Assembly: GCA_903875215.1 (NCBI GenBank)
Contig: CAIQVH010000023.1
Span: 1 to 61,517, forward strand
DNA length: 61,517 nt
Direction of reading: 5' to 3'
Source of the DNA: an uncultured Anaerolineae bacterium
Lineage (GTDB): Bacteria; Chloroflexota; Anaerolineae; Anaerolineales; Villigracilaceae
This document shows positions 1 through 61,517 of this stretch, piece by piece (within the stretch, counting starts at the first letter, position 1; every line of letters starts with the position of its first letter). Both the position numbers and the translations under genes were made by a program. The notes below the pieces were generated by a model. The model ran no database searches, had not been told where the DNA came from, and saw only the letters and a list, made by a program, of their open reading frames with translations.

Positions 1-1
1 C

Positions 2-145
2 GTGGAAATGGTGATGCCTGGTGACAACGTGAACCTGACGGTGGAGTTGATCGTGCCGGTGGCGTTGGAGCAGGGCTCAAAGTTCGCCATTCGTGAAGGT
101 GGCCTGACCGTGGGCGCCGGTGTTATCACCAAGATCATTCAGTAA
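2..145 (+). CDS. tuf: Elongation factor Tu, C-terminal end (partial)
   Basis: The 3' end of an EF-Tu gene, cut by the window start; 47 codons and the stop remain. The visible residues include [10 protein letters not shown] and end in [14 protein letters not shown] plus Q, the characteristic end of the third beta-barrel of bacterial EF-Tu. EF-Tu is the GTPase that delivers aminoacyl-tRNA to the ribosome. The rpmG gene follows after 20 nt, and the order tuf-rpmG-tRNA-Trp-secE-nusG is a common bacterial arrangement, so co-transcription with rpmG is likely. Which tuf copy this is, if there are two, cannot be seen. Confidence 0.97.
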
Positions 146-165
146 GTTGAAAGTAAGGTTGTCAG

Positions 166-336
166 ATGGCTTCCAAGAAAAAAGATATCCGCCCCGTGAT
201 TACGTTTCAGTGCAGTGATTGCAAAGAGCGGAATTATACCTCCCAGAAAAATCGCCGTAATGACCCGGGCCGTATGGAATTAAGCAAATATTGCCCGCGT
301 TGCAAGAAACATACGGCGCACCGCGAGACCAAGTAG
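166..336 (+). CDS. rpmG: 50S ribosomal protein L33
   Basis: A 56-residue basic protein starting [16 protein letters not shown]. It has two CxxC pairs (CSDC and CPRC) that form the zinc-ribbon of the zinc-binding form of L33, and the usual length of the family. It is a small protein near the ribosomal E site. It lies between tuf and tRNA-Trp and is followed directly by a strong hairpin with a T tract. Confidence 0.97.
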
Positions 337-341
337 TTTCC

Positions 342-375
342 GCAGGGGCGGAACATGTTCCGCCCCTGCCTTTTT
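342..375 (+). terminator. Rho-independent terminator after rpmG
   Basis: Positions 342-369 are a perfect 28-base palindrome (arms beginning GCAGGGGCGGAAC) followed by five T residues. It should end tuf-rpmG transcripts. The tRNA-Trp gene begins on the next base (376), so the tRNA depends on read-through or on a promoter overlapping the hairpin. Confidence 0.85.
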
Positions 376-448
376 AGGCCAGTAGCTCAACTGGTAGAGC
401 TCTCGTCTCCAAAACGAGCGGTTGTGGGTTCAAATCCTGCCTGGCCTG
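376..448 (+). tRNA. trnW: tRNA-Trp (anticodon CCA)
   Basis: A cloverleaf of 73 nt. The acceptor arm AGGCCAG (376-382) pairs with CTGGCCT (441-447), with discriminator G448. The anticodon stem CTCGT/ACGAG encloses loop CTCCAAA with anticodon CCA at 409-411, and the T arm contains GGGTTCAAATCC. CCA is not encoded. Placement just before secE-nusG is frequent in bacteria. Confidence 0.96.
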
Positions 449-468
449 CTATCTTTTTAGTTCAGGTG

Positions 469-500
469 ACGCCGTCCTCGAAAGAGTGAGGCGGCGTTTT
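469..500 (+). terminator. Possible weak terminator/attenuator between tRNA-Trp and secE
   Basis: ACGCCG plus CCTC (469-479, with T475 bulged) can pair with GAGGCGGCGT (488-497), followed by only four T residues (497-500). It could end the tRNA transcript or attenuate read-through into secE. The short T run makes this tentative. Confidence 0.35.
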
Positions 501-524
501 AGCCTTGAGAACAAGGAGCGCAAG

Positions 525-728
525 TTGACCGAGAAAAAGGAAAATGCGATTGTCCGGTTTTATCGTGAAACCGTGGGCGAGCTCCGCAAAGTGAGCTGGC
601 CGACTCGCGAAGAAGCGACCAATTTGACCATGATCGTATTGGTGGTCTTGGTTGGTATGGCGGTCTTCCTCGGTATCGTTGATTGGGTTGGCGGTAAGCT
701 GCTTGATCTGGCCTTGGGAATTGCCTAG
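525..728 (+). CDS. secE: Preprotein translocase subunit SecE
   Basis: A 67-residue protein of the single-TM SecE type found outside the enterics. The conserved motif ELRKVSWPTREEA lies just before one hydrophobic segment (IVLVVLVGMAVFLGIV). SecE clamps SecY in the SecYEG channel of the cytoplasmic membrane. The frame is open from a GTG at 486, but the TTG at 525 is preferred: it has AAGGAG six bases upstream and gives the normal length. nusG starts 23 nt downstream, the near-universal secE-nusG pair. Confidence 0.93.
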   Translation: MTEKKENAIVRFYRETVGELRKVSWPTREEATNLTMIVLVVLVGMAVFLGIVDWVGGKLLDLALGIA

Positions 729-751
729 GCCCCTGAAAGCTGAGGATAATC

Positions 752-1390
752 ATGAGCGCGCAAGACCCTGAAGAAATCACCCAGAACAACAATCCAGAGG
801 AGCAGTCGCCTCTGGCGGATGCTGGCAATGCCTCTGGGTCTGATGTTGCGCCTGCTGAAAATATTGAGGGCCCCGCCTGGTATGTCGTTCACTGCTATTC
901 AGGGTACGAAAACAAAGTCCGGCATAACCTTGAGCAGCGTATTGAGACGATGGGAATGAAGGCCATGATTTTTGATGTGGTTGTTCCCACCCAGGAAGAG
1001 ATTGAAGTTCGTGATGGCAAACGCCGGGTGGTGGAACGGCATATCTTCCCTGGCTATGTATTGGTCAACATGGTGTTGACCGAAGAGTCCTGGTATGTGG
1101 TGCGCAATACCCCGGGCGTAACCGGGTTTGTCGGCATGGGTACCCAGCCGACCCCGTTGCGTCCCGAAGAAGTCAACCAGATTTTACGGCGCATGGAAGC
1201 TGAAGTTCCCACAGTGAAGGTGACATTCAAAGTGGGTGAGCGCGTGCGGATTGTGGACGGGCCGTTCAATGATTTCCGCGGTAACGTGGCTGAAATTGAC
1301 GCAGAACGCAATAAAGTTCGCGTAATGGTTAATTTCTTCGGTCGCGAAACGCCCGTTGAGTTGGATTTCCTGCAAGTTGAGAAAGCGTAA
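752..1390 (+). CDS. nusG: Transcription termination/antitermination factor NusG
   Basis: A 212-residue NusG. An acidic, low-complexity N-terminal extension of about 40 residues precedes the NGN domain, which starts WYVVHCYSGYENKV and contains HIFPGYVLVNM. A C-terminal KOW domain follows (VGERVRIVDGPFNDFRG ... VELDFLQVEK). NusG binds RNA polymerase and modulates pausing, Rho action and coupling to ribosomes. The extension is longer than in E. coli; similar acidic tails occur in several phyla. It sits in the secE-nusG-rplK-rplA cluster. Confidence 0.97.
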   Translation: MSAQDPEEITQNNNPEEQSPLADAGNASGSDVAPAENIEGPAWYVVHCYSGYENKVRHNLEQRIETMGMKAMIFDVVVPTQEEIEVRDGKRRVVERHIFPGYVLVNMVLTEESWYVVRNTPGVTGFVGMGTQPTPLRPEEVNQILRRMEAEVPTVKVTFKVGERVRIVDGPFNDFRGNVAEIDAERNKVRVMVNFFGRETPVELDFLQVEKA

Positions 1391-1482
1391 CAGGCTCTGG
1401 GCCTGATGCGTGGGAGGGTGCTCCCCAATCCCGCCAAATGGGCGGGACTTTCACCCGCTAAAACCACAAGGAGTAAGGAAGC
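1391..1482 (+). promoter_or_regulatory. nusG-rplK intergenic leader with hairpin
   Basis: The 92 nt before rplK contain a hairpin TCCCGCC/GGGCGGGA (1429-1447, loop AAAT) with no T run, and a strong ribosome-binding site (AAGGAG) before the rplK start. Ribosomal L11 leaders are often sites of autogenous control by L1. That role is inferred here from position only. Confidence 0.4.
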
Positions 1483-1908
1483 ATGGCAAAGAAACTAAAA
1501 GCAATTGTACGTCTCCAGCTTCAGGCTGGAAAAGCCAATCCGGCGCCGCCGGTTGGCCCCGCGCTGGCGGGTCATGGTCTTAACATCATGGCTTTCTGCA
1601 AAGAATATAATGCGCGTACCTCCAATCGCCCCGGCGAATTGATTCCGGCTGAGATCAGCGTCTATTCGGATGGTTCCTTTACGTTTGTTCTGAAGACATC
1701 ACCGGCCGCTTTCCTGATCCGCAAAGCTGCGGGCGTGGAAAAAGGCTCGGGTGTTCCGAACAAGGAAAAGGTCGGCAAGTTGAGCCGCGCCCAGGTAAAG
1801 CAGATTGCTGAAACCAAGATGAAGGATCTGAACGCGATCGATCTCGAAGGCGCGATGAAACAGATCGAAGGCACCGCCCGTTCCATGGGCATTACGATCG
1901 TTGACTAA
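1483..1908 (+). CDS. rplK: 50S ribosomal protein L11
   Basis: A 141-residue protein of exactly the usual length, starting [20 protein letters not shown]. The N-terminal [22 protein letters not shown] motif region and the C-terminal 23S-rRNA-binding domain ending [12 protein letters not shown] are both intact. L11 forms the stalk base of the large subunit, where it contacts elongation factors. rplA follows after a 50-nt gap that itself contains a GGGCCGC/GCGGCCC hairpin (1919-1937). Confidence 0.98.
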
Positions 1909-1958
1909 ACAGGTGGGAGGGCCGCCCGGTGCGGCCCGTTTGCACCACGGAGGATGAC

Positions 1959-2678
1959 ATGGCAAAACACGGAAAGAAATACCTGGCCGCTGCGGCCAAA
2001 GTTGAGCGCGAAAAATTGTACGGGCCCCGGGAAGCGATGGAGCTCGTGAAAGAAACCTCCATTACGAAGTTTGACTCGACAGTGGAAGTTCACATGCGCA
2101 TGGGGTTGGATCCGCGCCAGGCGGATCAACAGGTGCGTGACGTGGTTGTTCTGCCGCACGGCCTGGGCAAGACCGTCCGCGTGGCAGTATTCGCACAGGG
2201 TGAAGGCGCGTCAAATGCGCGTGCTGCTGGTGCGGATGTTGTTGTGGATGATGATGAGACCTTTGCTAAGATTCAGGGCGGTTGGCTTGAATTTGATGTG
2301 GCGATTTCGACTCCGGATTTGATGGGCAAGGTTGGCCGCCTGGGACGTATTCTGGGCCCGCGCGGTTTGATGCCCAACCCGAAAGCTGGTACCGTGGTTC
2401 CGGCGGCGGATATCGCCCGCGCCATTAACGAAGCGAAGGCCGGCCGCGTGGAGTTCCGCCTGGATAAGACTGCCAATATCCATGTGCAGATCGGCAAATC
2501 GTCCTTTGGCGCAGATAAGCTTTATGAAAATTTTGCGGCTTTCATGGAAGCGATCAAGAAAGCCCGCCCGGCCGCTGCCAAGGGCAACTTCATCAAGCAC
2601 ATTACCCTGGCCTCGACCATGGGCCCTGGCATAAAGCTGGACCCGAACGCGGCCCAATCTATGGATGCGACCGAGTAG
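1959..2678 (+). CDS. rplA: 50S ribosomal protein L1
   Basis: A 239-residue L1, starting [19 protein letters not shown]. It contains the signature stretch around [15 protein letters not shown] and ends in a typical domain-I return strand. The reading frame is open from 1929, but the ATG at 1959 has GGAGG nearby and gives normal family length. L1 binds the mobile stalk of 23S rRNA and in many bacteria represses its own operon by binding mRNA. Confidence 0.97.
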
Positions 2679-2699
2679 CGTTTACTCGTAGCTAAAAAC

Positions 2700-2860
2700 T
2701 GACAAACGACTTCGCCAGAGACGGCCGGTGCCCTGAATGTGATTTTGGGGCTTAATTTCCTGCCCAGGTGAAGACTGAGAGAAATCTCCCGTTCCTTTGG
2801 GGACGCTTCCCTTTGAGGAAAAGTCTTTGCCTGGCGTTTGTCAGGCAAAGACTTTTAAGG
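2700..2860 (+). ncRNA. Ribosomal L10 leader (autoregulatory mRNA element) with terminal hairpin
   Basis: The segment before rplJ has the recognisable L10-leader core: AGACGGCCGGTGCC near 2719 and TTAATTTCCTGCCCAGGTGA near 2752-2771, followed by AGACTGAGAGAAATCTCCC. In known L10 leaders this binds the L10(L12)4 complex. The leader ends in a 15-bp hairpin (arms 2819-2833 and 2842-2856) with a short T run, which looks like an attenuator terminator. rplJ follows with its own GGAGG. Confidence 0.88.
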
Positions 2861-2876
2861 AAAGGAGGTAATAGCT

Positions 2877-3407
2877 TTGGCACTCACTCGTGAACAAAAA
2901 GAGCAGGTACTTGCTCAATACGAAAAATGGCTGAAAAATAGCAAGTCGGTGGTATTGGTGGAGTATTCTGGTCTCACCATGAAGCAGTTCGATGCCATTC
3001 GCGCCAAGGTGCGCGAAACTGGTGGCGAGTTCCATGTTTTGAAGAACACGCTGGCACGCAAGGTGTTTGAAGCCCACGGGATGACCATTCCGGCCGGGTA
3101 TTTGCAGAAAAGCACCGCGGTTGTGTTTGCTTTCAGCGATGCTGCTGCAACGACTAAGGCATTGTTTGAAGCCACCAAGGGGCTCGAGGCAATCAAGCTG
3201 AAAGGCGGTTTCCTGGATATGCAGGCGCTCTCGCCGGCCCAGGTTAAGTCGCTGGCTGATCTGCCGCCGCTGCCGGTCATCCGCGCTCAGCTGCTCGGCG
3301 TTTTGCAGGCTCCAGCTGGCAAGCTTGTCCGCACGATTGCCGAACCGGCCCGCTCATTGGCCGCTGTCTTCAAGGCCTATGCCGATCAGGCGCAGGCTGC
3401 TGCGTAG
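2877..3407 (+). CDS. rplJ: 50S ribosomal protein L10
   Basis: A 176-residue L10 starting MALTREQKEQVLAQYEKW from a TTG codon preceded by AAAGGAGGT. It has the conserved N-terminal rRNA-binding region (VLVEYSGLTMKQFDAIRAKV, then FHVLKNTLARKV) and the C-terminal helix that recruits L7/L12 dimers. It forms the base of the L12 stalk and is the expected ligand of the leader element directly upstream. rplL follows 66 nt downstream. Confidence 0.97.
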   Translation: MALTREQKEQVLAQYEKWLKNSKSVVLVEYSGLTMKQFDAIRAKVRETGGEFHVLKNTLARKVFEAHGMTIPAGYLQKSTAVVFAFSDAAATTKALFEATKGLEAIKLKGGFLDMQALSPAQVKSLADLPPLPVIRAQLLGVLQAPAGKLVRTIAEPARSLAAVFKAYADQAQAAA

Positions 3408-3473
3408 CGTTGCGCTACGCATCCAATTTCTCATCTTATCCAATTTTCTCTGAATTCAAGGAGTACTTAAGCA

Positions 3474-3857
3474 ATGGCTGCAAATCTCGAAACCCTGGTG
3501 GAAGAACTGAGCAAGCTCTCTGTTCTCGAAGCCGCTGAACTCGTCAAGAAGCTCGAAGAGAAGTGGGGCGTTTCCGCCGCCGCTCCTGTTGCCATGGCCG
3601 CTGTGGCTGGCGCTCCCGCCGCCGCTGCCGAGCCTGTCGAAGAAAAGACCGAATTCGATGTGATCATCAAAGATGCCGGTCCCAAGAAGATCGAGACCAT
3701 CAAGGTCATTCGCCAGCTGACCAGCCTGGGTCTGGGCGAGGCCAAGACGATGGCCGAAACCGCCGGCGGCAAGATTCTGAGCGCGGTGGGCAAGGAAGCT
3801 GCGATGGACGCCAAGAAGAAGCTCGAAGAAGCCGGCGCTGTCATCGAAGTTGCCTAG
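3474..3857 (+). CDS. rplL: 50S ribosomal protein L7/L12
   Basis: A 127-residue protein. The N-terminal dimerisation helices ([20 protein letters not shown]) lead into an Ala/Val-rich hinge (about residues 35-55). The C-terminal domain has [20 protein letters not shown] and [10 protein letters not shown]. It is the multicopy stalk protein that recruits translational GTPases. A perfect bidirectional terminator lies 17 nt after the stop. Confidence 0.98.
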
Positions 3858-3874
3858 TTTTGTTGTTGTGCGAT

Positions 3875-3910
3875 AAAAAAAGAGACACCCGCGCGGGTGT
3901 CTCTTTTTTT
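3875..3910. terminator. Bidirectional terminator between rplL and lexA
   Basis: A perfect 36-base palindrome: A7, arm GAGACACCCG, mirror arm, T7. It reads as a Rho-independent terminator on both strands, serving the convergent rplL (plus) and lexA (minus) transcripts. Confidence 0.95.
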
Positions 3911-3925
3911 ATGTGCTGCAGATGG

Positions 3926-4654
3926 TTATTGGGAGAGGCCGACTTTTCGGATGACCATGACAACCTTGCCGCGGATTTCCAGCCGTTCTGATTTTTCGAT
4001 GTAGATCGGTTCCATGGTGGGGTTGGCGGGTTGCAGGCGGTAGCGGTCGGGTTCTTTGTAGAAGTATTTGAGGGTGGTTTCGTCGCGTTCGGGGAGCCAG
4101 ACGGCGACCATCTCGCCATTTTTGGCTTCGGCGTTGTTGTCAACTTTGCGCATGATGACAATGTCGCCGTCGTTGACCATGGCGTCGATCATGGAGTTGC
4201 CGGTTACTTCCAGGGCGAACAAGCCCTCTTGTTTTTTGGAGGGGAGCAGGCTGCGGGCGATTTCCACTCCTTCTTCGGATCCGAAGTAGTTGAAATCGGA
4301 GGCGGGGACGGGCATGGGCAGGCTGGCGCCGATACGACCGAGGATGGGAACTCGCATGAAGTCGTTGATCATTTCGGCGGCGGTTTCGAGCGGGTTGGCC
4401 AGGGCGGTGTGGAGTTCGCCCAGTTTTTCGGGGACGACGCGCAGGCCGCGTGAGATGCGCCGGTCGCGTTCGATGTAGCCCCATTTTTCGAGTTGTTCGA
4501 GGTAATAGTTGACGACCGATGTGGAGGTGATGCCGGTCTGTTCGCCGATTTCACGAATGGAAGGAGGGTAGCCTTTGTCGGCGTATTTTTGGAGCAGGTC
4601 GAGGATTTTGTGATGCCGGTCGCTCAGGCCTTTGGATTTTCGCACCATCATCAT
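3926..4654 (-). CDS. lexA: LexA repressor (SOS response)
   Basis: A 242-residue LexA. An N-terminal winged helix-turn-helix (SDRHHKILDLLQKYADKGYP, PSIREIGEQTGI) is followed by an S24 latent-protease domain. The catalytic Ser154 lies in TGNSMIDAMVNDGD and Lys196 in DETTLKYF. The autocleavage site reads GRIG-ASLP, i.e. Gly-Ala where most LexA proteins have Ala-Gly. The start is set at the first ATG of the MMM run, which has GGGAG seven bases upstream; the frame is open to 4690. The promoter carries a LexA box, so autoregulation is expected. Confidence 0.93.
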   Translation of the reverse strand: MMMVRKSKGLSDRHHKILDLLQKYADKGYPPSIREIGEQTGITSTSVVNYYLEQLEKWGYIERDRRISRGLRVVPEKLGELHTALANPLETAAEMINDFMRVPILGRIGASLPMPVPASDFNYFGSEEGVEIARSLLPSKKQEGLFALEVTGNSMIDAMVNDGDIVIMRKVDNNAEAKNGEMVAVWLPERDETTLKYFYKEPDRYRLQPANPTMEPIYIEKSERLEIRGKVVMVIRKVGLSQ

Positions 4655-4705
4655 AAGGTAACTCCCGACGCAAAGCCATATATCGCTCATGCGTTCTATA
4701 AAGAC

Positions 4706-4734
4706 ATGATAAACGAATGTTTGTTCTACGTCAA
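4706..4734 (-). promoter_or_regulatory. lexA promoter with SOS box in the spacer
   Basis: On the minus strand: -35 TTGACG (4729-4734), a 17-base spacer, and -10 TATCAT (4706-4711). The spacer contains AGAACAAACATTCG (4714-4727), which matches 8 of 10 fixed positions of the Gram-positive LexA box CGAAC-N4-GTTCG. LexA bound there would block RNA polymerase directly, as expected for an autoregulated lexA. Confidence 0.75.
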
Positions 4735-4814
4735 GGGTGTGCGAGGGTGAGTTTTTTGATTGGGGCTGGATTGTGCTGGTTTAACGGTCTGGCAGCGAGG
4801 CGTTCGGGAGCGGG

Positions 4815-5801
4815 TCAGACCCAGGTGCGATGTTTCATCCAGAGGAACATGCCGGTGGGGAGTCCGATGAGGATGGCCAGGGCGAGTCCGAAGGCGAGGT
4901 GGTTGGTCCAGTTGGTGAGTCCGGCGACGGGTTCGAAGAAGTTCATTCCGAAGAAGCCGGTGATGAAGGAGATGGGCATGAAGAGGGTGGTGATGATGGT
5001 GAGGGTTTTCATGACTTCGTTCATGCGATTGTTGACGACGGAGAGGTAGGTATCGAGTGAGCCGCTGACGAGGTCGCGCATGGATTCGTTCAGGTCGTGC
5101 AGGCGGACGAGGTGGTCGTAGATGTCGCGGAAAAAGATGCGGTCGTGCGGGTCGACGACTTCGAAGTCGTCGCGGGCGAGTTTGTTGAGGACTTCGCGCT
5201 GGGGGGTGATGATGCGGCGCATGGAGAGCAGGATGCGTTTGAGGGAGAAGATGCGTTCGAGGGTGTCTGGTTCGGCCTTGATGAGGACTTCATCTTCGAC
5301 GCGGTCGATCTGGTCGTCGATGGCTTCGACCATGGGCATGTAGTCGGTGACGAGGTCGTCGATGATTTTGTAGAGCAGGTGGTCGGGGCCGTGGGAGGTG
5401 TAACGCGGGTCGCGCTGGCAGCTGGCCCAGGCGGTTTCTATGGCGTTGATGGGTTCGTCGTGGTGGGTGACGACGAAGTTTTTGCCAAGGAATATATCCA
5501 ATTCTCTGCTGGATAGGGTGAGACCGTCCTTGCTGGTGAAATCCATGGCATTGAGGACGATGTAGATGTATTCGCCCCAGTCGTCTATTTTGGGGGTGTG
5601 GGTTTCTTGCAGGGCGTCGTCGACAGCGAGAGGGTGGAAGTGGAAGGTGCCGGTCAGGATTGGTTCGCAGGAGGCGTCTGGTTCGGCAGCAAAGTCGACC
5701 CAAAGCAGGGCAGCGGGGTCTTTGAGCAGCGTGTCAAATTCTTTGAGGGGAGGATTGAGTCGCAGTGTCTGGCCGGGGAGATGGTAAAGGGAGCGGATCA
5801 T
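4815..5801 (-). CDS. corA: CorA-family magnesium/cobalt transporter
   Basis: A 328-residue CorA. The long cytoplasmic N-terminal funnel domain includes HPLAVDDALQETHTPKIDDW. Two C-terminal transmembrane helices follow, with the diagnostic GMN motif (FITGFFGMNFFEP) at the end of the first. CorA is a pentameric channel for Mg2+ (also Co2+/Ni2+) in the cytoplasmic membrane. It is monocistronic and divergent from the DUF2089 operon across an AT-rich gap. Confidence 0.94.
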   Translation of the reverse strand: MIRSLYHLPGQTLRLNPPLKEFDTLLKDPAALLWVDFAAEPDASCEPILTGTFHFHPLAVDDALQETHTPKIDDWGEYIYIVLNAMDFTSKDGLTLSSRELDIFLGKNFVVTHHDEPINAIETAWASCQRDPRYTSHGPDHLLYKIIDDLVTDYMPMVEAIDDQIDRVEDEVLIKAEPDTLERIFSLKRILLSMRRIITPQREVLNKLARDDFEVVDPHDRIFFRDIYDHLVRLHDLNESMRDLVSGSLDTYLSVVNNRMNEVMKTLTIITTLFMPISFITGFFGMNFFEPVAGLTNWTNHLAFGLALAILIGLPTGMFLWMKHRTWV

Positions 5802-5880
5802 TTGTTTTTCCTGGAAAGTTAAGCAAATATTGTAAAAATTAATAAATAGCGTAATAATAATTATAATATTGAAAGTTATA

Positions 5881-5908
5881 TTGACAATTATGAATAATCT
5901 TGTATAAT
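5881..5908 (+). promoter_or_regulatory. Sigma-70-type promoter of the DUF2089 operon
   Basis: TTGACA (5881-5886), 16 bases, TATAAT (5903-5908), in an AT-rich stretch (5820-5930) unlike the surrounding GC-rich DNA. It predicts a start near 5915 and a leader of about 220 nt before the first gene at 6134. Confidence 0.75.
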
Positions 5909-5914
5909 AATTTT

Positions 5915-6133
5915 AGCGCGGCAAAGGTTGCCTGGTTTTTGGAGGCAGATATGTTGCCGGAGATTAGGTTTTGGGTGCGTACGCATGCGTACTGAGAGGA
6001 ATTGTACCGCAATCTGCCGGGGCCGGTTTTTCCCGCTGTGGCTTCGCTGGGCCTGTTTGTGTTGGCTGATTGTGACTGACCTGAAATTTTAGCATGCGGT
6101 ACGGCTGATGGCTGTGCCGGTATAGGAGCTGTT
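5915..6133 (+). other. Long 5' leader with mini-ORF and long-range inverted repeat
   Basis: The only content of the corA-DUF2089 gap besides the promoter. A 14-codon mini-ORF (5951-5995; MLPEIRFWVRTHAY) follows a consensus GGAGG at good spacing. The palindrome GTACGCATGCGTAC (5979-5992) overlaps its end. An 8-base inverted repeat GTACCGCA (6004-6011) / TGCGGTAC (6095-6102) could close a large stem enclosing about 80 nt. A translated leader peptide or structured cis-element is possible; no known riboswitch was recognised. Confidence 0.4.
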
Positions 6134-6517
6134 ATGAATAATGCCTTGACTCGCTGTCCGGTTTGTCAGAATGAACTGACGATTACCCGTTTGCATTGTG
6201 AGGCCTGCGATACGGCGCTGGAAGGCCGCTTTTTGGGCGGACCGTTTGCGCATTTGACCCGGGAGCAGCTGGAATTTGTCCTGACCTTTATCCGCTGCGA
6301 GGGGAAGTTGACTCGCATGGAGGCTGAGTTGGGGATTTCCTACCCGACGATTCGCAATCGTTTGCAGGAGATTATCCGCGCGCTGGGATATGAACCGGGC
6401 AAGGAAGAAGTTCTGGAGGTGAGCGAAGATCGCCGGCGCAAGGTGCTGGAAGATCTGGATACGGGCAAACTGACGGCTGAGGCCGCCATGCGTATTTTGC
6501 GCGGGGAGGAAGCATGA
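6134..6517 (+). CDS. DUF2089-family regulator with zinc ribbon and helix-turn-helix
   Basis: A 127-residue protein resembling the DUF2089 family. The N-terminal zinc ribbon has two Cys pairs (CPVC and CEAC). A helical region includes a helix-turn-helix-like ELGISYPTIRNRLQEIIRALG. The C-terminus (about 98-125, DRRRKVLEDLDTGKLTAEAA) is the same short helical module found in the next three gene products. It starts at an ATG with TAGGAG. Its stop overlaps the next start (ATGA), so translation is probably coupled. A DNA-binding role is inferred from the helix-turn-helix; the target is unknown. Confidence 0.75.
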   Translation: MNNALTRCPVCQNELTITRLHCEACDTALEGRFLGGPFAHLTREQLEFVLTFIRCEGKLTRMEAELGISYPTIRNRLQEIIRALGYEPGKEEVLEVSEDRRRKVLEDLDTGKLTAEAAMRILRGEEA

Positions 6518-7695
6518 AACAAAGCACATTGACAGTCCCCGCTGCGCCTGTGCTGAATGTGACCCGTGTGGGCGGCGATTTGCAGGTGGTTGGCTGGGAG
6601 CGCCCGGAGATCACCGCCAAGGCAGATGGTGAAGCGCTGACATTGGTTTCAGATGGTCAGCAGGCCGAGGCTCGCAGTGATTCCAATCTGATCCTGTATG
6701 TGCCCCGGCAAACGGGCTTGCGGGTGGTGAGTGTCGGCGGGGATGTGGATTTGCGCGCGGTGACAGGCGCACTGGACTTGGAGAGTGTGGGCGGTGATTT
6801 GCAGATGCGCAATGTCGGCGCGGTGCGGTTGGCGGCCCTGGGCGGTGATCTCTCGGTTCGGGGTTGTGCCGGTGACTTCCTGGCCGAAAAGGTGGGCGGG
6901 GATGTTTCTCTGCATCAAATTGAGGGCAACGTTCGGCTGCAGGCCGGGGCTGACCTGTATTTGCGCGAGGCGGGCGGGAATGTTTCGGCGCAGATCGGGG
7001 CCGATGCGGCGCTGTATTTGTTCCCCAAGGCCGGGCAGATGGTGATGGTTGAAGCCGGGGGGGATATTCTGCTGCGCTTGCCGGCCCGTATGGATGTCGA
7101 ATTCAGCCTGCAGGGCTGTGATGATGAATCGATCCGGGTGGATTTGCCGGGTCAGACCCCGGTGGAGCTGGGTCTCTTTCGCCAGTTCACGGTTGGTTCT
7201 GGGGCGGCAAAGATCAGTTTGCTGGCTGGCTCGGAAGTGACCGTGACCAGCCGGGATGAAGAATGGGCCTCGGTGGCAGAGTTTGATCCGCTGGGGCGCG
7301 AAGGGCCGTTTTCGCCGGGCGAATTCCCGGGAATTTCGCCCGATTTACAGGATAAAATTTCCCGCCGCATGGAAGAAGCCACGCGCCGGGCCTTGCAGGC
7401 CTCGGTTCGGGCCCAGGACCACAGTGAGCGGATTCAGCAGCGTGTGGACGTGGCCATGCGCCGCGCCGAGGAAAAACTGCGCTCGACTGAGCGCCGCTCG
7501 GCGCACATGGGGATTTCAACTGGCCGCTGGGGGATGACGATCCCGCCCCGGCAGCCCATTCCGCCCGGGCCTCCGGCGCCGCCCGCCGAACCGGTCAGCG
7601 ATGTGGAACGGTTAACCGTGTTGAAAATGCTCCAGGAAAAGAAAATTTCACTGGCCGAAGCGGAAAAACTGCTCGCCGCGCTGGAAGGCAAATAA
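6514..7695 (+). CDS. DUF4097-like beta-repeat protein with C-terminal YvlB/SHOCT-like module
   Basis: A 393-residue protein. Residues 1-240 form repeated short beta strands with recurring VGGDL/VGGDV motifs (VTRVGGDLQVVGW, VVSVGGDVDLRAV, LESVGGDLQMRNV, EKVGGDVSLHQI), typical of the beta-helical DUF4097 (YvlB/LiaX-like) fold. A charged helical stretch follows (280-340), then a Pro-rich linker. The C-terminal module (about 365-391, VERLTVLKMLQEKKISLAEA) matches its operon neighbours. No signal peptide is seen, so it is probably cytoplasmic. Related Bacillus/Enterococcus proteins act in envelope stress; a similar role here is inference. Confidence 0.7.
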   Translation: MKQSTLTVPAAPVLNVTRVGGDLQVVGWERPEITAKADGEALTLVSDGQQAEARSDSNLILYVPRQTGLRVVSVGGDVDLRAVTGALDLESVGGDLQMRNVGAVRLAALGGDLSVRGCAGDFLAEKVGGDVSLHQIEGNVRLQAGADLYLREAGGNVSAQIGADAALYLFPKAGQMVMVEAGGDILLRLPARMDVEFSLQGCDDESIRVDLPGQTPVELGLFRQFTVGSGAAKISLLAGSEVTVTSRDEEWASVAEFDPLGREGPFSPGEFPGISPDLQDKISRRMEEATRRALQASVRAQDHSERIQQRVDVAMRRAEEKLRSTERRSAHMGISTGRWGMTIPPRQPIPPGPPAPPAEPVSDVERLTVLKMLQEKKISLAEAEKLLAALEGK

Positions 7696-7710
7696 AATTG
7701 AGAGGCTGCC

Positions 7711-8343
7711 ATGACGGATAGCGAACGTCAGAAAATCTTGGAAATGATCGAGGCTGGCAAGATCACCCCGCAAGATGGTTTGATTTTGATGCAGACCCTG
7801 GAAACGACCCCGCTGGAGCTGGCAGCGGCGGATCAGACGCAAGAGACCCCTGGCCCCGAATCCACCGAATCGGCGGCGGAGAAGGAGCGTCGCGAGGCCT
7901 TTTTTGCCGGGAAATTGAAGCGTTTTCGGCGCCTGTGGCTGATCCCGCTTTTTTTCAGCCTGCTGTTGACGGTCGGCGCGGCGTACTGGATGTTCCTCCA
8001 GCTGCAACATTCCGGCCTGGGATTCGGGTTTCTGTTTCCCGCTTTGCTGCTGGCCCTGGGCGTGCTGACGCTCACGCTGGCTGCTGCAAGCCGCGATGCG
8101 CGCTGGTTGTATCTCAACGTGCTGCAAAAGCCGGGTGAAACCCCGCGCCGGATTGTGATTGCGTTTCCGATGACCCTGGTGACCGGGCTGGTCAATCTGA
8201 CTGGCGGCCTGGCGCCCGGCTTCGAGCGCGAGCGGATGAAAATGGTCATGGAAGCCTTTACGCAGAGTATTTCCCTGGACGAGCCGGTGCTGATCGAAGT
8301 CCATGACGATGATGGCGAAGAGGTTCAGATTTACATCGGGTAG
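7711..8343 (+). CDS. Two-TM protein with N-terminal YvlB/SHOCT-like module
   Basis: A 210-residue protein. The N-terminal module (5-30, RQKILEMIEAGKITPQDGLI) is followed by a charged linker, two transmembrane segments (about 75-97 and 103-126) and a cytoplasmic C-terminal domain (about 147-210, ending EVQIYIG). That C-terminal domain is recognisably related to the C-terminus of the next gene product, so the two look like a membrane-bound and a soluble version of one protein. The function is unknown; membrane stress sensing is suggested by context only. Confidence 0.65.
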   Translation: MTDSERQKILEMIEAGKITPQDGLILMQTLETTPLELAAADQTQETPGPESTESAAEKERREAFFAGKLKRFRRLWLIPLFFSLLLTVGAAYWMFLQLQHSGLGFGFLFPALLLALGVLTLTLAAASRDARWLYLNVLQKPGETPRRIVIAFPMTLVTGLVNLTGGLAPGFERERMKMVMEAFTQSISLDEPVLIEVHDDDGEEVQIYIG

Positions 8344-8351
8344 GAGGCAGA

Positions 8352-8735
8352 ATGGCTACGGCTGAAGAACGCATGCGAATCTTAAAGATGATTGACGAGG
8401 GGAAAATCAGTGCCGAAGAAGGCGCTAAATTGCTTTCGGCGCTCAGCGAGAGCCGCCGTGGGCCCAATGCGCCGGCGGTTGCGCGCGTGCCAGGCGCGGC
8501 GCGCTGGCTGCGGGTGCGCGTCACCGATGTGGCCAGCGGGCGGTCCAAGGCCACCGTGCAAATTCCCCTGGCGCTGTTGGATGCCGGCATGAAAATCGGC
8601 GCGCACTTTGCTCCGGAGGTGGAGGGGGTTGATATGACGACCATCCTGGAAGCGCTGCGCTCCGGGATGACCGGCAAGATCGTGGATGTCGTTGACGAGA
8701 AAGACGGCGAACACGTGGAAATCTTTGTGGAGTAA
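8352..8735 (+). CDS. Small soluble protein with YvlB/SHOCT-like module
   Basis: A 127-residue protein. Module at 5-30 (EERMRILKMIDEGKISAEEG), then a short Arg/Ala-rich linker and a C-terminal domain ending HVEIFVE that parallels the C-terminus of the preceding two-TM protein (compare DGEEVQIYIG with DGEHVEIFVE). It lacks the two TM helices, so it is probably cytosolic. It is the last gene of the operon; a very long hairpin follows. The function is not known. Confidence 0.65.
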   Translation: MATAEERMRILKMIDEGKISAEEGAKLLSALSESRRGPNAPAVARVPGAARWLRVRVTDVASGRSKATVQIPLALLDAGMKIGAHFAPEVEGVDMTTILEALRSGMTGKIVDVVDEKDGEHVEIFVE

Positions 8736-8771
8736 AAAAGCCTGCGCCGCGTGAGGCGTTGACACGCATGT

Positions 8772-8821
8772 CTACAAACCGGCCCCCATCCTCAAGGTTG
8801 AGGATGGGGGCCGGTTTGTAG
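8772..8821. terminator. Very long perfect hairpin between convergent genes
   Basis: A 24-bp perfect stem (8772-8795 with 8798-8821; arm starts CTACAAACCGGCCCCCATCC) with a 2-base loop GG and no T tract on either strand. It lies between the plus-strand operon and the minus-strand RACE gene, so it may stop or process both transcripts. It could instead be a small mobile palindromic element. Confidence 0.6.
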
Positions 8822-8866
8822 CGCGCTTCTGCCTTTGCCCGGGACTCGGTTTCCGGGCGCAATGGC

Positions 8867-10663
8867 CTACCCGAGCATCATCCCTTCGGTGAAACTGGCC
8901 ATAAACTGGCGGTGCAGGGTCAGCTCGACATAGCGGGAGTGCTGAGAAAATTGCAACGCTTCGAGGCGCTTTTTTCGGGAGATGAGCATCTGCCGCGCCC
9001 CCGCTCCAGCCGCGTTGCCGATTTGACGGAATTTTTCCAGCGGCAGCGTGGGAAACATCCCCACCCGCATCGCGGAGGCGAGATCGAGGTAGGTGCCAAA
9101 GGCCCCGGCCACGATAAATTCATCCAGATCCTCGGCCTTGATCCCGGCTTCGGCCAGCAACACTTCCTCCCCGGCGCGGATGGCGCCCTTGGCCAGCTGG
9201 ATCTCGTTGATGTCGGAGCGCGAGAGCAGCACATCCTGCCCGTGTCCGCTTTCAGCGGCGGGGGCCAGCACAAACTCGCGCTTCCCCTCGCGTACGCGTA
9301 CCAGCGGGTGCTCCGGCCGCAGATTGCCGCGCTTATCCAGCGCTCCAACTTTCACCAGCTCGCCGATGGCATCCAGGATACCCGAGCCACAGATTCCCAC
9401 CGCCGGGCGATGGTCGATGGTGGCGATCTTGATCGTCTCGCCCAGGCTGACTTTTTCGATTGCGCCAGGCGCGGCGCGCATCCCGTCGCGGATGTGAGCG
9501 CCTTCAAAGGCCGGGCCGGAGGCGCACGAGCACGAATAGAGTTTGCCGTCTACGGCCAGGCTGATTTCGGTGTTGGTGCCGATATCCAGCGCCAGCACTT
9601 TTTGGGAGGTGGTATGCACGTCGGCGGCAATGGCCATGGCAACGTGGTCGGCGCCGACGTAACCGGCGATGTTGGGAGGCAGGTAAATGTAGCCGCCGGG
9701 AGAAATCTTCAGCCCGATCTCGGCGGCGGGGAATTCGAGTGGTTCGCCAGCAGCGGGCACATATGGCGAGGCGCCCAGCTGCTCCACCGGCAGGCCGGCC
9801 AGCAGGTGGTGCATGGCTGTGTTGCCGACGATGACCGCCTCCACCACGCTATCCACTGAAACGCGCGCCTGGATGGTCAATTCGGTGATCAGGCTGTTGA
9901 GGGTCTCGACGATTTTGGTTTGCAGGATGCGCCGCCCGTCAGCGTGGGTGTTGGCGTAGTGAATACGGCTGATGACATCTTCGCCGTAGCCGATTTGGGG
10001 GTTCATGGCGCCTGATTTGGCGAGGGTGGCGCCGTTGGCCAGATCCACCAGATAGGCGGCGACCTTGGTGGTGCCGATATCCACCGCCAGGCCGAGCAGC
10101 GGGGTTTGGTGCGGCAGCACGGCGACAATTTCTGAGCCGCGCAGGGCCAGACGCACTTGCCAGTTGTAGCGGCGCAGGCGCTCGGAAAGATCGACCAGCA
10201 GGCGGCGGCTGAGGTGTGTACCGGCCTGGTTGACGGCGGCCAGCAGCCGGGTGGAATCGGGGCGCAGGTCGGTCATCAGCGGTGGGGAGATGGTCAGGTC
10301 GAGCGGCAGGAGAATCGGGTCCACTTCCACATCCACCATTTGCCCTTCGATGGAGAGGCGCTGGGGCGTGCTCAGGCTTTCGGGCGGGATGTCGACCTTG
10401 ACGTGGCTGGTGGGGATGCACTGGCAGGCCAGGCGCTGCCCGGCAGCCAGTTCAGCGGGGGTCAGCGCGGCCTGTTCTTCCAGCGTGGGTGGCTCGGCCT
10501 GGCCGCGCGCCAGGCGCACCCGGCAGTCGAAGCAGGCACCTTGCCCGCCGCAGGTGGCGAGCAGTTCCACGCCGGCGGCCTGGGCGGCTTCGAGCAGGGT
10601 GGCGCCGCTTTCGATTTCGGTGCGGCGGCCAACGGGTTCAAGGTCAATGGTGAGTTTGGGCAT
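8867..10663 (-). CDS. RACE protein: ATP-dependent reductive activator of corrinoid proteins
   Basis: A 598-residue protein. The N-terminal plant-type [2Fe-2S] ferredoxin domain has C38, C44, C47 (TCGGQGACFDC) and C80/C82. A linker leads to a C-terminal ASKHA ATPase domain (DUF4445-type) with LAVDIGTTKVAAYLVDL, ALDIGTNTEI and GICGSGILD. RACo/RamA-type proteins reduce inactive Co(II) corrinoid proteins to Co(I) in methyltransferase systems using ATP. It is the last gene of a three-gene minus-strand set and overlaps the MetH-activation-like gene by 20 nt. No corrinoid protein or methyltransferase is in the window, so its client is elsewhere. Confidence 0.88.
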   Translation of the reverse strand: MPKLTIDLEPVGRRTEIESGATLLEAAQAAGVELLATCGGQGACFDCRVRLARGQAEPPTLEEQAALTPAELAAGQRLACQCIPTSHVKVDIPPESLSTPQRLSIEGQMVDVEVDPILLPLDLTISPPLMTDLRPDSTRLLAAVNQAGTHLSRRLLVDLSERLRRYNWQVRLALRGSEIVAVLPHQTPLLGLAVDIGTTKVAAYLVDLANGATLAKSGAMNPQIGYGEDVISRIHYANTHADGRRILQTKIVETLNSLITELTIQARVSVDSVVEAVIVGNTAMHHLLAGLPVEQLGASPYVPAAGEPLEFPAAEIGLKISPGGYIYLPPNIAGYVGADHVAMAIAADVHTTSQKVLALDIGTNTEISLAVDGKLYSCSCASGPAFEGAHIRDGMRAAPGAIEKVSLGETIKIATIDHRPAVGICGSGILDAIGELVKVGALDKRGNLRPEHPLVRVREGKREFVLAPAAESGHGQDVLLSRSDINEIQLAKGAIRAGEEVLLAEAGIKAEDLDEFIVAGAFGTYLDLASAMRVGMFPTLPLEKFRQIGNAAGAGARQMLISRKKRLEALQFSQHSRYVELTLHRQFMASFTEGMMLG

Positions 10664-11342
10664 AGTGATCCTGAAAGGTGCAGGTTTCGCGGCGGGAGCA
10701 GAAATCGCAGATGCGTGCGGCAGTGTCGATTTGTTCTCCCAGTCCGATGACGAGCGAGACGGATTTGACGGGGCGCATGATGAAGGAGGGCAGAAGCGTG
10801 ACTCCGGCAGCGGCTGAATCTACCAGGCGGAAAATTTCCGGTTGTCCCCGGTCAACCGGCCAGCCTTCCAGGCCGGGGCTGAGCGGAATGGTGGTCAGCA
10901 GACCTGCCTGGGCGGCCTGGGAGCTGTAATATTGGCAGGCCGCGGTGCTGAGCGCTTCCGCTGCCGCCGAGCCGACTCCGTACAGCGCCAGGCTGTGGAT
11001 CGGGTCGCTTTCGACATAGCTCAGGCTGAGTTCTTCGAGCGCCGGCCCGATGGTGCAGACCATGGCGACGATGCTGCGCGCGCTCATCAACTGCCGGGCC
11101 ACGAGCGGCCCGCTGAGTGTGGCCCGGTTTTCCAGCAGAATCCGTTCGTGGCGGATTTCCTGAATGGCATATTGGCCGACGGCTACTGCCGGGGCGATCA
11201 GGGGCAGGCCTTCGGCCAGGGCGCGCTCGGCGGCCGCGACCAGCCTGGGGCGGCGGGCGCGCACGATCTGCGGGTTGGCGCCCTGCCCAAGCAGCACCTG
11301 GTCGATGTTGATTTCAAGCGTCCAGTCTGTCAGAAGAGGCAT
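10644..11342 (-). CDS. MetH activation-domain-like protein
   Basis: About 232 residues. It resembles stand-alone relatives of the cobalamin-dependent methionine synthase activation domain, which occur beside corrinoid methyltransferase genes. Family-like stretches are VCTIGPALEELS, YGVGSAAAEALST, IPLSPGLEGWP and PSFIMRPVKSVSLVIGLG. It ends in a Cys cluster (CDFCSRRETC) that may bind metal. The frame is open to 11378; the ATG at 11342 is chosen because it avoids a 26-nt overlap with the upstream gene, but neither start has a clear Shine-Dalgarno sequence. Probable role: an accessory in corrinoid reactivation with RACE. Confidence 0.72.
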   Translation of the reverse strand: MPLLTDWTLEINIDQVLLGQGANPQIVRARRPRLVAAAERALAEGLPLIAPAVAVGQYAIQEIRHERILLENRATLSGPLVARQLMSARSIVAMVCTIGPALEELSLSYVESDPIHSLALYGVGSAAAEALSTAACQYYSSQAAQAGLLTTIPLSPGLEGWPVDRGQPEIFRLVDSAAAGVTLLPSFIMRPVKSVSLVIGLGEQIDTAARICDFCSRRETCTFQDHYAQTHH

Positions 11343-11352
11343 GCTTGCCGGC

Positions 11353-11664
11353 CTATTTGGATAATTTGATGCTGACATCGGTCGGGAGGGCCAGTTTGGC
11401 CTCGATTTCGACCGCTTTGACGATGCCCACCGGCACCGGGCAGGCGGCGTGTGTGCAATGTTTGTGCCCCATTTCGTGGATCTTGGGCATGGCGCGCCGG
11501 AAGGAAATTTCCTTGTACGGATCGACCTCGGTTAGTTCTTCTGCCAGGCGGCGCATCGCGGCGCACTCGCTGGTCATTTGTATTTTGCATAGTTTGCCCT
11601 CCATGCTGGTTTCCACCTGCGTGGAGAATCCGCAGTTTCCGGCGAAAATTTCGGCTTTGGCCAT
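11353..11664 (-). CDS. Small conserved Cys-containing protein of corrinoid-methyltransferase loci (DUF6951-like)
   Basis: A 103-residue protein starting MAKAEIFAGNCGFSTQV at an ATG with GGGAG seven bases upstream (frame open to 11709). It has scattered conserved cysteines (NCGF, GKLC, SEC, KHC, AACPVPVGIVKAVEIE). Small proteins of this kind accompany RACE and MetH-activation-like genes in anaerobes; I recall the DUF6951 label but cannot verify it. It may carry iron or metal. It is the first gene of the trio. Confidence 0.6.
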   Translation of the reverse strand: MAKAEIFAGNCGFSTQVETSMEGKLCKIQMTSECAAMRRLAEELTEVDPYKEISFRRAMPKIHEMGHKHCTHAACPVPVGIVKAVEIEAKLALPTDVSIKLSK

Positions 11665-11724
11665 GGTTTTACTCCCAAAATGGATTCGTGGTGCGGTGAT
11701 TTGGCCCACACGCGCAATGGGCGT

Positions 11725-12927
11725 TCACCGCGTAAATTTCTCAAACAGGACGGCCAGCTTCTCGGCCAGCGCGGCACGGCTGAAATCGCTTTCCAGCGCG
11801 CGGCGGCCATTCAGACCCATCCGGCGGGCAGCGGCGCGCCTGGTTTCCAGTTGCAGCACAGCCTGCGCCAGGGCCTGCGCATCGCCCGGCGCGGCGAAAA
11901 TCCCGCAATCCGCTGCTTCCACCACCGCGCGGATCACGCCGTCAATCGCCAGCACCACCGGTCGCCCGGCGGCCATATAATCAAACACCTTGTTGGGGTA
12001 AGTGGTTTTGTATTCCTCGAGCGGTTTCAAAATTGCCAGGCAGGCATCTGCCCCGGCCAGGGCCGCGGCCATCTCATATTTCGAAACCGGCGGCAGGAAC
12101 AGGATGTTCTTCAGCCCCAATTCGGCGGCGCGGGCCTGCAAATTGGGCTTTTCCTTGCCATCGCCGAGCAAAACAAACTGAATGGCGGGAGTTTGTGCCA
12201 GCAGGCCAGCACACTCCAGCACCACTTCCAGGTCGTTAGACATGCCATGTGCCCCGGCATACAGCACCACGAACTTCTCGTCCAGCTGATGCGCTGACCG
12301 GAACTGGATTCCGTCATCGAGCGGATTAAACATCCCGGGGTCGGCACCGTTTGGAATCAGTTCAACGCGCTGCGCGCCCCGACTTTTGACGTGCTCCACG
12401 TAACCCGGGCTGTTGACCATCATCCGGTCGGCGTGCCGGTATAGGAAACGCTCCAGCCACAAAGAGAGCTTGATCAGGGTCGGGTTTTTCAACACCCCAA
12501 CCGCGATGGCAAAATCGGGCCACAGATCGCGCACCTCGAACAGGAACTTTGCCCCTTTCAGCCGTGCCAGCGCCCAGGCCGTCACGCCCTGAAAAATCGG
12601 CGGCGAAGTGCCCCAGACGACATCCACGTTTCTGACGGTCAGCCCCACCCAAAAAGATGACACCATGAACGAGAAAAAGGCCAGCACGCGATGGACAAAG
12701 GATTTGTGCAGGGCATTGTAGGTATAGGCGCGCAAGATTTTTACGCCATCCGCAGAATCCGTTTTCCCGCCCGGGCCGGATTGGTCGCCGGTCAGGTAGC
12801 TGACCCGGCTGGCAATCACCGTCACCTGGTGCCCGCGTGAAACGAGAAAACGCGCCAGTTCATGGTGGCGCGTTCCGCCGGGTTCGTTCAGCGCGGCAAA
12901 AGCTTGATGGATGAGCAGGATGTGCAT
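11725..12927 (-). CDS. Glycosyltransferase family 4 (WbuB-like)
   Basis: About 400 residues with a GT-B, GT4-type architecture. The N-terminus MHILLIHQAFAALNEPGGTR and the donor-site region LIPNGADPGMFNP, VVLYAGAHG and later PNKVFDYMAAGRPVVLAIDG are typical. The frame is open to 13011, but the upstream 28 codons do not fit the family, and the ATG at 12927 lies 7 nt after the heparinase stop. It transfers a sugar from an NDP donor, probably in exopolysaccharide or capsule synthesis, as suggested by the adjacent heparinase-like gene. Confidence 0.88.
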   Translation of the reverse strand: MHILLIHQAFAALNEPGGTRHHELARFLVSRGHQVTVIASRVSYLTGDQSGPGGKTDSADGVKILRAYTYNALHKSFVHRVLAFFSFMVSSFWVGLTVRNVDVVWGTSPPIFQGVTAWALARLKGAKFLFEVRDLWPDFAIAVGVLKNPTLIKLSLWLERFLYRHADRMMVNSPGYVEHVKSRGAQRVELIPNGADPGMFNPLDDGIQFRSAHQLDEKFVVLYAGAHGMSNDLEVVLECAGLLAQTPAIQFVLLGDGKEKPNLQARAAELGLKNILFLPPVSKYEMAAALAGADACLAILKPLEEYKTTYPNKVFDYMAAGRPVVLAIDGVIRAVVEAADCGIFAAPGDAQALAQAVLQLETRRAAARRMGLNGRRALESDFSRAALAEKLAVLFEKFTR

Positions 12928-12934
12928 AGGGGCC

Positions 12935-15250
12935 TTAGTATAGCCTGAAATATTCGCTGGTAGTTTCAATGCGATCCAGCAATTCATGGATTTGCGGGTT
13001 ATGCGACTCATCCCAGGAAATCTCGTTGCTCACACACTCAAGATAATCTTCCAGCGCCTCGATTTTTCCCTGGCGGAGCTGAGCGCTGACAGATTCAATC
13101 AGCGGCCACGGCGTTTGTAGGTTGTCGTCCGGGAAATGCTCCCTGGGTGGCGCCTGACGCAGCAGCGCAGCGCATTGATCCATTAAAACGGCGATCTCAT
13201 CCAGCCGGGGCTGGTCGTCATTGGTTTCAGGGAAGCGGAATTCGCTTTCAAATTCCACCTTGATTTTGGTGGATTTGACCTCGACCGTCAGCGAGAGCGC
13301 CGGGATTTTGACGCTGTACGTCGGTGAGACCCAGCCTGCGGTCGGCTCCGAGATTCCCGGGCCGCTGAGTCGCTCTCCGGCGCGATCCAGCGTCACCTGG
13401 GCCGGTTCCGAACTTTTCAGGCGCAGCACAATCACGCCCTTTGGCGAGTGCAGATGCATTTCCAGGCCGTCCTCGCTCAGCTCGTAGGGCCAGTCGGGCA
13501 GCAGCCAGTGCAGGCGCAGCACCTGATCGAAGCGGGCCTGAAATTCCACCTGGTCGGAGATCGTCCAGGTTTCGGTGCGATCGACTTGCACCTGGCGGTG
13601 ATGAGTAGCGCCGAAGCGGCCCAGGTAGGCGGTGTGCTGACCGGCCAGTCCCTGCCAGAGATTGAACCGGTCGGAGCTGGCGAATTGGGTGGCGCATTTG
13701 ACGCCAGCAAAATCGAGGTAGAGAAAACGCCCGGCGCGGGTGAACTGGTCGGCGCCGTTGAGGGTGACGGTGTTGTGGATGGAGGCGTGGGTCAGGGCAT
13801 TGTCCCAGGGCGGGGCGGCGTTGTAGAAATAGGTCCCGGCATCCGGGGTAATGTTCAGTCCGCGCCACCACAGATCGAGGTGCAGCAGGTCGGCGTGGCC
13901 GGGGCGGGACTTGAATTCGGCGGCGCGCAGGTGCGCCCACGAGTGTCCGCGGGGCGAGGCGATGGCTGGGGCGGCGGGCGCGTTGCGCATGTAGACCATG
14001 CGGCGGTGATCGGGCAGGTAAGGGAGGAAAGGCAGGCGGCTCTCGAATTCATCTTCTGCGGGCAGTACGCCAAACCAGAGTGCCATTTCGTCCCAGGGGC
14101 CGCTTTCCAGTGGGCGTTCGGCCTGAAAGGCCAGCCAGGCGGCCTGCAGGATGGGGCGATAGTCGTCAAATGGGCAATTGGTGAGCGGGAAGATGTTCGC
14201 GCCGTCGTTGGGGCCAAGGTTGGCCGCCCGCCCGCTGAACGGATCAATCAGGGCCAGCAGCCATTGGGTGGCGGCGGTCAGCCGGGCGTGAGCCTGCGGC
14301 GTGACCAGCGTGGGGCGGTCTTTGCCAAATTTCACTTCCGTCAGGCCGCCGGTTTTGCGCGCCAGGGCGTAGACCCACAGCGCGGTTTGCAGCATCAGGC
14401 GGTGGTAGTTCATGCTGTGCTGAACGTATTCCCCGCCTTTTTCAATCTGGTTTTCGAAGCACCAGGTCAGCCACTGCCAACCGGTTTCCTTCCATTGAGC
14501 GGCATCCGGGTGAGCGGGCAGGGCCAGCGCGGCGGTGTAGAGCGCAGCGGATTCGGTGAGTAAATGATTGTTGTTTTGCGAGCGCGCATACAGCAGGGTA
14601 GCGGGTATCCGGGCGGCGTGGACGGCTGTCGCAGCGGCCAGAGCAGCGAGGCGTGCGGGTGTGGTCACTTCCGCTTTGGCGAAAACCTGCCCGGCCCAGA
14701 CAAAGGCCATTAAACGGAGACCAACTTCCTGTCCAGACATCCAGTTCGGCCCCAAATAGGGCGGATTTGCGGCTGAGAACTCGTCAAAATAGCGCCAGAA
14801 AGCGGCGGCGTAGCGTTCGTCGCCGCTGGCGTGGAAGGCGCGCCCAAGTGTGAAGGCCCAGCCGAAGCGGGCGGGTTCCCAGGTGAATTTGATGTCGGAA
14901 GTGGGCAGCGGGAGACGGCCGGATTCGAATTCCGTCCAATGAGCGTGGGGCGCGGCTGAAGCCAGCTGGATTTCAAGCGGGTCGCCGCCAAACTGGCGGA
15001 ATTTGCCGCTGACGATTTCATCGGCGGCGGCGCGCAGTTCGGCCAGGCCGGTTGCGCCCAGAATGGCCAGAAGGCGGGCGCGTTCGGGCAGGTCAAAGAG
15101 CGGTTCAAGCCGCAAATCGTCCCGCCAGGCGGGAGGCTGGATGGCGCGGCGGTAATGACCGCTTTTCAATCCCAGCTGGTAGAGCGCGTTGAGCATCACT
15201 GGCTCAAGTCTCAGTTCGCGGGCGGCTTTCAGGGCAAGAAAGAGCTTCAT
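12935..15250 (-). CDS. Heparinase II/III-family polysaccharide lyase
   Basis: A 771-residue protein. The N-terminal alpha/alpha-toroid domain includes FKFTWEPARFGW-like DIKFTWEPARFGWAFTLGRA, SQNNNHLLTESAALYTAALA and EYVQHSMNYHRLMLQTALW. The C-terminal beta-sandwich heparinase II/III domain has GHADLLHLDLWWRGLNITPD and HNTVTLNGADQF. There is no clear signal peptide, as is usual for cluster-associated members. Such genes sit in exopolysaccharide clusters next to GT4 and bi-domain oxidoreductases. It overlaps the upstream Nudix gene by 4 nt (ATGA) and leads GT4 by 7 nt, so it is in one operon. Confidence 0.83.
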   Translation of the reverse strand: MKLFLALKAARELRLEPVMLNALYQLGLKSGHYRRAIQPPAWRDDLRLEPLFDLPERARLLAILGATGLAELRAAADEIVSGKFRQFGGDPLEIQLASAAPHAHWTEFESGRLPLPTSDIKFTWEPARFGWAFTLGRAFHASGDERYAAAFWRYFDEFSAANPPYLGPNWMSGQEVGLRLMAFVWAGQVFAKAEVTTPARLAALAAATAVHAARIPATLLYARSQNNNHLLTESAALYTAALALPAHPDAAQWKETGWQWLTWCFENQIEKGGEYVQHSMNYHRLMLQTALWVYALARKTGGLTEVKFGKDRPTLVTPQAHARLTAATQWLLALIDPFSGRAANLGPNDGANIFPLTNCPFDDYRPILQAAWLAFQAERPLESGPWDEMALWFGVLPAEDEFESRLPFLPYLPDHRRMVYMRNAPAAPAIASPRGHSWAHLRAAEFKSRPGHADLLHLDLWWRGLNITPDAGTYFYNAAPPWDNALTHASIHNTVTLNGADQFTRAGRFLYLDFAGVKCATQFASSDRFNLWQGLAGQHTAYLGRFGATHHRQVQVDRTETWTISDQVEFQARFDQVLRLHWLLPDWPYELSEDGLEMHLHSPKGVIVLRLKSSEPAQVTLDRAGERLSGPGISEPTAGWVSPTYSVKIPALSLTVEVKSTKIKVEFESEFRFPETNDDQPRLDEIAVLMDQCAALLRQAPPREHFPDDNLQTPWPLIESVSAQLRQGKIEALEDYLECVSNEISWDESHNPQIHELLDRIETTSEYFRLY

Positions 15251-15786
15251 AGCGAGAGGTGTCCGAGTTGAGAGAGGGCAAAAAACAGGGCGCTGAGGTG
15301 CATGGCTTGCAGGAAGTCGCCATTTTGCGCCATCTGAATGACAGCGGCCAGCGGCGTGGGGTGGATTTCGATGCGCTCCAGATCCTCGGCGGATTGCGCG
15401 CCGGTTTTTTCCACGTCTTGCGCCAGGAAGATGTGCATGCGGTTGGTGTGATTATCAGGGTTGGGCGAGACGGCGGGCATTTCCTGCCAGCGGCCGCCAC
15501 TGTAGCCGGTTTCTTCCAGCAGTTCGCGGCGGGCGGCTTGCAGCGGGCTTTCGCCGGGGTCAATCATCCCGCCGGGGATTTCCCAGATGATCTGGCCGAC
15601 GCCGTGCCGGTAGAGCCGAATCAGCAAGACTTCCTGCTGGCGAGTGAGGGCGAAAACGCAGGCCCAGTCGCTGAATTCCAGGATGACCGGTTCGATGAGC
15701 CGGCCGTCGGGCAGCTGGCAGGTGTCGAGGCGCACTTTGGGGTGCAGGCGGCGCGAGGAGAGCGCTTTCAGGGTGGTGACGGGCAT
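15247..15786 (-). CDS. Nudix hydrolase, ADP-ribose pyrophosphatase-like
   Basis: A 179-residue protein with a complete Nudix box (GGMIDPGESPLQAARRELLE then ETGY) preceded by an NudF-like strand arrangement (WACVFALTRQQEVLLIRLYR, IIWEIPGG). It likely hydrolyses ADP-sugars or another nucleoside diphosphate linked to X. It starts 6 nt after the D-amino-acid dehydrogenase-like gene stops and overlaps the heparinase start by ATGA, which places it inside the same minus-strand operon. Confidence 0.88.
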   Translation of the reverse strand: MPVTTLKALSSRRLHPKVRLDTCQLPDGRLIEPVILEFSDWACVFALTRQQEVLLIRLYRHGVGQIIWEIPGGMIDPGESPLQAARRELLEETGYSGGRWQEMPAVSPNPDNHTNRMHIFLAQDVEKTGAQSAEDLERIEIHPTPLAAVIQMAQNGDFLQAMHLSALFFALSQLGHLSL

Positions 15787-15792
15787 GGGTTT

Positions 15793-17049
15793 TTAGAAGC
15801 GAGCCAGGGACAGCGGCGAAAGATCGAAGGCGGTTTGCGCACCGTTGGCCAGCTCCGCCACAACCTGCCCGGTGCCGGGGCCGAGGCTGAGTCCGAGCAT
15901 GGCGTGACCGGTGGCGAGGATCAAATTGCTGTGACGCGGCGAAAAGCCGATCACCGGCAGTCCGTCCGGGGTGGTGGGACGCAGTCCGGCCCAGGTTTCC
16001 TGGATATCGAGTTTTTCATCCACCTGGATATATTCGCGCACGGCGCGCTCAATCTGGGCGATGTATTTGGGATTCGGCGTGGTGGACAGGTTGCCCACTT
16101 CCAGGCGCCCGGTGAAGCGCAGTTTGTCGCCCAGCGGGGTGACGGCCACGCGCCGCTCACCGAGGATCAGCGCCTGGCGCGGCATGCTTTGCGTGGCGGC
16201 CATGGTCAGGCTGAAGCCGCGCGCCGGTTGTACGGGCAGATTCAGGCCGAGTCCGCGCGCCACGAGCGGCGACCAGGCTCCGGATGCCAGCACGATCTGC
16301 TGGGCTTCGAATTCCGCCTCCGCGGTGATGACGCGCGTGATTTTTCCGCCCGCGCTTTCGAGGCGGGTGACGGACGTATGCGGGCGCAGATCCGCCCCCA
16401 GAGCGCGGACGCGCTCGGCTAGCAGGTGCAAAAAGCGCGCCGGGTTGAGCGAGGCATCACCGGTGAAATGCACGCCCGCAATCACATCTTCCAGCGCAGC
16501 TGGTTCGCGCGCATGGACGGCGGCCGTATCCAGCACTTCGGCGGGCAGGCAGTGCTGGTGGAGCAGTTCCGCTTCGTGTTGGCCGCCTGCGAAGGCCGCT
16601 TCGGTCTTGTAGAGAAACAGCAGGCCGGTTTCACGGTAGTGGCAGTCAAAGCCTTCCGCGGCAATCATTTCCGCGAAGTTCCTGGCGCTGAGCAGGCCGA
16701 GCGCTTTCAGCGGCGGGATGCCGCGCTGGACGTTGGAGTCGCTGCAGGCGGCGGCAAACTGCAGCAGCCAGGCCAGATATTCCGGGGCCAGGCTGATTTT
16801 CATCCCGAAGGGGCTGTTTTTTGCGTCAAATATCAGCCACTTTAACGCGGTCGGGATAATTCCCGGCGCGGCCAGTGGAACGATATGGCTGGGGACGATA
16901 TGCCCGGCGTTGCCCCCGCCGCTGCCGACGCCGATTTCCCTGGCATCGATCAGCGTAACGCTGCGTCCAGATTTGAGGAGGGAATAAGCACAGCTCAGCC
17001 CCACCGGGCCGCCGCCAATTACAAGGACATCTGCTTTTGAAAGAGTCAT
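15793..17049 (-). CDS. FAD-dependent D-amino-acid (probably D-hydroxyproline) dehydrogenase
   Basis: A 418-residue DadA/DAO-type flavoprotein. The N-terminal Rossmann motif is VLVIGGGPVGLSCAYSLLKS with the acidic residue in LIDARE; GNAGHIVPSHIVPLAAPG is a typical flavin-site segment. The C-terminus has WAGLRPTTPDGLPVIG and GHAMLGLSLGPGTGQVVAEL. Next to a 4-hydroxyproline epimerase and a DapA-family deaminase, the best substrate guess is cis-4-hydroxy-D-proline, giving pyrroline-4-hydroxy-2-carboxylate. A general D-amino acid dehydrogenase is the alternative. Confidence 0.82.
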   Translation of the reverse strand: MTLSKADVLVIGGGPVGLSCAYSLLKSGRSVTLIDAREIGVGSGGGNAGHIVPSHIVPLAAPGIIPTALKWLIFDAKNSPFGMKISLAPEYLAWLLQFAAACSDSNVQRGIPPLKALGLLSARNFAEMIAAEGFDCHYRETGLLFLYKTEAAFAGGQHEAELLHQHCLPAEVLDTAAVHAREPAALEDVIAGVHFTGDASLNPARFLHLLAERVRALGADLRPHTSVTRLESAGGKITRVITAEAEFEAQQIVLASGAWSPLVARGLGLNLPVQPARGFSLTMAATQSMPRQALILGERRVAVTPLGDKLRFTGRLEVGNLSTTPNPKYIAQIERAVREYIQVDEKLDIQETWAGLRPTTPDGLPVIGFSPRHSNLILATGHAMLGLSLGPGTGQVVAELANGAQTAFDLSPLSLARF

Positions 17050-17055
17050 CTTCGC

Positions 17056-17187
17056 CTACGGAATTGCGTTGAAAGGTTGGTTGGAGTTAACGATGTAATC
17101 GAACGAGCCGACATTATCGGCATAGCAGGTTGGCGTGCCATAAAACGCGACCGCATCCACCAATTCACTACTGAGTCTGGATGCCAT
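17056..17187 (-). CDS. Possible 43-residue ORF in the epimerase-dehydrogenase gap
   Basis: An ATG-to-stop frame of 43 codons (MASRLSSELVDAVAFYGTPT ... NSNQPFNAIP) overlapping the epimerase end by 20 nt and stopping 7 nt before the dehydrogenase start. The sequence looks protein-like (one Cys, balanced composition), and it fills the gap between two operon genes almost exactly. No family was recognised; it may be a gene remnant. No convincing ribosome-binding site. Confidence 0.3.
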   Translation of the reverse strand: MASRLSSELVDAVAFYGTPTCYADNVGSFDYIVNSNQPFNAIP

Positions 17188-18121
17188 TCCCAAACGGATC
17201 GCGCTCATCCATCAGCAACTGGCCTTCGGCCATCACCCAGGCTTCACCGGTAATGGTGGGGATGACGTCGCCATCCTGAACCTGGACCTGACCCTCGAAA
17301 ATGCTCCCGACGACCGACTGCTGCCGCCAAACCTGCCCCGGAACGAGACGCCCGTCTGCCGTTAAACAGGCCAGTTTCGCGCTGGTGCCGGTTCCGCAAG
17401 GCGAGCGGTCATAGGCTTTGCCGGGACACAGCACAAAGCTCTGGCTGTCGGCCTTCGCCGTGGACGCGAATAATTCCACGTGGTCAATTTCATGCCCGTC
17501 AGGGGCGGTGATGCCCATTTCGGTGTAAGCAGCGCGCACGCGCCAGGCGAAATCTGTCAGCTGCTCCAGGTTTTGGAGCGAAACTTCCAGTCCGTGATCG
17601 TGACACAGGAAAAACCAGTTCCCGCCCCAGGCCACATCGCCGTGGATGGTGCGCCCGTCCACTTGCACGGCGACCTGTTCCAGCAGCCGGTAGGATGGCA
17701 CGTTGCGGACGGAGACGCGGTTCGGGTAGCTTGACTCTATTTCAGCCGGGTGCAGCGTCGCTTCGACGACTCCGACCGGGGTTTCGATGCGGTAGGTTCC
17801 GGGGCTGATTTTGCCCTGGTAGGCGAGCGAGGCCATCAGGCCAATCGTTCCGTGGCCGCACATGCCCAGGTAGCCGACGTTGTTAAAGTAAATGACGCCC
17901 AGCTGGCAGGTCGGGTCGGCGGGCGGGACGAGCAGCGCGCCGACCAGCACGTCGTTGCCGCGTGGTTCGCACAGAACCTGGGTTCGGAAGGTGTCAAAAT
18001 CCGTTTTCAGGCGGTTTAACTGTTCGGCAACGGTGCCGCGGCCCAGGTCGGGGTAGCCCTCGCTGATTAAACGGGTCGGCTCGCCGCCGGTGTGTGAGTC
18101 CAGAAACGGGATGCGCTTCAT
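17168..18121 (-). CDS. 4-hydroxyproline 2-epimerase / proline racemase family
   Basis: A 317-residue proline-racemase-fold protein starting MKRIPFLDSHTGGEPTRLIS at an ATG with GGAG upstream (frame open to 18163). Both catalytic cysteines are present: C88 in GMCGHGTIG and C242 in SPCGTGTSA. This pattern fits racemase/epimerase activity, not the dehydratase variant with Thr. With the flanking dehydrogenase and DapA-family genes it most likely converts trans-4-hydroxy-L-proline to cis-4-hydroxy-D-proline. Confidence 0.9.
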   Translation of the reverse strand: MKRIPFLDSHTGGEPTRLISEGYPDLGRGTVAEQLNRLKTDFDTFRTQVLCEPRGNDVLVGALLVPPADPTCQLGVIYFNNVGYLGMCGHGTIGLMASLAYQGKISPGTYRIETPVGVVEATLHPAEIESSYPNRVSVRNVPSYRLLEQVAVQVDGRTIHGDVAWGGNWFFLCHDHGLEVSLQNLEQLTDFAWRVRAAYTEMGITAPDGHEIDHVELFASTAKADSQSFVLCPGKAYDRSPCGTGTSAKLACLTADGRLVPGQVWRQQSVVGSIFEGQVQVQDGDVIPTITGEAWVMAEGQLLMDERDPFGNGIQTQ

Positions 18122-18142
18122 CGCTTCTCCAAAGATATTAAA

Positions 18143-18198
18143 CACGAAGGACTCAAAGGGCACGAAGGTTTTTAAGGGTTTCCTTTGAGTCCTTCGTG
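18143..18198. repeat. CACGAAGG-type inverted repeat (17-bp arms)
   Basis: CACGAAGGACTCAAAGG (18143-18159) and its exact complement (18182-18198) flank a 22-base loop that holds a further CACGAAGG. The repeat extends outward as AAACACGAAGG / CCTTTGTGTTT with a mismatch. It lies between the DapA-like stop and the epimerase start. A second CACGAAGG hairpin lies at 19587-19629. Dispersed elements with this theme are frequent in environmental genomes; that is recollection, not a search. Confidence 0.6.
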
Positions 18199-18208
18199 TC
18201 CTTTGTGT

Positions 18209-19078
18209 TTAAATGCTCTTGAAAATCCGCTCGAATTCGAGCCGATCTGCTTCAGTCAGAGGCAGCAGCGGCAGGCGCGGGCCGCCGACCGGGATGCCGA
18301 GCAGTTCACAGCCGCGCTTGACCTTTTGACAGTAGCTGCCGCTTTCGAGACAGCGCATGAGCGGCATGAGTTTGTCCATGGCGGCGCGGGCGGCGGCGAA
18401 ATCGCCTTTCAGGGCGGGTTCGAGCACGGCGGCGTGCTGGCGCGGGGCGCAGGAGGCGCCGCCGCCGATCCAGGCGGTGGTGCCCCACAGGAAGTAGTCG
18501 AGGGCCTGATCGTCGGAACCGCAGATCATCTGGTAGCGTTCGCCGTAGCGCAGACGGAATTCGTAGACGCGGCTCATATCGCTGGAGGCTTCCTTGATGC
18601 CGATGATATTGGGCAGGTCGAGCAGGCCGTCCAGTACGTCGTAGCCGACTTCGGTCCCGGCGCGCCAGGGGAAGTTGTAGAGCACAATCGGCAGCGCGGT
18701 GCTGGCGGCGACGGCGCGATAATGGGCGAGGAGTTCGCGCTGTGTGGGCCGCGAGTAGGGCGGAACGGCCACCATCAGGCCTTCGTAGCCCATTTTTTCG
18801 GCGGCCTGCGAGTAGCGGATGACGTCACGCGTGGCGCCGGAGTTGGTTCCGGCGATGAGCGTGACCCGCCCGGCGGTTTTTTCTTTGACAAACTGGAAAA
18901 TCTCCAGCCGTTCGGCTTCTGTCAGGGCGTAGACTTCACCGGTCGTCCCGCCGGGGACCAGGCCGCTGATGCCATTGTCGATCAGGTAATCGATCAGTTG
19001 GGCGAGAACGGGGTAGTTAATCGATTCGTCCGCGTTGAAGGGGGTGATGATGGGGGCGTAGATGCCGGTCAGTTGCAT
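18209..19078 (-). CDS. DapA-family lyase, probable pyrroline-4-hydroxy-2-carboxylate deaminase
   Basis: A 289-residue TIM-barrel protein of the DHDPS/N-acetylneuraminate lyase family. The Schiff-base lysine K162 is in GIKEASSD, Y134 in VLYNFP, and the GGTTGE substrate loop is at 43-48. In hydroxyproline catabolism a member of this family deaminates and dehydrates pyrroline-4-hydroxy-2-carboxylate to alpha-ketoglutarate semialdehyde. That role is assigned from the epimerase and D-Hyp dehydrogenase next door. The semialdehyde dehydrogenase of the pathway is not in the window. Confidence 0.82.
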   Translation of the reverse strand: MQLTGIYAPIITPFNADESINYPVLAQLIDYLIDNGISGLVPGGTTGEVYALTEAERLEIFQFVKEKTAGRVTLIAGTNSGATRDVIRYSQAAEKMGYEGLMVAVPPYSRPTQRELLAHYRAVAASTALPIVLYNFPWRAGTEVGYDVLDGLLDLPNIIGIKEASSDMSRVYEFRLRYGERYQMICGSDDQALDYFLWGTTAWIGGGASCAPRQHAAVLEPALKGDFAAARAAMDKLMPLMRCLESGSYCQKVKRGCELLGIPVGGPRLPLLPLTEADRLEFERIFKSI

Positions 19079-19114
19079 GGGGGCTCCTGGAGTTAAGATG
19101 GTAAATACTGGAAG

Positions 19115-19570
19115 TCAGAGGCTGGAAAAGGTGCGTTTGAATTGTTCCATCGTAGGGATCATCGGCGGACTGATGTTGGCGGGGATGTCATCCAGCACAA
19201 ACCAGTTAAATTCTGTGTGCTCATGATCGAGTTTTACTGCGCCGCCAAAATCGCGAGCCAGATAAACGATGGTGACATTGTAGACTTCGTCACCGTTGGG
19301 GTAACGGTAAAAAAGTTCCGGGCCGGAAAAAACGCCAAAAAGCGACATATCGCCAATTTCGAGGGCAGTTTCCTCCAGTGTTTCGCGCCTGGCGGCTGCC
19401 TCCACCTGTTCACCCGGTTCAGTGGCTCCGCCGGGCGGCCCCCAACAACCACTGTCGGAGCGTTTCATCAGCAGCAGGCGGTTCTGGTCATCGACAATCA
19501 AAATGGCCGCGCCAACCATCAGGAGCGGGCGGTGTCCAATCAGTTGGCGGAGTTGGAGGATGTAGTCCAT
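19115..19570 (-). CDS. Nudix hydrolase
   Basis: A 151-residue single-domain Nudix protein with the box GGATEPGEQVEAAARRETLE followed by ETAL. Before it comes GAAILIVDDQNRLLLMKRSD and the WGPPGG lead-in. The small size and the MutT-like lead suggest a nucleotide or nucleoside-diphosphate-X substrate that cannot be told from sequence. It is first in the deaminase-epimerase-dehydrogenase string, 36 nt upstream of the DapA-like gene. Confidence 0.87.
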   Translation of the reverse strand: MDYILQLRQLIGHRPLLMVGAAILIVDDQNRLLLMKRSDSGCWGPPGGATEPGEQVEAAARRETLEETALEIGDMSLFGVFSGPELFYRYPNGDEVYNVTIVYLARDFGGAVKLDHEHTEFNWFVLDDIPANISPPMIPTMEQFKRTFSSL

Positions 19571-19586
19571 TTGGTTCTGATTAAAC

Positions 19587-19629
19587 CACGAAGGTGCGCA
19601 GTTCGTCCATGAAACTGCGCACCTTCGTG
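19587..19629. repeat. CACGAAGG-type inverted repeat (17-bp arms)
   Basis: CACGAAGGTGCGCAGTT (19587-19603) and its exact complement (19613-19629) with a 9-base loop. It lies between the Nudix start and the HicA stop. It shares the outer CACGAAGG/CCTTCGTG ends with the element at 18143-18198 but has a different core. No T run, so a terminator role is uncertain. Confidence 0.6.
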
Positions 19630-19642
19630 CGATTGAATCAAT

Positions 19643-19855
19643 TTACAAATCTTCCGGTCGTAAACCGGTTACTTTTGCCATGCGGGCCAGCATCCGCGGA
19701 CCAATTTCTTCGTTATCGTGGAATGCAAAAATGACATCCGGCCAACCTGGTCGAGAAAGAACTTTATGTGACCCGGTCTGGCGTTTGACACTCCATCCGA
19801 GCCGCACAAGAACGGCCAATAATCGTCTGGCCTTAATGGCTCGCCACTCAGTCAT
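19643..19855 (-). CDS. hicA: HicA-type mRNA interferase toxin
   Basis: A 70-residue protein with the dsRBD-like HicA fold pattern: KARRLLAVLVRLGWSVKRQT, then GSHKVLSR with the catalytic His30, and GPRMLARMAKVTGLRPEDL near the end. HicA toxins cleave mRNA independently of the ribosome. It follows hicB with a 4-nt overlap (ATGA); the antitoxin comes first. Confidence 0.88.
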   Translation of the reverse strand: MTEWRAIKARRLLAVLVRLGWSVKRQTGSHKVLSRPGWPDVIFAFHDNEEIGPRMLARMAKVTGLRPEDL

Positions 19856-20055
19856 ACCGCAGAAAAGGAAAACAACAAACTGGCAGGGTTTTCGCCGTTT
19901 TCAAGCCGGTCAGCCACCACGCGCAACGCCAAGGCCTGCGCATGCGCCACCGCATCTTCAGGCGAGGTCCCATAACACATGACACCCGGGAGTTCTTTCA
20001 CCTCAGCCAGCCAGCGGCCATCTGATTCCAGTTCATACTCAACGGTAAATTTCAT
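19852..20055 (-). CDS. hicB: HicB-type antitoxin
   Basis: A 67-residue protein starting MKFTVEYELESDGRWLAEVK at an ATG with AAGGA about six bases upstream (frame open to 20118). It has the partial RNase-H-like HicB fold with ELPGVMCYGTSPEDAVAHAQ. It lacks a separate C-terminal DNA-binding domain, like many short HicB proteins, so it neutralises HicA directly. Confidence 0.85.
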   Translation of the reverse strand: MKFTVEYELESDGRWLAEVKELPGVMCYGTSPEDAVAHAQALALRVVADRLENGENPASLLFSFSAV

Positions 20056-20086
20056 TGTGTTTCCTTTCAACGTGTCTCTGTAAAAA

Positions 20087-20809
20087 TTATAGCACGCTGT
20101 CGAACACCAATTCAGCAAAACGCTTCAACACCCGCGCCGCCACCGGCGTCTCGCGCACCGTGGCAAGAATTTTCTCCACATCCTGACCATCAGCCGCCAG
20201 CTCATCCCGTTCGGCCTGAAGATAGGTGCGCGTGATATCGGCATCCATCTCGGGGTGAAACTGCACACCCCAGACATTTTGACCCACGCGAAAAGCCTGG
20301 TTCATATCCCAGCCATCAAAAGCCAGCCGCACCGCGCCCGGCGGCAGGCGCAGCGCCGACTGGGTGTGGCTGACCTGCGCCGCGAAATCCGCGCCCAGCC
20401 CGCCCAACAGCGCATCCTTCTGCCCGGCCGGGGTCAGTTCCACCCGCGTTGTGCCTTCCTGCGTCCCGCGCGGATTATTGCCCACCTCGCCGCCAAAGGC
20501 GTAGGCCAGCAACTGGTGACCGTAGCAGACGCCCAGAATCGGCACATCCGCCCCAGCCAGCTCCACCAGCCAGCGCGCTGTGCGCTCGCTCCAGTCGAGA
20601 TGTTCCGTCACCATGCAGTGCGAACCCGTCACCAGCACCCCGGCCAGCGTTGCCAGTGGCGGGAAATCCGCGCCGCCTCGTGGATCAAAGACCGCCAGAT
20701 GGTCAGAATCCAGCCCCAGCCCGGCGCTGAACCAGTCCTCGAAATCGCCCCGGCGCGCCGCCAGCTCCGGCAGTGTATCGCCAACTTTGATGATGAGAAG
20801 TTTTTTCAT
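20087..20809 (-). CDS. Class I glutamine amidotransferase (GMP-synthase-like)
   Basis: A 240-residue single-domain class I GATase starting MKKLLIIKVGD. The nucleophile cysteine is in LGVCYGHQLLA and the His-Glu pair in GVQFHPEMD; GSHCMVTEHLDWSERT is the oxyanion-side loop. There is no synthetase domain, so the amino acceptor is unknown; gamma-glutamyl hydrolase-type activity is possible. The start is chosen at 20809, where ATGA overlaps the PIN-domain stop. It is unusual in being translationally coupled to a toxin-antitoxin module. Confidence 0.85.
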   Translation of the reverse strand: MKKLLIIKVGDTLPELAARRGDFEDWFSAGLGLDSDHLAVFDPRGGADFPPLATLAGVLVTGSHCMVTEHLDWSERTARWLVELAGADVPILGVCYGHQLLAYAFGGEVGNNPRGTQEGTTRVELTPAGQKDALLGGLGADFAAQVSHTQSALRLPPGAVRLAFDGWDMNQAFRVGQNVWGVQFHPEMDADITRTYLQAERDELAADGQDVEKILATVRETPVAARVLKRFAELVFDSVL

Positions 20810-21219
20810 GGCTGCCATTTGGTGATTTTGCCATTATCGTCCGAGGCAAAAACGGTCAGTTCGGGCATGGGAAAGTGTTTGGGGTTGGTCGTCACCAGCG
20901 GCAGGTTATGCAAAATGGCGCTGGCGGCGATCAACACATCCGCATAGCCCAGGGTAAACCCTTTTGCGCGCCAGGCGCGTACTAACTCGCCCGCCAGTTC
21001 GGCGACAGCCTCGTCAATCGGTAGGCTTTCGAGAGCATTCAACGTATCGGTTGTATCGGCGCGCTCCTTTTCCCGCATCCCGCGCAGGATTTCAAAACGG
21101 CTCATCACAGAGATAAAGACAGTTCCCTGGGTAGTCAAATCATCCAACAAGGCCGGATAGCCGGTGTATTTGCGTAAATGGCGGATGACAATGCCGGAAT
21201 CGAGCAGGAAATCACCCAT
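20806..21219 (-). CDS. vapC: PIN-domain (VapC-type) RNase toxin
   Basis: A 137-residue PIN-domain protein. Acidic residues are in place: FLLDSGIVI near the N-terminus, SRFEILRGM, and GYADVLIAASAI, followed by the PLVTTNPKHF strand. VapC toxins cleave specific RNAs, often tRNA. Its start overlaps the upstream antitoxin-like gene by 8 nt and its stop overlaps the amidotransferase start. Confidence 0.85.
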   Translation of the reverse strand: MGDFLLDSGIVIRHLRKYTGYPALLDDLTTQGTVFISVMSRFEILRGMREKERADTTDTLNALESLPIDEAVAELAGELVRAWRAKGFTLGYADVLIAASAILHNLPLVTTNPKHFPMPELTVFASDDNGKITKWQP

Positions 21220-21514
21220 CTTCGTCCCGGCCCCACAACTTGTTTAATTCTTCCTCGCGGCCAGCCGCGCCAATCCTGCGTTGTTCTTCAATCCAGCGGT
21301 CAATCTCCTCGCCGGTCATCATATCCAGGTGGTCTTCGTCTTTCCAGGCCCCGGCGGTGCGGGCTAAAACCGCCCGCACATGGGCGCGGCGCAGTTCACG
21401 CACCAGCACTTTTTCCACAAATTGGGTCCGCTCGCGGGCCGGAATCAGGCGGCGCAGTTCATCCGCCACTTCCTTGGTGATGTATAAATTCATCCGTTCT
21501 TTGACAGCGCGCAT
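21212..21514 (-). CDS. vapB: Antitoxin of the PIN toxin (VapB-like)
   Basis: A 100-residue protein. The N-terminal MNLYITKEVADELRRLIPAR stretch looks like a ribbon-helix-helix DNA-binding segment, followed by an acidic helical C-terminus suited to wrapping the toxin (GEEIDRWIEEQRRIGAAGRE). The start at 21514 has AAAGGA upstream; an internal ATG at 21493 is the alternative. It overlaps the PIN gene by 8 nt, the usual antitoxin-first arrangement. Confidence 0.75.
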   Translation of the reverse strand: MRAVKERMNLYITKEVADELRRLIPARERTQFVEKVLVRELRRAHVRAVLARTAGAWKDEDHLDMMTGEEIDRWIEEQRRIGAAGREEELNKLWGRDEDG

Positions 21515-21547
21515 AGTGCCATCCTTTGCTAAAGTTTTGCACTAATA

Positions 21548-23740
21548 TTATACGCCGATTTGCACCTTTTCGCCGTTTTTGCGCAGCGATTCGACCGCCG
21601 CGAAGGTTGCCTTGGTGACCGCGACCAGCTGCTCAGTCGCAATGGGCGCTTTCCCCGCGCGAATCGCACTGACGAGCACCTGCATCTCGTTAAAGTGGCC
21701 TTTATCCTGCCCGGCCAGTTTCACCGTTTTCTTTTTCCCGTCTCTGACAGTTTCCAGCGACCGGAAATCATCCAGCACCGCCACCGCGCCGCCGCAAAAG
21801 ACCTCGACTCTTTCTTTGGGGAAGGCTTTATCGCCGCTGGCGAGATAATCCACCACACCGAGCGAGCCGTCCGCAAACGTAAAGGTCATGCTGACGTTAT
21901 CTTCGCAGTATTTGCCGCCATTTGGCAAAGCCGTCGCGCTGACGCTGACCGGCGCAGAACCGGCCAAAAAGCTCAGAAAATCCACAAAATGGCAGCCTTC
22001 GCCGATAATACGCCCGCCGCCCTGGGCCGGGTCATGCGTCCAATGGTTGAGCGGAATATATCCGGCGTTAACCCGGTAGTGCATGTAAAGCGCTTCCGTG
22101 CGCTGAGCAAAATGCGCGGCCAGCTGCGTGGCCAGCGGCGCGAAGCGGCGGTTGAATCCAACCATCAACAGACCATTGACGCTGGACAACGAATGATCAG
22201 GTTTGGTTTGTGGCTCAGGGTTCATCGTCAATTGCGCGCAAACCTTTTCCAGCCCAATCGCATCCACCGCCAGCGGCTTTTCGACAAAAACATGCTTCCC
22301 GGCCTGCAAGGCGCGCACCACCAGATCGGCGTGTGTGTCGTGGCGCGTCAGAATCATCACCGTGTTGATCGCGGGATCATTGATAATCTGGTCATCGTCG
22401 CTGGCGGCGTACCGGAAGCCAAATTTCTTGCCGGAGTGCTGGGCATGCAATCCGCCCGCCGAAGCAATCCCGACCAGTTCTACGTCTTTGACTCGGGCCA
22501 GGGCAGGCAGCAACGTGGCGTTGGCGAACAATCCCGCGCCGAGTACCCCAAGTTTCACGTGCGAGGTGCTGAGTGCGGGGTGCGTTGGAAACTCGATTTT
22601 CGCACTTCGCACGTCGGACGCCGCACTTTCGTAGGTCAGCAAAACCCCGAGGAAGGGTTCTTTTGCCTTGCCGGTGATAATCTCGTAGGCCTCGGCAGCG
22701 TTTTCAATGGAAATTCGATGCGTAACCAGGGGCGCGATGCGCAATTTGTCCTGCGCCATTAATGCAACCACCGCCTCGAAGTTGCGGCCTTCCGTCCAAC
22801 GTACAAAACCGATCGGGTAATCCTGGCCGTTTTCCTCGTAACCAGCGTCGTAGCGGCCCGGGCCGTAGGAACGGGAGTTAATGAAGCTGAGTTCTTTTTC
22901 GTAGTAAATTTTGCGAGGGAAAGATAGCCCCACCGCGCCGGTGGCGACGATTTTGGCCCGGTCGCGGGCGATTAAGCCAGCCAGTTCGACCGGGTCATTG
23001 GACGAGGTATCGGCGCAGATGATGACGCTGTCGAAGCCGCGATTGGCGGTAAACGCCCGGGCGGAGTCGACGGCGTTTTGACGGGAGCAGGCTGAAATCC
23101 CGAATTGTTCGGCGAGTTGAACCCGGCTGGGGTTGGTATCCACGCCAAAAACGCGGCATCCGGCGGCAGCCGCCAGTTGAATCGTCAACAAGCCGAGTAA
23201 GCCGAGCCCGATCACGGCGACGTTTTCGCCCAGTTGGGGTTCGGCCAGCCGGAAGCCATGCAGCGCGATGGCGCCGAGGGTGGTGAAGGCGGCTGATTCG
23301 AAGTCGACGGTTTCCGGCAGGGGCGTGAGCAGGTTGCGCGGCACGAGGTTGTATTCGGCGTGGACGGCGTAGCCGCCGCCCGCGCAGGCCACGCGCTGGC
23401 CGACGTGGAAGCCGTCCATGCCCGGGCCGAGGGCGGTGATGGTTCCGGCGGATGAGTAGCCGAGCGGCATGGGCTGGTCGAGGCGGTTGAAAGTGGCCTG
23501 CAGGGTGGGGAGCAGGCCCTCGCGCGAGATTTTATCCAGCACCTGGCGGACGAGGTCAGGGCGTGAGCGGGCCTTGCCGACAAGCGATTTTTCGGCAAAT
23601 TCGACCAGCATGCGTTCGGTGCCGGCCGAGACGAGCGAGGCGGCCACTTTAACCAGCGCCTGCCCGGCGCGCGGCGTGGGGATGGGGACTTCGGCAACGG
23701 TGGTTTGTCCGTCGCGCATGTTTTGCAGGAGTTGTTTCAT
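21548..23740 (-). CDS. Bi-domain oxidoreductase: zinc-type dehydrogenase fused to Gfo/Idh/MocA
   Basis: A 730-residue fusion. Residues 1-360 form a medium-chain alcohol dehydrogenase-like domain (PMPLGYSSAGTITALGPGMDGFHVGQRVA, NVAVIGLGLLGLL). After a linker, residues 385-730 are a Gfo/Idh/MocA domain (KLGVLGAGLFANATLLPAL, GKHVFVEKPLAVD, GEGCHFVDFLSFL). This architecture is known from exopolysaccharide clusters next to heparinase-like and GT4 genes, where it probably oxidises or epimerises nucleotide sugars. Here it is 6.3 kb from those partners on the same strand. Confidence 0.9.
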   Translation of the reverse strand: MKQLLQNMRDGQTTVAEVPIPTPRAGQALVKVAASLVSAGTERMLVEFAEKSLVGKARSRPDLVRQVLDKISREGLLPTLQATFNRLDQPMPLGYSSAGTITALGPGMDGFHVGQRVACAGGGYAVHAEYNLVPRNLLTPLPETVDFESAAFTTLGAIALHGFRLAEPQLGENVAVIGLGLLGLLTIQLAAAAGCRVFGVDTNPSRVQLAEQFGISACSRQNAVDSARAFTANRGFDSVIICADTSSNDPVELAGLIARDRAKIVATGAVGLSFPRKIYYEKELSFINSRSYGPGRYDAGYEENGQDYPIGFVRWTEGRNFEAVVALMAQDKLRIAPLVTHRISIENAAEAYEIITGKAKEPFLGVLLTYESAASDVRSAKIEFPTHPALSTSHVKLGVLGAGLFANATLLPALARVKDVELVGIASAGGLHAQHSGKKFGFRYAASDDDQIINDPAINTVMILTRHDTHADLVVRALQAGKHVFVEKPLAVDAIGLEKVCAQLTMNPEPQTKPDHSLSSVNGLLMVGFNRRFAPLATQLAAHFAQRTEALYMHYRVNAGYIPLNHWTHDPAQGGGRIIGEGCHFVDFLSFLAGSAPVSVSATALPNGGKYCEDNVSMTFTFADGSLGVVDYLASGDKAFPKERVEVFCGGAVAVLDDFRSLETVRDGKKKTVKLAGQDKGHFNEMQVLVSAIRAGKAPIATEQLVAVTKATFAAVESLRKNGEKVQIGV

Positions 23741-23823
23741 GGGTGTGCCTTGAGGTGTGATGGTCCAGGAGTTTTTCTTGCGCTAAGCGAGTATACCCCA
23801 ATGCGTTGGTGTGCCTGGGAGCT

Positions 23824-23846
23824 TTATCATGAAAAAATTGTGATAA
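23824..23846. promoter_or_regulatory. Inverted repeat upstream of the AOR promoter
   Basis: TTATCA-N11-TGATAA centred about 76 nt upstream of the predicted start of the aldehyde oxidoreductase gene. The spacing is within the range of activator sites such as CRP/FNR-family proteins, but the sequence is not a consensus FNR box. It could also be chance in an AT-rich gap. Confidence 0.3.
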
Positions 23847-23875
23847 TTTGTGCCGTTAAGAAAAAACTTAGTAGA

Positions 23876-23904
23876 TTGATTTGGATTTTTGAGAATGCTA
23901 TCAT
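23876..23904 (+). promoter_or_regulatory. Promoter of the aldehyde oxidoreductase gene
   Basis: TTGATT (23876-23881), a 17-base spacer, TATCAT (23899-23904). It predicts a start near 23911 and a 60-nt leader with AAGGAG before the ATG at 23971. Confidence 0.65.
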
Positions 23905-23970
23905 AAGTTAACGATCTCGTCGGCTCCCGATGGAGACATTTTTGTTTCGCAGATTCATAAGGAGAACATT

Positions 23971-25797
23971 ATGGCATATGGTGGTTACGCAGACAAAGTT
24001 GCTTGGGTCGATTTGACGGCAGGTAAAGTCGAGTACAAGCCCATCGCGGACGAAGACAAACGCAAATATATTGGCGGTCGCGGTTTGGGCGTGAAGTATG
24101 TGTTCGACAACGGCCCCAAAGTTGGGCCGCTTTCTCCCGAAAACATTTTGTGCTTCATGACCGGCCCGTTGACTGGTTCGGAAGCCAATATGAGCGGGCG
24201 CATGGCGGTTGTGACCAAATCTCCGCTGACCGGAACTGTGACCGATAGTCATCACGGCGGCTGGTCGGCTGCCCGCCTGCGCTGGTCGGGCTTCGATGGA
24301 CTGGTTTTCAAGGGCAAGGCTGCCAAACCGGTCTATGCTTATGTTCATGATGGCGGTGTGGAATTGCTCGATGCCGGGGAAGTGTGGGGCAAGGGCGTCC
24401 ATGATACCGTGAAGTTCTTCAAGGAAAAATATGGCGAAAAAGACCTGACGGTCATCGCCATCGGCCCGGCTGGCGAAAATCTCGTCAAGTTTGCGTGCTG
24501 GATGAATGAAAATGATCGCGCTTCTGGCCGCGGCGGTACCGGCTGCGTCGGCGGCTCGAAGAATCTCAAGGCCATTGTAGTCAAGGCTGAAAAGAATATC
24601 ACCAAAGCTGCTGACCGCGAAGCCTGGAAGGCTGCTCACAAACGCGCCCTGGAGTGCATCATGGCTCCCGAGAATATCACCAGCCCGCGCAAGGGTGGTC
24701 TCTCGGTCTATGGCACCAACGTGCTGATGAACATCACCAGCAGCATCGGCGCGCTGCCCACAAAAAACAGCATGGTGACCTCCTACGGCGAAAATGCCGA
24801 AAAGATTTCGGGCGAATATATCAAGGAGCACCTGCTCGTTGATGATCCGACCTGTCATGCCTGCCCGGTGGCCTGCAAGAAGGAAATCGAAGTCAAAGAC
24901 GGCCCCTACAAGGGTCTGCGCATGGAATCGGTGGAATACGAACCGGCCTGGTCGGTTGGCGCGAACTGCGGCAACAATGACGCCCGCCTGGTTGGCAAAA
25001 TGATCGACCTTTCCAATGATTATGGCTTCGATGCCATCGAAATCGGCCACCCGCTCTCTGTGTGGATGGAAGCCACTGAAAAGGGTTACACCGGCGCAGA
25101 AGGCACCCTGGCCTGGGGCGACCCGGATGGCATGACCAAAGCTGCCGAGATGATCGCCTTCCGCAAAGGCTTCGGTAATGTCATGGCTGAAGGCGCAAAT
25201 GCCACCGCCGCGCATTTTGGACACCCCGAACTTGCCATGACCTGCAAGGGCCAGGGCATCCCGGCTTATGACCCGCGTGGGCTCAAGGGCGAGGGCATTG
25301 GGTATGCCACTTCCAATCGTGGCGCCTGCCACCTGCGCGCCTACACTCCCGCCGCTGAACTGGGTGTCATGCCGTTTGGATCTCTGAAAGTTGATCCGAT
25401 TGCGTGGAAGGGCAAGGGCGAACTGGTCAAGATCTTCCAGGAAGTTCACGCCTTCTCCGACAGCATGGACATCTGCAAATTCTCGGCATTTGCCCAGGGC
25501 GCAGATGAATACGCCGCCCAGTATTCTGCCATGGTGGGCATTCCCTTCACGGCTGGCGACGTGCTCAAGACTGGCGAGCGCATCTACAACCTCGAGCGTT
25601 ACTACAACAACCTGGCTGGCTTTGGCGCTGGCAGCGACCAGCTCCCCGAACGCTTCCTCAAGGAACCCTCCACGATGCCGGGCTCTCTGGGACAGGTCTG
25701 TGAACTTGACCTGATGCTGGCCGAGTACTATGAAAAGCGCGGCTGGGACAACGGCGTTGTGCCCGCAGCCAAGCTCAAGGAACTGGAAATCGCCTGA
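23971..25797 (+). CDS. Aldehyde ferredoxin oxidoreductase (tungsten enzyme)
   Basis: A 608-residue AOR-family protein, normal family length. The N-terminal AOR domain has YIGGRGLGVKYVF, MTGPLTGSEANMSGR and DSHHGGWSAARLRWSGFDG. The [4Fe-4S] ligands C295, C298 and C302 are in CHACPVAC, with the fourth Cys in MDICKF. The enzyme carries a tungsto-bis-pterin and oxidises aldehydes (or reduces acids) with ferredoxin. A dedicated radical-SAM maturase and MoaD protein are encoded convergently downstream, which supports a tungsten enzyme. It is transcribed alone with its own promoter and terminator. Confidence 0.94.
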   Translation: MAYGGYADKVAWVDLTAGKVEYKPIADEDKRKYIGGRGLGVKYVFDNGPKVGPLSPENILCFMTGPLTGSEANMSGRMAVVTKSPLTGTVTDSHHGGWSAARLRWSGFDGLVFKGKAAKPVYAYVHDGGVELLDAGEVWGKGVHDTVKFFKEKYGEKDLTVIAIGPAGENLVKFACWMNENDRASGRGGTGCVGGSKNLKAIVVKAEKNITKAADREAWKAAHKRALECIMAPENITSPRKGGLSVYGTNVLMNITSSIGALPTKNSMVTSYGENAEKISGEYIKEHLLVDDPTCHACPVACKKEIEVKDGPYKGLRMESVEYEPAWSVGANCGNNDARLVGKMIDLSNDYGFDAIEIGHPLSVWMEATEKGYTGAEGTLAWGDPDGMTKAAEMIAFRKGFGNVMAEGANATAAHFGHPELAMTCKGQGIPAYDPRGLKGEGIGYATSNRGACHLRAYTPAAELGVMPFGSLKVDPIAWKGKGELVKIFQEVHAFSDSMDICKFSAFAQGADEYAAQYSAMVGIPFTAGDVLKTGERIYNLERYYNNLAGFGAGSDQLPERFLKEPSTMPGSLGQVCELDLMLAEYYEKRGWDNGVVPAAKLKELEIA

Positions 25798-25818
25798 TTT
25801 CCGACGACAGACAGTCAA

Positions 25819-25867
25819 CCCTAAAAAAAAGGGGCGCGCCCAGCCGGGCGCGTTCCTTTTTTTAGGG
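25819..25867. terminator. Bidirectional terminator after the aldehyde oxidoreductase
   Basis: A hairpin with outer arms CCCTAAAAAAA / TTTTTTTAGGG and a GC-rich core (GGGGCGCGCCC / GGGCGCGTTCC, one imperfect region), loop AGCC. It has T7 on the plus strand and T8 on the minus, so it can serve both the AOR gene and the convergent maturase operon. Confidence 0.9.
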
Positions 25868-25876
25868 TCTGATGAA

Positions 25877-26140
25877 TTATCCGCCTGCGCGCAGTGTTTT
25901 CAGGCGGAAACGCTCCATAAAATCAGCATACACATCTTCGTGGATTTCCATCTCCAACTGCACCTGGCCGACTTCGAGCGACCCCAGCCGAAAAGGTTCC
26001 AACCGCTCCAGGCGGACGCTCCACCCGTCACCTGCAACGGTATTTTCAGCTGCTACTTCCCCGCCAAGTTCCTGCAGATACTCCTTCAGCAGAAAATAAG
26101 GGATGCCGCGCATGACATGAGTATGGGTGATTATGGACAC
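25877..26140 (-). CDS. Small protein of the AOR maturation locus (DUF1952-like)
   Basis: About 87 residues. A GTG at 26140 is chosen: AGGGA lies eight bases upstream and it overlaps the maturase stop by 10 nt. An ATG at 26113 (MRGIPYFLLKEYLQELGGEV) is the alternative. The protein resembles small DUF1952 proteins linked to molybdopterin/MoaD loci, but this is recollection. It is the last gene of the MoaD-maturase string. It may assist pterin cofactor insertion. Confidence 0.55.
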   Translation of the reverse strand: MSIITHTHVMRGIPYFLLKEYLQELGGEVAAENTVAGDGWSVRLERLEPFRLGSLEVGQVQLEMEIHEDVYADFMERFRLKTLRAGG

Positions 26141-27396
26141 TGGATAATTCCCTGCGCCCACAGGCAGCCGCCGCACACCGGGAAAACTGTATTGGCGAGA
26201 CAATCTTCCTCGTTGGTTTCAGATAAATCGCAGCCGCCGCAAAAGGTACAGGGGGCGAAAGCAAAATTGTGCAGGCGTTCGCGGTACGCCACGTAATCGG
26301 GATCCAGCCACAGCTCAGATAGTCCACGTTCATTCACACTACCGATGATATGTTTGCGCGAAATGCGTTGTTTGCCATGCAGAAAGCTGGTGTGGGTGTG
26401 CATCAGCGGCCAGCACGGGCTGACTTCTCCCGTCCAGGCAATGGACATGGTGCCACTTTCGACAAAATTACAGGTATCATTCGCGCCGCCCCAGTTGTTG
26501 CCCGCATAGCTGACATTCAACTGGCTGTTGAAGGTTTCGATCAGCGCGTCAGATGTCAGGGCGTTGAAATCCATTTTGGGCAGGCTCAGGCGCGGCAGGT
26601 TGGGAGCCTGAAGATAGGCGATATTGTGAATGGTGCCGGCATACAGCCGGTCATCCTGCATATTTTCGGTGGCGGGCTGCACATTGCTCACTGAAAAATA
26701 TTTGGCTTTTAACGATTTCCCCAGCTTGATGACCTGGGGCAGGTCGGCGATGTTGCGTTTCATGGCCACAAAGGCAATGCCAATTTCAGGCCTGGGGAAG
26801 TGGCTGGCTGGCCGCATTTTGGCGAATCGCTTCAGGTTTTCGATAATCACCGGCAGTTCGGCGCCCAGCCGAACATCGGAATAGGTTTCGGGGGTGGCTC
26901 CGTCAATCGAAACCCATAGCACGTCCAATCCCGATTCGATCAGCTCCTGCGCTTTTTTCTCGGTGAGAGTTGTGCCATTGGTAATCAATTCGACCTTTTT
27001 GACGCCCAGGTCTTTGACTCGCTTGACCCACTCAATTGTCTTGGGATGAAACAATGGTTCGCCAATGCCACCGAAATAGACATCGGGCAATGGGTCAAGT
27101 TGTTTGAGCCCGGCCAGGATATTCTCAAACGTGGCATCGCTCATGCGGCCCAGTGGCTGATCCCAGGCATTGCGAAAACAGGTGATGCAATCCAGGTTAC
27201 AGGCTACGGTTGGTTCAATGTAGATTTTGGTCAGGTGCGTGACCGGGCGGTGCATGCGCACAAGGTTATTGTCTTCATCCAGGCGCACTTTGCTGCCCGG
27301 TCGGATGCCAAAGCGAGCGGCGACTTCCGGGGGGAAAACCAGCCGACCCTGTTCGTCAACTTCGGCCCAGGCCGTGGTTGTTTTGGTGGTGCTCAT
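26131..27396 (-). CDS. Radical SAM maturase of tungsten oxidoreductases, with N-terminal AbrB-like domain
   Basis: A 421-residue protein. An N-terminal swapped-hairpin AbrB-like segment (8-47, AWAEVDEQGRLVFPPEVAAR) is followed by a radical SAM core with C66, C70 and C73 (CNLDCITC). Further motifs are FGGIGEPLFHP and ITNGTTLTEKKAQEL. A SPASM-like Cys-rich C-terminus (CTFCGGCDLSETNEEDC, VCGGC) binds auxiliary clusters. This combination is the family annotated as tungsten cofactor oxidoreductase radical SAM maturase, found beside AOR genes. It presumably acts on the AOR encoded next to it. Confidence 0.88.
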   Translation of the reverse strand: MSTTKTTTAWAEVDEQGRLVFPPEVAARFGIRPGSKVRLDEDNNLVRMHRPVTHLTKIYIEPTVACNLDCITCFRNAWDQPLGRMSDATFENILAGLKQLDPLPDVYFGGIGEPLFHPKTIEWVKRVKDLGVKKVELITNGTTLTEKKAQELIESGLDVLWVSIDGATPETYSDVRLGAELPVIIENLKRFAKMRPASHFPRPEIGIAFVAMKRNIADLPQVIKLGKSLKAKYFSVSNVQPATENMQDDRLYAGTIHNIAYLQAPNLPRLSLPKMDFNALTSDALIETFNSQLNVSYAGNNWGGANDTCNFVESGTMSIAWTGEVSPCWPLMHTHTSFLHGKQRISRKHIIGSVNERGLSELWLDPDYVAYRERLHNFAFAPCTFCGGCDLSETNEEDCLANTVFPVCGGCLWAQGIIQCP

Positions 27397-27518
27397 TCAT
27401 CACACTCCGCAATATGGAAAAACACCGCTGATTGGGCGCCTTTGGAAATTATTTTACTCTTCCCCTGCAATATCACCTGTGATGTAGGTCTCATTTCTTT
27501 CAGGCATTTCCGTTTCAC

Positions 27519-27797
27519 CTATCCACCGCCCACTGCCGGGAAGACATCCAGTTTATCGTTGCGCGAAACGGGCGTCGCCAGGGCGTGCTCGAGGTAGGGG
27601 ACATCACGACCGTTGATAAAGAAGTGAACGTGACCAAGCAATTCATCGCCGTTCATCAATTCAGCCCGCAAGGCGGGATAAAGTTCGAAGCACGCTTCCA
27701 GCACGTCGCGCACAGGACTGCCATCGGGCAGGTGATCGAGGCTGATGGTTTTTTTACCGGTAATCAATCGTAATGTTGCATAAAAATTAACATTCAT
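27519..27797 (-). CDS. MoaD/ThiS-family sulfur carrier protein
   Basis: A 92-residue beta-grasp protein starting MNVNFYATLRLITGKKTISL and ending in the essential Gly-Gly tail (FPAVGGG). MoaD supplies the dithiolene sulfur of molybdopterin/tungstopterin after adenylation and thiocarboxylation of the tail. Its ATG has GAGGA upstream. As part of the AOR maturation locus it is probably dedicated to the tungsten cofactor. Confidence 0.88.
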   Translation of the reverse strand: MNVNFYATLRLITGKKTISLDHLPDGSPVRDVLEACFELYPALRAELMNGDELLGHVHFFINGRDVPYLEHALATPVSRNDKLDVFPAVGGG

Positions 27798-27938
27798 GGG
27801 TTCTTTTCCTCAAGTCGGGAATAACATGAGTAATTTTTATCATTAAATTCAGAAAATTTCTAGTCATCTATTGCTTTGAAAGAATTGCGAGGCGGCAAGA
27901 TAAATTTTTCCTTGAGTTGATGGTTCAATTCTAAAACG

Positions 27939-27989
27939 AAAAAAAGACGGGCCTGGTCTGGCTGTCCCTGAAATTTTCCAGGCTCCGTC
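27939..27989 (-). terminator. Terminator on the minus strand upstream of moaD
   Basis: The stem GACGG-GCCTGG / CCAGGC-T-CCGTC (one bulge) has a 21-base loop and is followed on the minus strand by seven T residues. It ends the transcript of the small gene at 28064-28351, separating it from moaD. The gap 27798-28063 holds nothing else recognised besides an AT-rich, promoter-like stretch before moaD. Confidence 0.7.
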
Positions 27990-28063
27990 AGGTGTTTTTT
28001 ATGGGAGATGACAACCGCCCCGTGTCCCGCGTGGCGCGGCTTTGCAGAAGTTGTGGGTGCGGA

Positions 28064-28351
28064 TTACCTGATCCACTGCGCCCGGGAATGGTGGCGGGTG
28101 AAATTGCGATGCATGAAATGTTCGAAGTGCATAAATGCCAGGATGTGTGAAGCAGGCGCGGGTGTATGCCGTAAGGGTTGCAGCTGCGGCGGTTTTGCGA
28201 TCCCGATGGTTTTTAACAGCTTGATCAACTGGTCAATCTTGATTTTTCCGCCGGCAACCAGAGAGCCCCGGCGATATTCTTCCGCGAAGGTGATTTCATC
28301 CTTGCGGCGTTCAATGGCCATTGAGCAATCGAACATGGGATTCTCGTACAT
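28064..28351 (-). CDS. Hypothetical protein with His-rich C-terminus
   Basis: A 95-residue protein starting MYENPMFDCSMAIERRKDEI at an ATG with AAGGA upstream (frame open to 28375). The N-terminal half is charged and helical (ITFAEEYRRGSLVAGGKIKI). The last 35 residues carry eight His, suggesting metal binding. No family was recognised. It has its own predicted promoter, a leader hairpin and a downstream terminator, which supports a real single-gene unit. The C-terminal tail could be spurious. Confidence 0.45.
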   Translation of the reverse strand: MYENPMFDCSMAIERRKDEITFAEEYRRGSLVAGGKIKIDQLIKLLKTIGIAKPPQLQPLRHTPAPASHILAFMHFEHFMHRNFTRHHSRAQWIR

Positions 28352-28391
28352 GATACTGTTCCTTATCTGCCACATGATACTAATTCGTTAA

Positions 28392-28514
28392 AACATAACA
28401 GCCGCCAAATCACGTTGAGCGGCTGTTGTGTTACCCTATCGAAATGAAGTTGTTCCGCCTGTCAAGAAGGAGCATTCACAATTTCATCATACAACTTTTA
28501 GGTCGCTTGTTCAA
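28392..28514 (-). promoter_or_regulatory. Promoter and leader hairpin of the small His-rich gene
   Basis: On the minus strand: TTGAAC (28509-28514), 17 bases, TATGAT (28486-28491). This predicts a leader of about 125 nt that contains a 14-bp hairpin (28392-28405 with 28419-28432, one G-T pair) followed by a TTATGTTTT tract. The hairpin might terminate the upstream rhodanese operon, or attenuate the small gene, since it lies between promoter and gene. Confidence 0.5.
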
Positions 28515-28542
28515 CCCTGGGTTTGGGTTTTGCCGGGGCCGG

Positions 28543-28887
28543 TTAATAAAAACCGATCGAGGGCTGAATCTGTTCGGCGTAAGCGGCAATGCCCCCTTGC
28601 AGGCTGTGGACGTTTTGCCAGCCTTGTTGGCGCATCCAGCCGGTGACGTTGGCAGAGCGGGCGCCGTGGTGACACAGGATGACCAGCGGGGTTTGTGGGT
28701 CGCGCAGTTCGGCGGGAAAAGCATCCAGCAGGTTGCGTGCGAGTTGGCTGAGCGGCAGGAGGTGGACGCGCGGATCTTCCAGCCGGGCCAGGTCCACTTC
28801 CCAGGCTTCGCGCACGTCAAGGATGGTGAATTTTTCGTCGGTTTGCAGGCGTTCGGCCAGCTGCTGGACGTTGATTTCTGGAATCAT
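28543..28887 (-). CDS. Rhodanese-like sulfurtransferase
   Basis: A 114-residue single rhodanese domain. FTILDVREAWE is the N-terminal strand, and the active-site loop CHHGARSAN has the catalytic Cys72. LQGGIAAYAEQIQP is the typical end. It carries persulfide sulfur; in this neighbourhood it might supply MoaD, but that is only proximity. It follows the DUF2179-like gene by 11 nt in the same operon. Confidence 0.92.
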   Translation of the reverse strand: MIPEINVQQLAERLQTDEKFTILDVREAWEVDLARLEDPRVHLLPLSQLARNLLDAFPAELRDPQTPLVILCHHGARSANVTGWMRQQGWQNVHSLQGGIAAYAEQIQPSIGFY

Positions 28888-28898
28888 GGCATGTTCTT

Positions 28899-29429
28899 TC
28901 AGGCGCGCCAGTAGCCGTGACGCATTGGACGCACGTCTTCGGAGGTCATAAAGGCTTCGGGGTCGGTGGCGTGGACAAGTTGTTCAATTTTGCTAATATC
29001 TTTGCGCAGGATGCTGACGGAGAGCATGCTGACCATGCCATCGCGTCCACGTGCCGGGATTTCAGTCACGCCGAAACCGGCTTCGCGCAGGGCGCCGGCC
29101 AGCAGGGCGCCGCGCCGTGAGCTGATGATTTGCAGCTGGGTGTGCCCAATCGCCAGCCGCTCCTCGATCAGCATTCCGACCACGTTGCCAGTGGCGAATC
29201 CAGCGGCGTAGCCGATGACGTTGAGGGGATTATCGAGATGCCCGAGCACGGAGGAAATGGCCACAACATAGACGACTGATTGGAAAAAGCCCAGGCCCCA
29301 GGCGATGCCTTTGCGCCCACGCATGACGAACAACATGCGCAGGGTGTCGAAGGTCATGTCTGTGACACGCAAGGCAAAGATGACCAGAGCGCCCAGCCAG
29401 GCCTCTGGGGAGAGAAAAAAAGCCATCAT
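28899..29429 (-). CDS. DUF2179 / UPF0316 membrane protein
   Basis: A 176-residue protein with an N-terminal membrane part of about three helices (LGALVIFALRVTDMTFDTLR, GLGFFQSVVYVVAISSVLGH, GYAAGFATGNVVGMLIEE). The cytoplasmic C-terminal DUF2179-like domain has GFGVTEIPARGRDGMVSMLSV and VHATDPEAFMTSEDVRPM. The fold is shared with YebE/YitT-type proteins; the function is unknown. Upstream of the rhodanese gene and probably co-transcribed with it. Confidence 0.88.
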   Translation of the reverse strand: MMAFFLSPEAWLGALVIFALRVTDMTFDTLRMLFVMRGRKGIAWGLGFFQSVVYVVAISSVLGHLDNPLNVIGYAAGFATGNVVGMLIEERLAIGHTQLQIISSRRGALLAGALREAGFGVTEIPARGRDGMVSMLSVSILRKDISKIEQLVHATDPEAFMTSEDVRPMRHGYWRA

Positions 29430-29454
29430 GGTAGACTCCTTTCACCAATAAAGC

Positions 29455-29479
29455 GGGGCGCAGGATGGTCCTGCGCCCC
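29455..29479 (-). terminator. Hairpin after the glucan phosphorylase
   Basis: An 11-bp stem GGGGCGCAGGA / TCCTGCGCCCC with a 3-base loop. It is followed on the minus strand by GCTTTATT. Likely terminator of the phosphorylase transcript (stop at 29487); the T run is short. Confidence 0.65.
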
Positions 29480-29486
29480 GGTCATT

Positions 29487-31625
29487 CTATTTTACTTTTG
29501 GCAGGTACAACTTTTCGACATATTCCTTCAGCATGCGCCGGGTGCTGAATTGGGGGGTGATGGTGCGCATTGATTCTTTCATGCGCTGCACCCATTTCAC
29601 CGGAACATCGTTGCCATCACGCTCGGTGTAGTAGAGCGGGATGATCTCGTTTTCCAGGGTAGCATACAGGCTTTCCGTGTCGGTTTCGTCTTGCACCGTG
29701 GAGTCCAGGTCGGCATCCGGGCCGATCGCCCAGCCGTTGTCGCCGTTGAAGGCTTCGCGCCACCAGCCATCCAGCACCGAGAAGTTGAGCGCGCCATTCA
29801 GCGCGGCTTTCATGCCCGAGGTACCGCTGGCCTCGTTGGGCCGGCGAGGGGTGTTCATCCAGATATCCACGCCCTGGACGAGGTAGCGGGCCACATTCAT
29901 GTCGTAATCTTCCAGGAAGACGATCCGGCCCCCGTTTTCGGCTTTCTTGACCTTGCGGTAAACTTCCTGGATCAGGTGTTTGCCGGGTTCATCGGCGGGG
30001 TGCGCTTTGCCGGAAAACAGAATCTGAACCGGCCGGTTGGGCTGGTTAATCAGGTTCAGCAGGCGGTCGAACTCGCTCAGCGCCAGGCTGGCACGCTTGT
30101 ACGTGGCAAAACGCCGCGCGAAGCCGATGGTCAGCACATACGGGTCGAGCATCACCCCGGCGGCGATCACCTGCACCGGGTGGAATCCACCCTGAATCCA
30201 GCGCTGACGGGCGCGTTCTTGCATGTAAAAGACCAGTTTGCGTTTGAGATGGCTGCGCACTGCCCATAATTCCTGGGCCGGGATGTTTTCAATCTTTTTC
30301 CACATCTCGAAATCATCGAGATGATCGAGCCAGTCGGGGCCGAAATATTTCTCAAACAGCACGCGAATGCGACGCGCCATCCAGGTGGTGGTGTGCACGC
30401 CGTTGGTCACAAACGTGATCGGCACTTCGTCGCTGCTTTTGCCGGGCCACAGGCCTTTCCACATCTCGCGGCTGACGACTCCGTGCAGTTCCGAAACCGC
30501 GTTGCGGTGATCGGAGAAGCGCAGTGCCAGGATCGGCATCGAGAAGGTTTCGCCCCAGGTTTGCTGGTGACGTGCCAGGTCAACGAACTGGTCGCGGGTC
30601 AGGCCCATTTCGGGCCACATCATCGCCAGGTATTTGTCAATCAACCAGAGCGGGAATTCGTCGTTGCCCGCCGGGACGGGTGTGTGGGTGGTGAAGACGT
30701 TGTGGGTTTTCGTCTCGGCAATCGCCGCTTCCAGAGACTTCCCGGCTTTCACCATTTCGCGGACGCGTTCCAGCGTCATGAAGGCGGCGTGGCCTTCGTT
30801 CATGTGCCAGACGGTGGGCGCAAAGCCCAGCGCGCGCAGGGCGCGCACGCCGCCAATGCCCAGCAGCACTTCCTGCATGATGCGCAGGTTGATGTCGCTC
30901 CAGTACAGGCGTGTGGTCAGCTGGCGCACCATAGGCGGGTTCGTATCGAGGTTTGTATCGAGCAGATACAGGGGAGTCCGGCCGATGCGCACTTCCCAGA
31001 TGCGGGCCTGCACCGGCCCATCGGGAAATTCGACCGTGATGGTCAGTTCCGTGCCATCGGCATTTTTGACCGTCAGCAGCGGCAGGCCTTCAAACTTGAG
31101 CGGGTTGTTGATGGCTTCCTGCCAGCCGTCCTCGGTAATGCGCTGTGAAAAATAGCCTTCCGTATACAGCAGGCCGATGCCCACCAGCGGCAGCCCCAAA
31201 TCCGACGATTCTTTCAGGTGATCGCCTGAGAGCACGCCAAGCCCGCCGGAATAGATCGGCAGGGTCTCGTGCAAGCCGAATTCCATCGAAAAATACGCAA
31301 TCTGGTCGGTGTTGCCGGGGTATTGGGAGGAAAACCAGGGGCCGCGATGCTGCATATAGGCATCAAATTCGGTAAAGACGCGGTCATAAATCTCCAGGTA
31401 AAACGGATCCTGGGCAGCCGCATTCAATACCGGGCGTTCCAGCTGGCGCAGGAACAGGATCGGGTTGTGCCGGGTCAACTCCCACAGGTTGTTATCAATC
31501 CGGTTGAACAGACGTTGGGCGGTCGGGTTCCAGACCCACCAGAGGTTGTAAGCCAGTTCCCCCAGCCGGTTGATCCGGCGCGGCAGGTCAAAATGATTGG
31601 GAAGTTTTGATTTGTAGTTGGTCAT
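29487..31625 (-). CDS. glgP: Alpha-glucan (glycogen/maltodextrin) phosphorylase
   Basis: A 712-residue GT35 phosphorylase of the shorter bacterial/archaeal type. It starts MTNYKSKLPNHFDLP at an ATG with AAAGGA (frame open to 31658). IAYFSMEFGLHETLPIYSGGLGVLSGDHLK and the PLP-site region NEASGTSGMKAALNGALNFS (Lys in GMKAA) are diagnostic. It releases glucose 1-phosphate from alpha-1,4-glucans. It is a single gene with its own hairpin and no other glycogen genes nearby. Confidence 0.95.
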   Translation of the reverse strand: MTNYKSKLPNHFDLPRRINRLGELAYNLWWVWNPTAQRLFNRIDNNLWELTRHNPILFLRQLERPVLNAAAQDPFYLEIYDRVFTEFDAYMQHRGPWFSSQYPGNTDQIAYFSMEFGLHETLPIYSGGLGVLSGDHLKESSDLGLPLVGIGLLYTEGYFSQRITEDGWQEAINNPLKFEGLPLLTVKNADGTELTITVEFPDGPVQARIWEVRIGRTPLYLLDTNLDTNPPMVRQLTTRLYWSDINLRIMQEVLLGIGGVRALRALGFAPTVWHMNEGHAAFMTLERVREMVKAGKSLEAAIAETKTHNVFTTHTPVPAGNDEFPLWLIDKYLAMMWPEMGLTRDQFVDLARHQQTWGETFSMPILALRFSDHRNAVSELHGVVSREMWKGLWPGKSSDEVPITFVTNGVHTTTWMARRIRVLFEKYFGPDWLDHLDDFEMWKKIENIPAQELWAVRSHLKRKLVFYMQERARQRWIQGGFHPVQVIAAGVMLDPYVLTIGFARRFATYKRASLALSEFDRLLNLINQPNRPVQILFSGKAHPADEPGKHLIQEVYRKVKKAENGGRIVFLEDYDMNVARYLVQGVDIWMNTPRRPNEASGTSGMKAALNGALNFSVLDGWWREAFNGDNGWAIGPDADLDSTVQDETDTESLYATLENEIIPLYYTERDGNDVPVKWVQRMKESMRTITPQFSTRRMLKEYVEKLYLPKVK

Positions 31626-31749
31626 TCTCAGTCCTTTCAAAAGAGCGCTGGCAATCATACCACACCGGCCAGATTGTCAGCCCTGGCAGGCAGTTATTTC
31701 AAAAAATCAACTAAATCGATCTGGATGATCTGCACGAGGGGCAATCGTC

Positions 31750-31755
31750 TATAAT
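31750..31755 (+). promoter_or_regulatory. -10 element placing lutA as a leaderless transcript
   Basis: TATAAT at 31750-31755 ends six bases before the lutA ATG (31762), so transcription would start at or next to the start codon. There is no Shine-Dalgarno sequence in the remaining bases. No good -35 hexamer was found. Confidence 0.5.
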
Positions 31756-31761
31756 CACACC

Positions 31762-32487
31762 ATGCCAACGCTGCAACTGTTTGTCACCTGCCTGGTGGAT
31801 ACCTTCTACCCGGAAACGGGCCAGGCCATCGTTAGCATTTTGCGCCGTTTGGGCGTGACCGTGGAATTCCCGCCCGGCCAGACCTGCTGTGGACAGCCCG
31901 CCTACAACGCCGGGCTGCGCAATGAAGCCCGACCAGTGGCTGAACACACCATCCAGGTCTTTGAAGCCGCGCCCGGTGATGTGATCGTGCCATCCGGCTC
32001 GTGCGCCGTGATGTTGAAACACGGCTACCCCGAGTTGTTTGCCGCCGACCCGCGCTGGCTGCCGCGCGCCCGGGCGCTGGCCGCGCGCACTTACGAATTC
32101 AGCGAATATCTCGTCGACGTGCTGGGAGTCACAGACCTGGGCGCGCGCTGGCCCGGCACCCTGACGTATCACGCCTCCTGCCATCCCAACCGCCACCTGG
32201 GCGTTGACCGGCAGCCCCGCGCTTTGCTCGCCGCTGTCAGGGATGCCGTCATCGTCGATTTACCGGCTTCTGAAGAGTGCTGTGGTTTTGGCGGCGTCTT
32301 TTCGGTGGAACATCCCGAACTGAGCGCCGAAATGCTCCAGCGGAAAATTTCTAATCTGCAAATCAGTGCCTCGCCCACGCTGGTGGTGACGGAGGCGGGC
32401 TGCCGCATGCACATCGCTGGCGGCCTGAGCAAGCAGAAAAAGCCGCAGCGTGTGGTCCATATTGCCGAAGTGTTGAACAGCCGATAA
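31762..32487 (+). CDS. lutA: L-lactate oxidation protein LutA-type (two CCG domains)
   Basis: A 241-residue protein with two cysteine-rich CCG domains: QTCCGQPAYNAG with PSGSCAVMLKHGYP, and HASCHPNRHLG with ASEECCGFGGVFS. These bind an unusual iron-sulfur cluster in LutA/heterodisulfide reductase D-type proteins. LutABC oxidises L-lactate to pyruvate. The next gene, 2 nt downstream, encodes LutB and LutC as one chain. No lactate permease is nearby. Confidence 0.9.
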   Translation: MPTLQLFVTCLVDTFYPETGQAIVSILRRLGVTVEFPPGQTCCGQPAYNAGLRNEARPVAEHTIQVFEAAPGDVIVPSGSCAVMLKHGYPELFAADPRWLPRARALAARTYEFSEYLVDVLGVTDLGARWPGTLTYHASCHPNRHLGVDRQPRALLAAVRDAVIVDLPASEECCGFGGVFSVEHPELSAEMLQRKISNLQISASPTLVVTEAGCRMHIAGGLSKQKKPQRVVHIAEVLNSR

Positions 32488-32489
32488 CC

Positions 32490-34505
32490 ATGGATATCTT
32501 CCACCAAAAAATCCGCCAGTCGATTGCGGATGAAGCCCTGCAAAAAGCCCTGGATGGCAACGCGGAACGGCGCGTTAAGAGCCGCATCAACGCTTTCGCC
32601 AGTCTGCCCAACTGGCGCGCGCGCCGTCAACAAGCCCACGCCATCCGCGCCGACGTGATTGAGCACCTCGACGAATATCTGGAGCAATTCATCCAGCGCG
32701 CGCAACAAAACGGCATCATTGTCCATCGCGCCAGCAACGCCGCCGAAGCCGTGCAGAGGGTGTTTGAGATTGCCGAAAATCCCAAAAATCCGCGAAAATC
32801 TGCGACTGGGTTGCTCTTTGCCAAAGCCAAATCCATGATCAGCGAAGAAATCGAGCTTAACCATGCACTCGAAGCCGCCGGTCAGCGCGTCGTCGAAACT
32901 GATCTGGGCGAATACATTGTCCAACTGCGCCACGAAAAACCGGCGCACATCATCACCCCGGCCGTGCACCTGCGCCGCGCCCAGGTTGGCCAGCTCTTTC
33001 ACGAAAAACTGGGCATCCCCTACACCGAAGATATCCCCACGCTGGTCAACACTGCCCGTAAAGTCCTGCGCGAAGTCTTTTTGAACGCTGACGTGGGCAT
33101 TTCCGGCGTCAATTTTGGCGTGGCCGAAACCGGCACGCTGACGCTCGTCACCAACGAAGGCAACGGGCGCATGTGCACCACCCTGCCGCCCGTCCACATT
33201 GCGCTGATGGGCATGGAGCGCCTCGTCCCGACGCTCGACGACCTGGCGCTGTTTCTCTCTCTCCTGCCGCGCTCGGCCACCGGGCAAAAACTGAGCGTCT
33301 ACACCCAGCTGATCCACGCGCCCGAAAATGGCCAGCAAAAACACCTGATCATCGTCGACAATGGCCGCTCGAAACTGCGCAACTCCCCGCTCAAGGAAGC
33401 GCTCTACTGCATTCGCTGCGGCGCCTGCCTGAACGCCTGCCCGGTCTTCCGCGAGCTGGGCGGGCACAGCTACCTCGGCGCGGATGGCGCTCTCGCCCCG
33501 TACCCCGGCCCGATCGGTTCGGTCATCTCGCCGGGGCTGCTCGGCGAAAACTTTGTCCAGCTGGCGCAGGCCTCCTCGCTGTGCGGCGCCTGCAAAGAGG
33601 CCTGCCCGGTCGATATCGACCTGCCCAAAATGCTGCTGCGCATTCGGGCGGGGAAATTGGAAGCGGATTCCGGCCCGGGTGGACTCGGACTCCCGGGCGT
33701 TGTCAAACTGGCGTTGAGCGCCTACAGCCGGATTGCCGCGCACCCGCGCCTGTTTTCCGTTTCGCAGAAACTGGCTGGCTGGTTCTCCCGTCCGCTGCCC
33801 CTGTTCATCCCCGTTCCCGCTCTCACCGGCTGGGGCTACAGCAAGGATTTGCCTAAACCGGCGGCGAAACCGTTCAGGGCGCGCTGGGAAGAAAGTGGGA
33901 AAATAGTAGAAAGTGGACCGGTTGAATGGAGACAAGAAAACCAGGAAACTGTCGATACCAGCTTCCCTGCTTCCCTGTCTCCTTCCTTGCCCGATCGTTT
34001 TGCCACTGAACTGACGGCCATCGGCGGGCACGTTTACCCCGTCCGCGCCGATGAATTGCCCGAAAAACTGATAGCCTTCCTGCGCGAACGCGGCCTCGAC
34101 CGTCTCGAAATGTGGGATGAGATCCCCGGGCTGGATGCGGCCCAACTGGCTCAGTCCGGGATGCGCGTGCAGCCCTTCCCGCAGGGCGCAGCGGAGAACC
34201 AGGCCGGGCTGACCGGCGCGCTGGCTGGCATCGCCGATACCGGCTCGCTCGTCATCCCCGGCGGCCCAGGCCGTCCGCTGACAGCTTCGCTTGTTCCCGC
34301 CATCCATATCGCTGTGCTGCGCGCCAGCCAGATCCTGCCCTCGCTTGAGCAAGCCATCCGCCTGCCCGAAATTGCCACAGCCCCGGCCAGCGTGCTGATC
34401 ACCGGCCCCAGCCGCACCGCCGACATCGAAATGACCCTGACCATCGGCGCGCACGGCCCGGCCGAACTGCACGTCTTTCTTGTTGACGATGCGGCGGGCA
34501 AGTGA
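32490..34505 (+). CDS. LutB-LutC fusion (lactate utilisation iron-sulfur protein)
   Basis: A 671-residue fusion. Residues 1-470 are LutB: ATGLLFAKAKSMISEEIELN, VNFGVAETGTLTLVTNEGNG, and two [4Fe-4S] motifs CIRCGACLNACP and CGACKEACP. A Ser/Pro-rich linker (about 470-510) leads to a C-terminal LUD domain (LutC) with ITGPSRTADIEMTLTIGAHG and PAELHVFLVD. LutB and LutC are usually separate genes; the stop/start has been lost here, giving a two-gene lut operon. The linker DNA is less GC-rich than its surroundings. Confidence 0.9.
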   Translation: MDIFHQKIRQSIADEALQKALDGNAERRVKSRINAFASLPNWRARRQQAHAIRADVIEHLDEYLEQFIQRAQQNGIIVHRASNAAEAVQRVFEIAENPKNPRKSATGLLFAKAKSMISEEIELNHALEAAGQRVVETDLGEYIVQLRHEKPAHIITPAVHLRRAQVGQLFHEKLGIPYTEDIPTLVNTARKVLREVFLNADVGISGVNFGVAETGTLTLVTNEGNGRMCTTLPPVHIALMGMERLVPTLDDLALFLSLLPRSATGQKLSVYTQLIHAPENGQQKHLIIVDNGRSKLRNSPLKEALYCIRCGACLNACPVFRELGGHSYLGADGALAPYPGPIGSVISPGLLGENFVQLAQASSLCGACKEACPVDIDLPKMLLRIRAGKLEADSGPGGLGLPGVVKLALSAYSRIAAHPRLFSVSQKLAGWFSRPLPLFIPVPALTGWGYSKDLPKPAAKPFRARWEESGKIVESGPVEWRQENQETVDTSFPASLSPSLPDRFATELTAIGGHVYPVRADELPEKLIAFLRERGLDRLEMWDEIPGLDAAQLAQSGMRVQPFPQGAAENQAGLTGALAGIADTGSLVIPGGPGRPLTASLVPAIHIAVLRASQILPSLEQAIRLPEIATAPASVLITGPSRTADIEMTLTIGAHGPAELHVFLVDDAAGK

Positions 34506-34511
34506 TAAAAT
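34483..34511 (+). promoter_or_regulatory. Promoter of tRNA-Glu, inside the lutBC 3' end
   Basis: TTGACG (34483-34488), 17 bases, TAAAAT (34506-34511). The -35 and spacer lie within the last codons of the lut fusion. It predicts a start near 34518, 11 nt before the tRNA. Confidence 0.65.
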
Positions 34512-34528
34512 TCAGCCCGCTCAACCGC

Positions 34529-34601
34529 GCCCCCATCGTCTAGCGGCCTAGGACGGAGCCCTCTCAAGGCTCAAACAGGGATTCGAATTCCCTTGGGGGC
34601 A
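34529..34601 (+). tRNA. trnE: tRNA-Glu (anticodon CTC)
   Basis: A 73-nt cloverleaf. Acceptor GCCCCCA (34529-34535) pairs with TGGGGGC (34594-34600); the discriminator is A34601. The anticodon stem GAGCC/GGCTC encloses CTCTCAA with anticodon CTC, and the T arm contains GGGATTCGAATTCCC. CCA is not encoded. Confidence 0.95.
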
Positions 34602-34650
34602 CAACCGATAGACCCTATGGAATCCAGGTTCCATAGGGTCTATCGGTTGT
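34601..34650. terminator. Very long perfect hairpin after tRNA-Glu
   Basis: A 22-bp perfect stem (34601-34622 with 34629-34650; arm starts ACAACCGATAGACCC) and a 6-base loop TCCAGG, followed by AATTATTTCC rather than a T run. It begins on the tRNA discriminator base and lies between convergent genes, so it probably ends both the tRNA and the haem-binding gene transcripts. Confidence 0.65.
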
Positions 34651-34652
34651 AA

Positions 34653-35078
34653 TTATTTCCACGATGATGTCAGCGCCTCAATCAGCGCCTGTTTCTGCTG
34701 GTCGTTCAGCCTGGCCTCGGGGTGGAAGAGCGTATATTGCAGCGGCGGCATCCCGCCACGCTGGATTTCGCGCACCATTTCATCCAATTCCCCGGGGCGT
34801 TTATCCCATTCCGAAAAATTGAAAGCGGAACGACCTTCAACCACGTCGAATTTGATCAACCACGAAGCCGGGGCGATGTAACTGTACCAGGGCCAGTCAG
34901 TTTCATTGCTATGACACTGAAAGCAGCTTTGTTTGACCAGCGCCCGCGCTTCCGGACTGCTCCATTGGGGTTCTGCGCTGGCCGGAGGGTTGCTGCGGTC
35001 AATCGGAATGAGCTGAATCAGCCCGAAAACAACCAGGCCGGCAACGATTAAGAATAGGGCGATTTTTTTGATGTTCAT
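34653..35078 (-). CDS. Haem-binding domain protein (cytochrome c-like CxxCH)
   Basis: A 141-residue protein. An N-terminal signal/anchor helix (IALFLIVAGLVVFGLIQLIP) leads to an extracytoplasmic domain with one haem motif CFQCHSNET (C52, C55, H56). The pattern NETDWPWYSYIAPASWLI ... FSEWDKRPGELDEMV ... GGMPPLQYTLFHPEARL is that of the small haem-binding domain family (PF14376-like). Electron-transfer partner unknown. Monocistronic, with a 71-nt gap to the upstream SDR gene. Confidence 0.88.
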   Translation of the reverse strand: MNIKKIALFLIVAGLVVFGLIQLIPIDRSNPPASAEPQWSSPEARALVKQSCFQCHSNETDWPWYSYIAPASWLIKFDVVEGRSAFNFSEWDKRPGELDEMVREIQRGGMPPLQYTLFHPEARLNDQQKQALIEALTSSWK

Positions 35079-35149
35079 AAGTCTCCTGATGTTCTTGATT
35101 TTTTTTCAATTCTAACCCCGCAGGATGAAAGCAGGATGAAACCTACCGG

Positions 35150-36052
35150 CTAGATATAATGCCGCGCCAGCTCGGAGGCATACCGGCTCCCGACCGCCGC
35201 CCGGTTTTCTGACAACCAGTCACCCAGGCGGGTGGTGCCGCGCGGCGGCTCGGACGAGACCAGCAGCCCGGCCATCAACCCCTGCACCTCTTCGGGAGTC
35301 AGCACCACGTCGCCGGTAAACAGGCTGATGAATTGCGCCGCGCCCAGGGCCAGGCCCGGAGGCAGGTGCAGCAGTGGCCGCGGGTGGCCGATGTGTTTTC
35401 CAACCAGCCGCACCAACTCGTCGAAGCTGAAAATCTCCGGCCCGACAGCGTCCCAGAGCAGATTCTCCGTCCGCAGCCCGGCTTCCACTGCCAGCGCGGC
35501 CAGGTCATCCACAAAAATAGGCTGGAGCCGGTACTGCCCGTCGCCAATCTGCCCGAAAAACGGGAAGCGCCGCAGCAACCAGGCGATGTTATTGATCAGG
35601 ATGTCTTCTGTGCCGAACAACACGGTCGGGCGCAGGATGGCGTAGCTCAGGCCGCTCTCCATCACCGCTTTTTCGTTGGCCGCCTTGCCCCAAAAATAGG
35701 GCAGGTGCGAATCAGCCGCCGGCTGGGTGATGCTGATGTGCACGATGCGGCGCACTCCGGCCAGCCGCGCCGCTTCGATCAGTTTGCGCGTGTTTTCCAC
35801 CGCCCGCGGCTGAGTATTGCTGCCATGATCGAAGCGCACCCAGTAAGTGTTGTATAGCGTCTCGACGCCGGCCAGGCTGTGGGCCATGCCGGTCACATCA
35901 AAATCCAGCGGAAAGGCCCGCACCTGGCCGCCGAATGGGTCCGGCCGGTCGGGGTGGCCTGTCAGGGTGATGACTTCAGCGCCGCGCGCCAGCAGGCGGC
36001 GGGTGATGTACTTCCCGGAGTAAGAAAAAGCACCAGTCACAGCAGTTTTCAT
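35150..36052 (-). CDS. NAD(P)-binding SDR / NmrA-like epimerase-type protein
   Basis: A 300-residue atypical SDR. The N-terminal nucleotide-binding motif is TGAFSYSGKYITRRLLARGA (GxxxxSG variant). IVHISITQPAADSHLPYFWGKAANEKAVMES contains a Y-x3-K-like catalytic segment, and LRPTVLFGTEDILINNIAWL is typical of NDUFA9/NmrA-like members. The substrate is unknown. It lies 69 nt downstream of the MarR/GbsR-type repressor on the same strand and is probably controlled by it. Confidence 0.8.
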   Translation of the reverse strand: MKTAVTGAFSYSGKYITRRLLARGAEVITLTGHPDRPDPFGGQVRAFPLDFDVTGMAHSLAGVETLYNTYWVRFDHGSNTQPRAVENTRKLIEAARLAGVRRIVHISITQPAADSHLPYFWGKAANEKAVMESGLSYAILRPTVLFGTEDILINNIAWLLRRFPFFGQIGDGQYRLQPIFVDDLAALAVEAGLRTENLLWDAVGPEIFSFDELVRLVGKHIGHPRPLLHLPPGLALGAAQFISLFTGDVVLTPEEVQGLMAGLLVSSEPPRGTTRLGDWLSENRAAVGSRYASELARHYI

Positions 36053-36121
36053 TCCAAGCTCCTTTTGGCAACATTAATCAGACCGGCGGCGCATGCCCCG
36101 GTGTGTTAAAGCCTTGATGGA

Positions 36122-36658
36122 CTATTTCAGGATTTTCAAAATGGATTGAACGGTTCCCAGGCCCAGGCCGTCCAGCCGGGCGGCGGCGGAGGCGAGGGCG
36201 TCGATCGCGTTGAAGAAGTCATTCAGCGCCCGCACACGCTCGGTTAAGAAGGCGCGCTCTGCGGCTTCTCCACCGGCGCCGGTTTCCAGTTTCTCCAGCA
36301 CACTCTGCACTGAGGCAATCGCGCGGGCGAACTCGCCGTTCTGGCGCTCCATCAGCAGGGTGCGGATTGAGCGGTAGAAATTTGTCTCGGCTTCGTAATA
36401 ATCTTTGCGATCGCCGAGGCGCGTCACCGGGTGGATCAGCCCCATGCGGGCCAGCGCGCGCACGTTGGTGCTGATCGCGCCCTTGGTCAGCCCGGTTTGC
36501 GAGACGAGTTCATCCAGGGAAAGAGGGGTGGGGGCGAGGTAGAGCATGGCGAAAATGGCGCCCATGCCTTTGGGGAAACCCCAAAAAGCGCTGATTCCGC
36601 TCAGGCCTTCGACGAGTTCATTCTTAATGGGTTCGAGAGATTCTGTCATATTAACCAT
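36122..36658 (-). CDS. GbsR/MarR-family transcriptional regulator
   Basis: A 178-residue winged-helix protein with a GbsR-like beginning (ISAFWGFPKGMGAIFAMLYL). The HTH is in LSLDELVSQTGLTKGAISTN VRALARMGLI (split here), followed by a long C-terminal helical part. The first ATG (36658) overlaps the inverted repeat that also covers the promoter; an ATG at 36649 is the alternative, and neither has a Shine-Dalgarno sequence. The operator layout implies autorepression. Ligand unknown. Confidence 0.85.
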   Translation of the reverse strand: MVNMTESLEPIKNELVEGLSGISAFWGFPKGMGAIFAMLYLAPTPLSLDELVSQTGLTKGAISTNVRALARMGLIHPVTRLGDRKDYYEAETNFYRSIRTLLMERQNGEFARAIASVQSVLEKLETGAGGEAAERAFLTERVRALNDFFNAIDALASAAARLDGLGLGTVQSILKILK

Positions 36659-36714
36659 ATACTACGTTTAGAATTTACTAAACGTAGTATATATTAAAGG
36701 GGCGGATTTGTCAA
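36657..36714 (-). promoter_or_regulatory. Autoregulated promoter with 15-bp inverted-repeat operator
   Basis: On the minus strand: TTGACA (36709-36714), 17 bases, TATACT (36686-36691). A perfect inverted repeat with 15-bp arms (36657-36671 and 36678-36692; core TACTACGTTTAG / CTAAACGTAGTA) and a 6-base spacer covers the -10, the transcription start (about 36679) and the first ATG. This is an ideal position for repression by the gene product. Confidence 0.8.
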
Positions 36715-36715
36715 G

Positions 36716-36743
36716 AAAAAAGCCCCCGGGGTCAGGGGCTTTT
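36716..36743 (-). terminator. Terminator of the lipoprotein gene
   Basis: Stem AAAAGCCCC / GGGGCTTTT (36718-36726 with 36735-36743), T6 on the minus strand. The lipoprotein stop codon (36732-36734) lies in the loop. Confidence 0.8.
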
Positions 36744-37304
36744 GGGATGGGTGGATTCGGGGGTCAGGGCCTGGTAAAGTTCTGCGCCGCGCAGGCCCTG
36801 GGCGAGCAGGTCGTCGGATTTGCGCCGCTCGAACCACAGGTTCTGCACCTGTTCGCCGTTCTTAAACGTGATGCCGATGTAGCCGGGTTGGGGGCCGGGC
36901 GTTGACTCTACGGGAAATTGCGCCAGGATGGCCAGGGATTGTTCCAGCAGGCTGCCCAGCAGGGTGGGGTCCTCGAGGGTGCTGACGGTCAGGGTCAGGC
37001 GGTAATCGGTCTCCATGACGGCGAAAGGCCCCAGCGTGCCGTCGGCGTAGCGGCAGTCTTCTCCGTAGGCTTCGGCCAGGGCGGAGCTGGCGGGCAGCCC
37101 GGCGGCCTGTAGTTTTTCCAGCACCTGGGCGGAGAGTTCGGGCAGGGGTTGGCTGCCCCAGGTATATCCACAGGGGCCGGGGTCGGCTGTTTCGATGGGG
37201 GTGGCCGGCAGAACCGGCGCCGGGGAGGCGGGAGCGGCGCAGGCGGAGAGCAGTGCCAGGGCCAGGGCGGCGCATAACAGGGAGGCGGGTCGGAGTGGGT
37301 TCAT
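36732..37304 (-). CDS. Hypothetical lipoprotein
   Basis: A 190-residue protein with a classical lipoprotein signal peptide: MNPLRPASLLCAALALALL, then lipobox LSAC with Cys22, followed by an Ala/Pro-rich linker. The mature part has two Cys (PCGYTW and DCRYAD) that may pair, and a beta-rich stretch ending GYIGITFKNGEQVQNLWFE. No family recognised. It is anchored on the outer face of the membrane. It follows the two TTPASLR proteins by 10 nt and is probably in one operon with them. Confidence 0.7.
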   Translation of the reverse strand: MNPLRPASLLCAALALALLSACAAPASPAPVLPATPIETADPGPCGYTWGSQPLPELSAQVLEKLQAAGLPASSALAEAYGEDCRYADGTLGPFAVMETDYRLTLTVSTLEDPTLLGSLLEQSLAILAQFPVESTPGPQPGYIGITFKNGEQVQNLWFERRKSDDLLAQGLRGAELYQALTPESTHPKSP

Positions 37305-37314
37305 TTTTACCGGG

Positions 37315-38184
37315 TCAGGGCTGTTTGAATTCCAGCCGAATGGAGCCGGGGAAGGGGGTGCCAGTTTCGGCGGGGCAGGTTGGGGCCATGAGTCCGGTCA
37401 GGCGCGTGTTACCACTGGAGAGGCTGAGGGCGTATTCCAGGCCGCTGGTCAGGGTGTAATCGGCATAGCCGGGGCTGATTTCGTTTTTGAAGCCGGTATA
37501 GAAATGTTCCTGGCCGCCAAACCAGGTGATGACCAGTTCTTCGCCTGCGGCGGGCAGGCCGGCGGCGTTGAGCAGAGTGACCTGCAGCAGGCCGGGTTGC
37601 TGCGCGTCACAGAAATTATCCTGGCTGGTGAGGGCGTAGGCCGCGCCCGGGGTGGAGGTGGGGGGCTGGGTGGGGCGCGGGGTGGCGGTGATGGGCGGAG
37701 CGGCGGGTGTTTCGGGGCTGAGGCTTTCGAGTGGCAGCGGTGACGCGCTGGAGGTGGGCGCAGCGGGGGCGGCCGGGTTGGGTGCCGTTGCCGTGGCAGA
37801 GGCGGGCGGCGCGGGGAGTGTTTGGGTGGGGCCGGCGGCCCGGGTGGGCGGGGCTTGCAGGCCTTCTGCGAGGTTGGCCAGGATGCGCGCCTGGTCCATG
37901 CCCGCCTGGTTGGCGAGCATGCGCTGGGCCTGCGCTCCCAGGGCCTGAACGGGATCGGAATCGGCCAGGGTGGCGAGGCGGGCCTGGGCGCGGGCGAGAT
38001 CGCCGCTGGCGTGGTAGGCAGAAGCGATCAGGTAGCGGTATTCATCTTTGAAGTCGAGGCGCAGGGAGGCGGGGGTGGTGTTGATGGGCCGGGATTGCGG
38101 CATGAACCAGGCCAGCAGGATGCCGAGCAGCCCGCCCAGAATCAGGCCGGCGGGGATGAGCCAGGGGCTGGGACGGTCGTTCAT
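37315..38184 (-). CDS. Membrane-anchored protein, TTPASLR paralogue 1
   Basis: A 289-residue protein. One N-terminal TM helix (WLIPAGLILGGLLGILLAWF) is followed by an extracytoplasmic helical domain beginning INTTPASLRLDFKDEYRYLI and containing a tetratricopeptide-like ASGDLARAQARLATLADSDP. A long Pro/Ala/Thr-rich linker (115-175) follows, then a C-terminal beta domain with two Cys (NFCDAQQ, APTCPAE). The first 90 residues are homologous to the next upstream gene product. Function unknown. Confidence 0.65.
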   Translation of the reverse strand: MNDRPSPWLIPAGLILGGLLGILLAWFMPQSRPINTTPASLRLDFKDEYRYLIASAYHASGDLARAQARLATLADSDPVQALGAQAQRMLANQAGMDQARILANLAEGLQAPPTRAAGPTQTLPAPPASATATAPNPAAPAAPTSSASPLPLESLSPETPAAPPITATPRPTQPPTSTPGAAYALTSQDNFCDAQQPGLLQVTLLNAAGLPAAGEELVITWFGGQEHFYTGFKNEISPGYADYTLTSGLEYALSLSSGNTRLTGLMAPTCPAETGTPFPGSIRLEFKQP

Positions 38185-38540
38185 GGCTGGCTCCCGGCGG
38201 GTTGCTGCCAGATTTGCAGGGCGAGGGTCAGGGTTTGGAGAAGCGTCAGGTCAGAGGGGGAGTAGCCGTTATGGCGGGCAAATTCCAGGGCGGTGGCGGC
38301 CAGGCTGTCGGGAGGGGGGTTGCCGAGCAGGGCCAGGCGCCGGGCGGCTGCTTCCGCGTCCTGGTCGGCCTGGAAGATTTCAGCCACCATCAGGGTGTAG
38401 TCGGTGCGAAAATCGGCACGCAGGGAGGCGGGGGTGGTATCAACATATTCCACCGGGCTGACGACCCAGCCATAATACAGCCCCGCGCCGAGGCCGATGA
38501 GGGTGGAGAGCAACAGGAGAAGCCAGCGTTTGGCTGTCAT
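38181..38540 (-). CDS. Membrane-anchored protein, TTPASLR paralogue 2
   Basis: A 119-residue protein. N-terminal TM (LLLLLSTLIGLGAGLYYGWV), then VDTTPASLRADFRTDYTLMV and a helical region DAEAAARRLALLGNPPPDSL that parallels the next gene product but lacks the linker and C-terminal domain. The stop overlaps the next start by 4 nt. The pair looks like a duplication; the first gene may help assemble the second. Family not recognised. Confidence 0.65.
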   Translation of the reverse strand: MTAKRWLLLLLSTLIGLGAGLYYGWVVSPVEYVDTTPASLRADFRTDYTLMVAEIFQADQDAEAAARRLALLGNPPPDSLAATALEFARHNGYSPSDLTLLQTLTLALQIWQQPAGSQP

Positions 38541-38594
38541 AAGGTGATTATAAAGGAAGAAGGGGCGTCAAAGCGGAAAGCCGGTGAATCAATA

Positions 38595-38696
38595 TCCGGG
38601 CAGGATACCGGCGGCACCCAGAAACGTCTCCTTACCGTTGCTGCCTTTCGGCCCTGGCGGGGTTCGCAGAGTTCTGCCGCGCCGGGCCTGCCCGGA
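38595..38696 (-). ncRNA. ffs: Signal recognition particle RNA, small bacterial (4.5S) type
   Basis: On the minus strand the conserved SRP domain IV core is present: GCCAGGGCCGAAAGGCAGCA followed by ACGGTAAGGAGACG. The terminal helix pairs TCCGGGCAGG with CCTGCCCGGA at the two ends. About 102 nt, the usual size for the Alu-less SRP RNA that works with Ffh in membrane targeting. Ends are set by the outer helix and may be off by a few bases. Confidence 0.93.
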
Positions 38697-38705
38697 CAAG
38701 CCGTA

Positions 38706-38734
38706 AGGATACCCGATGTGGGGCGGGGTGTCAA
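38706..38734 (-). promoter_or_regulatory. Promoter of the SRP RNA
   Basis: TTGACA (38729-38734), 17 bases, TATCCT (38706-38711) on the minus strand; predicted start about 38699, right at the RNA 5' end. Confidence 0.8.
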
Positions 38735-38739
38735 CGGGC

Positions 38740-39244
38740 AGAGTAGGTTCCCTCCAGGGGCAGGGTGTGTTGGAGTTGGGGAAATTTCCGACGCCAGGAA
38801 TAGTCCATTTTTCCTATTTTTGGTGCAGGCCGGGAATTATCCTATAGCAATGACAATAACCAAAGTAAAATGTTGCTCTTTTATAACTGAATTGAGGTGT
38901 CATCGCGCCAAACGGTCCATGGGTTGCCGGGCAAACCAATCCCGGCGGGCTGGACAGGGGCGTCATTTCCTTCATTCTTCAGAAGCGACGGGCAGTTGCA
39001 ATGCAGCCACGCAATATCGATTCCTGGAAATTGCTCGAATTTTCAATGCTGATTTTTGGTTGGTTCCGGATGCTTTCCAGGAATCAGGCCGATTGCAATG
39101 CTCGCAGGCTTCTCTGGCCTGTCCGGTTGGTCATGCACAACTGTTACAGGCTTTTTTTTTGAGATTACCAACCAGGTTTGTATTTGTTGTATTGCCCTGG
39201 GCGCTGTGCCGGGCAGACTAAATCTCAGTTGAAGGATAATATTC
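38740..39244 (+). other. 500-nt structured leader before the giant surface protein gene
   Basis: No gene seen. Elements in order: nested stems GTCCA/TGGAC around GCCGGG-CAAACCAAT-CCCGGC near 38920-38960; a 12-bp inverted repeat GATTCCTGGAAA (39019-39030) / TTTCCAGGAATC (39074-39085) with a 43-base loop; a direct repeat TTGCAATGC (38996-39004 and 39093-39101); then a terminator hairpin at 39117-39160. An attenuated or riboswitch-like leader is possible. No known class was matched. Confidence 0.5.
39117..39160 (+). terminator. Terminator hairpin inside the leader of the surface protein gene
   Basis: GCCTGT (39117-39122) pairs with ACAGGC (39146-39151), with an inner GTTG/CAAC extension, followed by nine T residues. 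It lies 84 nt upstream of the surface protein start with no gene in front of it on this strand, so it should act as an attenuator or as an upstream insulator. Confidence 0.75.
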
Positions 39245-42200
39245 ATGAAAAAAAACAACCCCATGATCTGTGAGCGCCTGATTACCGCTGTGCTTCTCAC
39301 TGCGATTCTGCTTGCGCAGTTTGCGCCGGTGATCGAAGCGCAGGCAGCGGCGGCGCTGACGGTGACTCCTATCACCTGGAATGTCATCGGCCTCGACAGC
39401 AACAAGGTCACCGTCGGCCCGAACCTGTTCCCGATTGGCGCGCATGTTTGCAACAGCGGCAATGCAACCGCGACGGATGTCACCTCGGCCTTTGTGTTTG
39501 ATGATGGTGGGGATTTGTATACCGGCGGGACGTATATCAACCTGCGCAGCGGCTCGCTTTCGGCGCACACGACTCTGGGGACGAACCTGACGGCTGGCAG
39601 CTGCACGGATTTCTATTATGAAGTGGAAGTCAAGCGCGATGCTAATGCCTACGATACCACCCGAAAATATCACATTACCGCTTCGGCCAATTCTGGCGCG
39701 GTGACCGGCAGCACGCCCACGCCGCGCGAACTTTATGTGGAACACCTGGTTTCGCAGTCGCGCAACGCTGTCACTGATGTGCAGCTCGATGGCGCATCGA
39801 TCCCGGCAGGCGGGACGATGTCCCTGATGGTCGGGAACACCTACACCATCAAGCTGATCGGGTTTACCGCCACCCAGGGCTATAACCAGCTCGAGAGCTT
39901 CATCAACTTCCCGAATACAATTTTCCAGGTGCTGGCGGTTAGCTCCACTTTTACGGCAGGCACCTCGCCCATCACCACACTTTATGCCGACGCCTGCGGT
40001 TGGGATAACGTCACAACCAGCCCCACATACCGTTCCTGCATCGTCTCGGATAACAAGTCCGGCGGCGATGTGACGGTCACCTATACGGTGAAAATTTTGT
40101 CGGCGGGGTCTGGCGGGGCGAAAACCCTCGGCACCCTGTTGTATGACTTTTCGGGCAGCAGCTATCACTACAACAGCGACTTTGGCATCTCGAGCCGCTA
40201 CGCTGAAATTATTGACCCATCGACGAAAGTTTCCATTTCCAAGGCTTTTTCGCCCTCCAGCATTCCGCCGGGCGGCAGTTCCACCCTGACGGTGACGTTG
40301 ACCAATACTGCCGCGGTGACGATCACCGGCGCCAATTTCAGCGACTCGCTGCCGCTGCAGATGGTCGTGGCAACGCCCTCGGTTTATTCCACCTCCGGCT
40401 GCGGTTCGCCCACTTTTGCGCCGGTGGCGGGCGCCAGCAGTTTTTCGGTTTCAGGGGCCACGCTCGCGCCGAACGGCTCCTGCGTGCTGAATATTGCGGT
40501 CAGCGTGCCTGCCACGCCCACCAGCGGAACCTACGCCAACACGATCACCAATTTCAAGATCGGCTCCTCGCCCACGGCCGGACTCTCCAGCAATACCGCC
40601 AACCTGACGGTCAGCGCCGCTTCCGGCTCATCCGGTTCTGGCCTGTGCGGAGTGAACATCGCCACCTGGGATTTTACCGGGGCGACATCCGGCGCGCTGA
40701 CTTCTCCCTACGCGGCCAACAGCGGGAGCAGCAGCTCGGCCAACTTGACCTGGGGCAATGGCCTCTCCATGCAAGCCGATACCACCTCCGGCGGTGGCAA
40801 TCCCCAACCGGGCGGGGTGTCGTATGGCTGGCAAAAGCTTAGCCCTATTGCCACTGCTACCTCAGCCTATATCCAGTTTGCGGTCGATACCAACCAATAC
40901 TCCGCTGTGAAATTGCGTTTCGATGCGCAGCGGAAGGCCAATGGCCCCAACAATGATGAGCTGTACTACAGTACGAATGGAACCACCTGGACCTCGAAAA
41001 GTACCTTCACTTCCACCACCAGTTGGGCCAGTTATCCTTCGGCCAGCACCTATTATGATTTCACCGCGCAAACCAATGCCAGCGGGATCACGTATTTCCG
41101 CATCTATGGCTATGGCGCGAATGCCACCAGTTCCGGGAACGATCTGTCGGTTGATAACATCAGCTTCACCGGCTGCGGCCCGGCGGCTGCGCCCACCCTC
41201 ACCAAGCACTTCAACACCAACCCGCTGGCGGTCACTGGCACCAGCACCCTGACCTTTACCATTACCAACCCCAACTCCAGCAGCAGCACGCTCAACGGCA
41301 TCCAGTTCACGGATGTTCTGCCCAGCGGCCTGTCGTTTGCGGCCAGTAGCAGCAGCTCGGTCTGCGGCGGCACATTGGCCATCACTACTCCGGGTACGAT
41401 CAGCTTCAGCAGCGGCGTTCTGGCAGGCGGCGCCATCTGCTATATCACCACCCCGGCCATCACAGTCTCCACCAGCGGGCCGCACCCGAATATCTCCGGT
41501 TTTATCTCTTCCACGGAAAGCGGCACCAATGCCACTGCCAACGGATCGGCCAAGGAAAGTATTGTTGGCCTGCTGCCGCCGACGATCGAGAAGCTTTTCA
41601 GCGCCAACCCGATCCTTTCGGGCGGGACGAGCACCCTGACTTTTACCATTACCAACCCCAACCCGGGTAATGAAATGCCGGAAGTTGCCTTTACCGACAC
41701 CTTCCCGACCTCGCCGGGAGCGATGATCGTGGCCTCGCCGGTCACCAAATCCACCTCGGGCTGCGGAACGCCCACTTTTGCCCCCAATGCCGGGGATGCT
41801 TCCATTTCCTTCTCGCACGGCAGCATCACCGCGGGCGGCACCTGCACGGTCAGCATCCTGGTCAAAGTCCCGGCCACTACCGGGGATTACGCCAACACCA
41901 GTGCCGCGGTCACTTCCACGGTGGGTGGGCTCACAATCGGCAGCGATACCGCCAGTTCCACGCTGGTCGTCAATGCGCCCAACCCCGGGTTTACCTTCAA
42001 CAAGCAGGTCAGCGCCAGCAGCAACGGCCCGTGGAGCAGCTTTGTGACCGTGGCGCCCGGCGCCACCGTTTATTACAAGTTCACGCTGGAAAATACGGGC
42101 GATGTGCCGCTCACGCTGACCGCTCCTGTGGTCAGCGATGCCAAGGTCAGCACCGCCGGTTGTTCGTGGCCCGCCACTCTGCCGGTGGCCTCGCCCTCGT

Positions 42201-45200
42201 CCAATCCAACCACCAGCTGTACGGTGTCTGTCACTGCGGTAGCCGGTGACCAGCCCAACGTGGCCTCCGCCACGGCCTATTACAACTCGACGCCCTACAC
42301 CGCAACGGCGGATGCCACGTATTATGGCGTCGCTTCCGGCGCTTTGAACCTGTCCAAGCAGGTCGGCACCTCGGCCAGCGGGCCGTGGACAACCAGCCTG
42401 ACTGGCGTTACGACGGGCAGCAACCTGTACTACCGCTTCTCGGTCATCAACAAGACCGGCGTCTCGTTGACCTCGCTCAACCTGACCGATGACAAGATTC
42501 TCACCGCCACGCTCGATACGTGCGAAGCCTCTTTCACCAGCCCACTGGAAAATAACAGCGCCACTTTCTGTGTGCTCGGCCCGGTCACTGCGAGCGGCTC
42601 GGGTACGCAGACGAATACCGCCACGGTCAGCGGGATGAATGGTGTCACCCCTTATACCTCGGCCAGCGCTTCCGCCAGCTACACCCTGGCTGCGCCGCTG
42701 CTGAATCTGACCAAGAGCAATAACAACACAACCCTGACAAAGAATGGCAGTACTACCTACGTCCTGACCGTCAGCAATGCGGGCAACACCACCACCAGCG
42801 GACAAATCGACTTGATCGATGTGCTGCCCAGCGGGCTGACCGTCACCGGTGGCGCGGTTACCCTGGGCGGCGCAAATTCTGCCAATTGGAACTGCACGGC
42901 CGCCAGCAATGTGCTGACCTGCTCCAGCAACACTGCCATCGCCGCCAGCGGGACGAGCGAATTCAGCTTTACGGCGGCGGTTGGCAGCAGTATTTCCGGG
43001 ACGTTGACCAATACAGCCCAGGTTGGCGGGGGCGGCACGGGTGTCACGCCCACTTCCACTTCTGCGAACCTCTGTACCGCCGCCAACACCCCGACCCAGG
43101 GCTGCGCGGTGGATAGCGATACAGCGACCCTCAATGCCGTACCGCTGGCGGTCAATGACAGCGCCACGGCCACGGCAGGCGTTGCCAAGAATATCGACGT
43201 GCTGCACAATGACACGCAGTTGGGCGATACCCCGACGGGTATTCAAAGCGGCACCATTTCCACTCCAACCAAGGGTACAGCGGTTTACAACAACAATAGC
43301 ACCCCTTCCGACCCCACCGACGACTACATCGTCTACACTCCCAATGTCAGCGCCAGCGGCACCGACACCTTCACCTACGAAATCTGCGACATCACTCCAG
43401 ACTGTTCCACCGCCACGGTGACAGTCACCATCAATGCTGTGCCGGTGGCAGTTGACGACAGCACCACGGCCACGGCGGGCGTCGCCAAGACAATCAGCGT
43501 GATGGGCAACGATACGCAGCTGGGCAACACCCCCACCACACTCACGAGCATCCCCACCGCGCCCAGCAAGGGCAGCGCGACGATCAGCGGCTCGAATATT
43601 ATTTACACCCCGTATGTCAGCGCCAGCGGCACCGACACCTTCACCTACACAATCTGCGACAGCACCACCCCCACCGCCGACTGCTCCACTGCCACGGTGA
43701 CGGTCACCCTCAACGCTGTGCCGCTGGCGGTCAATGACAGCGACACGGCCACGGCGGGCGTTGCCAAGAATATCGACGTGCTGCACAATGACACGCAGTT
43801 GGGCGATACTCCAACGGGCATCAAACACGGCGTTGGCGACATTTCCACTCCAACCAAGGGTACAGCGGTTTACAACGACAATAGCACCCCTTTAGACCCC
43901 ACCGACGACTACATCGTCTACACTCCCAATGTCAGCGCCAGCGGCACCGACACCTTCACCTACACAATCTGTGACATCACTCCAGACTGTTCCACCGCCA
44001 CGGTGACAGTCACTCTCAACGCTGTGCCGGTGGCGGTCAATGACAGCACCTCCGCCACCACGGGCGTAGCCAAGGACATTGACGTACTGCACAATGACAC
44101 CCAGCTTGGCGATACTCCAACGGCGATCACGACGGTCGGCACGCCTGGCCACGGTACCGCTACCCTGCATAACAACGGTACCCCGGCTGACCCGACCGAC
44201 GACCATATTGTCTACACCTCCACTGCAGGATTCAGTGGCCAGGATACGTTCACCTACACAATCTGCGATCACACCAGTCCCACCCCCGATTGCTCCACTG
44301 CCACGGTGACTGTACAGGTTGATGTGCCCCTGATCGGTCTGGCAAAAGAACTGGTTGGCTCGGCGGTTAAAATCTCGGCGGGCGTCTTTCAACTCACCTA
44401 TAAATTCTGGGTGCGCAATTACGGCCCCACAGCCTTGAGCTCTGTCCAGGTGACGGATGATCTTGAATCGATTTTCTCCCTCCCCACCACCTACACCGTA
44501 AAATCTCTCAGCAGCACAGATTTCACGGTTAATTCCTCCTTCAACGGCGATTCGGATCCAAACCTGCTCAGCGCAACCGGAAATACCCTGCCTGTCTCGA
44601 CCTCTAAAACCATCACCCTGGTCATCTGGGTCATCCCGGCCTCGCACGGCCCGTTTGAAAATACTGCCATTGCCAGTGGCAAGGATCCCAACTTAAACAC
44701 GGTGACAGATACTTCCCAGAATGGCAGCAATCCCGATCCGGATAGCGGTGGCGACCCCACCAATAACAGTGACAAGACACCGATCACATTCTCAGGCAGT
44801 ATTTTCGACCCGCCATTTGGCGTCAAGGTCTATGATGACAGCGGGCTGCCGGTCTTGCGCTGGACGATGATCTGGATTAATGAGACCAACCTGTCTGGCC
44901 TGGCTGCCAGTGTCGCCGACCCGATTTCTGACGGCACGGCTTATGCCGGTGGGTTGGCCTGCACCCCCAGCGGCTCGACCACCACGAGTCTATGTACCTA
45001 CGAGGCTCCCAGCATCACCTACCCGCGCGGGCGCATCCTTTGGGAAGGAACCATGGGGCCAGACCAGGGTCATCTGGATGCGGCCACGGCCAACAACGAA
45101 CTGGACATCAGCTTTAATGTCTCCGTTCTGGCTGGGACAACCCAAATCAACAACACCGCATCAATTGGCGCAGACCTGGATGGGGATACCATCATTGACC

Positions 45201-45811
45201 CGGTCACAGAAGCGGCGCTTTCCACCTCCAGCGCCACCTGGCCCGATCCGGCTTTCAAAAACCCGGATGCCAAAGGATCGAAGCTGCTCCCCGGTACCGG
45301 CTTTGCTCCCGGCCTGGTCAGCCAAATTCCCCCTCAGCCCGATCTGTCCGCCTACCGGGATGATCTCCGTCTGCGGCTCGAGATTCCGGCGTTGGGTGTG
45401 GAAACCGAAATCATTGGTGTTCCCCTGCTGGATGGCAGTTGGGATACAACCTGGCTGGGATCGCGCGCAGGATACCTGGAAGGCACTTCCTTCCCCACCT
45501 GGGATGGCAACAGCGTCATCACCGGGCATGTTTATGGCTATAATGGCAAACCCGGGCCCTTTGTCAACCTTGGTTTGCTGAGCTGGGGCAAGCAGATCGT
45601 GATCCATGCCTATGGCCAGAAATACATTTACGAAGTCCGCCAGGTCAAGACCATTCGCCCCGATGATCTAACCGTGTTGGGGCACAAAAACTCAGCCTGG
45701 CTGACCCTGCTGACCTGTAAGCAATATGACACAGCCAGCGGCCTTTACAAGCTGCGGACCGCGGTACAAGCTGTACTCGTCAGAGTGGAAGCTGAATCCG
45801 TAACGAAGTAG
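39245..45811 (+). CDS. Giant secreted DUF11/Big_9 repeat protein with LPGTGF motif and C-terminal sortase domain
   Basis: A 2188-residue protein. Signal peptide (about 1-33, [20 protein letters not shown]). Repeated beta-sandwich DUF11-type domains begin at about 333, 652, 779, 916, 1034, 1152 and 1695 (e.g. [20 protein letters not shown]). Four tandem cadherin-like Big_9 domains span about 1302-1691 ([32 protein letters not shown]). LPGTGF at 2015-2020 matches a sortase sorting signal. A complete sortase domain follows (about 2040-2185) with His2095 (ITGHVYG), Cys2158 (LLTCKQYD) and Arg2171 (KLRTAV). No C-terminal TM helix was found. Presumed cell-surface stalk or adhesin. Ribosome-binding site GAAGGA. 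Confidence 0.88.
43126..44320 (+). repeat. Four tandem ~290-nt coding repeats (Big_9 units)
   Basis: Units of about 285-300 nt start near 43126, 43434, 43720 and 44020. Units 1 and 3 are nearly identical at the DNA level: GCCAAGAATATCGACGTGCT and the following CACAATGACACGCAGTTGGG recur at about 43186 and 43766. This suggests recent duplication or gene conversion. Expect copy-number variation between strains. Confidence 0.8.
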
Positions 45812-45846
45812 AAGACAGCGCCGGAGCTCTTGACCGGTGGACGTAG

Positions 45847-45870
45847 AGCGGATGGCGCAAGCCATCCGCT
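45847..45870 (+). terminator. Hairpin after the surface protein gene
   Basis: A 10-bp stem AGCGGATGGC / GCCATCCGCT with a GCAA tetraloop, followed by TCTATATT. A weak terminator or mRNA 3' stabiliser; the cpaF gene starts 36 nt on. Confidence 0.5.
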
Positions 45871-45906
45871 TCTATATTGGTGCTATACTCAGCCTGTGGA
45901 GGTCCT

Positions 45907-47208
45907 ATGCCAGATCGCCTGATTGAAGTCATTCCGCCCGCCCTGCGCGATGAATCCGTTTTGCGGCTGAAAGCCCGACTGGTGAGCCTGATCACACCGG
46001 AATTGCAAAAAATCCCTTCCAGCCAGCTGACGCGCGCCAATGTGCGCCTGGGGTTGGAAAAAACCCTGGCCGTGCTCACCCCCGGAGGCGGCCTGCCTGC
46101 CGAAACCTTGCATGAACTGGTGGAGAGCGCGCTGGCTGACCTGGTGGGCTATGGCCCGCTGGAGCTGTTGCTGCGCGACCCGGAGATCAATGAAATCATG
46201 GTCAATGGCGCCAGCCTCGTATTTATTGAACGCGGCGGGGAATTGTATGAAACCGATCTCCGTTTTGCCGACACATCCCATCTGATGCAGATCATTGACC
46301 GTATCCTGCTTCCGCTTGGACGCCGGGTGGATTACGATATGCCCACCGCCGATGCCCGTCTGCCGGATGGCTCGCGCGTCAACGTTGTCATTCCGCCGGT
46401 TGCGGTGGATGGGCCGACCCTCACCATCCGCAAGTTTTTACAGACGAAAATGTCCATTGAAGACCTGATCAACCTGGGTACGCTGACGCCTTATGCGGCC
46501 AAATTCCTCGAAGCCTGCGTTGTGGCGCGCCTGAACATCCTGATCTCCGGCAACACAAGCTCAGGGAAAAGCACCCTGCTCAACATCCTGTCGACGTTTA
46601 TCCCCGCATACGAACGCATCATCACCATCGAAGATGCCGTCGAACTGCAAATGAAACAGCGTCACGTTGTGCGTCTCGAAACCAAACTGGCCGGCGTGGA
46701 TGGCGCCGGAGCCGTCAGCATCCGCGAACTGGTGCGCAATGCCCTGCGCATGCGCCCCGACCGGCTGGTGGTTGGCGAAGTGCGCGGCGGTGAGACCCTC
46801 GATATGCTCCAGGCGATGAATACCGGCCACTCCGGTTCACTGACCACCCTGCACGCCAACTCTCCGCGTGATGCCATTGCCCGCCTCGAAACAACCGCTC
46901 TTATGTCGGGCATTGACCTGCCGATCATCGCCATCCGCAAGCAAATTTCTTCAGCCGTCAATCTCATTATTCACACTGCGCGCCTGTCGGATGGCACTCG
47001 CAAGGTCATGCAGATTACCGAACTGGCCGGCATGGAAGGCGATATCGTCACCCAGACCGATATTTACAAATTCGTCGCCACCGGCACCGGCCAGGATGGC
47101 AAAATTCAGGGCAGTCTCAAGCCCACCGGGATCCGTCCGCAGTTCAGCCCACGGCTCGAAGTTGCCGGGTACAAACTGGGGGGAGAGTATTTCGGCCTGG
47201 GATTCTGA
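45907..47208 (+). CDS. cpaF: CpaF/TadA-family secretion ATPase (orphan)
   Basis: A 433-residue type II/IV secretion ATPase starting MPDRLIEVIPPAL at an ATG with GGAGGT (frame open to 45877). N-terminal helical domain, then YGPLELLLRDPEINEIMVNG, Walker A SGNTSSGKSTLLN, ITIEDAVELQM, Walker B-type RLVVGEVRGGE, and the HANSPRDAI His box. Such ATPases drive Tad pili or related pseudopili from the inner face of the membrane. No pilin, TadB/C or prepilin peptidase gene is in the window, and it follows the surface protein gene. Confidence 0.92.
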   Translation: MPDRLIEVIPPALRDESVLRLKARLVSLITPELQKIPSSQLTRANVRLGLEKTLAVLTPGGGLPAETLHELVESALADLVGYGPLELLLRDPEINEIMVNGASLVFIERGGELYETDLRFADTSHLMQIIDRILLPLGRRVDYDMPTADARLPDGSRVNVVIPPVAVDGPTLTIRKFLQTKMSIEDLINLGTLTPYAAKFLEACVVARLNILISGNTSSGKSTLLNILSTFIPAYERIITIEDAVELQMKQRHVVRLETKLAGVDGAGAVSIRELVRNALRMRPDRLVVGEVRGGETLDMLQAMNTGHSGSLTTLHANSPRDAIARLETTALMSGIDLPIIAIRKQISSAVNLIIHTARLSDGTRKVMQITELAGMEGDIVTQTDIYKFVATGTGQDGKIQGSLKPTGIRPQFSPRLEVAGYKLGGEYFGLGF

Positions 47209-47303
47209 CCCATTTGGGTGGCTGGGATGTTTTTCTCGTGGTGTTATAATTTTTCTGTGTTTGCTGGACTAATGTTATTTGCTGCCTAAAAATTGGAGGA
47301 TGG

Positions 47304-47639
47304 ATGGAAGTTTCTACTAAAAAATTCAAACATTGTGATCTGGTCACCGTTACCGGGCGCGTGGATAGCGCGACGGCTCCGCGCCTCTCCGAAGTACTCA
47401 CGGCTCTGAATGATGAGGGGTGTTATCGCATTGTGATGGACATGGCTGGTCTCGAATATATGTCAAGCGCCGGGTTTCGGGCGCTGATTGCCACACAGCG
47501 CAACTGTAAGAACTTCAACCGCGGCGAAGTGGTGTTGGCCTGCATTCCCGGAAACATCCTTTCAGCGCTTGAGCTGGCGGGTTTTACGATGCTGTTTAAA
47601 ATCTACCCGGATGTTACGACGGCGGTTGGCAGCCTGTAA
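47304..47639 (+). CDS. STAS-domain anti-sigma factor antagonist (RsbV-like)
   Basis: A 111-residue single STAS domain. VTVTGRVDSATAPRLSEVL and the phosphorylation loop DMAGLEYMSSAGFRAL (Ser54/Ser55) are typical of RsbV/SpoIIAA. The unphosphorylated form would bind an RsbW-type kinase; the next gene encodes such a kinase fused to a PP2C phosphatase. A TATAAT at 47245-47250 may be its -10 box. Confidence 0.9.
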   Translation: MEVSTKKFKHCDLVTVTGRVDSATAPRLSEVLTALNDEGCYRIVMDMAGLEYMSSAGFRALIATQRNCKNFNRGEVVLACIPGNILSALELAGFTMLFKIYPDVTTAVGSL

Positions 47640-47732
47640 TCGGCCTTCATTCCTTGCTTGCGATCGAGCCGCTCAGACAGACTTACGTCCGGGCGGCTTT
47701 TGCTCATTCGCAGGCTGAGAACGGAACTACTC

Positions 47733-50700
47733 ATGCCCACTCGTTTGTTTGCTGCCCAATTTGAAAATCTCGACCCGATTCGCGAGTTTGCGGGCGAGGT
47801 GGCGCGTCAGGCGGGCATGGAAGCGAAAGACATTTACAACCTCCAGCTGGCAGTGGATGAAGCCTGTTCCAATATCATTGAGCATGCTTACGAGGGTATT
47901 CCCGATGGGCAGATCGAAGTCAACCTGCTGGTCTCGCGCGCAGCTTTCAAGGTAATCCTGCACGACCAGGGCAAACGCTTTGACCCCGATTCGATTGCCG
48001 AGCCGGATGTGGAAGCGGCCCTGGAAGATCGCGCAATTGGCGGGCTGGGGTTGTTTTTCATGCGCAAGTTAATGGATGAAGTCCATTTTGAATGGCATCC
48101 GGGGCGCGGCAACACCCTGATCATGGTCAAATGGCGGCGGCGCGCGCCCCAACCGGCCCGGCCGAGCAAACCCGGTTACCCCGATATTTTTAACCTGGGG
48201 GAACAGATCCTGGCGGCTCCTACTTTGGGTGCGCAGCGTGATCTGATCCTGGAGACGGCTGGCAGGTTGGTGCCTGGCGAGTTGATTTTGTGGCTCAATC
48301 CGGCCTATTTTCATCTGCCCGACTGGGTGGAGCGCGTCTTTCTGCCCGGGCCGCCGGAAGTGCTGATGGAGCTGGCGTATGCACAGGGCCGGACTCTGCG
48401 CCGGCAGGTGGAGGGGGTCGTCTCAGTGGCGATCCCGCTGCGGCATGAGGAGACCGGCCTGGGTGTGCTCTTTTTCCGCCGCGGCAACGGGGAAAGGTTT
48501 TCGCGGCGTGAATCCAATTTTATGCAGGGGTTGGCGCGGGTGGCGTCCATCGCCTTGCTGGCCTGGCACCGCTTGAATGTGGAGCGCTGGCGCATTGGTC
48601 AGCTGGGGCTGGTGCGTACGGTTTCGGCGCAGATTGCTAACGAGGCGGATATTGATGAACTGGCTCATCGCGTGACGCGCCTGATCCAAAAGACGTTTAA
48701 GTATTATTATGTTGGGATTTTCACGCTGGAGGCGGGCCAGCAGGTGCTGACGTTTCGATCCAGCTCAGGCGGGGCTACGCGCCGCAAGGGGCGCATCAAG
48801 GTGGTGGCGTTTGATGTGGCGATGGGGCAGGGGCTGGTAGGCGAGGCGGCGCAAAACGGGCAGGAGATCCTGGCCAATGATGTGCGCCAGGAGCCGCGCT
48901 ACCGCGAGCTGGATGTGCTGCCGGAGACGCGGTCGGAGGCGGTGATTCCGCTGAAAATTGATGAGCGCGTGGTGGGGGTTTTGGATGTCCAGTCGGATGC
49001 GCTGGATGCTTTTCATCCGTATGACTTGTTGGTGCTGCGCGCGCTGGCGGGCAGTGTGGCGGTGGCGGTGGAAGGCGCTAACCTTTATGGCAGCTTGCGC
49101 CGCCAGGCCAACCAGTTGCGCGTGGTGGGCGAGGTCAGCAAGCAGATCACATCAATTTTGAATTTGCGCGAGCTGATGCAGGAAGTGGCCGAGCTGATCA
49201 CCAGCCGGTTTGGGTTCCCGTATGTGCATTTGTTTACGGTGCACCACAACCGGCGGCAGATCCATTATGAGGCCGGGTCGGGGGCGCGCTCGGAGGCGCT
49301 GGAAGGCTATATGATTGACCTGGATGAGCCGGAAGGGGTGCTGCCCTGGGTGGCGCGCACCGGTCTGACTTTGCTGGCCAATAATGTGGAGGCAGAGCCG
49401 CATTATCGCCCTTCGCCGCTCCCGCCTGCCAATACCCGCTCCGAACTGACGGTGCCGCTGACCTTTAACGGGCAGGTGATCGGCTTGCTGGATGTGCAGT
49501 CTGACCAGTTGAACGCTTTTAACGAGCAGGATCGCCTGATCTTTGAAACCCTGGGCGATTCGATCGCGGCAGCCATTCGCAACGCTGACCTGTATCGCTC
49601 CGAGCAGTGGCGGCGCCAGGTGGCCGACAGCCTGCGCGAAGTGGCGGTTCTGCTTTCAGCCAACGCCAGCCTCGACCAGGTGCTGGACGCCATTTTGACC
49701 GAACTGGAACGCAACCTGCCTTCGGATGTCTCGGCCGTCTGGCTGCTGGACGAGGAGAATCTGTACTGCGCCGCCGTGCATGGCGCCCGCGCCGCTGACC
49801 TGGAACGCGCCCGCGACCAGTTCGCCGAAGCGAATACCATGCTAGCCGCGGCCCTGCTTTCGCGCCAGCCCTTCATCCGCCGGCGCACTGATCTGAAAGG
49901 CCCCTCCGCGCTGGCGGCAGGTTTTGATTCAGACCATTCGGCCATTGCCGTGCCCTTGCGCATCGGCGACCAGTCGGTTGGCATCCTGACCCTGGCGCAT
50001 CACACGCCCGGCCGCTATGGTCACGAAGCCCGGGCGATGACCACCACTTTTGCCAGCTATGCCGCCGTCGCCATTGAAAACGCCCGGTTGTTTGATTCTG
50101 CCCAGGAACAGGCCTACGCATCAGCCGCCTTGTTGCAGGTTGCCCAGGCGGTGGTCAGCCTCTCCGATCTGGAGGATATTCTCAGTACCATTGTGCGCAT
50201 CATGCCAATCCTGGTTGGCGTGGAACGCACCGCCATCTACCTTTGGGATGCGCAAACGGCGCAGTTACGTCCGTCCCAATCGTACGGCCTGCCCGAATCG
50301 GCCTGGTCGAGCGTCTGGCGGCCGTTGCTGTGGAACGAATTTCCCCTGCTGACAGCCGCATGCGAGACGGGGCAAATGGCCCTCTGCGCCGAAGCCCACC
50401 GCGGTCCCGAGTCCTGGCTGCAAATTCAACCCAGCCTGCCCTCCGAAGTGGATGAATTGATCCATAGCGAAGAACGCTTGCTGATCGCCCTGCCGCTGAT
50501 GGTCAAGGGCGAACTCTTCGGCGTGCTGCTGGTTGAAGAAGCCATGGGCGGGCGGCGCTTCCGCGCCCGGCGGCTGGAGATTTTACACGGCATTGCCCAG
50601 CAGGTTGCGCTCTCCATTCAAAATGACCTGTTTCAGCACGAGATGGTTGCCCGCGAACGTCTCGAAACCGAAGTTCAGCTGGCCCGCCAGATCCAGCAAA

Positions 50701-51395
50701 CCTTCATTCCTGAAAAACTTCCCACCCCGCCCAATTGGGATCTGGCTGCGCGCTGGCGCACCGCGAGGCAGGTGGGCGGTGACTTTTACGATGTCTTTGA
50801 ACTGCCGGATGGGAAACTCGGTCTGTTCATAGCCGATGTGGCCGATAAGGGTGTACCGGCCGCCATGTTCATGGCCCTGACCCGCACACTGATGCGCGCT
50901 GCCGTCCTGATCACGGATTCACCGGCCGGGGCGTTGCGCCAGGTGAACGAATTGCTCTATCCCGATGCCCAGCAGGGCATGTTCGTCACAGCCGTCTATG
51001 GCGTTCTCGACCCCGCCACGGGCCGCTTCACCTACGCCAATGCCGGGCATAATCCGCCGCTGCTGGTGCGCTTGGCTGAGCCAGAACAGATCGAACGCCT
51101 GACGCGTACCGGAGTGGCGCTCGGAGTGGATCTGGGCCTGGCACGCAGCGAACGCAGCCTGGAGCTGGCTCATGGGGATGTGCTTCTCTTTTATACCGAT
51201 GGGATTACCGAGGCATTCTCTGGCAGCGAGGAGATATTCGGCGAAGAACGCTTGCAAGCGCTGCTGACCGCCCAGCCCCCGGCTGCCTCTGCCGCCGAGA
51301 TTCTTTCGGCGGTGGATGAAGCTGTCGTGCATTTTATTGGCGCAGCCCCGGTCGCCGATGACATTACCCTGATCGTGATCAAGCGGGCGGCCTGA
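47733..51395 (+). CDS. RsbW-type kinase / multi-GAF / SpoIIE-type PP2C phosphatase fusion
   Basis: A 1220-residue protein. Residues 1-135 are an anti-sigma-factor-kinase HATPase: N box ACSNIIEHAY, HDQGKRFDP with Asp78, and GGLGLFFMRKLMDEV. About five GAF-type sensory domains follow (approximately 160-960), e.g. FKYYYVGIFTLEAGQQVLTF and VPLTFNGQVIGLLDVQSDQL. The C-terminal 240 residues are a RsbU/SpoIIE PP2C domain (ARQIQQTFIPEKLPTPPNWD, GGDFYDVFELPDGKL, DVADKGVPAAMFMALTR, FYTDGITEAFSG, ADDITLIVI). The frame is open from 47658; the ATG at 47733 matches the start of the kinase domain. Kinase and phosphatase for the STAS protein would be one chain. Confidence 0.9.
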   Translation: MPTRLFAAQFENLDPIREFAGEVARQAGMEAKDIYNLQLAVDEACSNIIEHAYEGIPDGQIEVNLLVSRAAFKVILHDQGKRFDPDSIAEPDVEAALEDRAIGGLGLFFMRKLMDEVHFEWHPGRGNTLIMVKWRRRAPQPARPSKPGYPDIFNLGEQILAAPTLGAQRDLILETAGRLVPGELILWLNPAYFHLPDWVERVFLPGPPEVLMELAYAQGRTLRRQVEGVVSVAIPLRHEETGLGVLFFRRGNGERFSRRESNFMQGLARVASIALLAWHRLNVERWRIGQLGLVRTVSAQIANEADIDELAHRVTRLIQKTFKYYYVGIFTLEAGQQVLTFRSSSGGATRRKGRIKVVAFDVAMGQGLVGEAAQNGQEILANDVRQEPRYRELDVLPETRSEAVIPLKIDERVVGVLDVQSDALDAFHPYDLLVLRALAGSVAVAVEGANLYGSLRRQANQLRVVGEVSKQITSILNLRELMQEVAELITSRFGFPYVHLFTVHHNRRQIHYEAGSGARSEALEGYMIDLDEPEGVLPWVARTGLTLLANNVEAEPHYRPSPLPPANTRSELTVPLTFNGQVIGLLDVQSDQLNAFNEQDRLIFETLGDSIAAAIRNADLYRSEQWRRQVADSLREVAVLLSANASLDQVLDAILTELERNLPSDVSAVWLLDEENLYCAAVHGARAADLERARDQFAEANTMLAAALLSRQPFIRRRTDLKGPSALAAGFDSDHSAIAVPLRIGDQSVGILTLAHHTPGRYGHEARAMTTTFASYAAVAIENARLFDSAQEQAYASAALLQVAQAVVSLSDLEDILSTIVRIMPILVGVERTAIYLWDAQTAQLRPSQSYGLPESAWSSVWRPLLWNEFPLLTAACETGQMALCAEAHRGPESWLQIQPSLPSEVDELIHSEERLLIALPLMVKGELFGVLLVEEAMGGRRFRARRLEILHGIAQQVALSIQNDLFQHEMVARERLETEVQLARQIQQTFIPEKLPTPPNWDLAARWRTARQVGGDFYDVFELPDGKLGLFIADVADKGVPAAMFMALTRTLMRAAVLITDSPAGALRQVNELLYPDAQQGMFVTAVYGVLDPATGRFTYANAGHNPPLLVRLAEPEQIERLTRTGVALGVDLGLARSERSLELAHGDVLLFYTDGITEAFSGSEEIFGEERLQALLTAQPPAASAAEILSAVDEAVVHFIGAAPVADDITLIVIKRAA

Positions 51396-51410
51396 TTCGT
51401 CCCCCCGATA

Positions 51411-51447
51411 AAAACTCTCCGCTTGCAGCTGGCAGGCGGAGAGTTTT
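51411..51447. terminator. Bidirectional terminator between RsbW/U fusion and greA
   Basis: AAAACTCTCCGC (51411-51422) pairs perfectly with GCGGAGAGTTTT (51436-51447); loop of 13. T4 on both sides. Confidence 0.8.
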
Positions 51448-51451
51448 GAAT

Positions 51452-51916
51452 TTATTCGATCTTGAGAATTTTCAGGCGCAGCGAGCCGCCCGGGGTTTGG
51501 GCCTCCACCGTGTCACCGACACGGTGATCCATCAGCGCCCGGCCAATGGGCGATTCGTTGGAGATTTTCCCGTTGCGCGGGTCGGCTTCCTTCGCGCCGA
51601 CGATGTAATAACGTTCCGGCTCGAACTCGTCTTCTTGTACGGTGACCGTCACTCCCACGCCCACCTTGTCTTTTGAAACATCGCCTTCGACGATCTGCGC
51701 CACGGACAGGATGTAATCCAGTTCCTGGATGCGGCCTTCGAGGAAGGCCTGGTCTTCTTTGGCTTTGTGGTAATCGGCATTTTCAGAGAGATCGCCCATC
51801 TGAATGGCATCGCGCAGGCGCCGGGCCAGGGCTTCGCGCTGCGGGCCTTTCAGGTCGGTCAGTTCTTTTTGCAAGGATTCTGCGCCTTCGGCGGTCAGGT
51901 ATATTTGTTCGGGCAT
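51452..51916 (-). CDS. greA: Transcription elongation factor GreA
   Basis: A 154-residue GreA of normal length. The N-terminal coiled coil carries the acidic tip (ARRLRDAIQMGDLSENADYH, Asp and Glu of DLSEN). The C-terminal FKBP-like domain has SNESPIGRALMDHRVGDTVE. It rescues backtracked RNA polymerase by stimulating transcript cleavage. ATG preceded by AGGAGG. Single gene, convergent with the Rsb-type gene. Confidence 0.97.
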   Translation of the reverse strand: MPEQIYLTAEGAESLQKELTDLKGPQREALARRLRDAIQMGDLSENADYHKAKEDQAFLEGRIQELDYILSVAQIVEGDVSKDKVGVGVTVTVQEDEFEPERYYIVGAKEADPRNGKISNESPIGRALMDHRVGDTVEAQTPGGSLRLKILKIE

Positions 51917-52081
51917 AACGGCCTCCTGGGTTGAGAATTAAACTTGAATCATGGATAAGTGACCGAGGCTGTGTCGCGCTCCTGCTACTGGGAGCAAGTG
52001 AAAAAGGAGTACCATGGTCGCGCGGGTCGTATCCTTTGATTCCAATCAGGGTGGTGTATGTACATAAGGTGATCGCCTTTA

Positions 52082-52260
52082 TTATTTCGTTGACGAACAA
52101 TTGCGCGGCGTCATTGCGGCGGTGGCGATCAGCCTGTTGGGGTGGGTAAGGTGGGCGGCGAGGCCGCTGTACAGGCCAAGGTTGGCGCCCACATCGACGA
52201 TCGAAGTTTGCCTGCCAACCGCGGAGGGTCTTGCCCCGGCCATCATTTCTCTGCCTAAGG
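52082..52260 (-). pseudogene. Relic of an FkbM-type SAM methyltransferase
   Basis: In the 349-nt gap between greA and dgt, a minus-strand frame encodes SIVDVGANLGLYSGLAAHL, a very close match to the SAM-binding motif I of FkbM-family methyltransferases (VDVGANxGxYS). It is followed by only about 27 more residues and preceded by unrelated sequence that runs into dgt. It looks like a truncated remnant. The rest of the gap (51917-52080) holds the greA ribosome-binding site and nothing else recognised. Confidence 0.4.
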
Positions 52261-52265
52261 ATTTT

Positions 52266-53417
52266 TCAGGGCTTGAAGACTGGATCAAACAACCGTTGGT
52301 GTTCCTCGACTGCAAAACGGTCTGTCATTCCGGCGATGTAATCGCAGGTGGTGCGTTCCAGGCCGTGCAGGCTGATCAGTTTCTGGTAGGCCGTCGGCAG
52401 GATGGCGGGTTCCTGGCGGTAGGCATTGAACAGGCTGCTGATGATTTGATCGGCTTTGACCTGCATGCGCATCACCCGGTAGTGGCGGTAGAGCTGCTGG
52501 TAGAGGAAGTCTTTCAGCTCGCGGTTGCGGCGGCGCATGTCATCGCTGAAGCCGATGACGTTGTAGCCCAGTTTTTGCAAATCCTGGGCGGTTTTGGCGC
52601 TGCTTTCTTTGAGTCGCTGGTCGGTGGCGCTGACCATGTCGGTGACGAGCAGCCCGACCAGGTGGCGAATCATGCGGTGGCGTTCCATGTCATCGAGGCC
52701 CGGGCCGCGCCAGTTATAGGTTTCTTTCAGCATTTCCCATAGGGCGATGCCCTCCAGCATCTGCGGGGTGAGCAGGCCGGAGCGCAGTCCGTCATCCAGG
52801 TCGTGGGTGGTGTAGGCCAGTTCGTCGGCCACGTTGGTGATCTGGGTTTCGAGGTTCCCGCGCAGTTCGGGGCTGAAATCGCGCGCGTCAGAGATGTCGT
52901 ATTCCGATTCATGCTTGACGATCCCCTCGCGCACTTCCCAGGTCAGGTTCAGGCCGGGGAATTCCGGGTAGCGTTGTTCCAGCTCGGTGACGATGCGGAA
53001 GGATTGCTTGTTGTGGTCGAAGCCGCCGAAGTCCTGCATCAGCCGGTTGAGTGTCACTTCGCCCGAATGGCCGAAGGGCGAATGTCCCAGGTCATGGGCC
53101 AGGCAGATGGCTTCCACCAGGTCTTCATTCCCGCCCAGCGCGCGGGCCAGGGTGCGGCCAATTTGCGCCACCTCGAGGGTGTGCGTCAGCCGGGTGCGAA
53201 AATAATCGCCTTCGTAATTGATAAAGACCTGGGTTTTATATTCCAGCCGGCGGAAGGCCGTGGTGTGCAGGATGCGGTCGCGGTCGCGTTGGAACGGTGT
53301 GCGGTATTCCGGTTCTCCGTCCAGATAGGCGCGGCCCCGGGTCTGGCGGCTGCGCATTCCGTATGGCGCCAGCGCCCTGTCTTCCAATTCTTCGAGCATC
53401 AGTCGATCGAAGTACAT
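52266..53417 (-). CDS. dgt: Deoxyguanosinetriphosphate triphosphohydrolase-like protein
   Basis: A 383-residue HD-domain dNTPase starting MYFDRLMLEELEDRALAPYG at an ATG with AAGGTG (the open frame extends upstream into the tRNA). EYRTPFQRDRDRILHTTAFR and RLEYKTQVF are characteristic. The metal ligands are in RLTHTLEVAQIGRT and CLAHDLGHSPFGHSG. It hydrolyses dNTPs to deoxynucleosides and triphosphate. Two-metal HD motif complete. Preceded by the tRNA-Leu and its terminator. Confidence 0.92.
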   Translation of the reverse strand: MYFDRLMLEELEDRALAPYGMRSRQTRGRAYLDGEPEYRTPFQRDRDRILHTTAFRRLEYKTQVFINYEGDYFRTRLTHTLEVAQIGRTLARALGGNEDLVEAICLAHDLGHSPFGHSGEVTLNRLMQDFGGFDHNKQSFRIVTELEQRYPEFPGLNLTWEVREGIVKHESEYDISDARDFSPELRGNLETQITNVADELAYTTHDLDDGLRSGLLTPQMLEGIALWEMLKETYNWRGPGLDDMERHRMIRHLVGLLVTDMVSATDQRLKESSAKTAQDLQKLGYNVIGFSDDMRRRNRELKDFLYQQLYRHYRVMRMQVKADQIISSLFNAYRQEPAILPTAYQKLISLHGLERTTCDYIAGMTDRFAVEEHQRLFDPVFKP

Positions 53418-53435
53418 TTGGCACCTTTTCCGATG

Positions 53436-53471
53436 AAAAAGACCTCCGAGTTCATGGAGACCTCGGAGGTC
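53436..53471 (-). terminator. Terminator of tRNA-Leu
   Basis: On the minus strand: stem GACCTCCGAG / CTCGGAGGTC (53441-53450 with 53462-53471), then TTTTT. It separates the tRNA from dgt. Confidence 0.85.
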
Positions 53472-53480
53472 TCGGTATTG

Positions 53481-53564
53481 TGGGGCGAGTGGGGGTCGAA
53501 CCCACACGGTGTCTCCACCGACAGATTTTAAGTCTGTTGCGTCTGCCGATTCCGCCATCGCCCC
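53481..53564 (-). tRNA. trnL: tRNA-Leu (anticodon TAA)
   Basis: 84 nt on the minus strand with the long variable arm of tRNA-Leu. Acceptor GGGGCGA (53564-53558) pairs with TCGCCCC (53488-53482); discriminator A. Anticodon stem ACAGA/TCTGT around CTTAAAA gives anticodon TAA. T arm GTGGGTTCGACCCCCAC. CCA not encoded. Confidence 0.95.
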
Positions 53565-53680
53565 GGGAACAACCAAAACATCCCGTGCAGCCCGATTCTA
53601 CCCGCCTTTTTGTGATACGGTAAGGGTATTCCCCCGCCTGGGCAGGGTATAATCGCCACCATTCTCAGCGAGACCGCCGC

Positions 53681-54469
53681 ATGCTCACCCGCCTACGCAC
53701 TTCCTTGGGCTTCACCCGCCATTCCTACACCCTGCTCAGTGTTTTTCTGCTGGTTTGCCTGCTGATCGTCTACATCTGGTGGCCGCTGGCGCTCGAATAC
53801 TGGCGGCTGTTCGAACAGTATTCCAGCCTGGGCTATGCCTGGTACCAACTGTTCGACTGGCTGCTATTCGGCCTCTTTGCCTTCATGTCCCTGACCATCA
53901 TGGCCCGCGCCGATCTCAAAACCGATGGCCTGATCGTCTTCGTCGGCGTGTTTGGCGGGTTGGCCATTGAAAGCTGGGGCACCCAGACCAATCTCTGGCA
54001 TTACTACACTGCCGAACGTCCGCCGCTCTGGATCATTCCTGCCTGGCCGATTGCCAGCCTGAGCATTGACCGCATTACCCGTTTCCTGCGCTGGTTGACC
54101 GTTACATGGCCCGCTGCGATCTTTCGACCACTTTACTGGGGCATCTTCCTGGCATTTTACAGCCTGATGCTCGGCTACATCGCCCCCACCTTCGACAAAT
54201 CCTACACCCTGCTGGCGTTGCTGATCTGCGCCTTGATGATTCTGACCCCCATCGACCATCGCCAGGCGCTGCTCACCTTCCTTGCCGGGTCTGCCCTGGG
54301 CTACTTCCTCGAGCGCTGGGGCACCACCCGCCAATGTTGGATGTACTACACCAACGAAACTCCGCCACTTTTCGCCGTTCTGGCGCACGGCATGGCCGCC
54401 GTCGCCTTCTGGCGCACTGGCTTGCTGGTGCGCAAAACCTGGGAGCGCCTCACACATGGCAAAACTTAA
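53681..54469 (+). CDS. Membrane protein with internal duplication
   Basis: A 262-residue integral membrane protein with about seven hydrophobic helices. Two halves each carry a WGT-W-YY-PP motif: ESWGTQTNLWHYYTAERPP (about 97-115) and ERWGTTRQCWMYYTNETPP (about 212-230), each followed by a hydrophobic helix. This suggests an internal repeat and perhaps a pseudo-twofold structure. Family not recognised. A TATAAT at 53648-53653 is a likely -10 box. It overlaps the downstream Smr gene by 14 nt. Confidence 0.65.
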   Translation: MLTRLRTSLGFTRHSYTLLSVFLLVCLLIVYIWWPLALEYWRLFEQYSSLGYAWYQLFDWLLFGLFAFMSLTIMARADLKTDGLIVFVGVFGGLAIESWGTQTNLWHYYTAERPPLWIIPAWPIASLSIDRITRFLRWLTVTWPAAIFRPLYWGIFLAFYSLMLGYIAPTFDKSYTLLALLICALMILTPIDHRQALLTFLAGSALGYFLERWGTTRQCWMYYTNETPPLFAVLAHGMAAVAFWRTGLLVRKTWERLTHGKT

Positions 54470-54710
54470 ACTCGACCTGCATGACATCTACAACCGCGGC
54501 GACCAGATCGAAGCTGAATTGAATCGCATTGTACAGGAAGCGCTGGAGCGCAAGATTGAGCTGGTCGAAATCATCCCCGGCAAGGGCAGCGGCCAGCTCA
54601 AGAAAACCGTGCTGCGCTTTCTTAACCAGGGGCATATCCGCCAGCTCTACCACCGTCTCGAAAAAGATGACAAAAATTTTGGGAGGATTTTCATCCACTT
54701 CAAACATTAA
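54456..54710 (+). CDS. Stand-alone Smr-domain protein
   Basis: An 84-residue protein that is just a small MutS-related (Smr) domain: LKLDLHDIYNRGDQIEAELN with the LDLH motif, and EIIPGKGSGQLKKTVLRFL, where GKGSG stands in the usual HGxGxG position. Smr domains have nuclease or RNA-binding activity. ATG at 54456, inside the preceding membrane protein gene, so translation may be coupled. Confidence 0.85.
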   Translation: MAKLKLDLHDIYNRGDQIEAELNRIVQEALERKIELVEIIPGKGSGQLKKTVLRFLNQGHIRQLYHRLEKDDKNFGRIFIHFKH

Positions 54711-54714
54711 ACAA

Positions 54715-54741
54715 CCGGGGCGGCCCAGCGGGCCGCCCCGG
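54715..54741. terminator. Hairpin between the Smr and M20 fusion genes
   Basis: A 12-bp stem CCGGGGCGGCCC / GGGCCGCCCCGG with a 3-base loop AGC, located between convergent stops (54710 and 54746). Short T-rich sequence (ATTCATTT) on the plus side only. Confidence 0.7.
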
Positions 54742-54745
54742 CGAT

Positions 54746-57556
54746 TCATTTCCAAAGGATTGCCAGTTCGTTCAAACAATTGTAATACGGCAAAATACTG
54801 GGGATGAAGTGCTGCTCGTTCTTGGCATGCGGCCCAATGCCAGATTGACCCCAGACGACGGCCTGGCCGCCGGGCGCGAAGCGCGCACTCGTGCCGGGCA
54901 GTTTCCGGCCAATTTTGGGCGCTTCTCCCCCCGCCGCCGTTTTGACCGCTGCGATCAACGCCTGCAAGGCTGGATTGTGCGGGTCGCAGGCTACGCCATT
55001 TTCCATCACCGAGAAGCGGGCTTCCAGGCCGTTGGCAGCACAGTAGGCTTCCACGTCGGTTTTCAGCGCCGAGCTGTCATCCTGCGGGATGGGGCGAATT
55101 TCCACCCCGAGAATCCCTTCCGCTGCGGTGACGTTGTACACGCCGGGTGTGCCGACGTTGATGAACGGGAATTTGGCCTGCGATTGCCAGCCATCCGACG
55201 CTTTCAGCGTCAGATGCCGCGAAAAGATATCGTTCAGGGCGGCGCGGGCGGTAATCAGTTTCTCGCTCAGGTCAGCGGCGCCGGCCACGCCGGAATGGCC
55301 TTTCACGCCGCGGGCAATCACGTCGAAGCGCAAGACACCGCGGTTTTCAATGCAGATTTCGCCGAAGAGTTCGTTGCCTTTTTCTCCGGTGCGTTCGCCG
55401 GCGATGAACAATTGCGGTGTATATCCGCCCTCCTGCCGCAGAATATCCAGCACGAAGGGAGTGCCCATGGCCTCGGATTCGCCGTTTTCCTCGTTGCCGA
55501 CCAGGAGCAGGGCCAGGTTCGGGGCAGGGCGTCCGCGCTTGAGCGCGTCTTTCATCCAGACCAGGTAGGTGGCGACGACGGTTTTCATGTCGGCGGCGCC
55601 GCGGCCCAAGAGATAATCGCCTTCGATGCGCGGGATGAACTGGCTGTCATCAGGTTCCGGTTCGACGACGTCGAAGTGCCCGGTCAGCAGGATCGAGCCG
55701 GGCTTGGAGTTGGGGAAGGTGGCAAAGACGGCCGGGTATTTTCCGTCGAAGTAGCGCACTTCCAGGCCGTGACCGCGCAAATAATCGTGGATGAAGGTTC
55801 CGGCGCGGTGGACTTCGTCGAGGCGTTCGTTGGGGCAGGCGGTGACGCTGGGGATGCGGATCAGGTGCTGGGCCAGGTCGAGGATTTCGGTGCTTTTATC
55901 GGGGTAGGAGGTTTCCAGTGTGATACCCGATGCGGCGCGGAAGCGCACGGGCAGGCTGGAGTCGCTGCGCGCGTCTTCGCGGGCATGTTGGAGCAGTTCT
56001 CCCAGTTTTTCCGAGTCGCCGTTGAGCTGGGCGGCTTTGGCGGCGATTTTTTCCACGTCGGCGCGCACCCGGTATTCGCGTTCGAGGGCGATTTCGCGCA
56101 GGACTGTGGCGGGGACTTCATCGTTTTCGCCCAGTTCGAGGCGCAGGCGGGCGCGCAGGCGTTCGGCGGTGTTGGGGCCGCCGTTGGCCATTTCAACCAG
56201 CGGGGCCAGGTCGTCCCACAGGTTGAGGGCTTCGGCCAGCGGTTGCAGTTCGTTGAGTGTCCATTTCAGAAAGTCGCGCATGTTGATCGGTTTGCCGGTC
56301 AGTGGGTTTTCGATGTCGGCGCGCAGGCCGTGGCGGGCGGCCTGTTGTTCGTTGAGGCGGGCGCGGGGGATGTCTTCGCGGTCGTAGCGGAAGGCGCGGG
56401 CGAAGATGGGGTCGGCGTAGAAGCGCAGCAGGAGCAGGTGTTTGAGCGTCAGGTTGGCGATATCCAGTTCGAGCGGGTTGCCGCCATCGTCGGTGCGGAC
56501 TTCGACGCGGCCCATGGGCAGGTTGATGCGCGCCATGAGGTTTTGTTTTTCGATTTGGCGGGCCATTTCTTCGGCTGGGGCGGCCTCTCCCATGGAGTAC
56601 AGGCCGCGGGTGTACAGCTCGGAGAGCTGGTCGCCGGTGGTGGAGATGAGCCGTTCGACAGGTTCGGCAAATGAGCGCGCGCGGACGGGTGTCCAGTTGT
56701 TGTTGCCAAAGCGGACGCCGCGCCGGATGAGATCGTAGGAGATGTTCAGGTAGTCGGTGTAGGAGCGGTACAGGTCGGGCAGGTCAATTTCGGGCGGGTT
56801 GGGGAAGGTCAGGTTGCGGACGGAGTCGTTTTCGGTCAGGACGACGACGGCGCGGCCGCCGCGTACCTGGGCCTGCATGGGGGTGCTGGCGCTGGTGGCG
56901 ATGAAAAGGCTGGAGAAGGCGCGCAACAGGCGGGCGGCGGTGATGTAGAACTCGGATTTGTAGTCGTCGAAATGTTTGTCGCCGCGTTCGGAGGCGGGCA
57001 GGTGCATGAAGTCCCAGGAGAGCAGGGTTTCGGGCAGCGAGAGGTTGATGTGGATGCCGGCAGTGGCCAGGGTATCGCCATACAGATCCACGCAGCGTTC
57101 GAGATAGCGGCGTTTGGCGATGCCCCAGTTGCCGGGAATGCTGTCGTGGCCGATGTTGGTCAGGAAGAGCAGGTTGCCATGCCAGTAAAACAGGCGTTCG
57201 TCAAATTTGGCTCCGGCGCGGGCCAGGGCGTTTATCATCACGGCTTCCATGATGCGGGCTTCGTAGGCGGCTCCGCGTGGTGAGAAGTAAGGCCGGGTGG
57301 CAAATTCCACCATCCAGTGGAAGACTTCCAGCTGCGAGAATTTTGCCAGCCAGGGCGGCAGACATTCGGCGCGCAGGTAATCTACGAAGGATTGTTCCGC
57401 CGGGCCGATTCCGACCGTGCGCAGTGGGCGGAATTGTTCGTCGAGCAGGTTCCATTCAAGTTCCATGCCGTTCAGTCCGCCCTGGGGGTGTTGTTTTTCG
57501 GCAGAGAGCACCGCGAGATGGTATTTTTCAGCGAAGGTTTTCGGGTCGAAGGTCAT
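54746..57556 (-). CDS. Fusion: glutamate-cysteine-ligase-like (GCS2-type) domain and M20 metallopeptidase
   Basis: A 936-residue two-part protein. Residues 1-540 resemble the GCS2/GshA carboxylate-amine ligase fold: GMELEWNLLDE (Glu32, Glu34), HWMVEFATRPYFSPRGAAYE, GIHINLSLPE, and RINLPMGRVEVRTDDGG. Residues 555-936 are a complete M20 peptidase/deacylase: LLTGHFDVVEP (His627, Asp629), GRGAADMKT (Asp656), GNEENGES (Glu689/Glu690), the GVKGHSGVAGAADL dimerisation-domain loop, and a final GIGPHAKNEQH. Both active sites look intact. It could make and trim, or recycle, a gamma-glutamyl or related amide. Substrate unknown. ATG at 57556; convergent with Smr. Confidence 0.85.
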   Translation of the reverse strand: MTFDPKTFAEKYHLAVLSAEKQHPQGGLNGMELEWNLLDEQFRPLRTVGIGPAEQSFVDYLRAECLPPWLAKFSQLEVFHWMVEFATRPYFSPRGAAYEARIMEAVMINALARAGAKFDERLFYWHGNLLFLTNIGHDSIPGNWGIAKRRYLERCVDLYGDTLATAGIHINLSLPETLLSWDFMHLPASERGDKHFDDYKSEFYITAARLLRAFSSLFIATSASTPMQAQVRGGRAVVVLTENDSVRNLTFPNPPEIDLPDLYRSYTDYLNISYDLIRRGVRFGNNNWTPVRARSFAEPVERLISTTGDQLSELYTRGLYSMGEAAPAEEMARQIEKQNLMARINLPMGRVEVRTDDGGNPLELDIANLTLKHLLLLRFYADPIFARAFRYDREDIPRARLNEQQAARHGLRADIENPLTGKPINMRDFLKWTLNELQPLAEALNLWDDLAPLVEMANGGPNTAERLRARLRLELGENDEVPATVLREIALEREYRVRADVEKIAAKAAQLNGDSEKLGELLQHAREDARSDSSLPVRFRAASGITLETSYPDKSTEILDLAQHLIRIPSVTACPNERLDEVHRAGTFIHDYLRGHGLEVRYFDGKYPAVFATFPNSKPGSILLTGHFDVVEPEPDDSQFIPRIEGDYLLGRGAADMKTVVATYLVWMKDALKRGRPAPNLALLLVGNEENGESEAMGTPFVLDILRQEGGYTPQLFIAGERTGEKGNELFGEICIENRGVLRFDVIARGVKGHSGVAGAADLSEKLITARAALNDIFSRHLTLKASDGWQSQAKFPFINVGTPGVYNVTAAEGILGVEIRPIPQDDSSALKTDVEAYCAANGLEARFSVMENGVACDPHNPALQALIAAVKTAAGGEAPKIGRKLPGTSARFAPGGQAVVWGQSGIGPHAKNEQHFIPSILPYYNCLNELAILWK

Positions 57557-57657
57557 AAGGGTTGGGTAGCCGATCGTGGGTTGAGAGGAAGGGGGCCAGG
57601 AGAGACCGGGGTTGGACAGTTTCTGCCGGTTTCTCCTGATTGACCAGGCTGTGTTTT

Positions 57658-58962
57658 TCAGCCTTTCAGGGAATTCAATCCGGCCACCAGTCGCTCCCAG
57701 GCGCCCTGCGTCCGTTCGGCCGGGGTGGCATAGGAGAAGCGGATCCAGTCGTTGCCGAAGGGCGAGAAGAATGCGCCGGGTACCACTGCCACGCCGAAAT
57801 TTTCGGCCAGGTATTGCCCGAGCGGTTCGCTATCGGCCCAACCCCTGGCCTGGATGAACTCGCCGACGTTGATGAAGGCGTAATATCCCTTGCCGAGGAT
57901 GTGCTGCATGCCGCTGCCGGCCAGCAGTTGTTGCAGAGCTACGCGGCTGGCGTTGGTCGGCTCGACGATGGGCCGCGCGGCTTCGGTATAACCCATTTCA
58001 TAGGCGGCCATGGCCACTGCCAGCGAGAAAAAAGTCGGCATGACGGTGTGCGAGGCGCGCGCCACGATGAACTTGATGACACTTTCATCGGCGATCAGGT
58101 GGCAGTTGCGGATGTTGGAGCCGCCCAGGCTCTTGGTGATGCCATCCAGGAACATCAGGCGCTTGCGTTCCTCGGGGGTAAAGAATTTCAGGAAGGAATT
58201 CAGATCGTTGGGCTGTTCGTCAGTCACGTAGTGATACATCCAGTCGAACAACACAAAGGCCACGCCCGCCTCCAGAGCAGATTTGGCCAGGGAGACCATT
58301 TTTTCTGTGGAAGTGGTCAGCCCGGTGGGGTTATCGGGATTGGTGATGATCAGCCCGGCCACTTTGCGGCCACTCTGACCGGTAAATTTAACGCACTCCT
58401 GAATGGCTTCTGCCGAATACGCCCACCCGTTGGCCGGGTCGCCGGGAGCCCAGAGCACGTTCGCCCCGATGCCATACGGGCCCCAGTTGTACGAAATCCA
58501 CGGCACGCGCGAGACGATAATTGCATCCCCCTGGCGGCCGTGACCGAGGGCCAGCATGGCCTGGTAGGCCTTGACAAGCGCATCCCGCCCGCCGGCGGTG
58601 CCGAGCACATTGGCGGGGCCCCATCCGGTGGCTGGGTCGAGCTTCCAGTATTGTTCCACCACGGATTTGCGGTAGGCATCAGTTCCGAAGGGCATGTCGT
58701 AGGCGGTGCCATGTTCCAGTTGGAGTTGGAAGGCGCGTTCGAGCAAGGCTTTGGGCGTGCCGGGCAGTGAGGCGCCGCCATCGCCCTGTGAAGCGTCGAA
58801 AATTTTCGCGCCGGGGTTTTTCTCCAGGTAGGTTTTGAGCGATTTGTTGATCAGAAACATGCGCGAGGGGGGGATGTCCGTCATCTGGCGTAAATGTTCG
58901 GAAACCGGGACAAGGTTCTTCTCGTCAACGGCATAAACGGGGGTGGCGTTGCTGATTTTCAT
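57658..58962 (-). CDS. PLP-dependent aminotransferase class I/II
   Basis: A 434-residue fold-type I aminotransferase starting MKISNATPVYAVDEKNLVPV at an ATG with AAAGGAGAG (frame open to 59172). ITNPDNPTGLTTS is the Asn-Pro substrate region, FVLFDWMYHYV has the cofactor Asp, and the PLP lysine is in LDGITKSLGGSNIRNCH. C-terminal Arg in WIRFSYATPAERT. Substrate not evident. A strong promoter, a possible leader peptide and a terminator hairpin lie upstream, suggesting attenuation. It lies 101 nt upstream of the GCS2-M20 gene on the same strand. Confidence 0.87.
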   Translation of the reverse strand: MKISNATPVYAVDEKNLVPVSEHLRQMTDIPPSRMFLINKSLKTYLEKNPGAKIFDASQGDGGASLPGTPKALLERAFQLQLEHGTAYDMPFGTDAYRKSVVEQYWKLDPATGWGPANVLGTAGGRDALVKAYQAMLALGHGRQGDAIIVSRVPWISYNWGPYGIGANVLWAPGDPANGWAYSAEAIQECVKFTGQSGRKVAGLIITNPDNPTGLTTSTEKMVSLAKSALEAGVAFVLFDWMYHYVTDEQPNDLNSFLKFFTPEERKRLMFLDGITKSLGGSNIRNCHLIADESVIKFIVARASHTVMPTFFSLAVAMAAYEMGYTEAARPIVEPTNASRVALQQLLAGSGMQHILGKGYYAFINVGEFIQARGWADSEPLGQYLAENFGVAVVPGAFFSPFGNDWIRFSYATPAERTQGAWERLVAGLNSLKG

Positions 58963-59038
58963 GATTTCTCTCCTTTTTAGACCGATTCCCGGTTTCCTTC
59001 GCTTGTTTCGAGAAGGCGAAACTGGGAGCAGGGGATAT

Positions 59039-59066
59039 AAAAACGCCCCGAACCTGTCGGGGCGTT
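59039..59066 (-). terminator. Terminator/attenuator hairpin before the aminotransferase
   Basis: Minus strand: AACGCCCCGA / TCGGGGCGTT stem (59042-59051 with 59057-59066), loop of 5, then five T residues. It lies between the promoter at 59205-59233 and the aminotransferase start at 58962, so it must be bypassed for expression. Confidence 0.8.
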
Positions 59067-59077
59067 GGCTTTCAAGT

Positions 59078-59194
59078 TTAGCGTTTCGAGCGGCTCTCGG
59101 CAGCCCGCGCTTTTCCTGTACACCAAGGCCCCGCAGCCGGACGGGTGCGGTTGGTGGGGTTGGTAGTGTCAAGCATCAAGGTGGAGGGCTGCAT
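59078..59194 (-). CDS. Possible leader peptide, Thr/Asn-rich
   Basis: A 38-codon ATG frame (MQPSTLMLDTTNPTNRT then RPAAGPWCTGK, ending SRSKR) that starts 4 nt after the predicted transcription start and stops 12 nt before the terminator hairpin. Five of its first 17 codons are Thr, three are Asn. This layout is that of an amino-acid attenuator. There is no Shine-Dalgarno sequence, so it would be translated as a leaderless message. It is part of a 362-nt gap with no other gene. Confidence 0.35.
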   Translation of the reverse strand: MQPSTLMLDTTNPTNRTRPAAGPWCTGKARAAESRSKR

Positions 59195-59204
59195 AATTCG
59201 GTCA

Positions 59205-59233
59205 AGGATACCACCGCGGGGGGCAGTCGTCAA
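59205..59233 (-). promoter_or_regulatory. Promoter of the aminotransferase leader
   Basis: TTGACG (59228-59233), 17 bases, TATCCT (59205-59210) on the minus strand. Predicted start about 59198. It gives a 235-nt leader before the aminotransferase ATG. Confidence 0.75.
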
Positions 59234-59324
59234 GAACTGCCGGGATACAAATCGCTGGATTCGTGCTAAAGTATAGGTGGATGGAGCCGAATTCGGGGAA
59301 GCCGGGCTCAGAAAGGAGGTCCAA

Positions 59325-60209
59325 ATGATCGCTCCTGCGAAGAATCGCCTGCTGAATATCCTGTTGGCCGACGATGGTTCTTTGAATGCACGTGCAGCGG
59401 TGCAGTTCCTGGTGGATTTACCCCATGATAAAGAGAGCATGGTGACCGCGCTGCGGGTGTTTACACCGCTGGACGCGGCTGAGTATGCCAGCATTGAGGT
59501 GGCTCTTGAGCATACCCGGAATCTTTTGAAGAGCCGCCACCTGCGCGTGCGCACTGAGGCCCGGCTGGGTTACCCGACCGGAAAAATCATCGAATATGCC
59601 AATGAACACCATCCGGATTTGATTGTGATGGGAGCGCGGGGGACGGGTGCGAATCTCGGTCTGCTGCTGGGCAGCGTGGCGATGAATGTCATCCAGGATG
59701 GGCGCTGGCCGGTGTTGATTGTCCGCGAGCCGGTGCGCGGCCTGCACAAGGCGCTGCTGGTGACGGATGGCTCGCCCTGCAGCCAGCTGGCCTGTGATTA
59801 TTCCACGGCGTTCCCGCTCCCGGCTGAAACGCAGTTGGATGTGTTGCATGTTCTGGCCCCGCTGCAGGCCAGCTACTTTGTCGATCCGACCGGGATGACC
59901 ATCCCGGCGGTGAATGAGGAAGATATGATTCGTTTGCGCCGCGATCAGGAAGCAGATGGCGAAAAATTGCTCGGTCAGACGGTGGCGGCGCTGGCTGCGC
60001 ACGGACTGACGGCGCAGGGTCACCTGTTGCGCGGAGATGCGGCCGAGAAGATTATCACCTACGCCCGCGAAGAGCAGGTGGATTTGATCATCTGCGGTTC
60101 GCGCGGGTTGGGTACGGTAACGAGTATGCTGATTGGCAGCGTTTCGCGGCGGCTGGCGCATCACGCCCCTTGCTCGGTGCTGGTGGTTCGTTGCCGGGAA
60201 CACGGCTAA
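59325..60209 (+). CDS. Universal stress protein, tandem UspA domains
   Basis: A 294-residue protein starting MIAPAKNRLLNILLADDGSL at an ATG with a perfect AAAGGAGGT. Two UspA domains are present. The first has GARGTGANLGLLLGSVAMNV and the second GSRGLGTVTSMLIGSVSRRL, both matching the ATP-binding G-x2-G-x9-G(S/T) motif. The role is in survival under stress; the ligand is probably ATP. Single gene, with a hairpin after it. Confidence 0.92.
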   Translation: MIAPAKNRLLNILLADDGSLNARAAVQFLVDLPHDKESMVTALRVFTPLDAAEYASIEVALEHTRNLLKSRHLRVRTEARLGYPTGKIIEYANEHHPDLIVMGARGTGANLGLLLGSVAMNVIQDGRWPVLIVREPVRGLHKALLVTDGSPCSQLACDYSTAFPLPAETQLDVLHVLAPLQASYFVDPTGMTIPAVNEEDMIRLRRDQEADGEKLLGQTVAALAAHGLTAQGHLLRGDAAEKIITYAREEQVDLIICGSRGLGTVTSMLIGSVSRRLAHHAPCSVLVVRCREHG

Positions 60210-60253
60210 GGCGCAGGTCGCAGGTTTTCGGGCAGCGCAGGGTAGCTTTTAAT

Positions 60254-60289
60254 GAGATAAAGCCGGAGGGGAAGTTCCGGCTTTATCTC
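60254..60289. terminator. Bidirectional hairpin between usp and the TIGR02206-type gene
   Basis: A 14-bp perfect stem GAGATAAAGCCGGA / TCCGGCTTTATCTC with an 8-base loop, between convergent genes. Confidence 0.7.
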
Positions 60290-60322
60290 CATGGCTGCCC
60301 TGCTTCGTTTATCGGCGGGTGT

Positions 60323-61048
60323 TCAGGCGCGCTGGCGCAAGTCTCTACGTATGAAGGGAATATAGAGCAGCAGGACGGTGACCATGCCAATGACTTCCAG
60401 CCAGGGAATGTACCAGGGCCAGGCGGGCAGGGCGTCCATGATGGTGGCCATCGGCGGTTTGTGGTTGATCATCAAGTAGTTGCTGCCGAGGGTGCTGTTG
60501 ACGAAGTAGATGATCAGCATGTAAATGTTCATGATGACAAAGATACGCAGGATGGATTTCCAGGTGGGGCGAAAGCCGATCACCGTGGTCATGTAAATCC
60601 CGGCGCTGATCAGCAGGCCGTGGGAGATGAAGGTCTGGATGTAGCGAAAGTGCGGGAAGCCGTAGATGCCTACCTCGGGTGTGAGCACGGCTTGCAGTGC
60701 GCCACCAATGCCGAGGAAATAGACAAATTCGTAAATGGAGTAGATTTTGAAGATCAGCATGAACCCGGCCAGCCAGATCAGCACCGAACACAGGTGCAGG
60801 GGCAGCATTTCCTGGAGCGTCCATTCGCCTATGGCCGCCTTCCAGATGTGCCAGGCCGATTCATTGACCCACAAACCCAGCGCCAGGATCAGGCTGATGG
60901 TGCGCTGGGTGCCTTCCGGGGCTTTCTTGAATCGCAGCAGCCAGAGATTTAACAACACAATGGCGGCCAGCATGGTGAGGTGCGCCGGGCCGAACATGAC
61001 GAAACCCGGGCCGGTCCAGTCTTTGGCAAAATATTGTCCGAGATCCAT
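60323..61048 (-). CDS. TIGR02206 / YwaF-like integral membrane protein
   Basis: A 241-residue protein starting MDLGQYFAKDWTGPGFVMFG at an ATG with AAAGGAAG (frame open to 61171). Six or more TM helices. ESAWHIWKAAIGEWTLQEML followed by PLHLCS is the signature region of the TIGR02206 (TP0381) family; INHKPPMATIMDALPAWPWY is a second conserved segment. Function unknown. The gap upstream (61049-61248) shows nothing else recognised. Confidence 0.87.
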   Translation of the reverse strand: MDLGQYFAKDWTGPGFVMFGPAHLTMLAAIVLLNLWLLRFKKAPEGTQRTISLILALGLWVNESAWHIWKAAIGEWTLQEMLPLHLCSVLIWLAGFMLIFKIYSIYEFVYFLGIGGALQAVLTPEVGIYGFPHFRYIQTFISHGLLISAGIYMTTVIGFRPTWKSILRIFVIMNIYMLIIYFVNSTLGSNYLMINHKPPMATIMDALPAWPWYIPWLEVIGMVTVLLLYIPFIRRDLRQRA

Positions 61049-61248
61049 GTTGAGCTTCCTTTCAACCCGATAGGGCAGGGGGCAAATGTGCGGATAGGGT
61101 GAGGAAATGAATGATCCAATTGTAATGGGGAATGGATGGTTTGTTTCACCAGGCTGGAAGATGATTCGCAACCCCGGTTAATTTTTCTGTGTCAACCAGG
61201 CTGGATCTATGCCTTGAGCATGCCACCGAAATTCCCCAAGCTTGAACC

Positions 61249-61277
61249 TTGACACCCGTCCGGCCACATGATAAACT
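61249..61277 (+). promoter_or_regulatory. Promoter of tRNA-Asp
   Basis: TTGACA (61249-61254), 17 bases, TAAACT (61272-61277). Predicted start about 61284, 32 nt before the tRNA. Confidence 0.75.
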
Positions 61278-61315
61278 ACTGCCCGCTCGACAAGCAGAAA
61301 GAAAAACGAGCGTCT

Positions 61316-61392
61316 GGTCCCGTGGTGTAGCGGTTGAACATGCGGCCCTGTCAAGGCCGAGATCGCGGGTTCGAATCCCGTCGGGGCCGCCA
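61316..61392 (+). tRNA. trnD: tRNA-Asp (anticodon GTC), CCA encoded
   Basis: GGTCCCG (61316-61322) pairs with CGGGGCC (61382-61388, one G-T pair). Discriminator G61389 and CCA at 61390-61392. The anticodon stem CGGCC/GGCCG holds CTGTCAA with anticodon GTC. T arm GCGGGTTCGAATCCCGT. Unlike the other tRNAs in the window, its 3' CCA is encoded. Confidence 0.95.
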
Positions 61393-61410
61393 ATGGTAAT
61401 TCTGGTGGTA

Positions 61411-61455
61411 CAGAACACCTGAGAGAATCAAATTCTCTCAGGTGTTCTGCTTTTT
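61411..61455 (+). terminator. Terminator of tRNA-Asp
   Basis: An 18-bp stem starting CAGAACACCTGAGAGAAT (61411-61428) with its complement at 61432-61449, loop CAA, then CTTTTT. Confidence 0.9.
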
Positions 61456-61483
61456 ATGTAGGTTTTGTGAGATTCTGTGCGCG

Positions 61484-61517
61484 AGAAGCACCTTGCAAAG
61501 GGTGCTTCTTGTTTTTA
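61484..61517 (+). terminator. Second terminator-like hairpin at the window end
   Basis: AGAAGCACC (61484-61492) pairs with GGTGCTTCT (61501-61509), followed by TGTTTTTA. It lies 29 nt after the first tRNA-Asp terminator. It may back up that terminator or serve a gene beyond the window on the other strand. Confidence 0.55.

Follow-up and report, generated by a model that had tools for sequence, protein, structure and literature searches.

A sortase fused to an LPxTGF sorting motif in a giant surface protein of an uncultured Anaerolineae bacterium: a conserved family of possibly self-sorting proteins

The window, by which we mean the whole 61,517-nucleotide stretch of DNA analysed here (all of contig C23, from a genome of 3.77 Mb), encodes a surface protein of 2188 residues in which a long repeat stalk is followed by the sorting motif LPGTGF and then by a sortase domain. 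Sequence comparison indicates that this motif-sortase fusion is a family rather than a lone oddity, and in structure predictions the LPxTGF motif packs confidently on its own sortase domain. Our best explanation, for which we find belief and doubt evenly balanced, is that of a self-sorting protein, whose own sortase cuts between LPxT and G, on its own chain or on another copy, and transfers the stalk to an acceptor.

Once such a protein is exported, its stalk and its C-terminal sortase would both be extracellular, and LPxTGFAP would sit in the substrate groove of its own sortase, at the position of the pseudo-substrate lid of class C sortases. Cys2158 would attack the bond between Thr2018 and Gly2019, which is the proposed scissile bond of LPGTGF, in cis or on a neighbouring copy, to give a stalk-thioester. 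An amine acceptor would then take the stalk, with lipid II, peptidoglycan and lysines on other surface proteins as candidates; mraY is present in the genome, which would make lipid II a possible acceptor. The sortase domain, having no anchor, would be held only until the stalk was transferred, and would be used a single time.

Sortases are known to act as membrane enzymes on separate substrates. The sortase fold, its catalytic triad and LPxTG are already known; among the papers listed by searches of the open-licence PMC literature, none by its title and abstract describes a naturally occurring fusion between a sortase and its own LPxTG. The sequences show how the protein is laid out, that motif and triad are conserved, that no other transmembrane (TM) helix is present, and that there are parallel fusions. 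If the self-sorting explanation is true, a conserved family with substrate and enzyme in one molecule would change the prediction of anchored proteins, would explain how surface proteins are retained in a little-studied class, and would represent a natural self-ligating cassette.

Layout of the window protein and its paralogues

The gene is an uninterrupted open reading frame at 39245-45811 on the forward strand, with a GAAGGA stretch 5' of its ATG, identified by eye. An earlier sequence-only reading had described the 2188-residue product as having a signal peptide, DUF11 and Big_9 repeats, LPGTGF at residues 2015-2020, and a sortase domain with His2095, Cys2158 and Arg2171 and no membrane anchor after it. 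All of this was borne out by the sequence, by Pfam and by the hydropathy of the 2188 residues; DUF7933, which that reading did not name, is an additional component of the long stalk, which is made up of DUF7933, Big_9, DUF11 and related repeats. The features are as follows.

39245..39349, + strand: signal peptide region, residues 1-35 (hydropathy peak at residue 12, 2.34 over 19 residues)
41579..41971, + strand: DUF7933, best of three stalk stretches, residues 779-909 (Pfam)
44018..44314, + strand: Big_9, best of four stretches, residues 1592-1690 (Pfam)
44390..44698, + strand: DUF11, best of four stretches, residues 1716-1818 (Pfam)
45287..45304, + strand: sorting motif LPGTGF, residues 2015-2020 (sequence; conserved in the 83-row alignment)
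45287..45355, + strand: conserved linker LPxTGFAP...QP....Y, residues 2015-2037 (conservation; AlphaFold2 pLDDT 96 for model residues 31-40)
45377..45781, + strand: sortase domain, residues 2045-2179 (Pfam PF04203; structure matches)
45527..45529, + strand: His2095 (sequence; 83/83 aligned rows)
45716..45718, + strand: Cys2158 (sequence; 83/83 aligned rows)
45755..45757, + strand: Arg2171 (sequence; 83/83 aligned rows)
45848..45869, + strand: terminator-like hairpin of 8 perfect pairs, then T-rich, TTCTATATT (by eye; between the sortase-fusion gene and the next)

The signal peptide is the strongest hydrophobic segment in the whole protein, and on our reading it is cleaved near AQA-A. DUF7933 and DUF11 are both listed as families of intramolecular isopeptide domains in PMC12617251. 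The C-terminal domain belongs to the sortase superfamily: PF04203 matches it at 70.4 bits against a cut-off of 26.6, TIGR01076 at 45 bits against 39.35, and the triad of the superfamily is complete in H2095, C2158 and R2171. The pentapeptide LPGTG, an instance of LPxTG, occurs once in the 2188 residues (2015-2019) and is followed by F2020. By hydropathy there is no TM helix between the motif and the sortase domain and none from the motif to the C-terminus, where both the TM helix and the positive tail of an LPxTG sorting signal are absent. The protein is thus like classical LPxTG sorting-signal proteins in its signal peptide, repeat stalk and LPxTG, but differs in that the sortase stands in for the TM helix and positive tail. 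The start of the motif lies 174 residues before the end of the protein, and the family would therefore be missed by the adhesin surveys of PMC12617251 and PMC10952558, which look for sorting motifs within the last 50 residues.

A profile search located PF04203 at six places in the genome. Large frames on contigs C20, C31 and C9 end in LPKTGFAP-, IPVTGFTP- and LPFTGFAP-linker-sortase respectively, the one on C9 being cut by the contig end; all four large frames, including the window's, have the motif followed by the sortase. Their stalks differ according to Pfam, which recognises seven DUF7933 stretches in C20, a DUF5122 propeller in C9 and only the sortase in C31, and the same motif-sortase cassette is common to different stalks. 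C36 carries a stand-alone sortase frame of 309 aa with an N-terminal TM and without the motif, which is the sole intact stand-alone frame of the genome. A broken sortase remnant with an in-frame TGA is found on contig C4 of the genome (G000:C4; L006, L011).

The DNA of the genome was also searched for LPxTGF, giving 15 places compared to 4 for the reversed pattern. Three of the 15 lie in surface-type frames and all three are sortase-fused; no separate LPxTGF substrate was seen among these matches, with a pattern that covers LPxTGF only and leaves IPVTGF of C31 outside.

Conservation in relatives

Two enzyme-core patterns, searched against genome contigs, matched 187 relatives; the analysis used the best 80 of these, ranked by a score that includes a contribution from the motif itself. 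These 80 come from Chloroflexota groups, mostly Anaerolineae. Among these best 80 of 187, the linker contains [LIM]Px[TS]GF in 79 and [TS]GF in all 80, with x free and the upstream sequence variable; the exception is L104, which has SVATGFAP. The sequence-only reading had stated that it would be refuted by loss of the motif in close homologues that keep the sortase, and had suggested searching related genomes for the same order. The motif is kept in 79/80 relatives, and the order is shared by four proteins of the window's own genome as well as by those 79. As a control, 60-residue windows were placed on the linker's [TS]GF and then shuffled: [LIM]Px[TS]G is present in 79/80 of the relatives' windows and in 172 of 16,000 shuffles. 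The other upstream parts of the relatives' frames, 106,509 residues in all, contain LPxTG 4 times.

An alignment of 83 rows was built from the window protein, two paralogues and the 80 relatives. At the motif it has L, I or M in 82/83 rows and P in 82, an entropy of 3.08 bits at x, and T or S, G, and F in 83 each. Past the motif there is A in 73/83 rows and P in 82/83, and then Q, P and Y are conserved, and the columns ahead of the motif are variable or gapped. The catalytic H, C and R are each present in 83/83 rows. The distance from motif to Cys is 140-145 residues in the 80 relatives, and 24-46 residues follow the Cys in 80/80.

A hydrophobic peak is found at the N-terminus in 27 of the 35 relatives that have a closed N-terminal frame, and a second TM in none of these 35. 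The last 450 residues just reach the TM threshold in one of the 80 relatives. At a looser threshold there is a weak TM-like stretch (1.70-1.90) within the 260 residues ahead of the domain in 5 of 109 rows of the window's family (which we call type I), the 109 including loci fetched by the motif itself. A Pfam scan of ten fused proteins, one of which belongs to the second fused kind described below, revealed no other anchor.

The DNA pattern LPxTGFAP was matched 22 times in 21 genomes, compared to once for the reversed pattern; in 21 of the 22 matches the conserved linker and sortase follow (one is cut by a contig end), and the other is unrelated. In another search, the motif was present in 14 of 15 type I loci, L190 being without it. 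Altogether 108 distinct domain cores were collected, and the counts overlap, several genomes being the same MAGs as the named loci. L190/L215 (G062:C75) is a type I domain that has no stalk and no visible signal peptide, and in which a degenerate LPASA replaces the motif; from its sequence it looks like a relic.

Predicted structure and the class C lid

AlphaFold2 was used to predict the structure of residues 1988-2188 of the window protein, using 83 rows, and of a homologue from the Anaerolinea thermophila MAG TT109_54_104, using 41 rows. The first model has a mean pLDDT of 89.4 and a pTM of 0.83. In its first four blocks of ten residues the pLDDT is 48, 42, 73 and 96, the motif starting at residue 28; the corresponding values in the second model are 51, 56, 84 and 96, the motif starting at 26. 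The high pLDDT at the motif in both models amounts to a prediction that the motif packs against the sortase domain. The model is a sortase fold, matching 7cfj with a Z of 18.2 and 2.0 Å over 137 residues. The sequence-only reading had looked to structure prediction of the C-terminal part; what it has provided is the sortase fold, and a motif packed on the domain as judged by pLDDT and alignment ranges.

Class C pilin sortases give the best sequence matches in the PDB (24rr, 1.7e-17; 8t28, 7.7e-16; 2w1j, 1.6e-15), and they too have a peptide directly N-terminal to the barrel and, by alignment ranges, over the groove. For most class A and E chains the alignment begins at about model residue 44-53, and for the lid-bearing class C chains at residue 17-25, so that it takes in the motif. 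The alignment runs through the motif in 16/17 class C rows for the first model and 14/17 for the second, the rows that fail being 3re9 in the first and 3re9, 4d7w and 6bwe in the second. S. suis SrtC1 is described as open in PMC3493515. A similar start, at residue 22-24, is found for B. anthracis SrtA (2kw8), which does not belong to class C.

The prolines of the motif and of the DP(F/Y/W) lid coincide in the second model in 7/7 chains (4g1h, 4g1j, 3rbk, 3rbi, 3tbe, 2w1j and 2wts) if there is no gap, these chains representing three proteins, one of them in four chains, and the numbering of 3tbe being assumed to equal that of 3rbk. In the first model the overlay is exact in two of the seven and off by 1, 1, 1, 3 and 6 in the rest; in both models it is range arithmetic on aligned residues, and ranges hide gaps. 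PMC3493515 describes the class C lid itself as overlapping with LPAT bound to SrtA, the two prolines being at similar positions. By range arithmetic on the models, the position of the motif is that of the pseudo-substrate lid in class C pilin sortases, and the pseudo-substrate of the window family would thus be a real sorting consensus. The register of motif and lid is to be read with caution, because a profile alignment with a class C chain places FAP, not LP, nearest the lid DPF, and because the proline of FAP is 136 residues from the Cys and that of LP 142, compared to 133-134 in class C.

The window protein lacks the marks of a class C sortase. It scores 44.6 against the cut-off of 160 of the NCBIfam class C model, and it likewise falls far below those for classes D (36.2 against 165), E (30.9 against 160) and F (33.7 against 166). 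The DP(F/W/Y) lid of class C is absent, 82 of the 83 rows having [LIM]Px[TS]GF and one SVATGF. A C-terminal TM is called characteristic of class C pilin sortases in PMC3493515; the window protein has none, and in 80/80 relatives only 24-46 residues lie past the Cys. The window family therefore differs from class C in having LPxTGFAP and not DPX, in having no membrane anchor, and in being part of a giant surface protein.

STEPL is an engineered self-cleaving sortase fusion. BISOP fusions (PMC2901362) likewise have motif and sortase in one chain, but they are laboratory constructs in which the enzyme is ahead of the motif, unlike the window protein. The same paper gives 20-40% self-cutting of SrtA-LPETG fusions during synthesis, which makes the chemistry of self-cleavage plausible. 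GBS SrtC1 engineered with IPNTG in its lid (PMC3166054) has a sorting motif at the lid position; it is man-made, its Cys is mutated and the motif is disordered, whereas the window family is natural and conserved.

Other sortase arrangements and competing readings

A sortase is present in 134 of 150 genomes of the class. Sortases were labelled stand-alone where there was a TM close upstream and no TGF motif near, and none of the 63 stand-alone sortases with a TM has LPxTG in the 260 residues upstream of the domain. Six domain rows have no label and enter no count; among them is L164, which has no TM and carries LPGTG 94 residues upstream. A classical substrate gene lies beside a stand-alone sortase in 2 of the 43 loci scanned, where a protein with LPETG, TM and positive tail ends directly upstream of the stand-alone sortase gene (L195, G127:C124; L202, G150:C2). 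Motif, TM and positive tail close a frame in genomes G161 and G150 only (30 loci, of about 95 anchor-model rows). The Gram_pos_anchor and LPXTG_anchor models have weak matches in every genome, both own and relatives, and also in most controls, so that separate LPxTG substrates are neither proved nor excluded by them.

A second kind of fusion, type II, was found in another order of the class. In G128, G113 and G151, a giant protein is arranged as stalk-LPxTG-TM-charged loop-TM-linker-sortase; judged by this arrangement, type II is a sorting signal that continues into a membrane sortase. Type II-like proteins are roughly 750-5200 aa long (G128:C1, L213; G113:C45, L212; G151:C136, L214; L217-L231, L234, L235 and L278-L281). 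A search of 61 genomes of this order gave 25 matches in frames of at least 500 aa, with a query that held the LPxTG-TM-TM part and so favoured like proteins. LPxTG and then TMs are present in 22 of the 25 (16, L220, G151 and four more), LAGTG or APQTG is at the place of LPxTG in two (L277, G173:C255; L282, G217:C53), and one (L283, G214:C23) has WD40-like repeats and neither motif nor TM. In the rows measured, the type II LPxTG is 109-195 residues ahead of the domain and before the TMs, and at that distance it cannot be a lid. The window protein, with no TM between motif and domain, is not type II, and the type I clade lies apart.

A tree was calculated from 121 domain rows, comprising 40 of the 109 type I, 17 type II, 63 stand-alone and one unlabelled. 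Type I forms one clade, which includes the relic L190 (100/94). Type II occurs in two places among the stand-alone sortases, one with 14 rows (100/99) and one with 3 rows and one stand-alone sortase (100/93). The separate placements of type I and type II suggest that sortase fusion probably arose more than once, in a tree that has few columns and a loose deep order. The proposal of the sequence-only reading that substrate and enzyme are in one gene gains support from the predicted packing of the motif and from the existence of another type of LPxTG-sortase fusion with its own place in the tree, and its self-cleavage part is a step that we infer. We tentatively put forward, with doubt somewhat outweighing belief, a fuller version: a natural one-molecule, single-turnover sorter, whose signal is the lid of its own sortase and is cut once on export, the stalk being welded to the envelope and the spent enzyme shed. 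The class would have gone repeatedly from separate genes (neighbours in G127 and G150) to LPxTG-TM-TM-sortase fusions, and the window clade to a compact anchorless form.

The main rival of self-sorting is that LPxTGFAP is a lid that is never cut, closing the groove as DPF does in class C, and that the fused sortase acts in trans on other proteins once this lid opens. We consider this unlikely. In its favour, the sequences closest to the domain among solved structures are those of class C sortases, the alignment ranges of the models place the motif over the lid of these enzymes, and FAP and QP....Y are also conserved in the 83 rows. Conservation that continues past the scissile Gly is a counterpoint to self-sorting, since a lid would explain it and a classical signal does not need it; another is that the TM and positive tail which usually hold such a protein are absent. 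Further counterpoints are the disorder of the IPNTG lid in engineered GBS SrtC1, the inexact proline overlay in the first model, the profile alignment of FAP with the lid, the type I members without the consensus motif (L104, L190/L215) and the three exceptions among the 25 large frames of the type II search. Against an uncut lid, x is free, and the exchanges among L, I and M and between T and S are typical of sorting signals, which favours self-sorting; the LPxTG of type II cannot be a lid; and the 15 DNA matches in the window's own genome include no separate LPxTGF substrate, although substrates with other motifs are possible.

It is also conceivable, but improbable, that the motif is cut in trans by the membrane sortase of C36, and that the fused domain only holds the protein in place of TM plus tail, or serves elsewhere. 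The genome does have this one intact stand-alone frame (309 aa, with an N-terminal TM); the catalytic residues are nevertheless kept in 83/83 fused domains, which is unexpected in a mere holder. We regard as very unlikely a self-polymer, in which a lysine of another copy would resolve the stalk thioester and the copies would be joined into a fibre like a class C pilus. Class C sortases are the nearest with a solved structure and the stalk bears isopeptide-family domains, but the stalks of the relatives vary widely. LPxTG is short, and could be an unimportant chance occurrence in the linker, which is hardly credible in view of its conservation (79/80, against 172 in 16,000 shuffles). We retain self-sorting as the best explanation.

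Downstream of the fusion gene, the hairpin at 45848-45869 is missing among the sites from a promoter and terminator scan, which gave nothing useful. The next gene after it, at 45877-47208, encodes a TadA/VirB11-type ATPase; no secretion protein was found among the other nine window proteins scanned with profiles. Further along, a STAS antagonist at 47304-47639 adjoins a single protein at 47658-51395 that consists of an RsbW-like ATPase domain, several GAF domains and a SpoIIE phosphatase.
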